DNA of 47,720 nucleotides, taken from the NCBI GenBank assembly GCA_026391415.1, contig JAPLEL010000106.1, positions 1 through 47,720 of the forward strand. The letters run 5' to 3'. Every line of letters begins with the position of its first letter. Positions within the stretch are counted from its first letter, which is position 1. The position numbers were made by a program, and so were the translations under genes. Shown here one piece after another: positions 1 to 47,720 of the stretch. This DNA comes from Bacteroidota bacterium. GTDB lineage: Bacteria > Bacteroidota > Bacteroidia > Chitinophagales > Chitinophagaceae. A model generated the notes under the pieces. That model was not told where the DNA came from and did no database searches. It was given only the letters and a program-made list of their open reading frames with translations.

Positions 1-1322
1 TAAATAGATTGGTAGTTCCAACTACTTCTTTGCCAATTATCTACCAATGAATTAAGTGTAACTGTGTCGTAAACAATTCTGGTTTGGTAATCATTTAACT
101 TAACATAGGTATTGGTTAAAGTGATTTTGTTTTTGCTATTAATAACATAGTCTAGTTTAGCATTCAAACCAGTTCTTTGGCTTTGAACAGAGTACTGACG
201 TTTTTGTAAATCTGAAAACAGAGGAATATTATCAAAACCTGGTTGAGCACCTGGTTGAGAGTTAGGTAAAAAGAAGTTTGAAGTAGTACCTCTATAAATG
301 TTTTGATAACTATACGAAGCAATAAATCCTAGTTTCTTTTCTCTACCAAAACGATTTCCATAAGTAAGGCCAAAAGTTGAATTGATAGGAGAAGTTTTAT
401 CGGTATAATTTAAATGTGCAACAGAAAAATCTTTAGGTGTTGAAACATATGTTTTTCCATTTATTTCTGATGGCGATAATTTATTGATAGAATTATGATC
501 AAACTGTTGAAAAGTTTGGCTTGCAAAAATATTACTGTAACCAGATGAATAATTGGCTTGAATCACTTTTTTTGTAGGCGCATCTTTCATAACCAAATTA
601 ACTGTTCCACCAATTGCATCGCCTTCCATAGATGGCGTTAAACTCTTACTAACTTCTAAACGCTCAAGTAGCTCAGAAGGAAATATGTCTAAAGGAATAT
701 AACGACTCTTATTATCTGGACTAGGAATTTTAATACCATTAACCAAAGTATTGATATACCTTTTTTCCATCCCTCTAATAATAGGGTAACGCGCTTCGCC
801 ACTTCCACTTTTTTCTATTGTTACACCACTTACTCTTTGTAAAGCATTAGCAACAGTAATATCTGGTAATAATTGAATGGTTTTTGCAGACAAAACATTA
901 ATAATTGGGTCTGCCATTTTTTCAAGTCGGCGGGTGGCATTGTCTGAACCACTATTGGTAGAACTCACTGTTACTGAAGACAATGCATTGCTTGTTGCTT
1001 CTAGCAAAAAGCTTACTGTTTTTGTATCGTTATCTGTATCAATTTGAACTGCTTTATCTGCAGTTTTATAGCCAGTAAAACTTACGGTTAATTCAATTTT
1101 TCCTTTTGGTGTATTTTTAAAAACAAAGGTTCCATCTAATTTCACCAATGCTACTAAATTGGTATTTTTAATTTTTACAGTTGCACCTACAAGTGGCTCT
1201 CCTGTTGAATTATCAACTACTTTTCCTTTAAGTGTAGCTGCAAAAGAATGAATGGATAAGAACAAAAATAAAGACAGCATTAAACTGTTTTTTATTTTTT
1301 TTGATACTAATTTTAGGTTCAT
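1..1322 (-). CDS. TonB-dependent receptor with N-terminal carboxypeptidase-regulatory-like domain (partial, C-terminus beyond window)
   Basis: Reverse-strand reading from ATG at 1322..1320: MNLKLVSKKIKNSLMLSLFLFLSIHSFAATLKGKVVDNSTGEPLVGATVKIKN...; plug-domain motifs ..ITVANALQRVSGVTIEKSGSGEARYPIIRGMEKRYINTLVNGIKIPSPD..; open to the left edge. Confidence 0.93.
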   Translation of the reverse strand, partial: MNLKLVSKKIKNSLMLSLFLFLSIHSFAATLKGKVVDNSTGEPLVGATVKIKNTNLVALVKLDGTFVFKNTPKGKIELTVSFTGYKTADKAVQIDTDNDTKTVSFLLEATSNALSSVTVSSTNSGSDNATRRLEKMADPIINVLSAKTIQLLPDITVANALQRVSGVTIEKSGSGEARYPIIRGMEKRYINTLVNGIKIPSPDNKSRYIPLDIFPSELLERLEVSKSLTPSMEGDAIGGTVNLVMKDAPTKKVIQANYSSGYSNIFASQTFQQFDHNSINKLSPSEINGKTYVSTPKDFSVAHLNYTDKTSPINSTFGLTYGNRFGREKKLGFIASYSYQNIYRGTTSNFFLPNSQPGAQPGFDNIPLFSDLQKRQYSVQSQRTGLNAKLDYVINSKNKITLTNTYVKLNDYQTRIVYDTVTLNSLVDNWQRSSWNYQSI

Positions 1323-1405
1323 GGATAGATTTCTAGATGAAAAACGAAAGTATAATTCGAGCAACTGTTTATTGGTTATTTTTCGTTAACTAATTATAAT
1401 TAAAT

Positions 1406-1449
1406 TGTTAGTTAATTGTTACGGAGATGTTACGGAATTGTTACGCAAC
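1406..1449. repeat. Four direct TGTTA-containing units at exact 11-bp period (candidate regulator-binding iterons)
   Basis: TGTTAGTTAAT (1406), TGTTACGGAGA (1417), TGTTACGGAAT (1428), TGTTACGCAAC (1439), read directly in the intergenic region between divergent genes. Confidence 0.7.
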
Positions 1450-1542
1450 TTAAATATTATACTAGTTTAGAATTAGTTACGATAAAAAACATGAGTTAAA
1501 TTGGTTTTAATTGAGCATATTTAAATACTTATTTATTATTAT

Positions 1543-2565
1543 ATGACTAGAATTAGTTTCGATGAAATGAAAGCGACGGTTAAAAAAGCTTTAACGCTTG
1601 CTGGAATGCCAGAAGATCGTGCAGAAATTTGTGCAAGGATTCATACAGAATCTAGTAGAGATGGCGTTTACTCTCATGGCTTAAACAGAGTTGAACGATT
1701 TGTAGCGTATATTCATAAAGGATGGATAGATGTACATGCTAACCCAACACTTGATTCAAACCTTGGTGCTTTAGAAATATACAATGGTCAAATGGCGCCA
1801 GGTATTTTAAACGCAATATTTGCCATGAATCGTGCTACTGAAATTGCCGAAAAAAATGGGGTAGGATTAGTTAGCTTAAACAATACTACGCATTGGATGC
1901 GCGGAGGTGCATATGGTTGGCAGGCTGCCGAAAAAGGATACATTGGTATTTGTTGGACCAATACAGAATCTTGTATGCCTGCTTGGGGCGGAACATCTGG
2001 AAGTATTGGAAATAACCCTTTTATTATGGCTGTTCCTAGAAAAGAAGGGCACCTTGTTTTGGATATGGCCATGTCATTATATTCTTATGGAAAACTACAA
2101 GTGACCCGATTAAAAAATCAACAATTACCTTACCCTGGTGGATTTGATATGAATGGAGAATTAACCAATGACCCTACTTCTATTGAAGAAAGCCGACGCA
2201 TTTTACCCATGGGATTTTGGAAGGGATCGGGGTTTGCTGTTTTATTAGATGTACTAGCTTCCTTGCTTTCTGGAGGATTATCTACGGCTGCCATTGATAA
2301 ATTCGATAAAGGCAGTTGCGGCAGTTGTTGCCAAGTGTTTATTGCTATCAACCCATTAAAAATTAATACCCAAGAATTGATTGATAAAGTATTGTCTGAA
2401 ACCATCACTCAAATAAAAACTTCTGTTCCTGTAAAAGAAAACAGCGAAATTTTTTATCCTGGCGAACAGTCTTTAAAAACTCGCCACGAGAATTTAGCCA
2501 TGGGCATTCCTGTTGACGATGGCGTGTGGGCTAAGGTTAAGGAATTGGCTAATTTAGATGGATAG
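1543..2565 (+). CDS. Ldh_2-family oxidoreductase, 3-dehydro-L-gulonate 2-dehydrogenase / 2,3-diketogulonate reductase-like
   Basis: 340 aa ORF; YiaK/DlgD-like motifs SRDGVYSHGLNRVERFVAYI, NNTTHWMRGGAYGWQAAEKGYIGICWTNT, GSIGNNPFIMAVPR, FWKGSGFAVLLDVLASLLSGG. Confidence 0.88.
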   Translation: MTRISFDEMKATVKKALTLAGMPEDRAEICARIHTESSRDGVYSHGLNRVERFVAYIHKGWIDVHANPTLDSNLGALEIYNGQMAPGILNAIFAMNRATEIAEKNGVGLVSLNNTTHWMRGGAYGWQAAEKGYIGICWTNTESCMPAWGGTSGSIGNNPFIMAVPRKEGHLVLDMAMSLYSYGKLQVTRLKNQQLPYPGGFDMNGELTNDPTSIEESRRILPMGFWKGSGFAVLLDVLASLLSGGLSTAAIDKFDKGSCGSCCQVFIAINPLKINTQELIDKVLSETITQIKTSVPVKENSEIFYPGEQSLKTRHENLAMGIPVDDGVWAKVKELANLDG

Positions 2566-2702
2566 AAAATAGCCATGGTTGTATTGTATTTCTAAACTAA
2601 GATGCTTGAGTAGTTTGGCTGTTTCTAGCAACAAAGTGCCTTTTAACCTGAAACTGTCTTTTATCCCCCAAATTTTACTTACATTGAATCAAACTAATTA
2701 TT

Positions 2703-4268
2703 ATGAAAAAAACCTTCGGATTTCTGTTGCTAGGTTTACTGGCCACTAGTATTGGATTGTTTGCACAAGAAAAAATAGACAATGCAACTATTGAAAAAAT
2801 TAAGGTTGAGGGCTTAAAACACTCTCAAATCATGGATATTATTTTTCATTTAACCGATGAAAGTGGTAATCGACTAACCAATTCTCCTGGATATTTTAGG
2901 GCTGCTAACTATGCAAAAGACAAATTAAATAGTTGGGGAATTACCAATGCAACCATTGACCCTTGGGGTGAATTTGGTAAGGGTTGGGAATTGCAAAAAA
3001 GTTATTTGGCCATTACAGCTCCTTATTATAAATCTTTAGAAGCATACCCAAAAGCATGGTGCGGCGGAACAAAGGGTTTAAAAAATGCAGAGATTATTGC
3101 TGTTAGTTTAACTGATTCCTTGTCTTTAGATGCTTATAGAGGAAAACTAAAAGGTAAAATTATTGTAATGGATAAGTTAGACACTTATAACCATAGTTTT
3201 AAAGCAGATGCTACTCGTTACAATATCGATGAGCTTTCTAAAATGGCTAGTGCAGCACCTGCAGCACCAAGAACTGGTGGTGGTCAAATGCAATTTCGCG
3301 GAGGTGGTGGTGGAATGAATGTACTAGCACAATTTAAAACATTGGCAATTAAAGAAGGTGCAGTAGCAATTTTAAGCACTAGTACCCGTAATCATGATGG
3401 CACATTGTTTACTCAAGGTGGTGGCGCTTACAAAGGCACTGACCCAGAAAATTTCTTAGATATTGTTATTGGTATTGAAGATTATAATACCATTCTTAGA
3501 CTTACAAAAGCAGGTACCACAGTTAAATTAGACGCAGACGTAAAAGTGAAGTTTCAAACAAAGGATTTACAAGGATATAATATGATTGGAGAAATTCCAG
3601 GAACAGATCCTATCTTAAAAAATGAAATTGTAATGATTGGTGCGCACCTAGATTCTTGGCATACAGGAACTGGCGCTACAGACAATGCAGCAGGTAGTGC
3701 AGTAATGCTTGAAGCTTTACGCATTTTAAAAACACTCAATATTCAAAACAAAAGAACCATTAGAATTGGTTTATGGAGTGGCGAAGAACAAGGCCTATTA
3801 GGATCTAGGGGATATGTGAAAAAAACATTTGCAGATCCTGCCACTATGCAGCTACTCCCCGATTTTGAAAAATTTTCTACTTATTTTAATATAGACAATG
3901 GTACTGGAAAAATTAGGGGCATCTATTTACAAGGAAACGAAGCTTGTAAAGACATCTTCTCGCAATGGTTTGCGCCACTAAAAGATATTACTGAAGGAAC
4001 CATCACTATTAGTAATACAGGCGGAACTGACCACCAATCCTTTGATGGCGTTGGATTGCCAGGATTTCAGTTTATTCAAGATCCTATTGAATACGATACT
4101 CGTACCCATCATAGTAATATGGATGTTTACGATCATTTAATTGAAGCAGACTTACAACAAATGGCTACCGTTGTAGCAAGTTTTGTTTTTGATGCTTCAC
4201 AAAGAGATAAAAAATTACCTCGTAAAGAATTGCCAAAACCAAGACCTACAGGACAAAGAGGTTTTTAA
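2703..4268 (+). CDS. M28 family metallopeptidase with PA-like insertion, secreted
   Basis: Signal peptide MKKTFGFLLLGLLATSIGLFAQ; zinc-site motifs GAHLDSWHTGTGATDNAAG and SGEEQGLLGS. Confidence 0.92.
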   Translation: MKKTFGFLLLGLLATSIGLFAQEKIDNATIEKIKVEGLKHSQIMDIIFHLTDESGNRLTNSPGYFRAANYAKDKLNSWGITNATIDPWGEFGKGWELQKSYLAITAPYYKSLEAYPKAWCGGTKGLKNAEIIAVSLTDSLSLDAYRGKLKGKIIVMDKLDTYNHSFKADATRYNIDELSKMASAAPAAPRTGGGQMQFRGGGGGMNVLAQFKTLAIKEGAVAILSTSTRNHDGTLFTQGGGAYKGTDPENFLDIVIGIEDYNTILRLTKAGTTVKLDADVKVKFQTKDLQGYNMIGEIPGTDPILKNEIVMIGAHLDSWHTGTGATDNAAGSAVMLEALRILKTLNIQNKRTIRIGLWSGEEQGLLGSRGYVKKTFADPATMQLLPDFEKFSTYFNIDNGTGKIRGIYLQGNEACKDIFSQWFAPLKDITEGTITISNTGGTDHQSFDGVGLPGFQFIQDPIEYDTRTHHSNMDVYDHLIEADLQQMATVVASFVFDASQRDKKLPRKELPKPRPTGQRGF

Positions 4269-4292
4269 AAAATAGTCTTAAAAAATATCATT

Positions 4293-4333
4293 TGCTATTA
4301 GGTTTTACTTTTGATAAGTAAAACCTAATAGCA
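4293..4333. terminator. Rho-independent terminator after M28 peptidase
   Basis: Perfect 18-bp inverted repeat TGCTATTAGGTTTTACTT / AAGTAAAACCTAATAGCA, 5-nt loop TTGAT, followed by a T-rich tract (tttttattttt). Confidence 0.9.
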
Positions 4334-4386
4334 TTTTTATTTTTAAAAAAGTCTGTGTAAAAAATGAATATTACTTCGATTAAACA

Positions 4387-4394
4387 TAAGTTTG
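4387..4394 (+). promoter_or_regulatory. Candidate Bacteroidota -7 element (TAnnTTTG)
   Basis: TAAGTTTG 22 bp upstream of the ATG at 4416; no convincing -33 TTG seen. Confidence 0.45.
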
Positions 4395-4415
4395 CAAATT
4401 AATTTTTATTTGTAT

Positions 4416-5204
4416 ATGTATACTGATACCCCTAAATTAGATTTTTTAAACCTAAGTTTATTAATTACACACTATAATCGACCTCTCTCTTTAAATCGTT
4501 TGCTAGAAGAGATTAGTAAACTAAAAATTACATTTTCAGAAATAATTGTGTCGGATGATGGAAGTAAAATAGAAATACAACAACAGCTACAACTGTTACA
4601 GCAGAAATATAATTTCCGTTTAATTACTACACCAGTCAATAAAGGATTAGCAAATAATGTTAACAAAGGACAAGACGCTGTAAAAACACCATACACCCTT
4701 TATATTCAAGAAGACTTTGTTCCAACTATTTTTTTTCCTGCAAAACTCGCCGAATCGTTAGCCATTTTAGATGAGCGGCCTGAAATTGATATGGCAAGGT
4801 ACTCGGCTTATTGGAAATACCCCTATTTAGCCTCAATTCGAAATGGATTCTCAGAAATGAAATTCAATATTTTAAAAGGAGGGTATAAAAAGTTTTATAT
4901 GTATAGCGATCACCCTCATTTGCGCCGAAGTAATTTTATTGAAAAATTTGGACGATATCCCGAAGGCGGTATAAAAAGCGATAAAGCTGAATACTTAATG
5001 ATGATGTCTTTTTTACGCAATAAGGGAAAAGCCATTTACTTCGTCGAATACAAAGCATTATTTTTACATTATAACGATTCAAAAGAAACAAGTACCATTA
5101 TTAGAAATTATCTTTCTTCAACAAATAATATAGTTATAGCAAATATTAGACACCTCTATCGCCACCTAAAATTTAATTTTGACTATTGGTATCTAAAAAA
5201 TTAA
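4416..5204 (+). CDS. Family 2 glycosyltransferase
   Basis: LLITHYNRPLSLNRLLEEI...EIIVSDDGSK...NKGLANNVNKGQ...YTLYIQEDFVP. ORF-track start 4392 is a TTG overlapping a candidate promoter element; ATG at 4416 preferred. Confidence 0.85.
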   Translation: MYTDTPKLDFLNLSLLITHYNRPLSLNRLLEEISKLKITFSEIIVSDDGSKIEIQQQLQLLQQKYNFRLITTPVNKGLANNVNKGQDAVKTPYTLYIQEDFVPTIFFPAKLAESLAILDERPEIDMARYSAYWKYPYLASIRNGFSEMKFNILKGGYKKFYMYSDHPHLRRSNFIEKFGRYPEGGIKSDKAEYLMMMSFLRNKGKAIYFVEYKALFLHYNDSKETSTIIRNYLSSTNNIVIANIRHLYRHLKFNFDYWYLKN

Positions 5205-5904
5205 TTTGGTTTAAACTAACAAAATGGTAGCCCAAACTTTTTAGTGTAGGCACAATAATTTTAATGGCATCAAGCGTTCTATTATTATGCCTTCTTATTA
5301 TTGCCTTGATTAAATTTCTATCACTACTGGAATCGTGCATTAATATAATTCCGCTTTTTTTTTCTGTAATAATTTTTAAGTAGGCATCTGCGCATTTTTT
5401 AGCGGCATCCTTATCAAAATTACTCCAGTACATCCAGTCGCCAGCGTCAATAGTCCAACCGATTGGGCCAATATAATTATTAGCAGATTTTAAATCATTG
5501 TTTAGGTTCGAGCTTATTGCTGCATTCCAATAACCATATGGTGGACGAAAATATATGGGCTGATTATTGGTGTATGGTAGCAATAGATTTTCGGTTTTAG
5601 ACATTTCAGCTACCAAATCTTTACCATCGATAAATGCCTTAACCATATTAGGATGACTATAAGTATGGGCTCCAATAATATGCCCCAAGTCTTGAACTGC
5701 TTGTACTATTTTAGGATATTTTTTTATAAAATGTCCTACCATAAAAAAACTAGCAACAATACCTTCGCCTTGAAGATACTTTGCTAGCGCTAAAGTGTTT
5801 GGTCCTTTATTTTTAAAATATGATTTGCCAGGTCCATCATCAAAACTAAAAGAAATAGTTTTTTCAGGAAGCGTTGGCCCAGTTAAAAGTATATCTGAAA
5901 ACAT
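5173..5904 (-). CDS. Polysaccharide deacetylase (NodB/CE4) family protein
   Basis: SFSFDDGPGK, GHIIGAHTYSHPNM, YFRPPYGYWN, IILMHDSS motifs. Confidence 0.9.
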   Translation of the reverse strand: MFSDILLTGPTLPEKTISFSFDDGPGKSYFKNKGPNTLALAKYLQGEGIVASFFMVGHFIKKYPKIVQAVQDLGHIIGAHTYSHPNMVKAFIDGKDLVAEMSKTENLLLPYTNNQPIYFRPPYGYWNAAISSNLNNDLKSANNYIGPIGWTIDAGDWMYWSNFDKDAAKKCADAYLKIITEKKSGIILMHDSSSDRNLIKAIIRRHNNRTLDAIKIIVPTLKSLGYHFVSLNQINFLDTNSQN

Positions 5905-5978
5905 AATTATTTAGGGGTAATAAAACTGCATCATTGCAGTAATGTTTATCAGTAGTAAAATTACTATTTTTTAGGACA

Positions 5979-6009
5979 CCTCCTTTAGTTTAATTTATAC
6001 TAAAGAAGG
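5979..6009. other. Intergenic hairpin of unknown role
   Basis: CCTCCTTTAGT (5979..5989) and ACTAAAGAAGG (5999..6009): 11-bp stem, one G-T wobble on the minus-strand RNA, 9-nt loop, no T tract on either side. Confidence 0.5.
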
Positions 6010-6050
6010 TATTGGACCATGCTAATATGGTTGTAATAACAAGGAAAATA

Positions 6051-9000
6051 TTACTCCACTTTTTTTACTACCACTAAAGTAATATCATCAGGCGTTTGCT
6101 TTCCTGATAACCAGGTTTGACCCAATTCAACTAATGCATTCTTAATACCATCGGCACTTAAATGTTGGTTGGCTAAAATACAATCCTCTACTGCTTGATA
6201 GCCAATTTGCTCTCCTTGTAAATTTGGTGCTTCTGGTAATCCATCAGATACCAAAACAAAAACATCCCCTACTTCAAAAGTTCTTTCTACTTGATCGAAA
6301 GTAGCCCCGTATAAGCCGCCTAATGGCAATCCTGATAATTGAATTTCTTCTATTTTATTAGTGGCTGCTTTGTACAAATAACAAGGTGGCATGGCAGCAG
6401 AACTAAAGCGAATTATTTTATCATCTATATAGGCAATATTTAAACTCATTCTTAATAAACCTAGGTCTACTTTTTTTACAATTTGATTTAACTCTTTTAA
6501 AATCAAATTAGGATCCATTGTTGGAATGCCAATTAATCCGGCTTTGGTAATAGAAACCAACATGCCTGCCGGTGTTCCATGGCCGGTTGCATCGCCACAT
6601 ACTACATAAATATTTTTATCTGCTTGAATAAAGAAATCATAATAATCGCCACCCACTTCAGAAGAAGTTTGTAAATGAGATGCAAATTCATACTGCGGTA
6701 AATTCGGTAGCCCTTTTGGTAACATTCTATTTTGCAAATCTTTGGCCGCTTCTAATTCTGCCGACTTTCTTTCTTGCTCGGCTTTCAATAAAGATTTTTT
6801 GGCCTGGTATCTGCCAAATAACACAAATCCAATTACCAATAAAATCAAATACACCAAGAAAGCAACAATAGATCGAAACCAAGGTGGAGAAATTCTAAAC
6901 TTCACACTAGCTTCTTTACTTAATTGACCATTGGAGCTTTTTGCAATAACGTGCAGTGTATATTCACCTTCCGATAAATTATTGTACTCTTTTTTTATAT
7001 CCGAAATAAATTCAGAGGCTTTGCTGTCTTGGCCTTCTAACCAATAACTAAAAGTTGTGTTTTGTTCATTGCCAAAAAATGGATACGCTACCTCAAATAG
7101 TAAACTGTTTTGACTATAAGGAATTTTAATAGGCTCTAGTGGCAACCGTTCTCCGCGCGAAGAAATAGATCGAATTAAAGCAGCATATTGCGTTGTGGAA
7201 TCGTTAATGGCTAGTTCAGGAAGATAGCGATACAATTTACTGTCTTGGTCTCCGATCCAAATAACTTCATTTTTTCCAACGCCTTCGGAGAAAATAGAGA
7301 AAGAAAGTTCAGCAATATTTAATTTATCTAGCGGATATTTTTTAAATGTAAAACCAGTTTTAAAATTAAAGGTTGTTTTAAATAAACCTAACTGACAAAT
7401 AAACCATAGATTTTTTGATTCGGGATTGTAGTGAAAATTGTATTGATTGGTTGCACCAATCATAGAGTCTAAATTAAACCCAGTGTATTTTACCAGATTT
7501 TTTTTGGTGTCGATGGCATATAAATGATTCGATGAATCTATGGCAACTACCAGTGTGTCATTTAAAGAAACTAAGCCTAAATAATCTCTGATACTAAAAA
7601 TAGTATCTGGTTTTAACTTTCTAAAGTTTCCTTGGCCATTTAAAAGATAGTCAAATACAAGTATGCCATGGGAAGAAGAAATAAGTAATTCCCCAGGAAT
7701 TCTTTCTTTTATTCTATTTGCGGCAAATTCAGGTTTGTTTTTTATTTCAATTTCTTTCCAACCGCTGTTTGTGTATTGATTTAAAGTTAGTCCATACCCG
7801 CCAGCCGTAAATAGAAATGATTTATTCAGCTTAGATTGCAAAGAAATAAAACTTCTTTTACCAATAGCACTAAGCGTTCCGTTTTTAAATGATTCTGTAG
7901 AACTATTCCCTGGTAAAATGATTTGATCGTTGAATAAACCAATATTACCACCCCAACTTTCATTGTCAAATGCTTTAAAACTAACAGAACTTTCATTGGA
8001 TTTTTTTGGTAGGAATTCATAAAAAGTTCCACCAGATTTTACATATAATTTATTACCAATTCGGCGAATGTCATTTACCCATCCAGATAAACCATTGCTT
8101 TTAGAATAATAGGTAATGGTTGAATCAAAACTAAGTCGAGATATTCCATTACTAGTAGTCCAAATATCGCCGGCCCTATCTTGTAAATAAGACATTGAGT
8201 AACTACTTTTATTGCCAGCGCTAGAGTCGAATTTATTTATTATGTGTAAGTTCTGGTCTAGAAACAAAACCCCATTTTTAGTTAGCAAAGGGATTAATCC
8301 ATTTTTTAATACGTATTTATTGCTACCAATTCCGCCTTTTTTTAAAATAGCATCAAGACTAGGATTGTTTACTTTTTCGAATTTCCCATTGGTATGATAT
8401 AAATATGCCCCAACCTTATTGCCTACTAATAAATGATCTCCATTGTCTAATTGATACATAGCATCTAGCATCCGACTAGTATAAAATATTTTTTCTGACC
8501 CTGCAATATGTTTAAATGCACTGTCTTGAAATTTAAATAATCCTTCATTTTCTACCTCTAAGTATACCCCGTCTTCATTTTCATTAATTCTTCCAACTAA
8601 GTTTTTGAATGTAACTACTTTTAATAACTGTTTGTTTTTGTATAAATAAACAGAATGGAATGACCTAAAGAAGGCAGTATCATTATGTAAAACAGCACTG
8701 CTTACATTTGAGATTAGTTGATTTTTTTTACTGAGCGCTATTGATAAAGATGTGTATACAAGGTCTCCAAATTTGTTTTTTTCTAGATACCCAAAAGAAT
8801 ATTGTGCACTGACATACATTAGTTTTTTACTGTCCTGTAAAATTGACCAAATTTTTAAATTTAACTTATTGCCTTTTTCATCAATAGCACGCGTAACGCG
8901 TTGTCCATCATATTGTAAAATACCATCCCCTAAATTTGCAACGTAAACGACTCCGTCATCATCTTGAAACAAATCAGTGTTTCCAAGGGTTGCTTTTAAG

Positions 9001-9137
9001 ATACTTCTATCGTAATAAGACGAAAAATAATTGCCCATTTCTGCAGAAGTTCCTTTGGTTCTGAGCGGCAAGAGTTGGGCGAAAGAACTTATGGCTATCA
9101 GCAAACTGATAACAAGTTGTAATAACTGTTTATTCAT
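6051..9137 (-). CDS. Two-component-regulator-type beta-propeller sensor with Y_Y_Y domain, TM helix and PP2C/SpoIIE serine phosphatase domain
   Basis: Signal peptide; propeller repeats (LFQDDDGVVYVANLGDGILQYDG..., DRAGDIWTTSNGISRL); TM SIVAFLVYLILLVIGFVLFG; SpoIIE motifs SSEVGGDYYDFF, VVCGDATGHGTPAGMLVS, VLVSDGLPEA. Confidence 0.92.
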   Translation of the reverse strand: MNKQLLQLVISLLIAISSFAQLLPLRTKGTSAEMGNYFSSYYDRSILKATLGNTDLFQDDDGVVYVANLGDGILQYDGQRVTRAIDEKGNKLNLKIWSILQDSKKLMYVSAQYSFGYLEKNKFGDLVYTSLSIALSKKNQLISNVSSAVLHNDTAFFRSFHSVYLYKNKQLLKVVTFKNLVGRINENEDGVYLEVENEGLFKFQDSAFKHIAGSEKIFYTSRMLDAMYQLDNGDHLLVGNKVGAYLYHTNGKFEKVNNPSLDAILKKGGIGSNKYVLKNGLIPLLTKNGVLFLDQNLHIINKFDSSAGNKSSYSMSYLQDRAGDIWTTSNGISRLSFDSTITYYSKSNGLSGWVNDIRRIGNKLYVKSGGTFYEFLPKKSNESSVSFKAFDNESWGGNIGLFNDQIILPGNSSTESFKNGTLSAIGKRSFISLQSKLNKSFLFTAGGYGLTLNQYTNSGWKEIEIKNKPEFAANRIKERIPGELLISSSHGILVFDYLLNGQGNFRKLKPDTIFSIRDYLGLVSLNDTLVVAIDSSNHLYAIDTKKNLVKYTGFNLDSMIGATNQYNFHYNPESKNLWFICQLGLFKTTFNFKTGFTFKKYPLDKLNIAELSFSIFSEGVGKNEVIWIGDQDSKLYRYLPELAINDSTTQYAALIRSISSRGERLPLEPIKIPYSQNSLLFEVAYPFFGNEQNTTFSYWLEGQDSKASEFISDIKKEYNNLSEGEYTLHVIAKSSNGQLSKEASVKFRISPPWFRSIVAFLVYLILLVIGFVLFGRYQAKKSLLKAEQERKSAELEAAKDLQNRMLPKGLPNLPQYEFASHLQTSSEVGGDYYDFFIQADKNIYVVCGDATGHGTPAGMLVSITKAGLIGIPTMDPNLILKELNQIVKKVDLGLLRMSLNIAYIDDKIIRFSSAAMPPCYLYKAATNKIEEIQLSGLPLGGLYGATFDQVERTFEVGDVFVLVSDGLPEAPNLQGEQIGYQAVEDCILANQHLSADGIKNALVELGQTWLSGKQTPDDITLVVVKKVE

Positions 9138-9216
9138 TTAAAAATAGATAAGGTGGGTATATAATTTAACTTACTTTAATAAAGTAATGTACCTTAAATT
9201 AATGAAACTTGCAGAA

Positions 9217-9825
9217 TTATAAACGCTCCCAATTTTGGGTGGTAGAATTGTACTGTTTAATAGGCTTAGCAGGGTTGCCAGCAACTATCGTAAAAGGTGC
9301 AACATCTTTGGTTACAACACTTCCAGCAGCTACTATGGCATGTTTGCCAATGGTTGTGCCTAATACTACAACTGAATTAGCGCCAATCCAACAATCATCT
9401 TGAAGGGTAATTAATTTCATTTCGCAGGGCTGATTAGCAATGGGAGTTGAAACGTCTTCATACCCGTGGTTTAATCCAGACAAACAAACATTTTGTGCAA
9501 TGATAACATTGTTGCCAATATTTACAGGACCAATAATGGTATTACTTAAACCAATGGTGCAATTATTACCAATAATTACATCCCCTACTTGGTTATTGAT
9601 GCAAGAAAAATCTTCAATAATAGTATTACTGCCTATAGAAAATTTCTTCCAAGGCAATACATCTAGCCTAGCCCTAGATCTAATGACGGCGTTTTTTCCG
9701 GTTTGGCGAAAAAATGGGTTAAGCAAATTGCGTACCCACCACCTTGGTCGATAGTTAGATAAGAATAATCCTAATACCCAAGCACTATAACGCGGATTTG
9801 ATTTTATCTTTTCAACAATACTCAT
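9217..9825 (-). CDS. Hexapeptide-repeat (left-handed beta-helix) acyltransferase, WbbJ/maltose O-acetyltransferase-like
   Basis: Repeated [LIV]-G-x4 hexapeptides: VIIGNNCTIGLSNTIIGPVNIGNNVIIAQNV...CWIGANSVVVLGTTIGKHAIVAAGSVVTKDVAPFTIVAGNPAKPI. Confidence 0.93.
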   Translation of the reverse strand: MSIVEKIKSNPRYSAWVLGLFLSNYRPRWWVRNLLNPFFRQTGKNAVIRSRARLDVLPWKKFSIGSNTIIEDFSCINNQVGDVIIGNNCTIGLSNTIIGPVNIGNNVIIAQNVCLSGLNHGYEDVSTPIANQPCEMKLITLQDDCWIGANSVVVLGTTIGKHAIVAAGSVVTKDVAPFTIVAGNPAKPIKQYNSTTQNWERL

Positions 9826-9935
9826 GGGTTAAAGGTATTCAATATTTTTTCAAAATACTGCGGCACTTCATTATCAACAATAGTCCATACAATTACGCGG
9901 AATTCACATGCTTTATCGTTATTGCTTTTTGACAT
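9822..9935 (-). CDS. Candidate small ORF (37 aa) overlapping the acyltransferase start by ATGA
   Basis: Reverse-strand ATG at 9935..9933: MSKSNNDKACEFRVIVWTIVDNEVPQYFEKILNTFNP then TGA overlapping the ATG at 9825; in-frame stop lies upstream. Confidence 0.3.
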   Translation of the reverse strand: MSKSNNDKACEFRVIVWTIVDNEVPQYFEKILNTFNP

Positions 9936-10058
9936 TAATGTATTAGCAGTAGTATGAAATCAACTAGTTACGAATCAACGAAATCGATATTGTAGTTTTC
10001 TGTTCAATATAGTATTTGTACATACTAGTTTTTGTAAATTCATTGTTAAACAAACTAC

Positions 10059-11489
10059 ATGCTTTTAGACCCTATATTGATTTTATTGGTAGGAATATTT
10101 ATTGTGGTAGGAGGAATTATTGGCTTAAAACTGCATCCGTTTTTGGCATTAATTTTTGCAGCGATTGTAGTTGCTTTGTTAACGCCTATTAGTTCCCTCC
10201 AACAATTTGGGCTCTCAAAAGGTATGGATACTGCTGCTGCATTGACTTTTAGCAAAAAAGGAATTGGCGAGCGTGTTGCTACAGAATTTGGAAACACCTG
10301 TGCAAAAATTGGCATACTCATTGCCATGGCCGCTATTATTGGAAAGTGCATGTTAGAATCTGGTTCAGCCGAAAAAATTATCCGCTCCTTATTAAAACTT
10401 ACTGGCATTGAAAAAGCGCCTATTGCATTTTTATTGAGCAGTTTTTTTTTAGGAATGCCCGTGTTTTTCGATACCGTTATTTTTTTAATGATGCCGCTTG
10501 CAAAAGCAATGACACTTAAAATTGGTAAGAACTATTTGTTCTTTATTATGTGTATTATGGCAGGAGCAGCTATGGCCAACTCCTTGGTTCCTCCAGCACC
10601 AGGTCCCTTGTTTTTAATAGGCGAAATGCATATTCCTATTGGCTTAATGATGGGTACTGGAATTATTGTTGGTTTATTTACAATCACTGCGGGATACTTA
10701 TATGCAAATTGGGCTAATAAAAAATATACCATTCCATTAAGAGATGCTGCAGATGCTAGAATTGAAGATTTAAAAATAATATCCAATACAGAAAACAGCC
10801 AACTACCTAGTTTATTGTTAGCGTTGTTACCCGTATTAGTACCTATTATTTTTATAACACTAGATGCCAGTTTTACGGCTATATTAAAAGCCAATCCACA
10901 AGCAAGTATTCCTAAAACAATTGTATTACTATTAAAGTTTTTGGGTGATAAAAATATTGCCATTATTATTGGTGGCATACTAGCTTTAATGGTCATTAAA
11001 AAATATAAAAAAGAAAACCTCTCTTCTTTTATACAAAATGCATTAATGAGTGGCGGTGGCATTATTCTAATCACTGCTGCTGGCGGGGCTTTTGGCGGAA
11101 TGATTCAACAAACAGGTATTAGTGCAGAAATTGGATTACTCACTGCTAATTATCAAATGGCTTTAATTCCTATGGCCTTTTTTATTGCTGCGCTTATTAG
11201 AACAGCTCAAGGGTCTGCTACAGTTGCACTCATTACTACATCTGGTGTTTTAGCAGGAATGGCCACCAATACGCATTTAAGTTTTAATCCTGTTTATATT
11301 GGATTGGCCATTGGTTGTGGCTCTAAAATTTTTATGTGGATGAACGATCCTGGTTTTTGGATTCTTAGTAAGTTGAGTAATTTAACAGAAAAAGAAGTGC
11401 TTAAAACTATTTCACCTTTACTAGTAGTAATGGGCTTTACCGGATTGATGGTAATTTTAATTGCTGCTAAATTATTTCCATTATTATAA
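10059..11489 (+). CDS. GntP family permease (sugar acid:H+ symporter)
   Basis: Highly hydrophobic 476 aa; GFx-type motifs VPPAPGPLFLIGEMHIPIGLMMGTGIIVGL, RTAQGSATVALITTSGVLAGM, GCGSKIFMWMNDPGFWILSKL. Confidence 0.92.
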   Translation: MLLDPILILLVGIFIVVGGIIGLKLHPFLALIFAAIVVALLTPISSLQQFGLSKGMDTAAALTFSKKGIGERVATEFGNTCAKIGILIAMAAIIGKCMLESGSAEKIIRSLLKLTGIEKAPIAFLLSSFFLGMPVFFDTVIFLMMPLAKAMTLKIGKNYLFFIMCIMAGAAMANSLVPPAPGPLFLIGEMHIPIGLMMGTGIIVGLFTITAGYLYANWANKKYTIPLRDAADARIEDLKIISNTENSQLPSLLLALLPVLVPIIFITLDASFTAILKANPQASIPKTIVLLLKFLGDKNIAIIIGGILALMVIKKYKKENLSSFIQNALMSGGGIILITAAGGAFGGMIQQTGISAEIGLLTANYQMALIPMAFFIAALIRTAQGSATVALITTSGVLAGMATNTHLSFNPVYIGLAIGCGSKIFMWMNDPGFWILSKLSNLTEKEVLKTISPLLVVMGFTGLMVILIAAKLFPLL

Positions 11490-11522
11490 ATTTAAAATAA
11501 CCTTACTTATTAAGTTGCTTTT

Positions 11523-12827
11523 ATGAACTATACAGCCGGACCTCAAATTAAAGAAATACATATTACGCCCATTGCTATTGTTGATCCACCGCTTTTAAAT
11601 GCTGCAGGACTACATGCACCTTATGCCCTTAGAACAATTGTAGAAATTGTTACAGAAGATAATATTTCTGGTATTAGCGAAATTCCTGGCACTGCAGATA
11701 TTGACCTTGCATTAGAAGCTTCTAAAAAATTATTGATTGGAAAAGATGTTTTTCAACTCAACCAAATCAAACAAATTTTAATTGAAAATTTTGGAACAGA
11801 TAAAAGTTCCGACAGAGGTCTTGCCCCCTGGGATCAACGAAAATTAGTACATATTTTTAGTGCAGTAGAAGTTGCTTGTATGGATATTATTGGCAAAGTA
11901 ACAGGTAAGCCAATAGTTGATTTATTAGGAGGAAAAATGCGCGACCGTGTTCCTTTTTCTGCTTACCTATTTTATAAATACGAAGGTGCTGGTGGAGAAT
12001 TTGCTTTTAATACAGACCCTGCTGCCACTGGTTGGGAGGCCGCTAAACAAAAAAGCGCGCTGAATCCAACTGAAATAGTTGCACAAGCAAAAGCCATGTG
12101 TGCTGCTTTTGGATTTAAAAGTATTAAACTAAAAGGTGGTGTGTTTGATCCGCGCCAAGAAACTGATGCCATGTTTGCTTTGCACGAAGCATTCGGCCCA
12201 ACTGTTCCATTGCGGATTGATCCTAATGCATTGTGGACTGTTGAAACAGCCATTAAATATGGCAAAGAAATGGAACCCATTTTAGAATATTTAGAAGATC
12301 CGGTTCGTGGTCAACAAAATATGGCAGCCGTTCGCAAAGCACTTAAAACACCTCTGGCAACCAATATGTGTACGACCTCTTTCGAGGAAATTCCAAATAG
12401 CATTGCCATTCAGTCCGAAGATATTATTTTAAGTGACCACCATTTCTGGGGCGGATTAAGATCATCCATGCATTTAACCAGTATCTGCGAAACTTTTTCT
12501 AGAGGATTATCGATGCACTCAAATAGTCATCTAGGTATTTCATTGGCGGCTATGGTGCATCTTGGTGCGGCTATTCCTAGAATGGATTATGCATTAGATA
12601 CACACTATCCTTGGCAATCCGACGAAGTGATTATGGGCGGAAGATTTACATTCGAGGAAGGTTCCGTAGCGGTTCCAACAGAACCGGGTTTGGGTGTAGA
12701 ATTAGATAGGGTTGCATTGGCTAAATTGCACCAGAATTATTTAAACTGCGGCCTTACCAAACGAAATGACGAAATTGAAATGCAAAAAGTAATTCCCGAT
12801 TGGACTTTTCAACCGGTTCGTTGGTAA
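11523..12827 (+). CDS. gudD: Glucarate dehydratase (enolase superfamily)
   Basis: SIKLKGGVF (KxK), RIDPNALW, YLEDPVRGQ, SDHHFWGGLRSS, SMHSNSHLGISLA, EPGLGVELD: GudD-type active-site layout. Confidence 0.92.
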   Translation: MNYTAGPQIKEIHITPIAIVDPPLLNAAGLHAPYALRTIVEIVTEDNISGISEIPGTADIDLALEASKKLLIGKDVFQLNQIKQILIENFGTDKSSDRGLAPWDQRKLVHIFSAVEVACMDIIGKVTGKPIVDLLGGKMRDRVPFSAYLFYKYEGAGGEFAFNTDPAATGWEAAKQKSALNPTEIVAQAKAMCAAFGFKSIKLKGGVFDPRQETDAMFALHEAFGPTVPLRIDPNALWTVETAIKYGKEMEPILEYLEDPVRGQQNMAAVRKALKTPLATNMCTTSFEEIPNSIAIQSEDIILSDHHFWGGLRSSMHLTSICETFSRGLSMHSNSHLGISLAAMVHLGAAIPRMDYALDTHYPWQSDEVIMGGRFTFEEGSVAVPTEPGLGVELDRVALAKLHQNYLNCGLTKRNDEIEMQKVIPDWTFQPVRW

Positions 12828-12844
12828 AATAAATTAAACGGTTC

Positions 12845-13978
12845 ATGCATATTCTGATTGCGCCTAATGCGTTTAAAAATAGTATTAGTGCACAGCAAGC
12901 AGCTGATGCCATTCAAGTAGGGTTGGCTAATAGTGTGCTAAAACATAGTGCGGAATGTTTTCCGATTGGTGATGGTGGCGATGGAACTGCTGCATTAATT
13001 CTACAAAAAATAAATGGCCAACAATACAATACAATAGTTCAAGATCCGCTAGGTAGAAATATTAATGCCGCTTATAGTATTATTGAAGAAGGTACTGTAG
13101 GATTAATTGAAATGGCAGAAGCTTCTGGCTTAAAGCGCTTATCGCCCAATGAATACAGCCCTTTAATAGCTAGCTCTTTTGGTACAGGCCAACTGATGCT
13201 AGCAGCTTTAAACAAAGGCGTTAAAAAAATTATTTTAACCATTGGCGGCTCTGCAACAGTAGATGCTGGTACTGGTATTTTGCGCGCATTAGGTGCAAGA
13301 TTTTTAAATGCAGCAGGAGCCGAATTAACCATCCTTCCCAAACAATTAAACGAATTGGCTTTTGTAGATACTACTAAACTAGATAGTAGATTAATCAATT
13401 GCGAAATCACTATTCTTTGTGATGTTACCAATACCTTAATTGGAGCACAAGGAGCGGCTGCTGTTTTTGGTCCGCAAAAAGGCGCAACAGAAAATGAGGT
13501 AGAAATACTAGATAGTTTGTTAACGCATTTTGCAACAATCAGTTTGCAACAAACAGGTATTGATTTATTGGCCATTATTGGCGGAGGCGCTGGAGGTGGC
13601 GTATCTGCTGGTTTACACGGATATTTACGCGCGAATTTGGTAAACGGTATTGACTATTTTTTAGAACTAACTAATTTTAAAACAGCTATCAATAAAGCCA
13701 ATCTTTTAATTACGGCAGAAGGTTCTATAGACAATCAAACCCTGCAAGGAAAAGGGCCAATAGGCGTTGCAAAGATGGCTAAGGCATTAAGTATTCCCGT
13801 GATTGGTTTGGCCGGACAAATTCCTACTAATATTAGTGAAGCGCTTCAATTTTATTTTGATATATTAATATCCATAAATAAAGAACCTACTAGTTTACAA
13901 GAAGCACTCAATGCAACGGCAGCAAACCTTACATTAACAGCCACAGAAATTGGTAATAAATTAGCGTTGAATAAATAA
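12845..13978 (+). CDS. Glycerate 2-kinase (GarK/GlxK family)
   Basis: IAPNAFKNSISAQQAADAI, PIGDGGDGTAALI, GGSATVDAGTGILRALGARF, GGGAGGGVSAGL, AEGSIDNQTLQGKGPIGVA. Confidence 0.95.
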   Translation: MHILIAPNAFKNSISAQQAADAIQVGLANSVLKHSAECFPIGDGGDGTAALILQKINGQQYNTIVQDPLGRNINAAYSIIEEGTVGLIEMAEASGLKRLSPNEYSPLIASSFGTGQLMLAALNKGVKKIILTIGGSATVDAGTGILRALGARFLNAAGAELTILPKQLNELAFVDTTKLDSRLINCEITILCDVTNTLIGAQGAAAVFGPQKGATENEVEILDSLLTHFATISLQQTGIDLLAIIGGGAGGGVSAGLHGYLRANLVNGIDYFLELTNFKTAINKANLLITAEGSIDNQTLQGKGPIGVAKMAKALSIPVIGLAGQIPTNISEALQFYFDILISINKEPTSLQEALNATAANLTLTATEIGNKLALNK

Positions 13979-15208
13979 TTACAATACCAAGGCATCTGCA
14001 CCCACGCCAAATAATTTCATGGTTACATCATTTAAACTTTGCTTAGGACCTTTTAAATGGATGGTTCTGTGTAGATGATGTATACTAGCTCCTGGAGCAA
14101 GTGCTGCTGCAGGTGAAGAACTTTCTAATTCATAAAATTTACCCATTTGTTTACCGTCTATTGGTCCATCGTTATAGGCATTTACGGCATCACCAGCAAA
14201 TGGATTTTTTTGAATTTGCCACAAACCATTTACATAATCTTTATCTATTTCATTAATACTAAACTGTGCAATAGTTAATAAATTATTCTTTGCATCATAA
14301 CTAGCCGCCATTGGAATTGCTCGAGCTGGTGCTATGCCAATTTTACTTCTATGATTTCCATCTGCTTTTAATAAAATCAATCCATCCTTAACTTGTAATC
14401 GGCCTGCAGGTACTTTTCCAAAATAATCGTCGGTAACAATTTTACCTAGTTGTGCTGAATCGCCTTTTTTATAAGGCAAAGCAATGGTGGTGTTTTCATT
14501 GGCATTCAACATACTAAGAATCCAAATAGATAATAAGCCTGATTGTTTTGTCCAAGTATTTTTTCCGGTATTGGTAATACTATTATTTGATTCGAAGCCA
14601 ACAATTTTTGTATCCTTGGGCGCCATTCCAATTAATTGGTAAATAGCACTATCAGTTAGCACTTGAATATTTCGATTCACTTTTACATCAAAATCAGTAC
14701 CCGAATAATTTTGCAAGTGCATTGTTTTTTCGAATAAGGCACTTGTTTTATTTACTTCAATTACCTCAAATTTTTCGGTATCAATTTCTTTGGGAACAAA
14801 CCAATTATCAAAACTAAATGGAACACCTTTTTTAAAGTAAATAGAAAACTGTCCGCCTTCGGGTCCTATCCAAAATCTTTCTTCTCCACCAAAGGCACTA
14901 AAATGCGGCGAGAATTTTTTTGAAGCAATTAGTTCGTGATTCAACCAGCCAAAACTAGCGCCAGCATTGCCTTCTGCAGTACTCGTCATAATTCTTGCTT
15001 GGTATTGTGGCAATACAATTATCTGCGCATTATCTGTGCCTAATATAATTAAGTCTTTGTGGTATTGTTTTAAAAAATCTAGATCGTATTGAAAACTTCC
15101 TTTTTGATTGTCCATTGCTGCTTGATTTTTTTCTGACTGATTTGAACCGGTATTACAAGCAATTAAAACAACAAGTAATAATGCAAACAATAATTTAATC
15201 TGATTCAT
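13979..15208 (-). CDS. DUF6786-type conserved lipoprotein
   Basis: Lipobox LLVVLIACNTG; FGWLNHELI...HFSAFGGEERFWIGPEGGQFSIYF...FDNWFVP resembling DUF6786 proteins. Confidence 0.75.
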   Translation of the reverse strand: MNQIKLLFALLLVVLIACNTGSNQSEKNQAAMDNQKGSFQYDLDFLKQYHKDLIILGTDNAQIIVLPQYQARIMTSTAEGNAGASFGWLNHELIASKKFSPHFSAFGGEERFWIGPEGGQFSIYFKKGVPFSFDNWFVPKEIDTEKFEVIEVNKTSALFEKTMHLQNYSGTDFDVKVNRNIQVLTDSAIYQLIGMAPKDTKIVGFESNNSITNTGKNTWTKQSGLLSIWILSMLNANENTTIALPYKKGDSAQLGKIVTDDYFGKVPAGRLQVKDGLILLKADGNHRSKIGIAPARAIPMAASYDAKNNLLTIAQFSINEIDKDYVNGLWQIQKNPFAGDAVNAYNDGPIDGKQMGKFYELESSSPAAALAPGASIHHLHRTIHLKGPKQSLNDVTMKLFGVGADALVL

Positions 15209-15229
15209 TGTATAAATTTTTTATATCGA

Positions 15230-15724
15230 TTAACAACAACCCTCAGGCCCGCATGAACCAGTTACTGGATTTGCTGCTGGCATGCCATTGGCTATTTCCG
15301 AAGGAGTAGCATCTCTTATATCAGAAATTTTAATAGTAAAAAACAAAGTCTCTCCGGCTAAGGCATGATTGGCATCTACAATAAAATGTGTATCGTTTTT
15401 TTCTACTACCAATCCTTCTAATCCATCTTGCAAGGGAATGAAATCTCCCACCGTTATAGCTGCTGGATCTTCTAAATCGTTTAACAAAAATTCTACTACT
15501 AAATGTTGTTGCCTTGATCCATACGCTTGATCGGGCGGTATAACCACTTGAATCGTTTCGTTTATTTTGCTTCCTTCAAGTGCTTTTTCTAAACCTGGCA
15601 AAAGATGTTTTGCACCATGTAAATACACTTCTGGTGTGTATCCATCATTGCCTTGTAATACATTGCCATCTGCATCTTTAAGTTGGTAATGTATAGATAC
15701 TACCTTGTTTTTTTCTATGACCAT
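15230..15724 (-). CDS. FKBP-type peptidyl-prolyl isomerase, SlyD-like, with Cys-rich C-terminus
   Basis: VSIHYQLKDADGNVLQ..., YLHGAKHLLPGLEKALEG, VDANHALAGETLFFTIKI; C-terminus GSCGPEGCC. Confidence 0.92.
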   Translation of the reverse strand: MVIEKNKVVSIHYQLKDADGNVLQGNDGYTPEVYLHGAKHLLPGLEKALEGSKINETIQVVIPPDQAYGSRQQHLVVEFLLNDLEDPAAITVGDFIPLQDGLEGLVVEKNDTHFIVDANHALAGETLFFTIKISDIRDATPSEIANGMPAANPVTGSCGPEGCC

Positions 15725-15728
15725 TGTA

Positions 15729-18383
15729 TTAAATTAAAATTTGTAAGGATTGCGTAACTGAAAGCTTTATGGGTTCTTTAAACTGAATTAAGCAAGTATT
15801 ATTTTCTTGGGTAAAACTTGCAGGAATATTTTTTCCGTCGATTGTTACACTAATTTTTAAAACTGTATGTGTTGGTACTAACGAAAAACTTTGCAATTGT
15901 AAACTGCCATATTTTATTTGAACAATAGCCGATAAATGCTGAGTGTCTTTTTTCTGTATAAAAGTTCCCCATCCTTTAGCAGATGTAAACGGAGCTTTAA
16001 AGTTTTCGGCACCAATCATTGGCGCAAAACCTAGGTATCCTTTTGGACCATGGTATTGAAAACCGCAGGCAGTAATAAAACTACCATAACTAGCCATTGC
16101 CCTAGAATAGTGATCGCTACATTCTATTTCATTAAACGGATTTCTTTTGGCTGCATGGTATCTATCGTGAATCATTCTGGTAATGACCAACGACTCGTCA
16201 ACCATACCTTCGGCCATCATATGCGCTGCAACTTGGTGTTCAAAACCAGTCATGCATTCATTAAAATAACCCATTTGCCAAGTAACATTTTCGCCATAAG
16301 GTTTGGACTCATTTTTTGGGTTGGTATTCATTACCAAACCGCCTTCGCCAGGTAGTACATAGGGCCTTCCTCCTTCGCGTGCTTTTATGTATGGACCAAC
16401 ATCTGGCGTAAAATTATATTTCCACAAAGCTTTTAAAGCCGATAGGGTTTTGGTTTTATCTACTAGTCTACCAATACCTACTTGGTGTGCCCAACTTTGA
16501 CCATACAGTTGGTCGATATGACAAGTATTATAAGAACCGAGTTTTGCTCTTCCTTTAATAGTATCGGGTTTATGAATAAAATATTCGCCATTAAATAATT
16601 GGTCTTCCATGTTTTTGCTGCCTATTGTTACATAGTTGGCGCAAGTATTGGCAAAACCCACATCATTCATTTCAATGGCCATCAATTCGCCCGCTTTCAC
16701 TGCTGCAATACACAAGCCTACTAGCCATGCAATCTCTCCATCCCAAACAGCATCTAAGGTATTTTCAAGTGGCGTGTCTTCCATGCCGTCTTTATTTTTG
16801 TCTTGGTTCATTACCCACTGAACCGCTTTTTTTATTTTATCCCAGTTCTGTTGTAGAAACAAATAGTTGGCACTCATTTGGTGCTCGCGATAAATACGCA
16901 AAATAGTTCCTGCTTGTCCATCAATGGCCGCAGATTGAGCGTGTTCACCCCTGTACCAAATCATTCCATCGGGTTGTAAGGAAACACCTAAATCAATTTT
17001 TTCGCGCGTGTCTTTTTCTACTGCAGGAAAAATTCGGCCCATAGCATGTGCGTATTGCCAAACATGCGTACAGGTTCCTTCGCAACAGCCTACCCCTTCC
17101 CAACCATAAAACCTACCCGATTCAAAACGATGCGCAGTAGTAGTGGCAAGTATAGAAATATTTAAAAACGTTCTTTCTAAAAACCAATAAGGCAAACTTG
17201 AATCGTACCAAGTTTGCTTCCATAAATTTGATTCTTGCGAAAGCTTTAAAAAATGTTTGGTAACATACTGTGTTACTTCTGCTGCAGACTTATACCAATT
17301 ATTATAGTAGCGCCCCTTATCGGCGGCTAACTTTTTAAAATGTAAATTATTAAAATGCCAAGCAATGGAAAAATTAGATTCAATTGATTGCGCTGGTTTT
17401 AATTGATACGCCACCTCCACTGCACCCATTAATTGTGTGGATGCATTTTTTTGTGTAGGTTGATTATTTACTTGATTAAAAGAAGCACTCGTAATAGGAA
17501 AATTGCAATTGGTTTGGTATTGTGCATTTTCAGACATAGCAGTAATGGCCATCGTTCCATAATCGGGTGCTAGCAATTGTTCGGCATTTCCATTGTTGTT
17601 AATACTGCATTGTAAAGCCTTAGCTGTTTGCGTTTCAACAATCGTATTGATTCTTATATCTGTTGCTACGGCCGATTTAATACTCACTTTATTTTCTAAC
17701 CAACCTAAAATGGAAACACTTATTGGTTGGGTTGATTTATTTTTTATTTGAAAACTGTAAATGGTACAGGGTAGTCCAGAATTTCTGTCATCTAGTGCAA
17801 TAAACGGCGAATAAACGGTTGCGGTAATATCAACAGGAACTTGGTGGTCGATGTAATGAATTTTTGCCATTGGATAACTCGCTTCAAAAACAATATCATC
17901 CCAATCGTTGGCATCCATTTTTTTAATAAACGTATTATTGCCAATGGTAATTTTAAAAGCAAAGCCTTGTTCTAGTGGATGAATCTGTAGAGAGGGTTGT
18001 ACATAACCAGCCCCATTTTGCGCATTAATTTTAATGGTTTTATTTAAGGTCCATTCAATTGTTTTAGGATCAATGCCATTTTGATTGGCATTAAAAATAT
18101 CCCATAACCAAAGTTTACCATCTCCGCCCAAATACACGGTTCCTGTATAAATACCACCAACTGGCATGCCAATATATTTCAATTCATTTTTTGACTGATA
18201 ATATTTGGTTGCAAAGCCGCGCTTCGATAATGACTTAACCCAAGTGGGGTCTAGTTTTTTATCAACGGGAATATTGTGTGTAATTTCTCCTGGTAAGAAA
18301 GGTCCAGCAATTGCGCGAGCAGTTGAAGCGTACATCCCTGCTGCAAAAATTCCGGAACTGCGTAAAAATAATCGTCTTTGCAA
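15729..18383 (-). CDS. GH116-family glycosidase (GBA2-type beta-glucosidase), Tat-like signal
   Basis: MQRRLFLRSSGIFAAG; GVGCCEGTCTHVWQYAHAMGRIFP; ECSDHYSRAMASYGSFITACGFQYHGPKGYLGFAPM. Confidence 0.88.
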   Translation of the reverse strand: MQRRLFLRSSGIFAAGMYASTARAIAGPFLPGEITHNIPVDKKLDPTWVKSLSKRGFATKYYQSKNELKYIGMPVGGIYTGTVYLGGDGKLWLWDIFNANQNGIDPKTIEWTLNKTIKINAQNGAGYVQPSLQIHPLEQGFAFKITIGNNTFIKKMDANDWDDIVFEASYPMAKIHYIDHQVPVDITATVYSPFIALDDRNSGLPCTIYSFQIKNKSTQPISVSILGWLENKVSIKSAVATDIRINTIVETQTAKALQCSINNNGNAEQLLAPDYGTMAITAMSENAQYQTNCNFPITSASFNQVNNQPTQKNASTQLMGAVEVAYQLKPAQSIESNFSIAWHFNNLHFKKLAADKGRYYNNWYKSAAEVTQYVTKHFLKLSQESNLWKQTWYDSSLPYWFLERTFLNISILATTTAHRFESGRFYGWEGVGCCEGTCTHVWQYAHAMGRIFPAVEKDTREKIDLGVSLQPDGMIWYRGEHAQSAAIDGQAGTILRIYREHQMSANYLFLQQNWDKIKKAVQWVMNQDKNKDGMEDTPLENTLDAVWDGEIAWLVGLCIAAVKAGELMAIEMNDVGFANTCANYVTIGSKNMEDQLFNGEYFIHKPDTIKGRAKLGSYNTCHIDQLYGQSWAHQVGIGRLVDKTKTLSALKALWKYNFTPDVGPYIKAREGGRPYVLPGEGGLVMNTNPKNESKPYGENVTWQMGYFNECMTGFEHQVAAHMMAEGMVDESLVITRMIHDRYHAAKRNPFNEIECSDHYSRAMASYGSFITACGFQYHGPKGYLGFAPMIGAENFKAPFTSAKGWGTFIQKKDTQHLSAIVQIKYGSLQLQSFSLVPTHTVLKISVTIDGKNIPASFTQENNTCLIQFKEPIKLSVTQSLQILI

Positions 18384-18445
18384 AATGGCATCGTTTAAAA
18401 CTAAAGTTAGCAGAAATTTCTTAGCTATCTACTTGCTTTTTTACA

Positions 18446-19483
18446 CTAGTTTTTATGCGATGCGCGATAATGCTCTAATAAATCATCTCCACCAAAATCG
18501 TGTTTTAGATCTCTTAAAATGGTATGAATATGGTTGGCATTGTTTTGTGAGGTGTTTTGTGCGTTATCAAATTCAATAATCACGGTAGGGCCTTGGATGC
18601 TGTAATAGTAGGCTTTGCCAAATTCTGTTGTATTGCCTGCCCATGAAAAATGGAGTTGGTCTAAACCTGCTTGTTGAATTTCTTTGAGTAAGTCTTCGGC
18701 AAATAATTTGGTATAACGGTGCACATATACATTAATCAATTGTAGCAATTGTTGTTTTTGTGCAGCATTCAATTCACTATACATAATTCCCTTAGGATTG
18801 GCTAACATGGCTACTCGGTAATTCGATGTAATAATTGAATCGGGCGCAATACTATTAATAGTTGCTTTTTGTATTTGCAATTCGGTTAAACTATGCAAGA
18901 AAGCAAAGCCTTGGTCTGATTCTTCTTTTAAAATTTGCAAACCTTTTGTAGGGCCGTTTTGAACAATCGCAGGATTGGATCCTAAAAAAGAAGGTGTGCC
19001 TGATACTAGTTTGTTGTTGGCTGCAGAAAAATGAAAAGAAGTATGGTGTCCTTCTAAACGCCATCCCCAAATAGTTTTTGCACCCGGAACACCAAATATG
19101 CTGATATAATATTTTCCAGTGTCTCTATAATTATCGTTCTCTTTTCGCTTTTCAATTTCTTTAAGTACGGTTTCCATTTGCATAATCTGCTGTACTTTTT
19201 TAACCGTTTGCGCGCTTAAACAAGATTGAATGAGTGAGAATGCTGCTGTTTTTTGTTCGGCACTTAACTCATTAAACGTAATTCCTTTTCGGTCGTTTCT
19301 TGGTACAAAGAAAAAAGTATAACGCTCTTCGGCATCAAATGGAAATAATGCTTTTAACTTTTGATCTGCATTTAACAATTCAATAAAATGATTGGCAGAA
19401 GCAACAAGTTCTTGTGCTTTTAAAGTGGATAGAAAAAATAAGCCGCAGCAAACAAAAGAGATTATTTTTTTCATGGCAAGCAA
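18446..19483 (-). CDS. DUF3500 domain-containing secreted protein
   Basis: Signal peptide; RYTFFFVPRNDRKGITFNELSAEQKTAAFSLIQSCLS, GAKTIWGWRLEGHHTSFHFS, ILRDLKHDFGGDDLLEHY. Confidence 0.88.
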   Translation of the reverse strand: MLAMKKIISFVCCGLFFLSTLKAQELVASANHFIELLNADQKLKALFPFDAEERYTFFFVPRNDRKGITFNELSAEQKTAAFSLIQSCLSAQTVKKVQQIMQMETVLKEIEKRKENDNYRDTGKYYISIFGVPGAKTIWGWRLEGHHTSFHFSAANNKLVSGTPSFLGSNPAIVQNGPTKGLQILKEESDQGFAFLHSLTELQIQKATINSIAPDSIITSNYRVAMLANPKGIMYSELNAAQKQQLLQLINVYVHRYTKLFAEDLLKEIQQAGLDQLHFSWAGNTTEFGKAYYYSIQGPTVIIEFDNAQNTSQNNANHIHTILRDLKHDFGGDDLLEHYRASHKN

Positions 19484-19505
19484 ATAAAAGATGAAAAGAA
19501 ATTAA

Positions 19506-20012
19506 TTATACATCCGCTTCATTAAACGACAACACTAACTGTGGCCTATTTGTAACTACTTTCCTACAAGCCACACCCGCGCTCTCCAACATCATTTTAG
19601 ATGCTTTAGCCGAGTCTGATGCTTCGTATTTATCCGATAAATAAATCACTTCTTTAATGCCCGATTGTATAATGGCTTTTGAACATTCGTTGCAAGGAAA
19701 TAAAGCCGTATAAATTTTACAACCATGTAAGTCCATGCCAATATTATTTAAAATAGCATTGAGTTCTGCATGACATACAAAAGGATATTTTGTTTCTAAA
19801 AACTCTCCCTGCTTTTGCCAAGGAAAAGCATCGTCATTGCAACCAGTTGGTAGTCCATTATATCCGGCTCCTACAATTCTATTTTTTTGATTGACAATAC
19901 AAGCGCCTACTTGTGTATTAGGGTCTTTGCTTCTGCAGGCCGACAATAAAGCCACACCCATAAAATATTCGTCCCAGGAAATATAGTCTTGTCTTTTTTT
20001 CAAAATAGGCAA
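19506..20012 (-). CDS. dCMP deaminase family protein
   Basis: SKDPNTQVGACIV, CHAELNAILN, PCNECSKAIIQSGI zinc-binding cytidine/deoxycytidylate deaminase motif. Confidence 0.95.
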   Translation of the reverse strand: MPILKKRQDYISWDEYFMGVALLSACRSKDPNTQVGACIVNQKNRIVGAGYNGLPTGCNDDAFPWQKQGEFLETKYPFVCHAELNAILNNIGMDLHGCKIYTALFPCNECSKAIIQSGIKEVIYLSDKYEASDSAKASKMMLESAGVACRKVVTNRPQLVLSFNEADV

Positions 20013-20100
20013 ATTTGAAAGTCAATAATTTTTATACTATAATATAAAATCATCTCATTAAAATTACAGTATAAAAACTGTTAGTTCAAATCAACAGTTA

Positions 20101-20364
20101 TTATAACGGCTTTGCTTGGTAATCATCAATTTCCGAACTCGCTGCTGGCAACTGATCGTAATTGCCTTCAAGGGCGTACAATCCAAAAAGTATAAAGCCA
20201 ATAGCTATTGGGTAAAAGACAGTAATGAATACACCCCATTGAATTTGTGTATCAATTCCTGGTTTTTTGGCAATTTCAGCACTGGCTGTTTGTAGTAAAT
20301 AGTGTATGCCCAATGGACCTAAAATAATCCAAATTAATCCGGCGTATCTTTTAATTGCATTCAT
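20101..20364 (-). CDS. Small two-TM protein, DUF6814-like, paired with MHS transporter
   Basis: 87 aa; MNAIKRYAGLIWIILGPLGIHYLLQTA...PIAIGFILFGLYALEGNYDQLP; immediately downstream of the transporter. Confidence 0.75.
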   Translation of the reverse strand: MNAIKRYAGLIWIILGPLGIHYLLQTASAEIAKKPGIDTQIQWGVFITVFYPIAIGFILFGLYALEGNYDQLPAASSEIDDYQAKPL

Positions 20365-20395
20365 ATTATTAACTTTTTTAAAGATTCAATTTTGT

Positions 20396-21934
20396 TTAAC
20401 GATCAACTGCTGGATCTATTTTATTGCTTATATAAATGGCCCCAATAATCATACAAATAGTGGCAATAATTATGGGATACATTAATCCTACAATTTTATT
20501 ATCGGTATAAATAGTGGTTAATAGTGTTGCAATAAATGGTGTTAGTCCACCAAAAACACCATTGCCTATATGGTAAGGTAATGACATAGATGTGTAGCGA
20601 ATTTTTGTAGGAAATAATTCTACTAAAAATGCCGCAATTGGACCATACACAAGGGTTACGTATAAAATGAGCAAAAACACAATACCCACCATTTTCCAAT
20701 AATCATTGCTTGCCAGTGTTTTTGAAATAGCTATTAATGGCTTGATGGTTGCTTTTCCTGGTATGGCATACGCTGTATCCGTTTGTGTTTGCAGCATGGT
20801 CATTCCATCGGTGAAGGTAGTTTTGGTAATTGTTTTTCTGATGAAATCTGTTGAGTTGGCAATAGCGGTAAGATTTGTTTTGATTTCTTTTTTAGCCAAT
20901 ACCTCTGTTTTGGTTTTAACATCAGCTATTTGGTACAAATTAGTAAACAAATAATTGTACGAAATAACTGCTAAAAACATACCCGATAACATAATCCATT
21001 TTCTGCCTATTTTATCACTCAATGAAGCAAAAATTACAAAGAATGGTGTGGCAAAAAGAATCCCCCAAATTAATATGGTACGTGATTGATCAAACTCAAC
21101 CTTACAAACGTTTTCAATAAAAGATTGCGCATAAAATTGACCGGTGTACCAAACAACTCCTTGACCCATGGTAGCGCCAAAAAGCGCTAATAATACCATT
21201 TTTAAATTGGCTTTATTTCCAAAACTTTCTTTTAATGGATTCACAGAAGTTTTTCCTTCTGATTTTAATTTTTCATACAGAGGAGACTCCGCCATTTTTA
21301 GTCTGATATAAATAGACACCACTACTAATAATATAGAAATTAAAAATGGAATCCGCCATCCCCAATCATTAAACTTGGCAATTGATTTGGCAGGATCAAC
21401 ATCTAAAAAATGTCGGGTTAATAAAATAACGCCTAGTGAAATAAATAAACCTAGTGTAGCCGTTGTTTGAATCCAAGAAGTAAAAAAGCCCCTTCTATGC
21501 GCAGGTGAATGTTCTGCTACATAGGTTGCAGCACCGCCATATTCTCCGCCCAAAGCCAACCCTTGAATTAGGCGCAAAATCAATACCAGTATGGGTGCTA
21601 GAAATCCAATGCTTTCGTAACTAGGTATACATCCAATAGCAAAAGTAGAACCTCCCATTAACACAAGCGTTAGCAGAAACGTATATTTTCTACCCACTAA
21701 ATCGCCGAGTCTACCAAACACTAAAGCACCAAACGGACGTACAATAAAACCGGCAGCAAAAGTAGCAAGTGTAGATAAAAGCGCTGCTGTTGGATTAGTT
21801 TTAGGGAAAAACTGGTTGGCAATTACCACGGCTAAACTTCCGAATATATAAAAATCGTACCATTCAATTAGGGTTCCCAGCGAAGAGGCACCAATCACTT
21901 TCCAGATACCTTTTGTTTCGTTATTATTATTCAT
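20396..21934 (-). CDS. MFS transporter, metabolite:H+ symporter (MHS/ProP-like)
   Basis: SSLGTLIEWYDFYIFGSLA, FGRLGDLVGRKYTFLLTL, LIQGLALGGEYGGAATYVAEHSPAHRRGFFTSWIQTT, LSDKIGRKW. Confidence 0.95.
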   Translation of the reverse strand: MNNNNETKGIWKVIGASSLGTLIEWYDFYIFGSLAVVIANQFFPKTNPTAALLSTLATFAAGFIVRPFGALVFGRLGDLVGRKYTFLLTLVLMGGSTFAIGCIPSYESIGFLAPILVLILRLIQGLALGGEYGGAATYVAEHSPAHRRGFFTSWIQTTATLGLFISLGVILLTRHFLDVDPAKSIAKFNDWGWRIPFLISILLVVVSIYIRLKMAESPLYEKLKSEGKTSVNPLKESFGNKANLKMVLLALFGATMGQGVVWYTGQFYAQSFIENVCKVEFDQSRTILIWGILFATPFFVIFASLSDKIGRKWIMLSGMFLAVISYNYLFTNLYQIADVKTKTEVLAKKEIKTNLTAIANSTDFIRKTITKTTFTDGMTMLQTQTDTAYAIPGKATIKPLIAISKTLASNDYWKMVGIVFLLILYVTLVYGPIAAFLVELFPTKIRYTSMSLPYHIGNGVFGGLTPFIATLLTTIYTDNKIVGLMYPIIIATICMIIGAIYISNKIDPAVDR

Positions 21935-22147
21935 CCTTGATTTATTATTTTAAAAATCAAGATAAGTAATTATAACGACTCTGTACTGTAACAGCAAAAT
22001 GATTTATTTATTTTAAGACCTGTAGTTTGTTCTTCTTATTGTTTTATAGCGGAAAAATCTACTTTAGAAATTAATTTAATAAAATCATTTGGATTTTCTT
22101 GGGCTAGAACCTAAAAAAAATGGGGCTAAAAGACTAAATTACCGCCT

Positions 22148-23446
22148 ATGACAGATCGTACACTAAAACAAACCCTAACACCCACCCTTTTATGGGGATT
22201 GGGCGTTGGCTACGTTATTTCAGGTATGTATTTTGGATGGAACCTAGGGCTCGAAAAAGGAGGTACCTGGGGTATGGCATTGGCAACATTGCTAGTCATT
22301 GTGTTGTACACCTGTTTTAGTTTTTCTTATGCTGAGTTGGCTTGTGCTATTCCAAAAGCAGGTGGGGCTTATGATTATGCCGAACGAGCTTTTAAAAAAG
22401 ATATTGGTTTTATTACAGGATTAGCGCAAATTATTGAATTCGTTTTTGCACCACCAGCTATTGCCATTGCTATTGGTGCTTATTTTAATTTAGCCTTTCC
22501 ACAAGTGCCTATACTAGGTGCCGCCATTACTGTTTATATAATTTTTAGTGCTTTAAATATTTATGGCGTAAAAGCTGCCGCTAATTTTGAATTGATTATT
22601 ACAATTTTAGCTGTGGGAGAATTGCTACTTTTTGCTACCCTTACTTTGCCCCATTTTTCTGCAACAAATTTTTCTAAAAATGCTTTCCCAAATGGATGGA
22701 GCGGTGCATTTGCTGCATTACCGTTTGCCATTTGGTTTTTTTTAGGAATAGAAGGACTAGCCAATGTAGCCGAAGAAACTTTGCACCCACAAAAAGATAT
22801 TATTAAAGGATTTGGATGGGCCTTATTAACGCTAGTGATATTGTGCATCTTGGTATTTGTAGCTGCAATAGGTATTGGTGGATGGGAAGCGATTGTTTAT
22901 ACTACAAACGGCACAAGTTCAGACTCGCCGCTTCCACTAGCACTCGGAAAAATATTTGCCACCAACCATGTATTTTATAAATTATTAATTGGCATTGGAT
23001 TATTTGGACTAGTGGCTTCATTTCATGGATTACTATTAGCTAGCGGAAGGGCCACATTTGAATTTGGAAAAATTGGAAACGCACCTAAGTTTTTAGGGGA
23101 AGTACATGCCCGTTTTCAAACACCAGCAAATGCATTGTTATTTAATTCTTTGTTAGGCGTGCTCATAATTTGCACTGGAAAAACCGCTGAAATTATTATT
23201 ATATCTGTGTTTGGGGCCGTATCAATTTATATCATATCAATGTTAGCAGTTTTAAAATTAAGACGCCAACAACCCGAATTGCACCGACCATTTAAAGTTC
23301 CATTTTATCCTATCACACCCATTATTGCATTGGTATTAGCCATCATTTGTTTAATAGCTTTGTGTTATTATAATGGAATATTAGCTTGCTATTATTTTGG
23401 AATTATATTTTTATTTTTTGTGCTATATAAAATTTTAAAAAAATGA
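22148..23446 (+). CDS. APC-family permease, ethanolamine permease-type
   Basis: LLWGLGVGYVISGMYFGWNLGLEKGGTWGMALAT, CAIPKAGGAYDYAERAFKKDIGFITGLAQIIEFVFAPPAIAIAIG, NVAEETLHPQKDI; resembles the bacterial ethanolamine permease subfamily. Confidence 0.85.
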   Translation: MTDRTLKQTLTPTLLWGLGVGYVISGMYFGWNLGLEKGGTWGMALATLLVIVLYTCFSFSYAELACAIPKAGGAYDYAERAFKKDIGFITGLAQIIEFVFAPPAIAIAIGAYFNLAFPQVPILGAAITVYIIFSALNIYGVKAAANFELIITILAVGELLLFATLTLPHFSATNFSKNAFPNGWSGAFAALPFAIWFFLGIEGLANVAEETLHPQKDIIKGFGWALLTLVILCILVFVAAIGIGGWEAIVYTTNGTSSDSPLPLALGKIFATNHVFYKLLIGIGLFGLVASFHGLLLASGRATFEFGKIGNAPKFLGEVHARFQTPANALLFNSLLGVLIICTGKTAEIIIISVFGAVSIYIISMLAVLKLRRQQPELHRPFKVPFYPITPIIALVLAIICLIALCYYNGILACYYFGIIFLFFVLYKILKK

Positions 23447-24792
23447 GTACCGAACAAATTATTGAGTATGTAAGTAACCATCCATCTGGCAGGGTAAAAG
23501 TTGCAGTAACAGATATTGATGGTGTGTTGCGCGGCAAATATATTTCTAGCGAAAAGTTTTTATTGGCAGTTACTGGCAACCTAGGATTCTGTGATGTGAT
23601 TTTTGGATGGGATATGGCCGACCAAGCATACGATAACAATAGTTTTACAGGATGGCATAGTGGCTATCCTGATGCCAAAGTAAAATTGAGTATTAATAGT
23701 TTTAGAAAAATTCCTTGGGAAAATGATTTGCCATTTTTTTTAGGAGAATTTGTTGACGCAAAAGGCAATGCACTTGAAATATGTCCGCGTCAATTATTAC
23801 AAAAAATTATTGCAAATGCTACTGCAGCAGGATTCGAAGCAAAGTTTTCGCAAGAATTTGAATGGTTTAATTTTATTGAAACCCCAAAAACATTTGCAGA
23901 AAAAGAAGGCAAACACCTTACACCATTAACACCTGGCATGTTTGGTTATTCTATTTTAAGAAGCAGCGAACGCAATGATTTTTTCTCGGCATTATTTAAT
24001 CAGTTAAAAGACTTTGATATTCCGTTAGAAGGTTTGCATACCGAAACCGGACCCGGCGTTTATGAAGCAGCCATTACTTATAGTGGCGTATTACAAGCCG
24101 CAGATAATGCTAGTTTATTTAAAACAGCTGTTAAAGAAATTGGATACAAGCACGGCATCTTAGCCAGCTTTATGGCAAAAATAAATGAGCAATTACCTGG
24201 CTGTAGTGGACACGTTCACCAATCGCTTTGGCAAAATAATGCCAATGTATTTTACAATGCAAATGAGCCTAACAATATGAGTGAAACCATGCAACAATAT
24301 GTGGCAGGTCAATTATTTTGTTTGCCGCATATTTTGCCAATGGTAGCACCAACAATTAACTCTTACAAACGTTTGGTAGAAGGTGCTTGGGCGCCAACCA
24401 CGCTTACCTGGGGATTAGATAATAGAACAGTTGCCTTGCGTGCGCTAACCGAAGGAAGTAAATCTTGTAGGCTAGAAACAAGGGTGGTAGGTAGTGATAC
24501 CAATCCGTATTTAGCAATTGCCGCTTGTTTGGCAGCAGGCCTCTATGGTATTCAACACAAACTAAGTTTGCAAGCAGCAACCACTGGTAATGGTTATAGA
24601 GACGAAAGCAATGGACGCTTTCCAAAAAGCCTAGACGATGCTACACAAGCCATGAAAAATTCTGCTATTGCAAAAGAACTATTTGGCGAAACATTTGTAA
24701 ATCATTTTACACAAACACGCGAGTGGGAAGTAAAACAATTTGCCAAAGTTGTTACCGATTGGGAAACAAAACGCTATTTTGAAATTATCTAA
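23443..24792 (+). CDS. Glutamine synthetase-like ligase (gamma-glutamyl-amine/amino-alcohol synthetase)
   Basis: VAVTDIDGVLRGKYIS, GLHTETGPGVYEAAITYS, FMAKINEQLPGCSGHVHQSLW, RLVEGAWAPTTLTWGLDNRTVALR, RLETRVVGSDTNPYLAIAA; 4-bp overlap with the upstream permease. Confidence 0.92.
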   Translation: MSTEQIIEYVSNHPSGRVKVAVTDIDGVLRGKYISSEKFLLAVTGNLGFCDVIFGWDMADQAYDNNSFTGWHSGYPDAKVKLSINSFRKIPWENDLPFFLGEFVDAKGNALEICPRQLLQKIIANATAAGFEAKFSQEFEWFNFIETPKTFAEKEGKHLTPLTPGMFGYSILRSSERNDFFSALFNQLKDFDIPLEGLHTETGPGVYEAAITYSGVLQAADNASLFKTAVKEIGYKHGILASFMAKINEQLPGCSGHVHQSLWQNNANVFYNANEPNNMSETMQQYVAGQLFCLPHILPMVAPTINSYKRLVEGAWAPTTLTWGLDNRTVALRALTEGSKSCRLETRVVGSDTNPYLAIAACLAAGLYGIQHKLSLQAATTGNGYRDESNGRFPKSLDDATQAMKNSAIAKELFGETFVNHFTQTREWEVKQFAKVVTDWETKRYFEII

Positions 24793-24852
24793 ATATCATT
24801 GCAGTTCTAAAAGATTTACTTAATAATTATTTAAAGCAACAAATAAAAACCA

Positions 24853-26022
24853 ATGGCCATTTCGCAATTTAATTTTCCTACTACCATTCGTTTTGGAGCA
24901 GGCGTTGTAGCAGAACTTCCTGCCTATTTAAAAAACAACCAACTATCAAAACCTTTTATTTCAACAGATCCTACCATTGCTGGATTAGATTTTTTTAAAG
25001 CCATTGTAGCAGATTTAACTGCCAAAGGATTTAGTGTAACAGTGTTTCATGATATTCATAAAAACCCTGTAAAGTCTGATGTTTACAAAGGAGCCGATGC
25101 TTACGATGCAGGTGAATGCGATTGTATAATAGGTATTGGTGGTGGCGCTGCCATAGATGTAGCAAGGGCTATTTTACTACGCATTAATCACCGCGAAGAT
25201 TTATTTAAATACGATGACTTAATTGGTGGTGATGTTTATGTAACGAATGATGTGCCTCATTTTATTACGATTCCAACCACTGCTGGAACAGGTAGCGAAG
25301 TTGGTCGCTCCGCTATTATTGCCGACGACGAAACGCACCAGAAAAAAATATTGTTCTCTCCAAAATTATTGGCAAAAATTGTTTTTGCAGATCCAGAACT
25401 TACCATGGCCCTTCCTGCATTTATTACTGCAGCAACTGGCATGGATGCACTAACACATAATATGGAAGCATTTCTAGCAAAAAACTACCATCCTATTTGC
25501 GATGGTATTGCTTTAGAAGGCATGCGTTTAATTGCTAATTCTATTGAACAGGCAGTAAAAAATCCTACCATCGAATCAAGGTCAGATATGTTATTGGCGT
25601 CTATGATGGGTGCTATTGCTTTTCAAAAAGGACTCGGCGTAGTGCATTCATTGGCACATCCCTTATCTAGTTTATTAGACACGCACCATGGTTTGGCCAA
25701 TGCGGTGAACTTGCCTTATGGTATGCAATTTAATAGTGCCGGATTTGAAGACCGTTTTGTAAGAATGGCAAAAGCGTTGGGTATTGCCAATGAATCTAGC
25801 GAAGGTGTTGTGGCTTATTTATTTGATTTAAATGATCGATTGGGTATTCCAAAAACACTTTCAGGTATTGGTGTTGAGCAGGCACATATAGAAACCCTGG
25901 CCGATTTAGCATTTGCAGATTTTGCACATCCTAATAATCCAAAACCTGTAAGTAGAAATGATTTTAAATTACTGTACGAAATTGCTTGTTGGAGAATAAA
26001 ATTTGTATTGGCATTTGTGTAA
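24853..26022 (+). CDS. Iron-containing alcohol dehydrogenase
   Basis: IIGIGGGAAIDVARAI, IPTTAGTGSEVGRSAII, TGMDALTHNMEAFLAKNYHPICDGIALEG, GVVHSLAHPLSSLLDTHHGLANAVNLP. Confidence 0.95.
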   Translation: MAISQFNFPTTIRFGAGVVAELPAYLKNNQLSKPFISTDPTIAGLDFFKAIVADLTAKGFSVTVFHDIHKNPVKSDVYKGADAYDAGECDCIIGIGGGAAIDVARAILLRINHREDLFKYDDLIGGDVYVTNDVPHFITIPTTAGTGSEVGRSAIIADDETHQKKILFSPKLLAKIVFADPELTMALPAFITAATGMDALTHNMEAFLAKNYHPICDGIALEGMRLIANSIEQAVKNPTIESRSDMLLASMMGAIAFQKGLGVVHSLAHPLSSLLDTHHGLANAVNLPYGMQFNSAGFEDRFVRMAKALGIANESSEGVVAYLFDLNDRLGIPKTLSGIGVEQAHIETLADLAFADFAHPNNPKPVSRNDFKLLYEIACWRIKFVLAFV

Positions 26023-26699
26023 CGGAAGCAAAGTTTCCTAATTATCCAACTTGGATTTTAGGCGATTCGCAAAACATAGAAATTATAGAACTATCTGCTG
26101 GTAAACAAAATAAGTTGGAACTACAAAAATGTCATGCTTTATTATTATCTGGTGGCATAGATGTAGATCCTTTTTTTTATAACCCTGCACTTATAGATTA
26201 TCCAAATAAACCATTGGCATGGAACCGCGAACGCGATGAATTTGAAATCGATTTATTTCAATCGGCACTCGCTCTATCTATGCCTGTGTTGGGTATTTGC
26301 AGAGGATTACAATTAGTAAATGCGGCACTAAAAGGCACACTTACCCCAGATATTGAAGCCACCGGAAAACAAAATCATAGAAGCGAAGGTGGGAATGATT
26401 ATATACATACCGTTTCCTTAATTGAAAAAAGTTTGTTAGCAAATATTACTGGTGTAACAGAAGGAACAGTTAATAGTGCGCACCACCAATCAGTTGAAAC
26501 AATTGCACCAGATTTAATAGTCAATTGTTATGCAGCAGAAAATATAGTAGAAGGCATTGAATGGAAAGACGCTACTAATAAATCGCCATTAATTTGTGTG
26601 CAATGGCATCCTGAAAGAATCAACAATAATAATACCAACCCGCTATCGAAAAATATCCGTGAGTGGTTTTTAAGTGAAGCAATAAAATATTCCAAATGA
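25986..26699 (+). CDS. Class I glutamine amidotransferase-like peptidase C26, PuuD-like gamma-glutamyl hydrolase
   Basis: LLSGGIDVDPFFYNP, PVLGICRGLQLVNAALKGTL, VNSAHHQSV, CVQWHPERI; TTG start inferred, 37-bp overlap with Fe-ADH. Confidence 0.9.
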   Translation: MLENKICIGICVTEAKFPNYPTWILGDSQNIEIIELSAGKQNKLELQKCHALLLSGGIDVDPFFYNPALIDYPNKPLAWNRERDEFEIDLFQSALALSMPVLGICRGLQLVNAALKGTLTPDIEATGKQNHRSEGGNDYIHTVSLIEKSLLANITGVTEGTVNSAHHQSVETIAPDLIVNCYAAENIVEGIEWKDATNKSPLICVQWHPERINNNNTNPLSKNIREWFLSEAIKYSK

Positions 26700-28060
26700 A
26701 TTGTATTAATCCAGCAACAGCCCTTAGCATTGGTCAAATAACAACAGATACCGAATTAAGTATTCAAAATAAAATAAACGCATTACGCATTGGTCAACCA
26801 GTTTGGGCCGCTATTCCTTTAACAGAAAGAATTAGCATTTTGCAACAATTTGCAAAACTATTACAAACACATATTCAAGAAGCTGCGGCAGTATTAACCA
26901 GTGAAGTAGGAAAGCCCTTGCAACAAGCGGTAAATGAAATAAATGGTGCTTGTGCTAGAATTGATTGGCTTACAAATAATGCCCCAAAAGCTTTACAAGA
27001 AGAATGGATGGTAGAGACAGGTAGCACTCGCGAAAAAATTATATACGAACCACTAGGCATTGTATGTAATATTTCTGCCTGGAATTATCCGTACTTAGTT
27101 GGAACAAATGTTTTTGTACCAGCACTATTGGCAGGAAATGCAGTGTTATACAAACCTTCTGAGCTATCTAGTTTAACCGGACAAATCATTGAAAAATATT
27201 TACACGAAGCAGGTGTTCCAGAAAATGTATTTCAAATGGTTGCGGGAGATAAAGCCGTTGGTGAACTATTGTTGCAAGCAGATTTAGACGGATACTTTTT
27301 TACAGGTTCTTATAAAACAGGAAAATATATTTACGAGCAAGTAAGTAAAAAAATGAAGCCTTGTGGATTAGAATTGGGCGGCAAAGATCCATTATATATT
27401 ACAGAAGACACTACAGATATTGCAACAATAGCAGCCAACACCGCCGATGGGGTATTTTATAACAATGGCCAAAGCTGTTGTTCGGTAGAAAGAATTTATG
27501 TGCACGAAAAAGTATACGACGCTTATGTTGCTGCCTTTGTAACAGAAGTACAATCATATACTATAGGAGATCCAATAACCGCAAATACTTATATCGGTCC
27601 ATTAACCAGAAAAGAACAACCCGCATTTTTAGCAGCACAAGTAGCAGATGCTATACAAAAAGGAGCAACACTATTATGTGGCGGAAAAATAATGGATAGA
27701 ACAGGCAACTATTTCGAACCAACTGTTTTGGTAAACACAACACACCAAATGGATTTAATGAAAGAAGAATCTTTTGGACCCATCATTGGCATTATGAAAG
27801 TTGCAAATGATGCAGCAGCAATTGCACTAATGAACGACACTGATTATGGTTTAACAGCAGGTGTTTATTGCAACAACGAAACAAGGGCCGCTAACATACA
27901 AGCTCAACTAAATGCAGGAACAGTATATTTAAATTGTTGCGATAGAGTAAGTGCGGCGCTTCCATGGAGTGGTAGAAAAAATAGTGGTTTTGGTAGCACA
28001 CTTTCTTATGTTGGCATACGAATATTTACACAATCAAAAGCGTATCATTTAAGGAGTTAA
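26696..28060 (+). CDS. NAD(P)-dependent aldehyde dehydrogenase
   Basis: SAWNYPYLVGTNVFVPALLAGNAVLYKPSE, FTGSYKTGKYIYEQ, GLELGGKDPLYI, FYNNGQSCCSVERIYV, EESFGPIIGIM. Confidence 0.95.
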   Translation: MNCINPATALSIGQITTDTELSIQNKINALRIGQPVWAAIPLTERISILQQFAKLLQTHIQEAAAVLTSEVGKPLQQAVNEINGACARIDWLTNNAPKALQEEWMVETGSTREKIIYEPLGIVCNISAWNYPYLVGTNVFVPALLAGNAVLYKPSELSSLTGQIIEKYLHEAGVPENVFQMVAGDKAVGELLLQADLDGYFFTGSYKTGKYIYEQVSKKMKPCGLELGGKDPLYITEDTTDIATIAANTADGVFYNNGQSCCSVERIYVHEKVYDAYVAAFVTEVQSYTIGDPITANTYIGPLTRKEQPAFLAAQVADAIQKGATLLCGGKIMDRTGNYFEPTVLVNTTHQMDLMKEESFGPIIGIMKVANDAAAIALMNDTDYGLTAGVYCNNETRAANIQAQLNAGTVYLNCCDRVSAALPWSGRKNSGFGSTLSYVGIRIFTQSKAYHLRS

Positions 28061-30219
28061 TTAATAGGCATACTAGCTAGAACCATTCTTATGGCACCAT
28101 AACTAATGGAATCTGGTAAGTTTTCTTTTAATAATTTCAAACTCAGTCGACCATGTTTTTTTTCTGCTGCTACAATCAACGTTTGGTGATTGGATAGTAC
28201 AAAATCATTTAAACTCAAAACGCCTGTTCCAATATAAAAGCCCAAATGCGATTCAATGGTATTGGGCGATAAGTTTCTAATGCTTGCAATTTCGGTAATA
28301 CTATTTCCCTGTTGGTATAAATCGTAGGTTGTTTTTTTGGTATCAGACTCGCGCTCCTTGGTGATTTTTGGTTTTCTTTCGCGCTTGGGTTGTTTTAATT
28401 CCATTCTAGAACTTAGCTCATTGGCATTGCAATAGTCTTGCACCATTTCTAAAAATGCTGTTCCATATTTTTCGGCTTTAAATGCACCAAAGCCAGATAT
28501 ACTTAATAACGATTGATTGCTTGTTGGCAAGTAGGTAGCCAAATCTAATAAAGTACTATCGCTAAAAATTAAATAAGCAGGCACATTTTCTTCGTGTGCA
28601 ATTTGATTGCGTAATTTTTTTAGTGCTTCAAATAATGATTTTTCAAATGCATGCTGCTGATACACTACAGGCTCTTTGGTCAGCACAACAGGTGTTGGTG
28701 CCTGTAAGTATACTTTTGCACTTTTAAAAAGCACGTCCTTGCTTTTATCTGTTAAAAGCAAAACAGGATATTCTCCAGTACTATGTTGTAAATAATTTTC
28801 AAGCAATAATTCCTTTGCATAATGCTGCCAGTCTTCTCGAGGTAAATCTTTACCAATACCAAATACAGTAAGGGTTTTATGCTCTGCCCGTATTTTTTCT
28901 GCCTGAGATCCACGAATTACATCAATTACATAATTTGCACCAAAACGTTCATTGAGTCGGGCAACGGTACTTAAAAATTTCTGTGCAATTAAAGTAGCAT
29001 CTTCTACTGTTTTTTCTGTTAAACATACGTCACAACTGCCGCAATAATCGGGTGCCGTTTCGCCAAAATAATTGAGTAGATATTTTCGTCTGCAACGTTT
29101 GGTTTCGCAGAGCTGCACCATTTTTTCTAATTTTTGCAATAGAATATTGGTTTGCTCTTCGTTATCAGGAACCTGGGCAAAACTTTTTAGTTTCATTACA
29201 TCACCGGCTCCATAAAATAAAATAGCATCACTTGGCAATCCGTCTCTGCCTGCACGACCAGTTTCTTGGTAATATCCCTCAATATTTTTAGGAAGGTCGG
29301 CATGCACTACAAAACGTACATTGCTTTTATTTATGCCCATGCCAAACGCAATAGTGGCCACCATAATTTTAATATCGTCCCTCAAAAACAAATCTTGCCG
29401 TTCGTCTCTTAGATTTTTTTCTAATCCCGCATGATACGCTGCTGCCGAATAACCATCCTCTACTAAATCGGCTGCTAATTTTTCGGTGGCGGCACGGCTT
29501 AAACAATAGATAATTCCAGCATCGCCAGTATGTGCGTCTAAATAATCTAGTAGTGTATCGTAGTATCCTTTTTTGGGCTGAATACTATAATAAATATTCG
29601 GTCTATTAAAACTGTTTTCAAAAACCCGATGCGCTTTAAAATGCAATTGCGCTAAAATATCATCTTTGGTTTGCGCATCGGCAGTAGCCGTTAACGCAAT
29701 GATAGGGGTTGATGGAAAATATTGTTTTAACTCATTTAAAACTCGGTACTCTGGCCTAAAATCGTGACCCCATTGACTAATACAATGCGCTTCATCTATG
29801 GCAAATAACGAAACCTTGAGGGATTGCAAAAATGTAAGAAACTGTTTGTCTTGCCCTACCAATCTTTCGGGTGCTACATATAAAAGTTTGAGCTCGTTGT
29901 TTTTTAATTGTTCCGACAATGCCGCTTGCTCGCCACTAGTTTGTGAACTGTTTAAAAAAGCCGCTTTTACCCCGCTCATTAATAAGGCATCTACTTGGTC
30001 TTTCATTAGCGCAATCAATGGACTCACAACAATGGTAACGCCCGCCAAACAGAGTGCGGGAACTTGGTAGCACAAACTTTTTCCACCGCCAGTAGGCATT
30101 AAAACTAGGGCATCATTACCATCTAAAATATGGCCAATAATTTCTTGCTGGTTATGACGAAAACTATCATAACCAAAAATGGTTTGTAAAATATATTCTG
30201 GAGAATCAATTGTTTGCAT
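28057..30219 (-). CDS. recQ: ATP-dependent DNA helicase RecQ
   Basis: FGYDSFRHNQQEII, LMPTGGGKSLCYQVPAL, AIDEAHCISQWGHDFRPEY, ATIAFGMGINKSNVRFVVHADLPKNIEGYYQETGRAGRDGLPS; zinc-cluster C...CGSCDVC; HRDC-like region. Confidence 0.97.
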   Translation of the reverse strand: MQTIDSPEYILQTIFGYDSFRHNQQEIIGHILDGNDALVLMPTGGGKSLCYQVPALCLAGVTIVVSPLIALMKDQVDALLMSGVKAAFLNSSQTSGEQAALSEQLKNNELKLLYVAPERLVGQDKQFLTFLQSLKVSLFAIDEAHCISQWGHDFRPEYRVLNELKQYFPSTPIIALTATADAQTKDDILAQLHFKAHRVFENSFNRPNIYYSIQPKKGYYDTLLDYLDAHTGDAGIIYCLSRAATEKLAADLVEDGYSAAAYHAGLEKNLRDERQDLFLRDDIKIMVATIAFGMGINKSNVRFVVHADLPKNIEGYYQETGRAGRDGLPSDAILFYGAGDVMKLKSFAQVPDNEEQTNILLQKLEKMVQLCETKRCRRKYLLNYFGETAPDYCGSCDVCLTEKTVEDATLIAQKFLSTVARLNERFGANYVIDVIRGSQAEKIRAEHKTLTVFGIGKDLPREDWQHYAKELLLENYLQHSTGEYPVLLLTDKSKDVLFKSAKVYLQAPTPVVLTKEPVVYQQHAFEKSLFEALKKLRNQIAHEENVPAYLIFSDSTLLDLATYLPTSNQSLLSISGFGAFKAEKYGTAFLEMVQDYCNANELSSRMELKQPKRERKPKITKERESDTKKTTYDLYQQGNSITEIASIRNLSPNTIESHLGFYIGTGVLSLNDFVLSNHQTLIVAAEKKHGRLSLKLLKENLPDSISYGAIRMVLASMPIN

Positions 30220-30325
30220 AATACCAAACGGGGTTTAAGCCGCACAATTTACTAAAGCTTGAAGGTAGTTATGGAACCCTCTTTTAACGGATATTTTTTG
30301 TTGGAAAATCTTACTTGAAAAGATT

Positions 30326-30565
30326 TTAGCGGTATGCTTTTTTTATTGGGTCTAATAAATACCTAAGACCATTGAGTTGAATTTCGTACATCGTTCCTAA
30401 TAGCATGCCCATTTTACCTTTGGGAAAGCCATTGCGCTGGTGCCATTCCAAATAAAAATCTGGTAAATCACAAATGAATTTGTCTTTGTATTTTCCAAAA
30501 GGCATTCGGGTTTGCACCAACTCAATTAATAATGCAGCATTGGGTTCTAAGGGATCACTAGCCAT
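30326..30565 (-). CDS. DUF3820 family protein
   Basis: 79 aa; MPFGKYKDKFICDLPDFYLEWHQRNGFPKGKMGMLLGTMYEIQLNGL. Confidence 0.85.
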   Translation of the reverse strand: MASDPLEPNAALLIELVQTRMPFGKYKDKFICDLPDFYLEWHQRNGFPKGKMGMLLGTMYEIQLNGLRYLLDPIKKAYR

Positions 30566-30566
30566 T

Positions 30567-31816
30567 TTATATTTTTGGCAACTGATAGCCGTTATGGTAT
30601 TCCTTCATCAAATATTTTTTATTGATGGCTTCGTCTGTGAAACGGCCGGCTTCTCTATTCCAGCCCAATTTTTGACCAGAACGGTAAGCAATATTTCCCA
30701 TCTGCGCCACTTTTGCTACGTGTGCTGCTTCTTGAATAGAGCAACGCAAATCGGCTGTTTTACGCGATTTTATAACACTTACAAAATTCTCCAAATGACG
30801 GTCTAAACCATTGTCTACCTTAGGTTTAAATGGAACCATTACTTTGTGCTCGTTCTTTTTTTCTTCTAATACTTCCCATCCATTTCTATTTAACACCAGC
30901 GTTCCGTTGGTACCAATAAATAAAGCGCCATTAAGGTATCGGGTGTTTCTTCGGCAGAATTTGGCATGGCAAATTTTCCACCCAATGTTGCAATAGATTT
31001 TGGAGCAGTTGCTTTCATACCCATTAGTGCATAGTCTAATAAATGCACGCCCCAATCGGTCATTAAGCCGCCTGCATAATCCCAAAACCAACGAAAGGTA
31101 AAATGAAAACGATTTGGATTAAACGGACGTAAAGTAGCAGGTCCTAACCATTTTTGATAGTCAACTCCTGCAGGAACTGGCGCATCTGGCTTCACCGCAT
31201 TTGGCTGCTTCCAGTCTAAATAACACCAAACTTTTACTGTTCTAATATTACCCAACAAACCACTGTGCACGTATGCAATAGCGTCTGCAAAATGTTGTTG
31301 ACTTCTTTGCCATTGGCCAGCTTGTACAATATTACCATAGCGTTCTTGTGCACGTATCATGGCATTACATTCACCAATAGAATTTCCTACCGGCTTTTCT
31401 ACAAACACATCTTTTCCGGCTTGGCAAGCATGTATCATTTGTAAAGCATGCCAATGATCGGGGCTACCAATAATTACCGCATCAATATCTTTATTTTCTA
31501 ATAATTTTCTATAATCGGGATATTGCTTAATACGCGAAGTATCTACTTTTTTGCCATCAAGGTCTTTCATCCTTTTATCAAGCACATTTTGGTCTACATC
31601 GCAAAGGCCCACCACATTAACACCAGGTACTTTTAGCGCCGCTGATAAATCAGACCAGCCCTGACCATTTAATCCAATGGCAGCAATATTCAATTGGTCG
31701 CTAGGCATTACTTTATTTTTAAAATAAGCAAAAGCCTTATTGTGTATAGCAGGCGCAATAACAGCACCACTCAATAATGTGCCTGAATTTTGTAAAAAAG
31801 ATCTTCTAGTAGACAT
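30567..31816 (-). pseudogene. Gfo/Idh/MocA family oxidoreductase, frame-disrupted (internal deletion/frameshift)
   Basis: ORF 30890..31816 carries the N-terminal half (MSTRRSFLQNSG..., VVGLCDVDQNVLDKR, DAVIIGSPDHWHALQMIHACQAGKDVFVEKPVGNSIGE...) and ends ETPDTLMALYLLVPTERWC*; the C-terminal half continues in another frame in 30567..31091 (ALFIGTNGTLVLNRNGWEVLEEKKNEHK...). Confidence 0.88.
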
Positions 31817-31941
31817 ATTTTTGAAATTTGATGGTCAAAAATTAAGAAGTTTTTTGCATAACTAGCGATAAGATTTCTAAAACGATGTAGTTTATAAAAA
31901 ATATCCAATTATAATAACCCTATTTAAAAAGGTTGATTGAT

Positions 31942-32841
31942 TTATTTCAATGAATTAGAATGATAATTTTTTTCGCCTGCTTTAATTGAAATGGGTAAAA
32001 TATTTTGTTTAGGAGGTAGTGGACAAGTAGCAAATTTTGTAAACGCACAAGGCGGATTAAATGCTTTATTAAAATCTAAAATAGTGTTGCCATTGGCATC
32101 TGGCTTATTGGTATATAAAAACCTTCCAGCAGGATAGGTTTCTTCGCCACTAGTTGCATCGCCAAACAAAATAAAAAGTTCATCGCCTTCTTCTAGCGCG
32201 TCTAATGTATAAGTTGTTCCCTTAATATTAAACACCAATTTACCTGGAGAAGCTAAAGGACTAATTTGACCCAACACATTCGCTATTAACAACTTGTTTT
32301 GTTGAGTGGGTTCTAAATGAGCGATTAGTTTTAAGGTGCTATCTAAAGCAAATCGTTCTGTTCCTTTAAAACTAGTCAACAGCGGCGATGCTAAGTCTCT
32401 TAAACGAACACCTATTTTTTCTTCTCGTTGAATAATATTCCAACGCAAACTGCCCAAAGCCATTAAAGGTGCTTGCTCTTTTCCTTCTTCAAAAACCAAG
32501 GCCTTAGTTATTAAGCTATCATTTATTTTAATATTTATACCCGAATTAGAAACCCAATACACTTGTTGGTTTTCCCATAAAAAATACCCAGCCTTACTCG
32601 GCATATTTTTATGCTGATATACAAAATCGTTTGTTGGAGCAGATCCAACACTATTCTTGCCAGGTTTTAACCAAAACAAACCGGTAAGGTTAATCCAACC
32701 ATTCGGATCCTTTAATGCTTGAATTCTTTTTTGTTGCCAAGTTTGCATTTCTTTTTCGTAAGTGCTAGTATTTTGAGCATGCAGTGAAAAAGAAAAAAAG
32801 ATTATTGAAAAAGCGAAACTAATATTACGTGTGAAATTCAT
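31942..32841 (-). CDS. DUF1684 domain-containing secreted protein
   Basis: Signal peptide; KDPNGWINLTGLFWLKPGKNSVGSAPTNDF; DATSGEETYPAGRFLYT; LDFNKAFNPPCAFTKFATCPLPP. Confidence 0.92.
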   Translation of the reverse strand: MNFTRNISFAFSIIFFSFSLHAQNTSTYEKEMQTWQQKRIQALKDPNGWINLTGLFWLKPGKNSVGSAPTNDFVYQHKNMPSKAGYFLWENQQVYWVSNSGINIKINDSLITKALVFEEGKEQAPLMALGSLRWNIIQREEKIGVRLRDLASPLLTSFKGTERFALDSTLKLIAHLEPTQQNKLLIANVLGQISPLASPGKLVFNIKGTTYTLDALEEGDELFILFGDATSGEETYPAGRFLYTNKPDANGNTILDFNKAFNPPCAFTKFATCPLPPKQNILPISIKAGEKNYHSNSLK

Positions 32842-32908
32842 AGCTGTATTAAATTAATAGGCAGTACAAAAATAGAAAATAATAAATTAGTTATAAAGAA
32901 TCGACTTA

Positions 32909-33754
32909 TTACTTATCAAGCTCTATATCTAATGATTGAAAAATTTCAGGAGACTGTTCCAAAGAAAACTTTCTGGCAATAAACTTTCCTGAACCTAACA
33001 AGGCTTTAGCATCTGCTTGTGTTAGTATTCTAGGGTTTACAGCATTTTTTTTTTATTTAATAAATCTTAAATTGTTATTAACAATACTACCTTTTAACGG
33101 AGAATTTAATAAAATAGTTTGAAATATTAGTTCATCTACACCCCATGTTCTTTTAAAAAATTGAAGTACATTAGGATTGTTTTTTAAATATTCAATTACA
33201 TATTTTATAGCTTGTGGCGTAAGTGTCATCCACTGAGAGCGGCCATAGGGCTCCATTTGGTTTGGAATAGTTCTATCAGGAAATAATTTATTAACTAAGT
33301 ATTCCAGTTTATATTTAAATGGAATTTTTAAATCGCCTAAACTATATTTAGTTACTCTCAGTTTAGCTTCTTGCCATTCGGTATTAATAGATAAATATTC
33401 TTGAAAACTATTTTCTTTGTTTGCAAATAAAAATTCTTCTAATTCAATTGCAGGCTTTATTAAATAGTCGAGACCACTTAAAAGATTAATATGACTATAC
33501 TTAATATTTGATAGTAAAATTTCAATAAAACTTTTCAGCGTTGCATCCACCATACTATAATTACCCCATCCAATACTAGTTCTATTGGCAATAAAAAACA
33601 CATTGGGTAAAGATGATAGGTGCTTGAATTCAGATAGGTTCGATTTTTTATCGAGGTGTATAAATACGTCAGCCCGATTGGTGGATAGTCTTTTTACCAG
33701 ACGCTCTAGTTGAAGGGGGTTATTGTGTGCAAGAATTAAGTGGGCTAAACGCAT
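32909..33754 (-). pseudogene. Core-2/I-branching beta-1,6-N-acetylglucosaminyltransferase-like glycosyltransferase with in-frame TAA at 33055..33053
   Basis: ORF 33053..33754 MRLAHLILAHNNPLQLERLVKRL...FIHLDKKS...SIGWGNYSMVDATL...SQWMTLT...FQTILLNS...NNLRFIK*; the same frame continues KKNAVNPRILTQADAKALLGSGKFIARKFSLEQSPEIFQSLDIELDK* to 32909. Confidence 0.75.
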
Positions 33755-33888
33755 GATTGCAAAGTTCTATAATCTTTTTTTAAACGGCGCAAAAAATCAA
33801 ATTAAATTGATATAAATACATTTTTAATGAGATAAATAGTATCTATACACTAATTTTAACCAGGATTTTTTGAAAATATTCCCTAAGC

Positions 33889-35232
33889 ATGAGTAAAGTA
33901 TCTGGTTTTAAAAACAAACATTTTTTGTCACTTGCGGGCAATCTGGTGATTTCTATTTTTAGTGTTGCAACAATGGCTTTGTTATATCGCTCAATGAGTA
34001 AATCAGATATTGGAACCTGGTTTATATTTTTAAGTTTTATAGGTATTGCAGATGGCATAAGAACTGGCTTTTTATCAACAGGCACCGTAAAATTTTACTC
34101 AGGCGTTGAATTAGATAGGGGAAAAAAAGTATTGGGCTCTGTATGGTTTATTGCACTTTCGATAAGTATATTATTGTTATTATTAAATGCAATTGTATGG
34201 ACTGCTACTACTCAGCTACAAAACCCACAAATACAAATTGTCATTAAATGGATTGGAATTACTTTTTTAAGTTCCTTACCTTTTATGGTGGCTATTTGGA
34301 TTTTATTAGCTGAAGAAAAATATGAACTCATTCTTTGGCTGCGGTTAGTAAATACAGGATCAATGTTTGTAATTATTGCCGTCTTGATTTACATTCAAAA
34401 AATCACGCTCGAAAATTTATTAATTTTAAATATTGCCACAAATATATTGACTTCGTTTTTTTGTGTTATTTGGCGCATTTCTAATTTCAGAACTATATTC
34501 AAGGCTAGCAAATCTGTCATGCTTGAATTAATGCATTTTGGAAAATATAGTTTAGGAACTACTATTAGTTCTACGCTATTAAAAAGTGTTGATACTTTTA
34601 TTATCAACTATTTTCTTGGACCGGCCTCTTTGGCTATTTATAATTTACCTTGTAAGCTAATGGAGATTGTGGAATTGCCTTTGCGTAGTTTTACAATTAC
34701 AGGAATGTCTGCAATAGCAACCGCAATAAATAACAATAAAGAAGAAGAAGTATTAACAATCTTTAAAAAATATGCTGGGATGTTAAGTTTTGCATTTATC
34801 CCAATTGTATTAGGTGGGATTTTATTGGCAGATGTAGCCATCAATATTTTAGGAGGTCCAAAATATCATGGAACAGAAGCCGCTAATATTTTTAGAGTAT
34901 TTTTACTTTTTTCTATGCTTTATCCTATCGATCGATTTAATGGCATTACGCTTGATATGTTGAATTTACCACAAATTAATCTTCAAAAAGTTTTAATCAT
35001 GCTATCATTTTGTATTATTGGAAATCTGGTTGCTATCTATTTCTTTAAAAACCTATATGGAGTAGCGTTTGTATCGCCAGTTGTAATTCTTTCTGGATTA
35101 TTTTTTGGAAATTATTATTTAAAAAAACATTTGAAATATACTTTAAAAGACATATTGGTAACAGGTTGGTATGAATCAAAACTATTGATCAATAAAACAA
35201 TTACAAACTTTCAAAAAACTGGCAATAATTAA
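33889..35232 (+). CDS. Polysaccharide/oligosaccharide flippase (MATE/MVF-like superfamily)
   Basis: Multi-TM 447 aa; FLSLAGNLVISIFSVATMALLYRSMSKSDIGTWFIFLSFIGIADGIRTGFLSTGTVKFYSG...; FGKYSLGTTISSTLLKSVDTFIINYFLGPASLAIYNLPCKLME. Confidence 0.88.
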   Translation: MSKVSGFKNKHFLSLAGNLVISIFSVATMALLYRSMSKSDIGTWFIFLSFIGIADGIRTGFLSTGTVKFYSGVELDRGKKVLGSVWFIALSISILLLLLNAIVWTATTQLQNPQIQIVIKWIGITFLSSLPFMVAIWILLAEEKYELILWLRLVNTGSMFVIIAVLIYIQKITLENLLILNIATNILTSFFCVIWRISNFRTIFKASKSVMLELMHFGKYSLGTTISSTLLKSVDTFIINYFLGPASLAIYNLPCKLMEIVELPLRSFTITGMSAIATAINNNKEEEVLTIFKKYAGMLSFAFIPIVLGGILLADVAINILGGPKYHGTEAANIFRVFLLFSMLYPIDRFNGITLDMLNLPQINLQKVLIMLSFCIIGNLVAIYFFKNLYGVAFVSPVVILSGLFFGNYYLKKHLKYTLKDILVTGWYESKLLINKTITNFQKTGNN

Positions 35233-35244
35233 TTATATACTAAA

Positions 35245-35718
35245 ATGAAAGTCTCCAGCATTCAAGAATTAAAACAAGAACTAAACGAAACAAATGCAGC
35301 CGATTTAAGGCAATTGTGTTTGCGTTTGGCAAAGTTTAAAATTGAAAACAAAGAACTTATTAGTTACTTGTTGTTTAACGCAAACGACGAAGCCGGATAT
35401 ATTGAATCTGTTAAAAATTTAATTGATGAAGAATTTTTAGACTTGCCAAAACCCAATACATATCTAACAAAAAAAAGCTTACGAAAAATTTTACGCATTA
35501 CCAACAAGCATATTAAATACATGGGATCTAAACAAGCCGATGCTACTATTAGAATTCATTTTTGCCATCAAATGAAATTGTCAAAAATTCCTTTTCAAAA
35601 AACAGCTGTTTTAAAAAATTTATACCAACAGCAATTGAAAAATATTGCAACTGCTATTGCAGGTTTACACGAAGATTTACAATACGATTTTCAGCAAGAA
35701 TTAAATAAGCTGCAATAG
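35245..35718 (+). CDS. Hypothetical protein, 157 aa, Lys-rich
   Basis: ORF track; MKVSSIQELKQELNETNAADLRQLCLRLAKFKIENKELISYLLFNANDEAGY...; 12 bp after the flippase stop. Confidence 0.7.
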   Translation: MKVSSIQELKQELNETNAADLRQLCLRLAKFKIENKELISYLLFNANDEAGYIESVKNLIDEEFLDLPKPNTYLTKKSLRKILRITNKHIKYMGSKQADATIRIHFCHQMKLSKIPFQKTAVLKNLYQQQLKNIATAIAGLHEDLQYDFQQELNKLQ

Positions 35719-35730
35719 GCAAACTAAATT

Positions 35731-36777
35731 TTAAGACTCTTCATCGAAATACAATTTATAAAAATGCTTTCCACTCATTTCGTCGTATCCTTTTTCAATT
35801 AAATCTTTTCGGCCATGGATATACACATGAAAATTTTTATCAAGTTTTAAAATACTCTTAAATACGCGCTCCTGCTTTTTTACGGCCGATAAATGAATAC
35901 TAAATTCATCATCAATAATCACTTGCCTTGCCGCTTCGTATGTTTGTTTATACTGCGTAAATGTTTCTATCATTTCTGGATGGTGTAACACCTCTTCGGC
36001 AAATTCGTCCATTTTAAAAGCATCTTTTGTTTTAAAATAGTCCATACTTCGGTTGAGCAAATCAATTTGGTCGGATTTATTTACTTCAAATTTTTCTGAT
36101 AGTTCATTACTTATAAAAAGTTTGCACATACCCATTGCCGCATCTGTATGATAATAACTATTAGCGCTTGGTGCTATTTGTAAAAAATCTTTAATCCAAT
36201 ATTGGGCATCTTGTTGCTTATTGGTATTATCAACCACACAAACCACAAAACCTTCTGCCCGATTCTGCTTAAAAATCAAAGAACCCTTATCTAATTTGTT
36301 AATGTTAACCCCGTCTTCTGCTATCACTTCATAACTTTGGCCATGGGGAAATACTTTTAAAAAGGTTTCTTTGGTTTCACTTTTAAAAATGCCAATAGCA
36401 TCTGTGTATTCGGTGCCAAAAGGAACATTATTAAAATAGGCTATATACATTTCACCTTCTTTCACTTTTGCATGCGTGCTTTTGCTGTATAAAAACTGGG
36501 CTAAAAGCGCAGATTGTGCGGTAAATTCCTTGGGATTATCGAATATTTCACACACATAATGGTACACTTCATTGAGCGCTAGATCACTAATATGCGTAAA
36601 ATGGTATTGCTCCTGCTCATTAAAAGCGCCCAAAAAATAGCGGGTTAATAAGCCTTGAACGATGGAATCATTAAGAGATAATGGGCTAGTTGATAATCCT
36701 AACTGCTCTCCCCGAGTGGGGTTTCCAACCTTATGAACAATTACTTGTTCTAGTGCTACACTGTCTATACCTGTCAT
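35731..36777 (-). CDS. 37-kDa nucleoid-associated protein-like (YejK/NdpA family)
   Basis: Layout VALEQVIVHKVGN...; CKLFISNELSEKFEVNKSDQIDLLNRSMDYFKTKDAFKMDEFAEEV; DDEFSIHLSAVKKQERVFKSILKLDKNFHVYIHG. Confidence 0.8.
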   Translation of the reverse strand: MTGIDSVALEQVIVHKVGNPTRGEQLGLSTSPLSLNDSIVQGLLTRYFLGAFNEQEQYHFTHISDLALNEVYHYVCEIFDNPKEFTAQSALLAQFLYSKSTHAKVKEGEMYIAYFNNVPFGTEYTDAIGIFKSETKETFLKVFPHGQSYEVIAEDGVNINKLDKGSLIFKQNRAEGFVVCVVDNTNKQQDAQYWIKDFLQIAPSANSYYHTDAAMGMCKLFISNELSEKFEVNKSDQIDLLNRSMDYFKTKDAFKMDEFAEEVLHHPEMIETFTQYKQTYEAARQVIIDDEFSIHLSAVKKQERVFKSILKLDKNFHVYIHGRKDLIEKGYDEMSGKHFYKLYFDEES

Positions 36778-36939
36778 ATTTTTACCTAGATAATTGGCAG
36801 AAAGCTAGTGTAAAATCTATCGTTTTACAAACCAAATTCGTTTTTCGGCCATAAAAAGTGCACCTTTACAACCGTAACAGTAAAAAGCTATCCCTTTTTA
36901 AGTTTTGATAGCCCTTAATTTTTAAACTAACTATCACTT

Positions 36940-37284
36940 ATGTACACCCAGATCTGGAGCAAGTATCTGCCAATTATTAAAATTTTATTAAAGCGTTCAG
37001 CTAGTGCTAACCAAACATTAGAATTGAACAGAATTGACTTTGAAAGGGCAGGAAGCGGTCGTAAAGCTGGCTATAAGTTCTTAATTGAACTAAATGCAGC
37101 AAGAACAGTAAACGTATTGAGTGGTATTCCATTGGCTAAAGACTTAGCAGATGTAATGTTGGCTGACGTTAATATCAAAGAAATTTTGTTGAAAGGAAAT
37201 TACGAGATTGGTTTAAATACCCGTTTTCAGTTAAGTATTAAAAATGTAACCCCAGCAGACGTTTCTACCGAAGAAGCTGTTTAG
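36940..37284 (+). CDS. Hypothetical protein, 114 aa
   Basis: ORF track; MYTQIWSKYLPIIKILLKRSASANQTLELNRIDFERAGSGRKAGYKF...; followed by a clear terminator. Confidence 0.7.
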   Translation: MYTQIWSKYLPIIKILLKRSASANQTLELNRIDFERAGSGRKAGYKFLIELNAARTVNVLSGIPLAKDLADVMLADVNIKEILLKGNYEIGLNTRFQLSIKNVTPADVSTEEAV

Positions 37285-37300
37285 GTTTCAAATATATTCA

Positions 37301-37332
37301 AAAAAATACCTCCTAATTTGGAGGTATTTTTT
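37301..37332. terminator. Bidirectional Rho-independent terminator
   Basis: Perfect 13-bp inverted repeat AAAAAATACCTCC / GGAGGTATTTTTT, 6-nt loop TAATTT, T tract on both strands, between convergent genes. Confidence 0.92.
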
Positions 37333-37356
37333 TGTCTTCTGCTAAACAATTTTAAG

Positions 37357-38400
37357 CTATAATGTAGCCATATCAATCACAAAGCGGTATTTCACGTCTG
37401 ATTTTAATACTCTATCATAAGCAGCATTAATATCTTTCATGGCAATGACTTCTACATCAGAAACAATATTGTGTTCTGCGCAATAGTCTAGCATTTCTTG
37501 GATCTCTTTTATCCCACCAATCATAGAACCCATAATACTTCTGCGTTTAGAAATTAATTTTGCAGCATTAATTCTGTTGTCTTCGGGAGGAATTCCAACC
37601 AATAACATGGTTCCGTTTAATTTCAAAAGGTTCAAATAAGCATTCATATCATGCGGAGCAGCCACTGTATTTAATATAAAATCAAAACTACAAGCCGCTT
37701 TTTTCATTGCTGCTTCATCGGTTGCCAAAATAAAATGTTGTGCGCCTAATTTTTTTGCGTCAACTTCTTTAGATGCACTCGTACTTAACATGGTTACTTC
37801 TGCGCCAAAAGAAGCAGCAAACTTAACCGCCATATGACCTAATCCTCCTAAACCCATTACCGCTACTTTGTGTCCTTTGCCAACACCTGCAAATTTTAAA
37901 GGAGACCAAGTTGTAATTCCTGCACAAAGCAAAGGAGCTACTGCTTCAAGTTGACTTGTAAAAGGAATATGCAATGTATAGTGCTCGTCCATAACTATTT
38001 TAGATGAATAACCACCAAATGTTGGCGTTACACCATCTCTTTCATAACCATTATAGGTGCCTGTCATTCCTTCTTCGCAATATTGTTCTAGGTCTGTTTT
38101 ACAACAATCGCATTTTCGGCAAGAATCAACAAAAACACCTACCCCTGCTAAATCACCCACTTTAAATTTGGTTACACCTGCACCAATTTCAGCCACACGA
38201 CCTACAATTTCATGACCAGGTACAATTGGATATACTGCCGGACCCCATTCGCTGCGTGCCATATGTATGTCTGAATGGCAAACGCCGCAATACATAATAT
38301 CAATTAGTACGTCTTTTTCGCCAACAGCCCTTCTTTCAAAACCAAAAGGAGCCAAACTATCGGTTTTGCTTAATGCTGCATAAGATTTAACTGGAATCAT
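37357..38400 (-). CDS. Zinc-dependent NAD(P)-dependent alcohol dehydrogenase (cinnamyl-alcohol dehydrogenase/YahK-like)
   Basis: YCGVCHSDIHMARSEWG, VPGHEIVGRVAEIGAGVTKFKVGDLAGVGVFVDSCRKCDCC, GLGGLGHMAVKFAASFGAEV. Confidence 0.95.
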   Translation of the reverse strand: MIPVKSYAALSKTDSLAPFGFERRAVGEKDVLIDIMYCGVCHSDIHMARSEWGPAVYPIVPGHEIVGRVAEIGAGVTKFKVGDLAGVGVFVDSCRKCDCCKTDLEQYCEEGMTGTYNGYERDGVTPTFGGYSSKIVMDEHYTLHIPFTSQLEAVAPLLCAGITTWSPLKFAGVGKGHKVAVMGLGGLGHMAVKFAASFGAEVTMLSTSASKEVDAKKLGAQHFILATDEAAMKKAACSFDFILNTVAAPHDMNAYLNLLKLNGTMLLVGIPPEDNRINAAKLISKRRSIMGSMIGGIKEIQEMLDYCAEHNIVSDVEVIAMKDINAAYDRVLKSDVKYRFVIDMATL

Positions 38401-38539
38401 AGAATTTACGTTTTATTGATAGATTAATTTTTGTAATAAACGAAATGCAAGTTATTACAAAACAGGATGAATTTTGTTTGAAAGCCTAGTTGATTTTATT
38501 GTACTTAATAATATTGCAGCCAATAACCATCAGAATTAT

Positions 38540-38587
38540 GAATTTAAAGAACTAGGCAAAACAGGTATTAGCGATGTTTGTGAAATT
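38540..38587 (+). pseudogene. Possible remnant of an aldo/keto reductase N-terminus
   Basis: Frame starting at 38540 reads EFKELGKTGISDVCEI, resembling aldo/keto reductase N-termini (xYKELGKTGIxVSEI); no further homology-like sequence follows. Confidence 0.35.
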
Positions 38588-38732
38588 AATCAAATCAAAC
38601 AATTTTAAAATCAGTGGAAGTTATGGTATAATTAGAGATTGGCTGAGGAACCAATCTATTTAGTATACTGAAATAGGGTGAAAACACCAACGATTATTGG
38701 CATTATAGCATCCTAGTTTTAGTGATACTATT

Positions 38733-40805
38733 ATGCCAATTTTATTTAGGGCCAATCAATGGCTACCCTTATTTAGAAACTATTTATTTGTACTGCGAGG
38801 AGCATGGCTATTGGTGGTGTTCAATATTATTGCGCTGATTTCATTTGTGTGCATGCCACAAGGTACGGATACACTATTGTTGGTGCTAGAAAACATCGTG
38901 AATGCAAAAGGAGCCGTTACGTTTTTGTGTTTGTTGTGCGCACTTTTTTGTTGGTGTGTTTCATTGGAATTCTGTACGCGCCTATTAATATATATGACAG
39001 ACAATGCCGGATATATACTTTCAGCAGCGCATATACGGATTAGGAAAAAATGTCAAAAAAGAATAGGGCGAATTTTTTTATTTTATCCAATTGTTTTAGT
39101 GGCTGCTGGTTTTTCTATAGCCTATCTTCAAAACAAACAAGCATTTGAATTGTCTTTTATCAGTTGGATATTGGTTGAAACGCTGCTAGCATTAATGGCC
39201 TATTTGATTTTTATTTTGTATGCACCCAGCCGAAAAAAATGGATTAAAAAAAATGCTTCCTGGTTATTACTTTCGCATTCAGAAAAATGCGAAGTAAATA
39301 AATTGCAGGGCATTTTTAATAACGCACAAATTTCAATTTCCAGTTTTAAAAATTTAATTCGCCAAATATTAATTGGCTTTTGTATTGCCTTTGTTTTAAT
39401 ACTTTGCTTGTCTTTCTGTTCTATTCAAGTATATCAAACAATGGGTGCAACAAGTTTGATTTGTTGTTCGTTTGCTTGTTGGCAATTGATATATACTTGT
39501 TGCATAGTTCTCGATAAAATACAGCCGTTTAAATTTGTTCAAGTTCCTTACCAATTTTTATTACTATGCTGGATTTGTTTTTGCTCGTATGTTAATCAAG
39601 ACCATCCTGTACAAATGCTATCAGAAGAAATCTATCGCAATAAACAAACTATATCTGCTCATTTTAAAAACTGGATAGCAACCCATAACATTGACTCATC
39701 TAAAAAAATACCTGTTTTTTTTATTGCAGCAGAGGGTGGAGGATTAAGAACAGCCGCATTTACGGCTATGGTGTTAGCTAAATTACAAGATAGTTTTCCC
39801 AATTTTAATCGGCATATTTATGCCTATAGTTCTGTTTCTGGAGGAACACTTGGGGTAAACTTTTTTAATAGTATACAAAACCTTTCTAACAACAATCAGC
39901 ACTATTACTCCAATACCGTACAAAGATTTTTTACCAATGATTTTCTTGCAGCAACTACTGGTAAACTCGTTTTTTCAGAAATACTAAATTATTTTCTTCC
40001 CTTTTCAGTAGCTCGTTTTGATCGTTCTATTGCTCTAGAAAAAGCATGGGAAGCAGCATGGCAATCGGCAACAAATACATCAACCAAAAACAATGTATTT
40101 AAACTGCCTTTTAATAACAATAGCCATAGAAATCAGCCTGCATTATTCATTAATACCGTTGAAGCTGAAACTGGTTTGCCTTGTATTTATAGTAATCTTT
40201 TATTAGATACTAGTTTGCCATTAGGGCCTAGTAGAGATATTGCAGCAAGAACAGCTAACCCTATTTCATATAGCAGTGCAATCAATTTAAGTTGTCGTTT
40301 TCCGCTATTATCTCCGGCGGGGATGATGTATGTAAAACAAGTAGATGGAACTACTATTCGCAGACATTATATAGATGCAGGTTATTACGAAAACACTGGT
40401 CAGGAAACACTTTTGCAAGTACTTGAATCAATTGATTTTACGCAGTATCCTCAGGTGCACCCTTATGTAATCCATTTTAATTTTATAAATGAATCGGCAT
40501 TAAAGCCTACCAAAATTTATTGGGCAAATGAACTTAGTGAAGTTTTCAGCGGCATCTATCATGTTAGAAATGCACGGGATCTTTTAGCAGCTGCCGCTTT
40601 AAAAAAATACATGGATACGCATTTTAGTTCGCAACAAATAATTGAATGTGCTTTAAATATTAGTCCGCAACAAATTCCTATGAACTGGGTGCTTTCTAAA
40701 ACTGCTATTAACAGAATGGACCAATATACCAATGAGCTGCTGAAAGAAAATATTGCTCATCAAGAAATGCAAAAATTATTCTCCGCTTTTTCACTTTTAA
40801 AATAA
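38733..40805 (+). CDS. Multi-TM membrane protein with C-terminal patatin-like phospholipase domain
   Basis: About seven N-terminal hydrophobic segments; oxyanion-type FFIAAEGGGLRTAAFTAMVLAKL; nucleophile motif YSSVSGGTLG; DAGYYENTG as catalytic Asp motif. Confidence 0.82.
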   Translation: MPILFRANQWLPLFRNYLFVLRGAWLLVVFNIIALISFVCMPQGTDTLLLVLENIVNAKGAVTFLCLLCALFCWCVSLEFCTRLLIYMTDNAGYILSAAHIRIRKKCQKRIGRIFLFYPIVLVAAGFSIAYLQNKQAFELSFISWILVETLLALMAYLIFILYAPSRKKWIKKNASWLLLSHSEKCEVNKLQGIFNNAQISISSFKNLIRQILIGFCIAFVLILCLSFCSIQVYQTMGATSLICCSFACWQLIYTCCIVLDKIQPFKFVQVPYQFLLLCWICFCSYVNQDHPVQMLSEEIYRNKQTISAHFKNWIATHNIDSSKKIPVFFIAAEGGGLRTAAFTAMVLAKLQDSFPNFNRHIYAYSSVSGGTLGVNFFNSIQNLSNNNQHYYSNTVQRFFTNDFLAATTGKLVFSEILNYFLPFSVARFDRSIALEKAWEAAWQSATNTSTKNNVFKLPFNNNSHRNQPALFINTVEAETGLPCIYSNLLLDTSLPLGPSRDIAARTANPISYSSAINLSCRFPLLSPAGMMYVKQVDGTTIRRHYIDAGYYENTGQETLLQVLESIDFTQYPQVHPYVIHFNFINESALKPTKIYWANELSEVFSGIYHVRNARDLLAAAALKKYMDTHFSSQQIIECALNISPQQIPMNWVLSKTAINRMDQYTNELLKENIAHQEMQKLFSAFSLLK

Positions 40806-40811
40806 ACCTCC

Positions 40812-41294
40812 ATGAACCACCAAAAAATGTTAGTAGTAATTGGCTTTTTTCTTTTTGGCACAAGCTGTGCTGGCGTAAAAATTTATAGCGACCCCGAATG
40901 GCAACACCAAAGCTCTTTGAAATTCTATTATTCAAAACCATTTTTATTAGTAGAATACAATGCCAATAAAGACGGTACGAATAAAACGACTGTCGTGTAC
41001 CTCCCAGACTTAACCGAACCGTTTTATGCAAAAAAAATAAATGGACTTGGGTCGAGTGAATTAAAAATTGCTTACGATAATGGAGCCATTGCTTCTTTTG
41101 GCTTAAGTACCGATGCTAAAATTCCAGAATCAATTGCCGGTTTAAAAGGATTAGCTACTAGCTTAAATCAGTTGCCATTACTAACCAATGATTCAAAGAT
41201 TTTAAAATCAACCCAAGAAAAAACTTTTGATTTGTATGCAATTTTATTTAGCGAAGGAAAATTGGTGTTGAAAAAAGTTACAGATAGCAACTAG
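40812..41294 (+). CDS. Small lipoprotein of unknown function, paired with the patatin protein
   Basis: 160 aa; lipobox FFLFGTSCAG; starts 6 bp after the patatin ORF stop. Confidence 0.72.
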   Translation: MNHQKMLVVIGFFLFGTSCAGVKIYSDPEWQHQSSLKFYYSKPFLLVEYNANKDGTNKTTVVYLPDLTEPFYAKKINGLGSSELKIAYDNGAIASFGLSTDAKIPESIAGLKGLATSLNQLPLLTNDSKILKSTQEKTFDLYAILFSEGKLVLKKVTDSN

Positions 41295-41297
41295 CTT

Positions 41298-41732
41298 CTA
41301 CGATTTTTTTAAAAGCAATTTATGAAATTTTTCGAGTTCTTTTTTTTCATCAAGGCTCAATAATTCATTATTGGCAAATTTTGACTGTAAAAATAAAACC
41401 CTTTTGTGTTGCGGATATTTTGCTAGAATTTCTTGCATAAGCAATTCGGCCACTTCGTCTTTAACATAGAGGGGTTTAATTTCTACAGCAGGGGTTTTGT
41501 CGCGGGTAGGTCTTTTTAAAATTTCTGCTTCTAGTGTTGCCAACCAACTAGGCGGTAGATCAGTTACATTGGCTGCTTTTAAATACAATCCTTCTAATTG
41601 CTTTTTGCTTAACCCACCTCTTTCTTCGTATTGGTGCATAAGGCTCATAATAAACAAGGCATCTGGATTGTGCTTATAACAAGCATCCAAAATTTTATCT
41701 ATAATATCTATTCCAGGCTTTTTTTTAATCAT
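41298..41732 (-). CDS. Hypothetical protein, 144 aa
   Basis: ORF track; helical, MIKKKPGIDIIDKILDACYKHNPDALFIMSLMHQYEERGGLSKKQLEGLYLKA... Confidence 0.7.
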   Translation of the reverse strand: MIKKKPGIDIIDKILDACYKHNPDALFIMSLMHQYEERGGLSKKQLEGLYLKAANVTDLPPSWLATLEAEILKRPTRDKTPAVEIKPLYVKDEVAELLMQEILAKYPQHKRVLFLQSKFANNELLSLDEKKELEKFHKLLLKKS

Positions 41733-41873
41733 AGTAAGTGCTTGTTGCTTAACAACAAATTTGAACCATCAAAGTTACTATATAGTTGTTGGTTTCATTC
41801 ATTCAACAGCCAACAGAACCAATCTTACAATTAGCGGCAAAAAAACTACCTTTAAACCAGCTATTTTGTAACT

Positions 41874-43202
41874 ATGGCCACATCAAAAAAAACGTTTGAA
41901 CAATTACCAATTGCCAATTACTTAGTTAAGTGGACTTTTATGGTATTGCCTGTGGCTATTTCCATTGGTTCTATTGTGGCCATTTTTCTTTGGTTACTCG
42001 ACCAATTAACCCTTTTACGTTGGCAAAATGCTTGGTTATTGTATCTATTGCCTATTGCGGGTATACTCATTTATTTTCTCTACGAAAAAATGGGTAAAAA
42101 AACCGAAGCTGGTAATAACCTAATCATAGACGAAATTCACGAACCCGATGGTGGTGTTCCCGCACGAATTGCACCCTTGGTTTTAGCAACTACTTTAATC
42201 ACCCATTTATTTGGCGGATCTGCTGGCAGAGAAGGCACTGCTATTCAAATGGGCGGCGGATTGGCTGGGCTTTTTGGACGATGGTTTCGTTTGTCGGCAG
42301 CTGATTTACGCATATTATTAATGGCAGGAATTGCCGCAGGTTTTGCAGCAGTATTTGGCACACCCGTTGCAGGAACCGTATTTGCCATGGAAGTAATAGC
42401 CATTGGTTCAATTAAATACGATGCCCTGCTTCCTTGTTTACTAGCAAGTATTATTGCAGATATCACTTGTGCTACTTGGGGAATTCATCATACTACTTAT
42501 ACGATTCAATATACCAAACTAGCCAACGAAGGATTCTTTTCTGTTAACCTATTATTACTTGCTAAAGTATTATTAGCTGGAATAGTGTTTGGATTAACTG
42601 CTTATTTATTTGGCGCATTGCAACACGGTATTAAAAACACTATTAACCAGTATATTAAAATTAAATGGTTGATTCCTGCAATAGGCGGAGTATTAATTAT
42701 TGCACTGACTTTTTTAATTGGTACCAGAGATTATTTAGGCTTAGGTGTGGTAGCGCAACATCAAGATGGCATTTCAATTATTGCAGCATTCAAGCAAGGT
42801 GGCGCAACAGATTGGAGTTGGCTATGGAAATTAATATTTACAGTGATTACCTTGGGTACAGGATTTAAAGGAGGTGAAGTAACACCCTTGTTTTTTATTG
42901 GTGCCGCTCTAGGAAATACCATTGCAATCATTACCGGTGCGCCCGTTGACCTATTTGCTGCCATTGGTTTTATTGCTGTATTTGCAGGCGCCACAAATAC
43001 CCCACTTGCATGCACGATCATGGGCGTAGAACTCTTTGGTGGCGAGCATATCCTGTATTTTGCTATTGCTTGTTTTGCTGCTTATTATTTTAGTGGGCAT
43101 GTAGGTATTTATCAGTCTCAACGTATTGGTCATTCAAAACTTAAAGCCGATGGTATTATCCCTCGAAGCTTAAAACAATTTCGTAACAAACACAAACAAT
43201 AA
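41874..43202 (+). CDS. ClC-family channel/antiporter, possibly the fluoride-type (CLC-F) subgroup
   Basis: AGNNLIIDEIHEPDGGVPARIAPLVLATTLITHLFGGSAGREGTAIQMGGGLAGLFG; GTGFKGGEVTPLFFIGAALGN. Confidence 0.88.
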   Translation: MATSKKTFEQLPIANYLVKWTFMVLPVAISIGSIVAIFLWLLDQLTLLRWQNAWLLYLLPIAGILIYFLYEKMGKKTEAGNNLIIDEIHEPDGGVPARIAPLVLATTLITHLFGGSAGREGTAIQMGGGLAGLFGRWFRLSAADLRILLMAGIAAGFAAVFGTPVAGTVFAMEVIAIGSIKYDALLPCLLASIIADITCATWGIHHTTYTIQYTKLANEGFFSVNLLLLAKVLLAGIVFGLTAYLFGALQHGIKNTINQYIKIKWLIPAIGGVLIIALTFLIGTRDYLGLGVVAQHQDGISIIAAFKQGGATDWSWLWKLIFTVITLGTGFKGGEVTPLFFIGAALGNTIAIITGAPVDLFAAIGFIAVFAGATNTPLACTIMGVELFGGEHILYFAIACFAAYYFSGHVGIYQSQRIGHSKLKADGIIPRSLKQFRNKHKQ

Positions 43203-43244
43203 GATTAATTAATTTAGTCACTTATCAACCATTAATTATTTTAC

Positions 43245-44729
43245 ATGCAACAGTTTAAACAATTGCTAGCCATTTTTATTTGTATTCTTTTTTTACAAAC
43301 GATACAGGCTCAAAACGAACCGGCACCTTATGGAGCCATTCCTACTGCTCGTCAATTACAGTGGCAAGAAAAAGAAATGTATGTGATCATGCATTTTACT
43401 ACTACTACTTTTCAAAACAAAGAATGGGGTTTTGGCGATGCCGATCCTAGCATATTTAATCCAACGAATTTTAATGCCGATAAAATTTTTGCTGCGATAA
43501 AAGACGGCGGTTTTAAAGGACTAACTTTTGTAGCCAAACACCACGATGGATTTGCTTTGTGGCCTACAAAAACTACGCCTTATAATATTAGTAAGTCGCC
43601 ATTTAGAAATGGTAAAGGCGATTTGGTAAAAGAAATGATGGAAGGTGCAAAAAAATCAGGACTTGCTTTTGGTATTTATTGCTCTCCTTGGGATCGCAAC
43701 AATCCTAATTACAGCAAACCTGCATACGTAAATGAAGTGTATCATCCGCAACTAAAAGAATTGTATTCAAATTATGGGCAGCTTTTCACCGTGTTTTTTG
43801 ATGGTGCCAACGGTGGTGATGGCTATTACGGTGGTGCGAATGAAAAAAGGTCTATTGATGCATCTAACTATTATGATTTTGAAAAAATATGGTCGATTGT
43901 TCGCGCCAAACAACCCAATGCCGCCATCTTTAGTGATATAGGACCAGATATCCGTTGGGTAGGTAACGAAAAAGGCATTGCTGGTAAAACATCATGGGCA
44001 ACATTCACTCCTTTAAGTCCGGTTCCTGGCAAAAAATCTTCTCCTGGATTTGTAAAAGAAGATATTTTACCAATTGGAACGCGCAACGGAAATGCTTGGA
44101 TTCCTGCCGAATGCGATGTGCCACTTAGGCCAGGCTGGTTCTATCATGCAGACCAAGACGAAAAAGTAAAAAGCCCAGAAGCATTGTTGGCTATTTATTA
44201 TGTGAGTGTGGGAAGGGGCGCTTGTTTAGACTTAGGAATTGCTCCTATGCCTTCTGGCGAATTGCATCCGAACGATATTAAAAACTTAAAAATATTTGGC
44301 GATTTATTAAAGAAAACTTTTGAGGTAAATGTTGCCGAAAATGCCACAATTACAGCGTCGAATATTAGAGGCAATAACAAACAATTTTCGCCAAAAAATT
44401 TAATTGATAAAGATCGATATAGTTATTGGGCAACCGATGATTCTATTACAAATCCTGAACTTATACTACAGTTAAAAACAGTAAGCAAGTTTAATATTAT
44501 TCGACTCAGAGAAAATATAAAATTGGGTCAACGCATTGAAGAGCTTGCTATTGATGCTTGGTTAAATAATCAATGGGAAGAAGTAGGAAATGCAACAAGC
44601 ATTGGTGGCAATAGACTCATCAGATTAACCCGTTATATTAATACCGATAAAGTTCGACTACGTATTGTAAAATCGCCGGTAAGCATTGCCCTTAGTGACT
44701 TTGCGCTATTTGCAGAACCTAGCAATTAA
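43245..44729 (+). CDS. GH29 alpha-L-fucosidase with C-terminal F5/8-type (discoidin-like) domain
   Basis: Signal peptide; QLQWQEKEMYVIMHF..., GLTFVAKHHDGFALWPTKTT, FGIYCSPWDRN, FTVFFDGANGGDGYYGG; C-terminal ATITASNIRGNNKQFSPKNLIDKDRYSYWATDD. Confidence 0.93.
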   Translation: MQQFKQLLAIFICILFLQTIQAQNEPAPYGAIPTARQLQWQEKEMYVIMHFTTTTFQNKEWGFGDADPSIFNPTNFNADKIFAAIKDGGFKGLTFVAKHHDGFALWPTKTTPYNISKSPFRNGKGDLVKEMMEGAKKSGLAFGIYCSPWDRNNPNYSKPAYVNEVYHPQLKELYSNYGQLFTVFFDGANGGDGYYGGANEKRSIDASNYYDFEKIWSIVRAKQPNAAIFSDIGPDIRWVGNEKGIAGKTSWATFTPLSPVPGKKSSPGFVKEDILPIGTRNGNAWIPAECDVPLRPGWFYHADQDEKVKSPEALLAIYYVSVGRGACLDLGIAPMPSGELHPNDIKNLKIFGDLLKKTFEVNVAENATITASNIRGNNKQFSPKNLIDKDRYSYWATDDSITNPELILQLKTVSKFNIIRLRENIKLGQRIEELAIDAWLNNQWEEVGNATSIGGNRLIRLTRYINTDKVRLRIVKSPVSIALSDFALFAEPSN

Positions 44730-44754
44730 TTTATATAAATCATTCCATATTATC

Positions 44755-47720
44755 ATGCGTTCTATTAAAGTTATTTTATTCAGTTGTTGCTTTTGTATAG
44801 TTCTAAATGCTTTTGCACAACCATTGGTTTACACCACAGCAAATGCACATTCACACAACGACTACGAGCAAGCAAATCCATTTGTATTAGCCCATCAAGA
44901 ACAGTTTGGTTCAATAGAAGCAGATATTCATTTGGTAAATGGCGAATTATTAGTAGGGCATGATGCAAAAAATCTTAAAAGCACCAATACACTTGCGAGA
45001 CTATACCTTAATCCATTAAAAGAACAGATTGAAAAAAATGGTGGTAGCCCGTATACTGACCCTTCAAAACCTTTGCAATTATTAATTGATCAAAAAACTG
45101 AAGCAGTTACTACGCTCAATACCTTGGTAGCATTGCTTAATCAATATCCTAGCATTAGTAATAACCGATTAATTCGCATTGTTATTTCTGGAAATCGTCC
45201 GGATAATTTTGCAAGCTATCCTGCCTTTATTTGGTTTGATGGCATACTAGGTAATACTTATTCAAGTGCCAACTTAGCTAAGATTGCTTTATTGAGTATT
45301 GATTTTACTAGCTTGGTTAAAAAAGTTTTTCCGCTAGCAATTAGTTCTGAAGAAAACGAAAAAATAGTTGCATTAATTACCGCTGCGCACCAACAAAAAA
45401 AACCGGTGCGTTTTTGGGCTACACCAGATTATGCAAAAGCTTGGGAATCCTTAATTGCTTTACAAGTAGATTATATTAATACCGATCGTATCAGTGCATT
45501 GGCTGATTTTTTAGTGCAAAACAATTCTGCCTTACAACGCATGCCCTATAACCGTTTGATACATTCTGCTGGGGAAGTAATTCGTTTTGGAAAACCAGAA
45601 TTAGAAAACCATGCACTGGCTGTTGCGCAATTAAGTATTGATGGAAAAGTAGTAGTAGAAGATCGTTATGGCTTACTAGTGGTTGATGCAAATACCAAAA
45701 CAATTTTACAAAAATGGAATTATACCGATTTATCAAAATCCAAACAATGCATGAGTACTTATTCGGGCATTCGAAGTTTTACAGAAAAAGATAAAACATA
45801 TGTACTCTGGACCGCTGTAGATAAAAATGGTAGCAAAGGTCTGCTACTAATGGCCGAATGGGCCGATGGACAATTACGCAATTTTACTGATTTGATTATT
45901 CCTAAAATTGGCGGAGCAACAAGTTCTATTCCAAATGATATTTGGGTATCGAATGAATTGGGCGAAAATTTTATTTATATCGTACTCAACGGAAACAACG
46001 AATTATTAAAAATCAATTTTAGCACCCAACAAATTGTTTGGAAGATGCCTACTGGCGTTGCGCCTTATGGCATTACCAAAGCAAATAACCAATTATATGT
46101 TAGCAATTGGGCCGGTGAAATTGCTACAGATTCTTTAAAAGAAAGAGCCGGTGTGCCTTGGGGATTAGCGTATACCAATCCTAGAACTGGCGCAACAGCA
46201 TCAGGAACAGTTTCTGTAATAGATCCTACCAATGGAAAGCAAGTAAAAGAAATTAAAGTGGGTTTACATCCTAATGCATTGGTCTGTTCTAATGATGGAA
46301 AGTTTGTGTACGTTTCGAATGGTTCGAGCGATGTTATTTCTGTTATTAGCACTAAAACAAATACCGTTGTTGAAACGATTGGCGTGGGTTTATTACAAGC
46401 AAAAAATAGTTTACAAGGAAGTACCCCCAATGCATTAACCCTTAGTACCGACCAATCAACTTTATACGTTGCCAATGGAATGGATAATGCCATAGCAGTG
46501 GTGCAACTTTCAAAAAACAGTAGCAGTAATGGTAAGGGAAAATCATTGGTGCTGGGATTTATTCCAACAGAAGCTTATCCTGGTGGCGTTCAAGTGGTGC
46601 AGAACCAGTTGGTGGTGGCAAATATAGAATCCATTGGCGCCAATGTGGTTAATGCTAGCAATAAAGCAAGGTCTGTTCATAAGCAACTTGGTTCTATTAG
46701 CATTATTCCTATTCCAAACAAAACAGTGCTTGCGCAATACACACAAGAAACGGCGCAACTAAGTATGGCCAATCGATTAACGCAGTTGGCACCTAGGCCA
46801 GGCATCGCACCAGTTCCAGTTCCTGAAAGATTAGGCGAGCCATCTGTTTTTAAACATGTGGTGTATATTATTAAAGAGAATAAAACATACGACCAAGTTT
46901 TTGGTGATATGCCCAAAGGAAAAAATGATAGTAACCTCTGTGTTTTTGGTGCAAAAATTACTCCTAACATGCATGCGCTAGCACAACAATATGGTTGGAT
47001 GGATGACTATTATGCTTCTGGAAAATCCTCTGCCGAGGGACATCAATGGGCCGATGCTGGAATGGTTTCTGATTATATAGAAAAATCGGTACGCGCTTGG
47101 TTTAGAAGTTATCCGCACCGTCAAGCAGATGCATTGGTATACAATCAAGCAGGTTTTATTTGGAACCAAGCTTTAGACCATGGAAAATCGGTACGGGTAT
47201 ATGGAGAAGCTTGCGAAACAAAATACAATCGCGCACTAAAATGGGCCGATTTATATAAAAACTATCAAGAAGGAAAAACACCCAATTGGACCAACCAATC
47301 CACTATTGCAAGACTATTACCCATCATCTCACCCACTTATCCCGACTGCGACAATATTATCTTTAGCGACCAACAACGTGCCGATATTTTCATACAAGAA
47401 TGGAAGCAATATGAACTGAACAACAATATGCCTAACCTAATGGTAGTATCGCTTCCAAACGACCATACTTCTGGTACTTCACCAGATTTTCCAACGCCAA
47501 ATGCAATGGTTGCAGACAACGATTTAGCCGTTGGCCGAATTATTGAAATGATTAGTAAAAGCAAGTATTACGATTCAACCGTTGTATTTATTACACAAGA
47601 CGATTCGCAATCTGGCTGGGACCATATTTCAGCCTACAGAACCGTAGGCTTAACCATTAGCCCATACAGTAGTGGCAAACTTATTTCTACTAATTACAAC
47701 CAAGTTTCTATGCTTAGAAC
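44755..47720 (+). CDS. Multidomain secreted protein: PLC/GDPD-like N-terminal domain + YncE-type beta-propeller + alkaline phosphatase/phosphoesterase domain (partial, runs off right edge)
   Basis: Continuous frame from ATG 44755: MRSIKVILFSCCFCIVLNAFAQ / ANAHSHNDYEQANPFVLAHQEQFGSIEADIHLVNGELLVGHD / VSVIDPTNGKQVKEIKVGLHPNALVCSNDGKFVYVSNGSSDVISVIST / KHVVYIIKENKTYDQVFGDMPKGKND...SAEGHQWADAGMVSDY. Absent from the ORF track because no stop lies inside the window. Confidence 0.9.
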   Translation, partial: MRSIKVILFSCCFCIVLNAFAQPLVYTTANAHSHNDYEQANPFVLAHQEQFGSIEADIHLVNGELLVGHDAKNLKSTNTLARLYLNPLKEQIEKNGGSPYTDPSKPLQLLIDQKTEAVTTLNTLVALLNQYPSISNNRLIRIVISGNRPDNFASYPAFIWFDGILGNTYSSANLAKIALLSIDFTSLVKKVFPLAISSEENEKIVALITAAHQQKKPVRFWATPDYAKAWESLIALQVDYINTDRISALADFLVQNNSALQRMPYNRLIHSAGEVIRFGKPELENHALAVAQLSIDGKVVVEDRYGLLVVDANTKTILQKWNYTDLSKSKQCMSTYSGIRSFTEKDKTYVLWTAVDKNGSKGLLLMAEWADGQLRNFTDLIIPKIGGATSSIPNDIWVSNELGENFIYIVLNGNNELLKINFSTQQIVWKMPTGVAPYGITKANNQLYVSNWAGEIATDSLKERAGVPWGLAYTNPRTGATASGTVSVIDPTNGKQVKEIKVGLHPNALVCSNDGKFVYVSNGSSDVISVISTKTNTVVETIGVGLLQAKNSLQGSTPNALTLSTDQSTLYVANGMDNAIAVVQLSKNSSSNGKGKSLVLGFIPTEAYPGGVQVVQNQLVVANIESIGANVVNASNKARSVHKQLGSISIIPIPNKTVLAQYTQETAQLSMANRLTQLAPRPGIAPVPVPERLGEPSVFKHVVYIIKENKTYDQVFGDMPKGKNDSNLCVFGAKITPNMHALAQQYGWMDDYYASGKSSAEGHQWADAGMVSDYIEKSVRAWFRSYPHRQADALVYNQAGFIWNQALDHGKSVRVYGEACETKYNRALKWADLYKNYQEGKTPNWTNQSTIARLLPIISPTYPDCDNIIFSDQQRADIFIQEWKQYELNNNMPNLMVVSLPNDHTSGTSPDFPTPNAMVADNDLAVGRIIEMISKSKYYDSTVVFITQDDSQSGWDHISAYRTVGLTISPYSSGKLISTNYNQVSMLR

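Follow-up and report, generated by a model that had tools for sequence, protein, structure and literature searches.

A five-gene operon in a Chitinophagaceae bacterium that probably encodes ethanolamine catabolism by gamma-glutamylation

Described gamma-glutamylation systems

Ethanolamine is a building block of membrane lipids. When Phaeobacter uses phosphorylethanolamine, it induces an operon of glutamine synthetase (GS), aldehyde dehydrogenase (ALDH), alcohol dehydrogenase and hydrolase genes with a TRAP transporter, the four enzymes being annotated as ethanolamine gamma-glutamylase, gamma-glutamylacetylaldehydeamide dehydrogenase, gamma-glutamylethanolamide dehydrogenase and gamma-glutamylglycine amidohydrolase, respectively (PMC10132767). 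Earlier work on this eto pathway was done in C. salexigens and A. tumefaciens, as cited in PMC10132767. The eto operons of Phaeobacter, Ruegeria and Paracoccus, and of C. salexigens and A. tumefaciens, comprise an RpiR regulator gene, an N-formylglutamate-amidohydrolase-type hydrolase, the EtoVWX TRAP transporter, a GS, an ALDH and an iron-containing alcohol dehydrogenase (Fe-ADH) (PMC10132767; our loci L086, L112 and L113). On a Ruegeria plasmid with the same gene order as the Phaeobacter operon, we found the alcohol dehydrogenase to be iron-containing. In Streptomyces, GlnA4 glutamylates ethanolamine in vitro, and the same downstream steps have been proposed (PMC6529630; reviewed in PMC9397018).

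The operon analyzed here shares with the eto operon a GS-like ligase, an Fe-ADH, an ALDH, a hydrolase and a predicted ethanolamine importer encoded together. However, its ligase belongs to a different clade, its importer is an APC permease rather than a TRAP transporter, its hydrolase is of the C26 family rather than an N-formylglutamate amidohydrolase, its gene order differs, and no RpiR gene lies beside it. The Streptomyces GlnA4 cluster (SCO1610-1615) likewise encodes a ligase, an alcohol dehydrogenase, an ALDH and an amidotransferase-type hydrolase, with a permease in many species (PMC6529630), but has a short-chain dehydrogenase (SDR) in place of the Fe-ADH. The Ipu clusters of Paenarthrobacter TC1 (L084) and Aminobacter SR38 (L114) resemble the operon in having a GS-like ligase, an amidotransferase and amino-alcohol amide intermediates, but they include a P450/ferredoxin hydroxylation step and lack an Fe-ADH. 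The E. coli Puu pathway shares the GS-like ligase, the ALDH and the PuuD-type C26 hydrolase, whereas its FAD oxidase and putrescine transporter are absent from our operon. Uncharacterized GS-ALDH-Fe-ADH-amidotransferase operons of Legionella lytica and Photobacterium (L083, L110) also place a related ligase (43 to 44% identity) beside an Fe-ADH and an ALDH, but they have no permease gene and carry a PRK05665-like class-I amidotransferase instead of the C26 hydrolase.

Layout and conservation of the operon

The window, i.e., the whole stretch of DNA analyzed, was positions 1 to 47,720 of contig JAPLEL010000106.1 of assembly GCA_026391415.1 (Bacteroidota, Chitinophagaceae). Five open reading frames, all on the plus strand, occupy positions 22148 to 28060:

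22148 to 23446, plus strand: APC-superfamily ethanolamine permease of the Eat type (TIGR00908)
23443 to 24792, plus strand: GS-like ligase (PF00120), proposed gamma-glutamyl-ethanolamide synthetase
24853 to 26022, plus strand: iron-containing alcohol dehydrogenase (PF00465/PF25137), proposed gamma-glutamyl-ethanolamide dehydrogenase
25986 (TTG start) to 26699, plus strand: PuuD-like Peptidase_C26 hydrolase (143.3 bits), proposed gamma-glutamylglycine hydrolase
26696 to 28060, plus strand: NAD(P)-dependent aldehyde dehydrogenase (PF00171), proposed gamma-glutamyl-aminoacetaldehyde dehydrogenase

The first-pass annotation had described five co-directional, tightly overlapping genes here. Profile searches upheld the five frames and their family assignments, and three of the junctions do overlap, by 4, 37 and 4 nt; the wording was nevertheless slightly overstated because one real gap, of 60 nt, separates the GS and Fe-ADH genes. 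The start codon of the hydrolase is either of two TTGs in succession, which places it up to 37 nt within the Fe-ADH frame. Divergent from the operon, a gene for an MFS (Sugar_tr) transporter lies on the minus strand at positions 20396 to 21934.

A GTDB genome scan for the ligase yielded 80 Bacteroidota loci, 57 of them with full flanks. The complete five-gene set was found in order at 39 of the 80 loci and at 36 of the 57, and the arrangement is, given these counts, not a matter of chance.

Ligase, permease and dehydrogenases as evidence for the substrate

The ligase matched the Gln-synt_C profile (PF00120) at 318.7 bits, whereas its scores against the profiles of true GlnA (219 bits, cut-off 429) and of gamma-glutamylputrescine synthetase (190 bits, cut-off 650) were far below threshold. 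The metal, glutamate and ATP residues checked were all kept (E138, E140, E201, E208, H257, R310, R328, R333, E345 and R347). Two other GS-family genes are present elsewhere in the host genome and can, we infer, serve ammonia assimilation; the operon's ligase is distinct from housekeeping GS. Trp316 stands where GSI has the flap residue Glu327, a position at which the alignment with GSI is firm, whereas it is gappy around GSI residues D50 and Y179. In our alignment, Trp also occupies this position in the Ipu ligases and in the Bacteroidota ligases linked to an SDR, and Phe in the proteobacterial and actinobacterial eto-clade rows. PauA7 has Trp here as well (PMC6529630).

In the ligase tree, the window ligase fell in a separate clade of 15 rows (support 100/100), which lies within a larger one (29 rows, 98/99) that also takes in rows from Legionella, Photobacterium, Burkholderia and Rhizobium and stands apart from IpuC as well as from the eto clade. 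The latter contained structure 5dm3, which we take to be the C. salexigens ligase, together with the roseobacter eto ligases and SDR-linked ligases of the host's order; GlnA4 was represented by stand-ins from the actinobacteria Embleya and Nonomuraea, both of which fell there. Identity was 37 to 40% to the Ipu ligases, with about 40% to IpuC, and 33 to 35% to the eto ligases. Since the ligases known or annotated to act on ethanolamine (5dm3, Ruegeria, Embleya) form a clade without the window ligase, the latter should not be filed as an eto-clade enzyme, which does not bar the pathway assignment. We found no characterized member of its own clade, and ethanolamine is for this reason a substrate that we infer from the company the ligase keeps.

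The permease, a predicted ethanolamine importer encoded with the ligase, scored 438.8 bits against the ethanolamine permease profile TIGR00908 (cut-off 381.75), and no polyamine-transporter profile matched it above its cut-off. Among the five genomes of the host's order that carry eutB, the nearest homologue of this permease (44 to 46% identity) directly adjoins eutB in four, and the identity of EutB at these permease-adjacent loci (L132, L133) was verified with its Pfam profile. Elsewhere in the order, homologues with 61 to 64% identity accompany eto-clade ligases (L115 to L120). Overall, a permease with at least 54% identity was found in 59 of 199 genomes of the order, 58 of which also carry a GS of the window clade or the eto clade. 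One transporter type is thus common to two ligase clades.

These permease data bear on the strongest alternative, that the same chemistry serves mainly another short amino alcohol, such as 1-amino-2-propanol, L-alaninol or 3-aminopropanol, or several of them. The ligase's placement in an uncharacterized clade nearer to IpuC than to the eto ligases favors this alternative, as the IpuC product is processed to gamma-glutamyl-alaninol (PMC6776027). However, the permease passes the cut-off of the ethanolamine profile and has homologues that accompany eutB or eto-clade ligases, while the operon, which has no P450 or ferredoxin gene for isopropylamine hydroxylation in or beside it, differs from the Ipu clusters also in this respect. 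We therefore consider another main substrate rather unlikely. Slightly less unlikely, in our estimate, is the broader proposal that the window ligase clade was recruited independently of the eto ligases for a different or wider range of amino alcohols, as a separate phylum-wide pathway that converged on the eto gene set.

The Fe-ADH (PF00465/PF25137) contains Asp198, His202, His269 and His278/279, the hydrolase has Cys105-His208-Glu210 in place, and the ALDH (425.4 bits against PF00171) has Cys261/262, Glu226 and Asn130; these residues are expected to be metal ligands in the first enzyme and catalytic residues in the other two. An alcohol dehydrogenase, an ALDH and a gamma-glutamyl hydrolase are hence encoded beside the ligase. 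The Fe-ADH is related to those of the eto operons (38 to 40% identity), and among the 1569 plasmid records with a match, its best relatives were mostly Fe-ADHs adjoining GS-like genes in operons of the eto type, from Legionella, Paracoccus, Ruegeria and Marinovum. Its clade (support 100/100) stands apart from the FucO (lactaldehyde), PDO (1,3-propanediol) and MDH (methanol) dehydrogenases of known structure; two of its members (L135, L136) have no GS nearby. Window-clade ligases (at least 47% identity) were found in 65 of the 199 genomes of the host's order and the Fe-ADH in 49, of which 48 carry the ligase and one does not (Fisher P = 2e-30, a value that is only indicative since genomes were counted as independent, ignoring shared ancestry). 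In all 16 genomes in which the ligase locus lacks an Fe-ADH, a single Fe-ADH with 71 to 80% identity was present elsewhere. It lay with both C26 and ALDH genes in 4 of them and with a C26 gene in 2 more, neither being seen beside it in other split-locus genomes.

The dehydrogenase data also weigh against Puu-like degradation of putrescine or of another diamine or monoamine, in which the alcohol dehydrogenase would serve something else. The GS-like and PuuD-like families and the weak gamma-glutamylputrescine synthetase match are what such a pathway would share with the operon, but the block has no FAD amine oxidase gene, its permease is of the Eat type, and its Fe-ADH goes with the ligase in nearly all Fe-ADH-bearing genomes; we consider this pathway very improbable. 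Least probable of all is a 4-hydroxybutyrate/GABA route in which the Fe-ADH and ALDH turn 4-hydroxybutyrate into succinate and the GS and C26 genes are incidental. In its favor, the best NCBIfam matches are 4-hydroxybutyrate dehydrogenase (342 bits against a cut-off of 500) and succinic semialdehyde dehydrogenase (352 against 521); the ALDH is below every equivalog cut-off among the 25 matches listed. However, the Fe-ADH hardly ever occurs where the GS is missing, and an eto-operon Fe-ADH matches the same NCBIfam profiles with the same sub-threshold best match (353.7 bits), which marks that match as family background and led us to reject this route.

With these alternatives weighed, gamma-glutamylation of ethanolamine is probably what the operon encodes. 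The permease would import ethanolamine, and the ligase would join it to the gamma-carboxyl group of glutamate at the expense of ATP. The Fe-ADH would then oxidize the terminal CH2OH of gamma-glutamyl-ethanolamide to the aldehyde, gamma-glutamyl-aminoacetaldehyde, which the ALDH would convert to gamma-glutamylglycine. Finally, the C26 hydrolase would release glycine and glutamate, the latter being recycled, and glycine could pass to the glycine cleavage system; GcvP is present in the host genome. This sequence of intermediates, already set out in the first-pass annotation, remains the best reading, supported by the permease contexts (eutB and eto-clade ligases) and the kinship of the Fe-ADH. 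The proposal that an alcohol dehydrogenase takes the place of the amine oxidase is supported here as well, but it is not new, having already been proposed for the Phaeobacter/Roseobacter eto operons.

For the B12-dependent route, a search with PF06751 found no EutB in the host genome, which is 91% complete, while the E. coli control was positive, in agreement with the expectation that this operon occurs without EutB. Co-absence of eutBC had also been suggested as a check of the pathway, and for EutB we saw no signal: it is rare in the order (5 of 199 genomes) and does not avoid the ligase, a GS relative being present in 2 of the 5 as well (Fisher P = 0.66), so that its absence neither supports nor refutes the ethanolamine reading.

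Related clusters and the assembly of the pathway

Ligase relatives also occur in other settings. In a group of Bacteroidota loci from genomes without the Fe-ADH or permease (L127:7976-11233, and also L124, L125, L126, L128, L129 and L130), relatives with 51 to 61% identity adjoin a conserved protein of 339 to 356 amino acids, often followed by a HAD-IIA phosphatase. The one such protein tested had no Pfam match, and its structural model, of modest confidence (pLDDT 73), resembles small-molecule kinases of the aminoglycoside-phosphotransferase fold; these loci possibly represent an undescribed ligase-kinase-phosphatase system. With relatives in such contexts, members of the clade may not all accept the same substrates. 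At most Emticicia-group loci (L026, L030, L056, L058, L061, L062, L069 and L072), the ligase is flanked by an ATP-grasp-like gene and by a GntP-family permease, and the Eat permease is missing; the Fe-ADH was elsewhere in the genome in all four genomes tested. On a Rhizobium leguminosarum plasmid (L081:6086-10329), a ligase relative (47%) is found with a GMC oxidoreductase, an ALDH and a C26-annotated hydrolase, near a 2-aminoethylphosphonate transaminase; the GMC oxidoreductase may be yet another enzyme employed for the alcohol oxidation. In the host's own order, the loci that pair the window-type permease with an eto-clade GS (L115 to L120; 42 to 45% identity to the Ruegeria eto ligase) mostly also encode an SDR, an ALDH and a PRK05665-like class-I amidotransferase, a set that resembles the Streptomyces GlnA4 cluster and makes up a second cluster of ethanolamine type in this order.

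As the pathway was already proposed for Phaeobacter/Roseobacter with an Fe-ADH and for Streptomyces with an SDR, it is not a new one. In the literature searched, we found no such ethanolamine route for Bacteroidota. We regard the operon as probably encoding the eto/GlnA4 pathway, built here from a ligase of another clade, an APC permease and a hydrolase of the PuuD type. The parts of this pathway are freely exchanged, with two ligase clades, an Fe-ADH or an SDR, three hydrolase types, and APC or TRAP uptake. With the ligase clade in 65 of 199 sampled genomes of the order and the Fe-ADH in 48 of those 65, our results point to B12-free and microcompartment-free use of ethanolamine in many Bacteroidota, by a differently assembled version of a known pathway that is common in this phylum.
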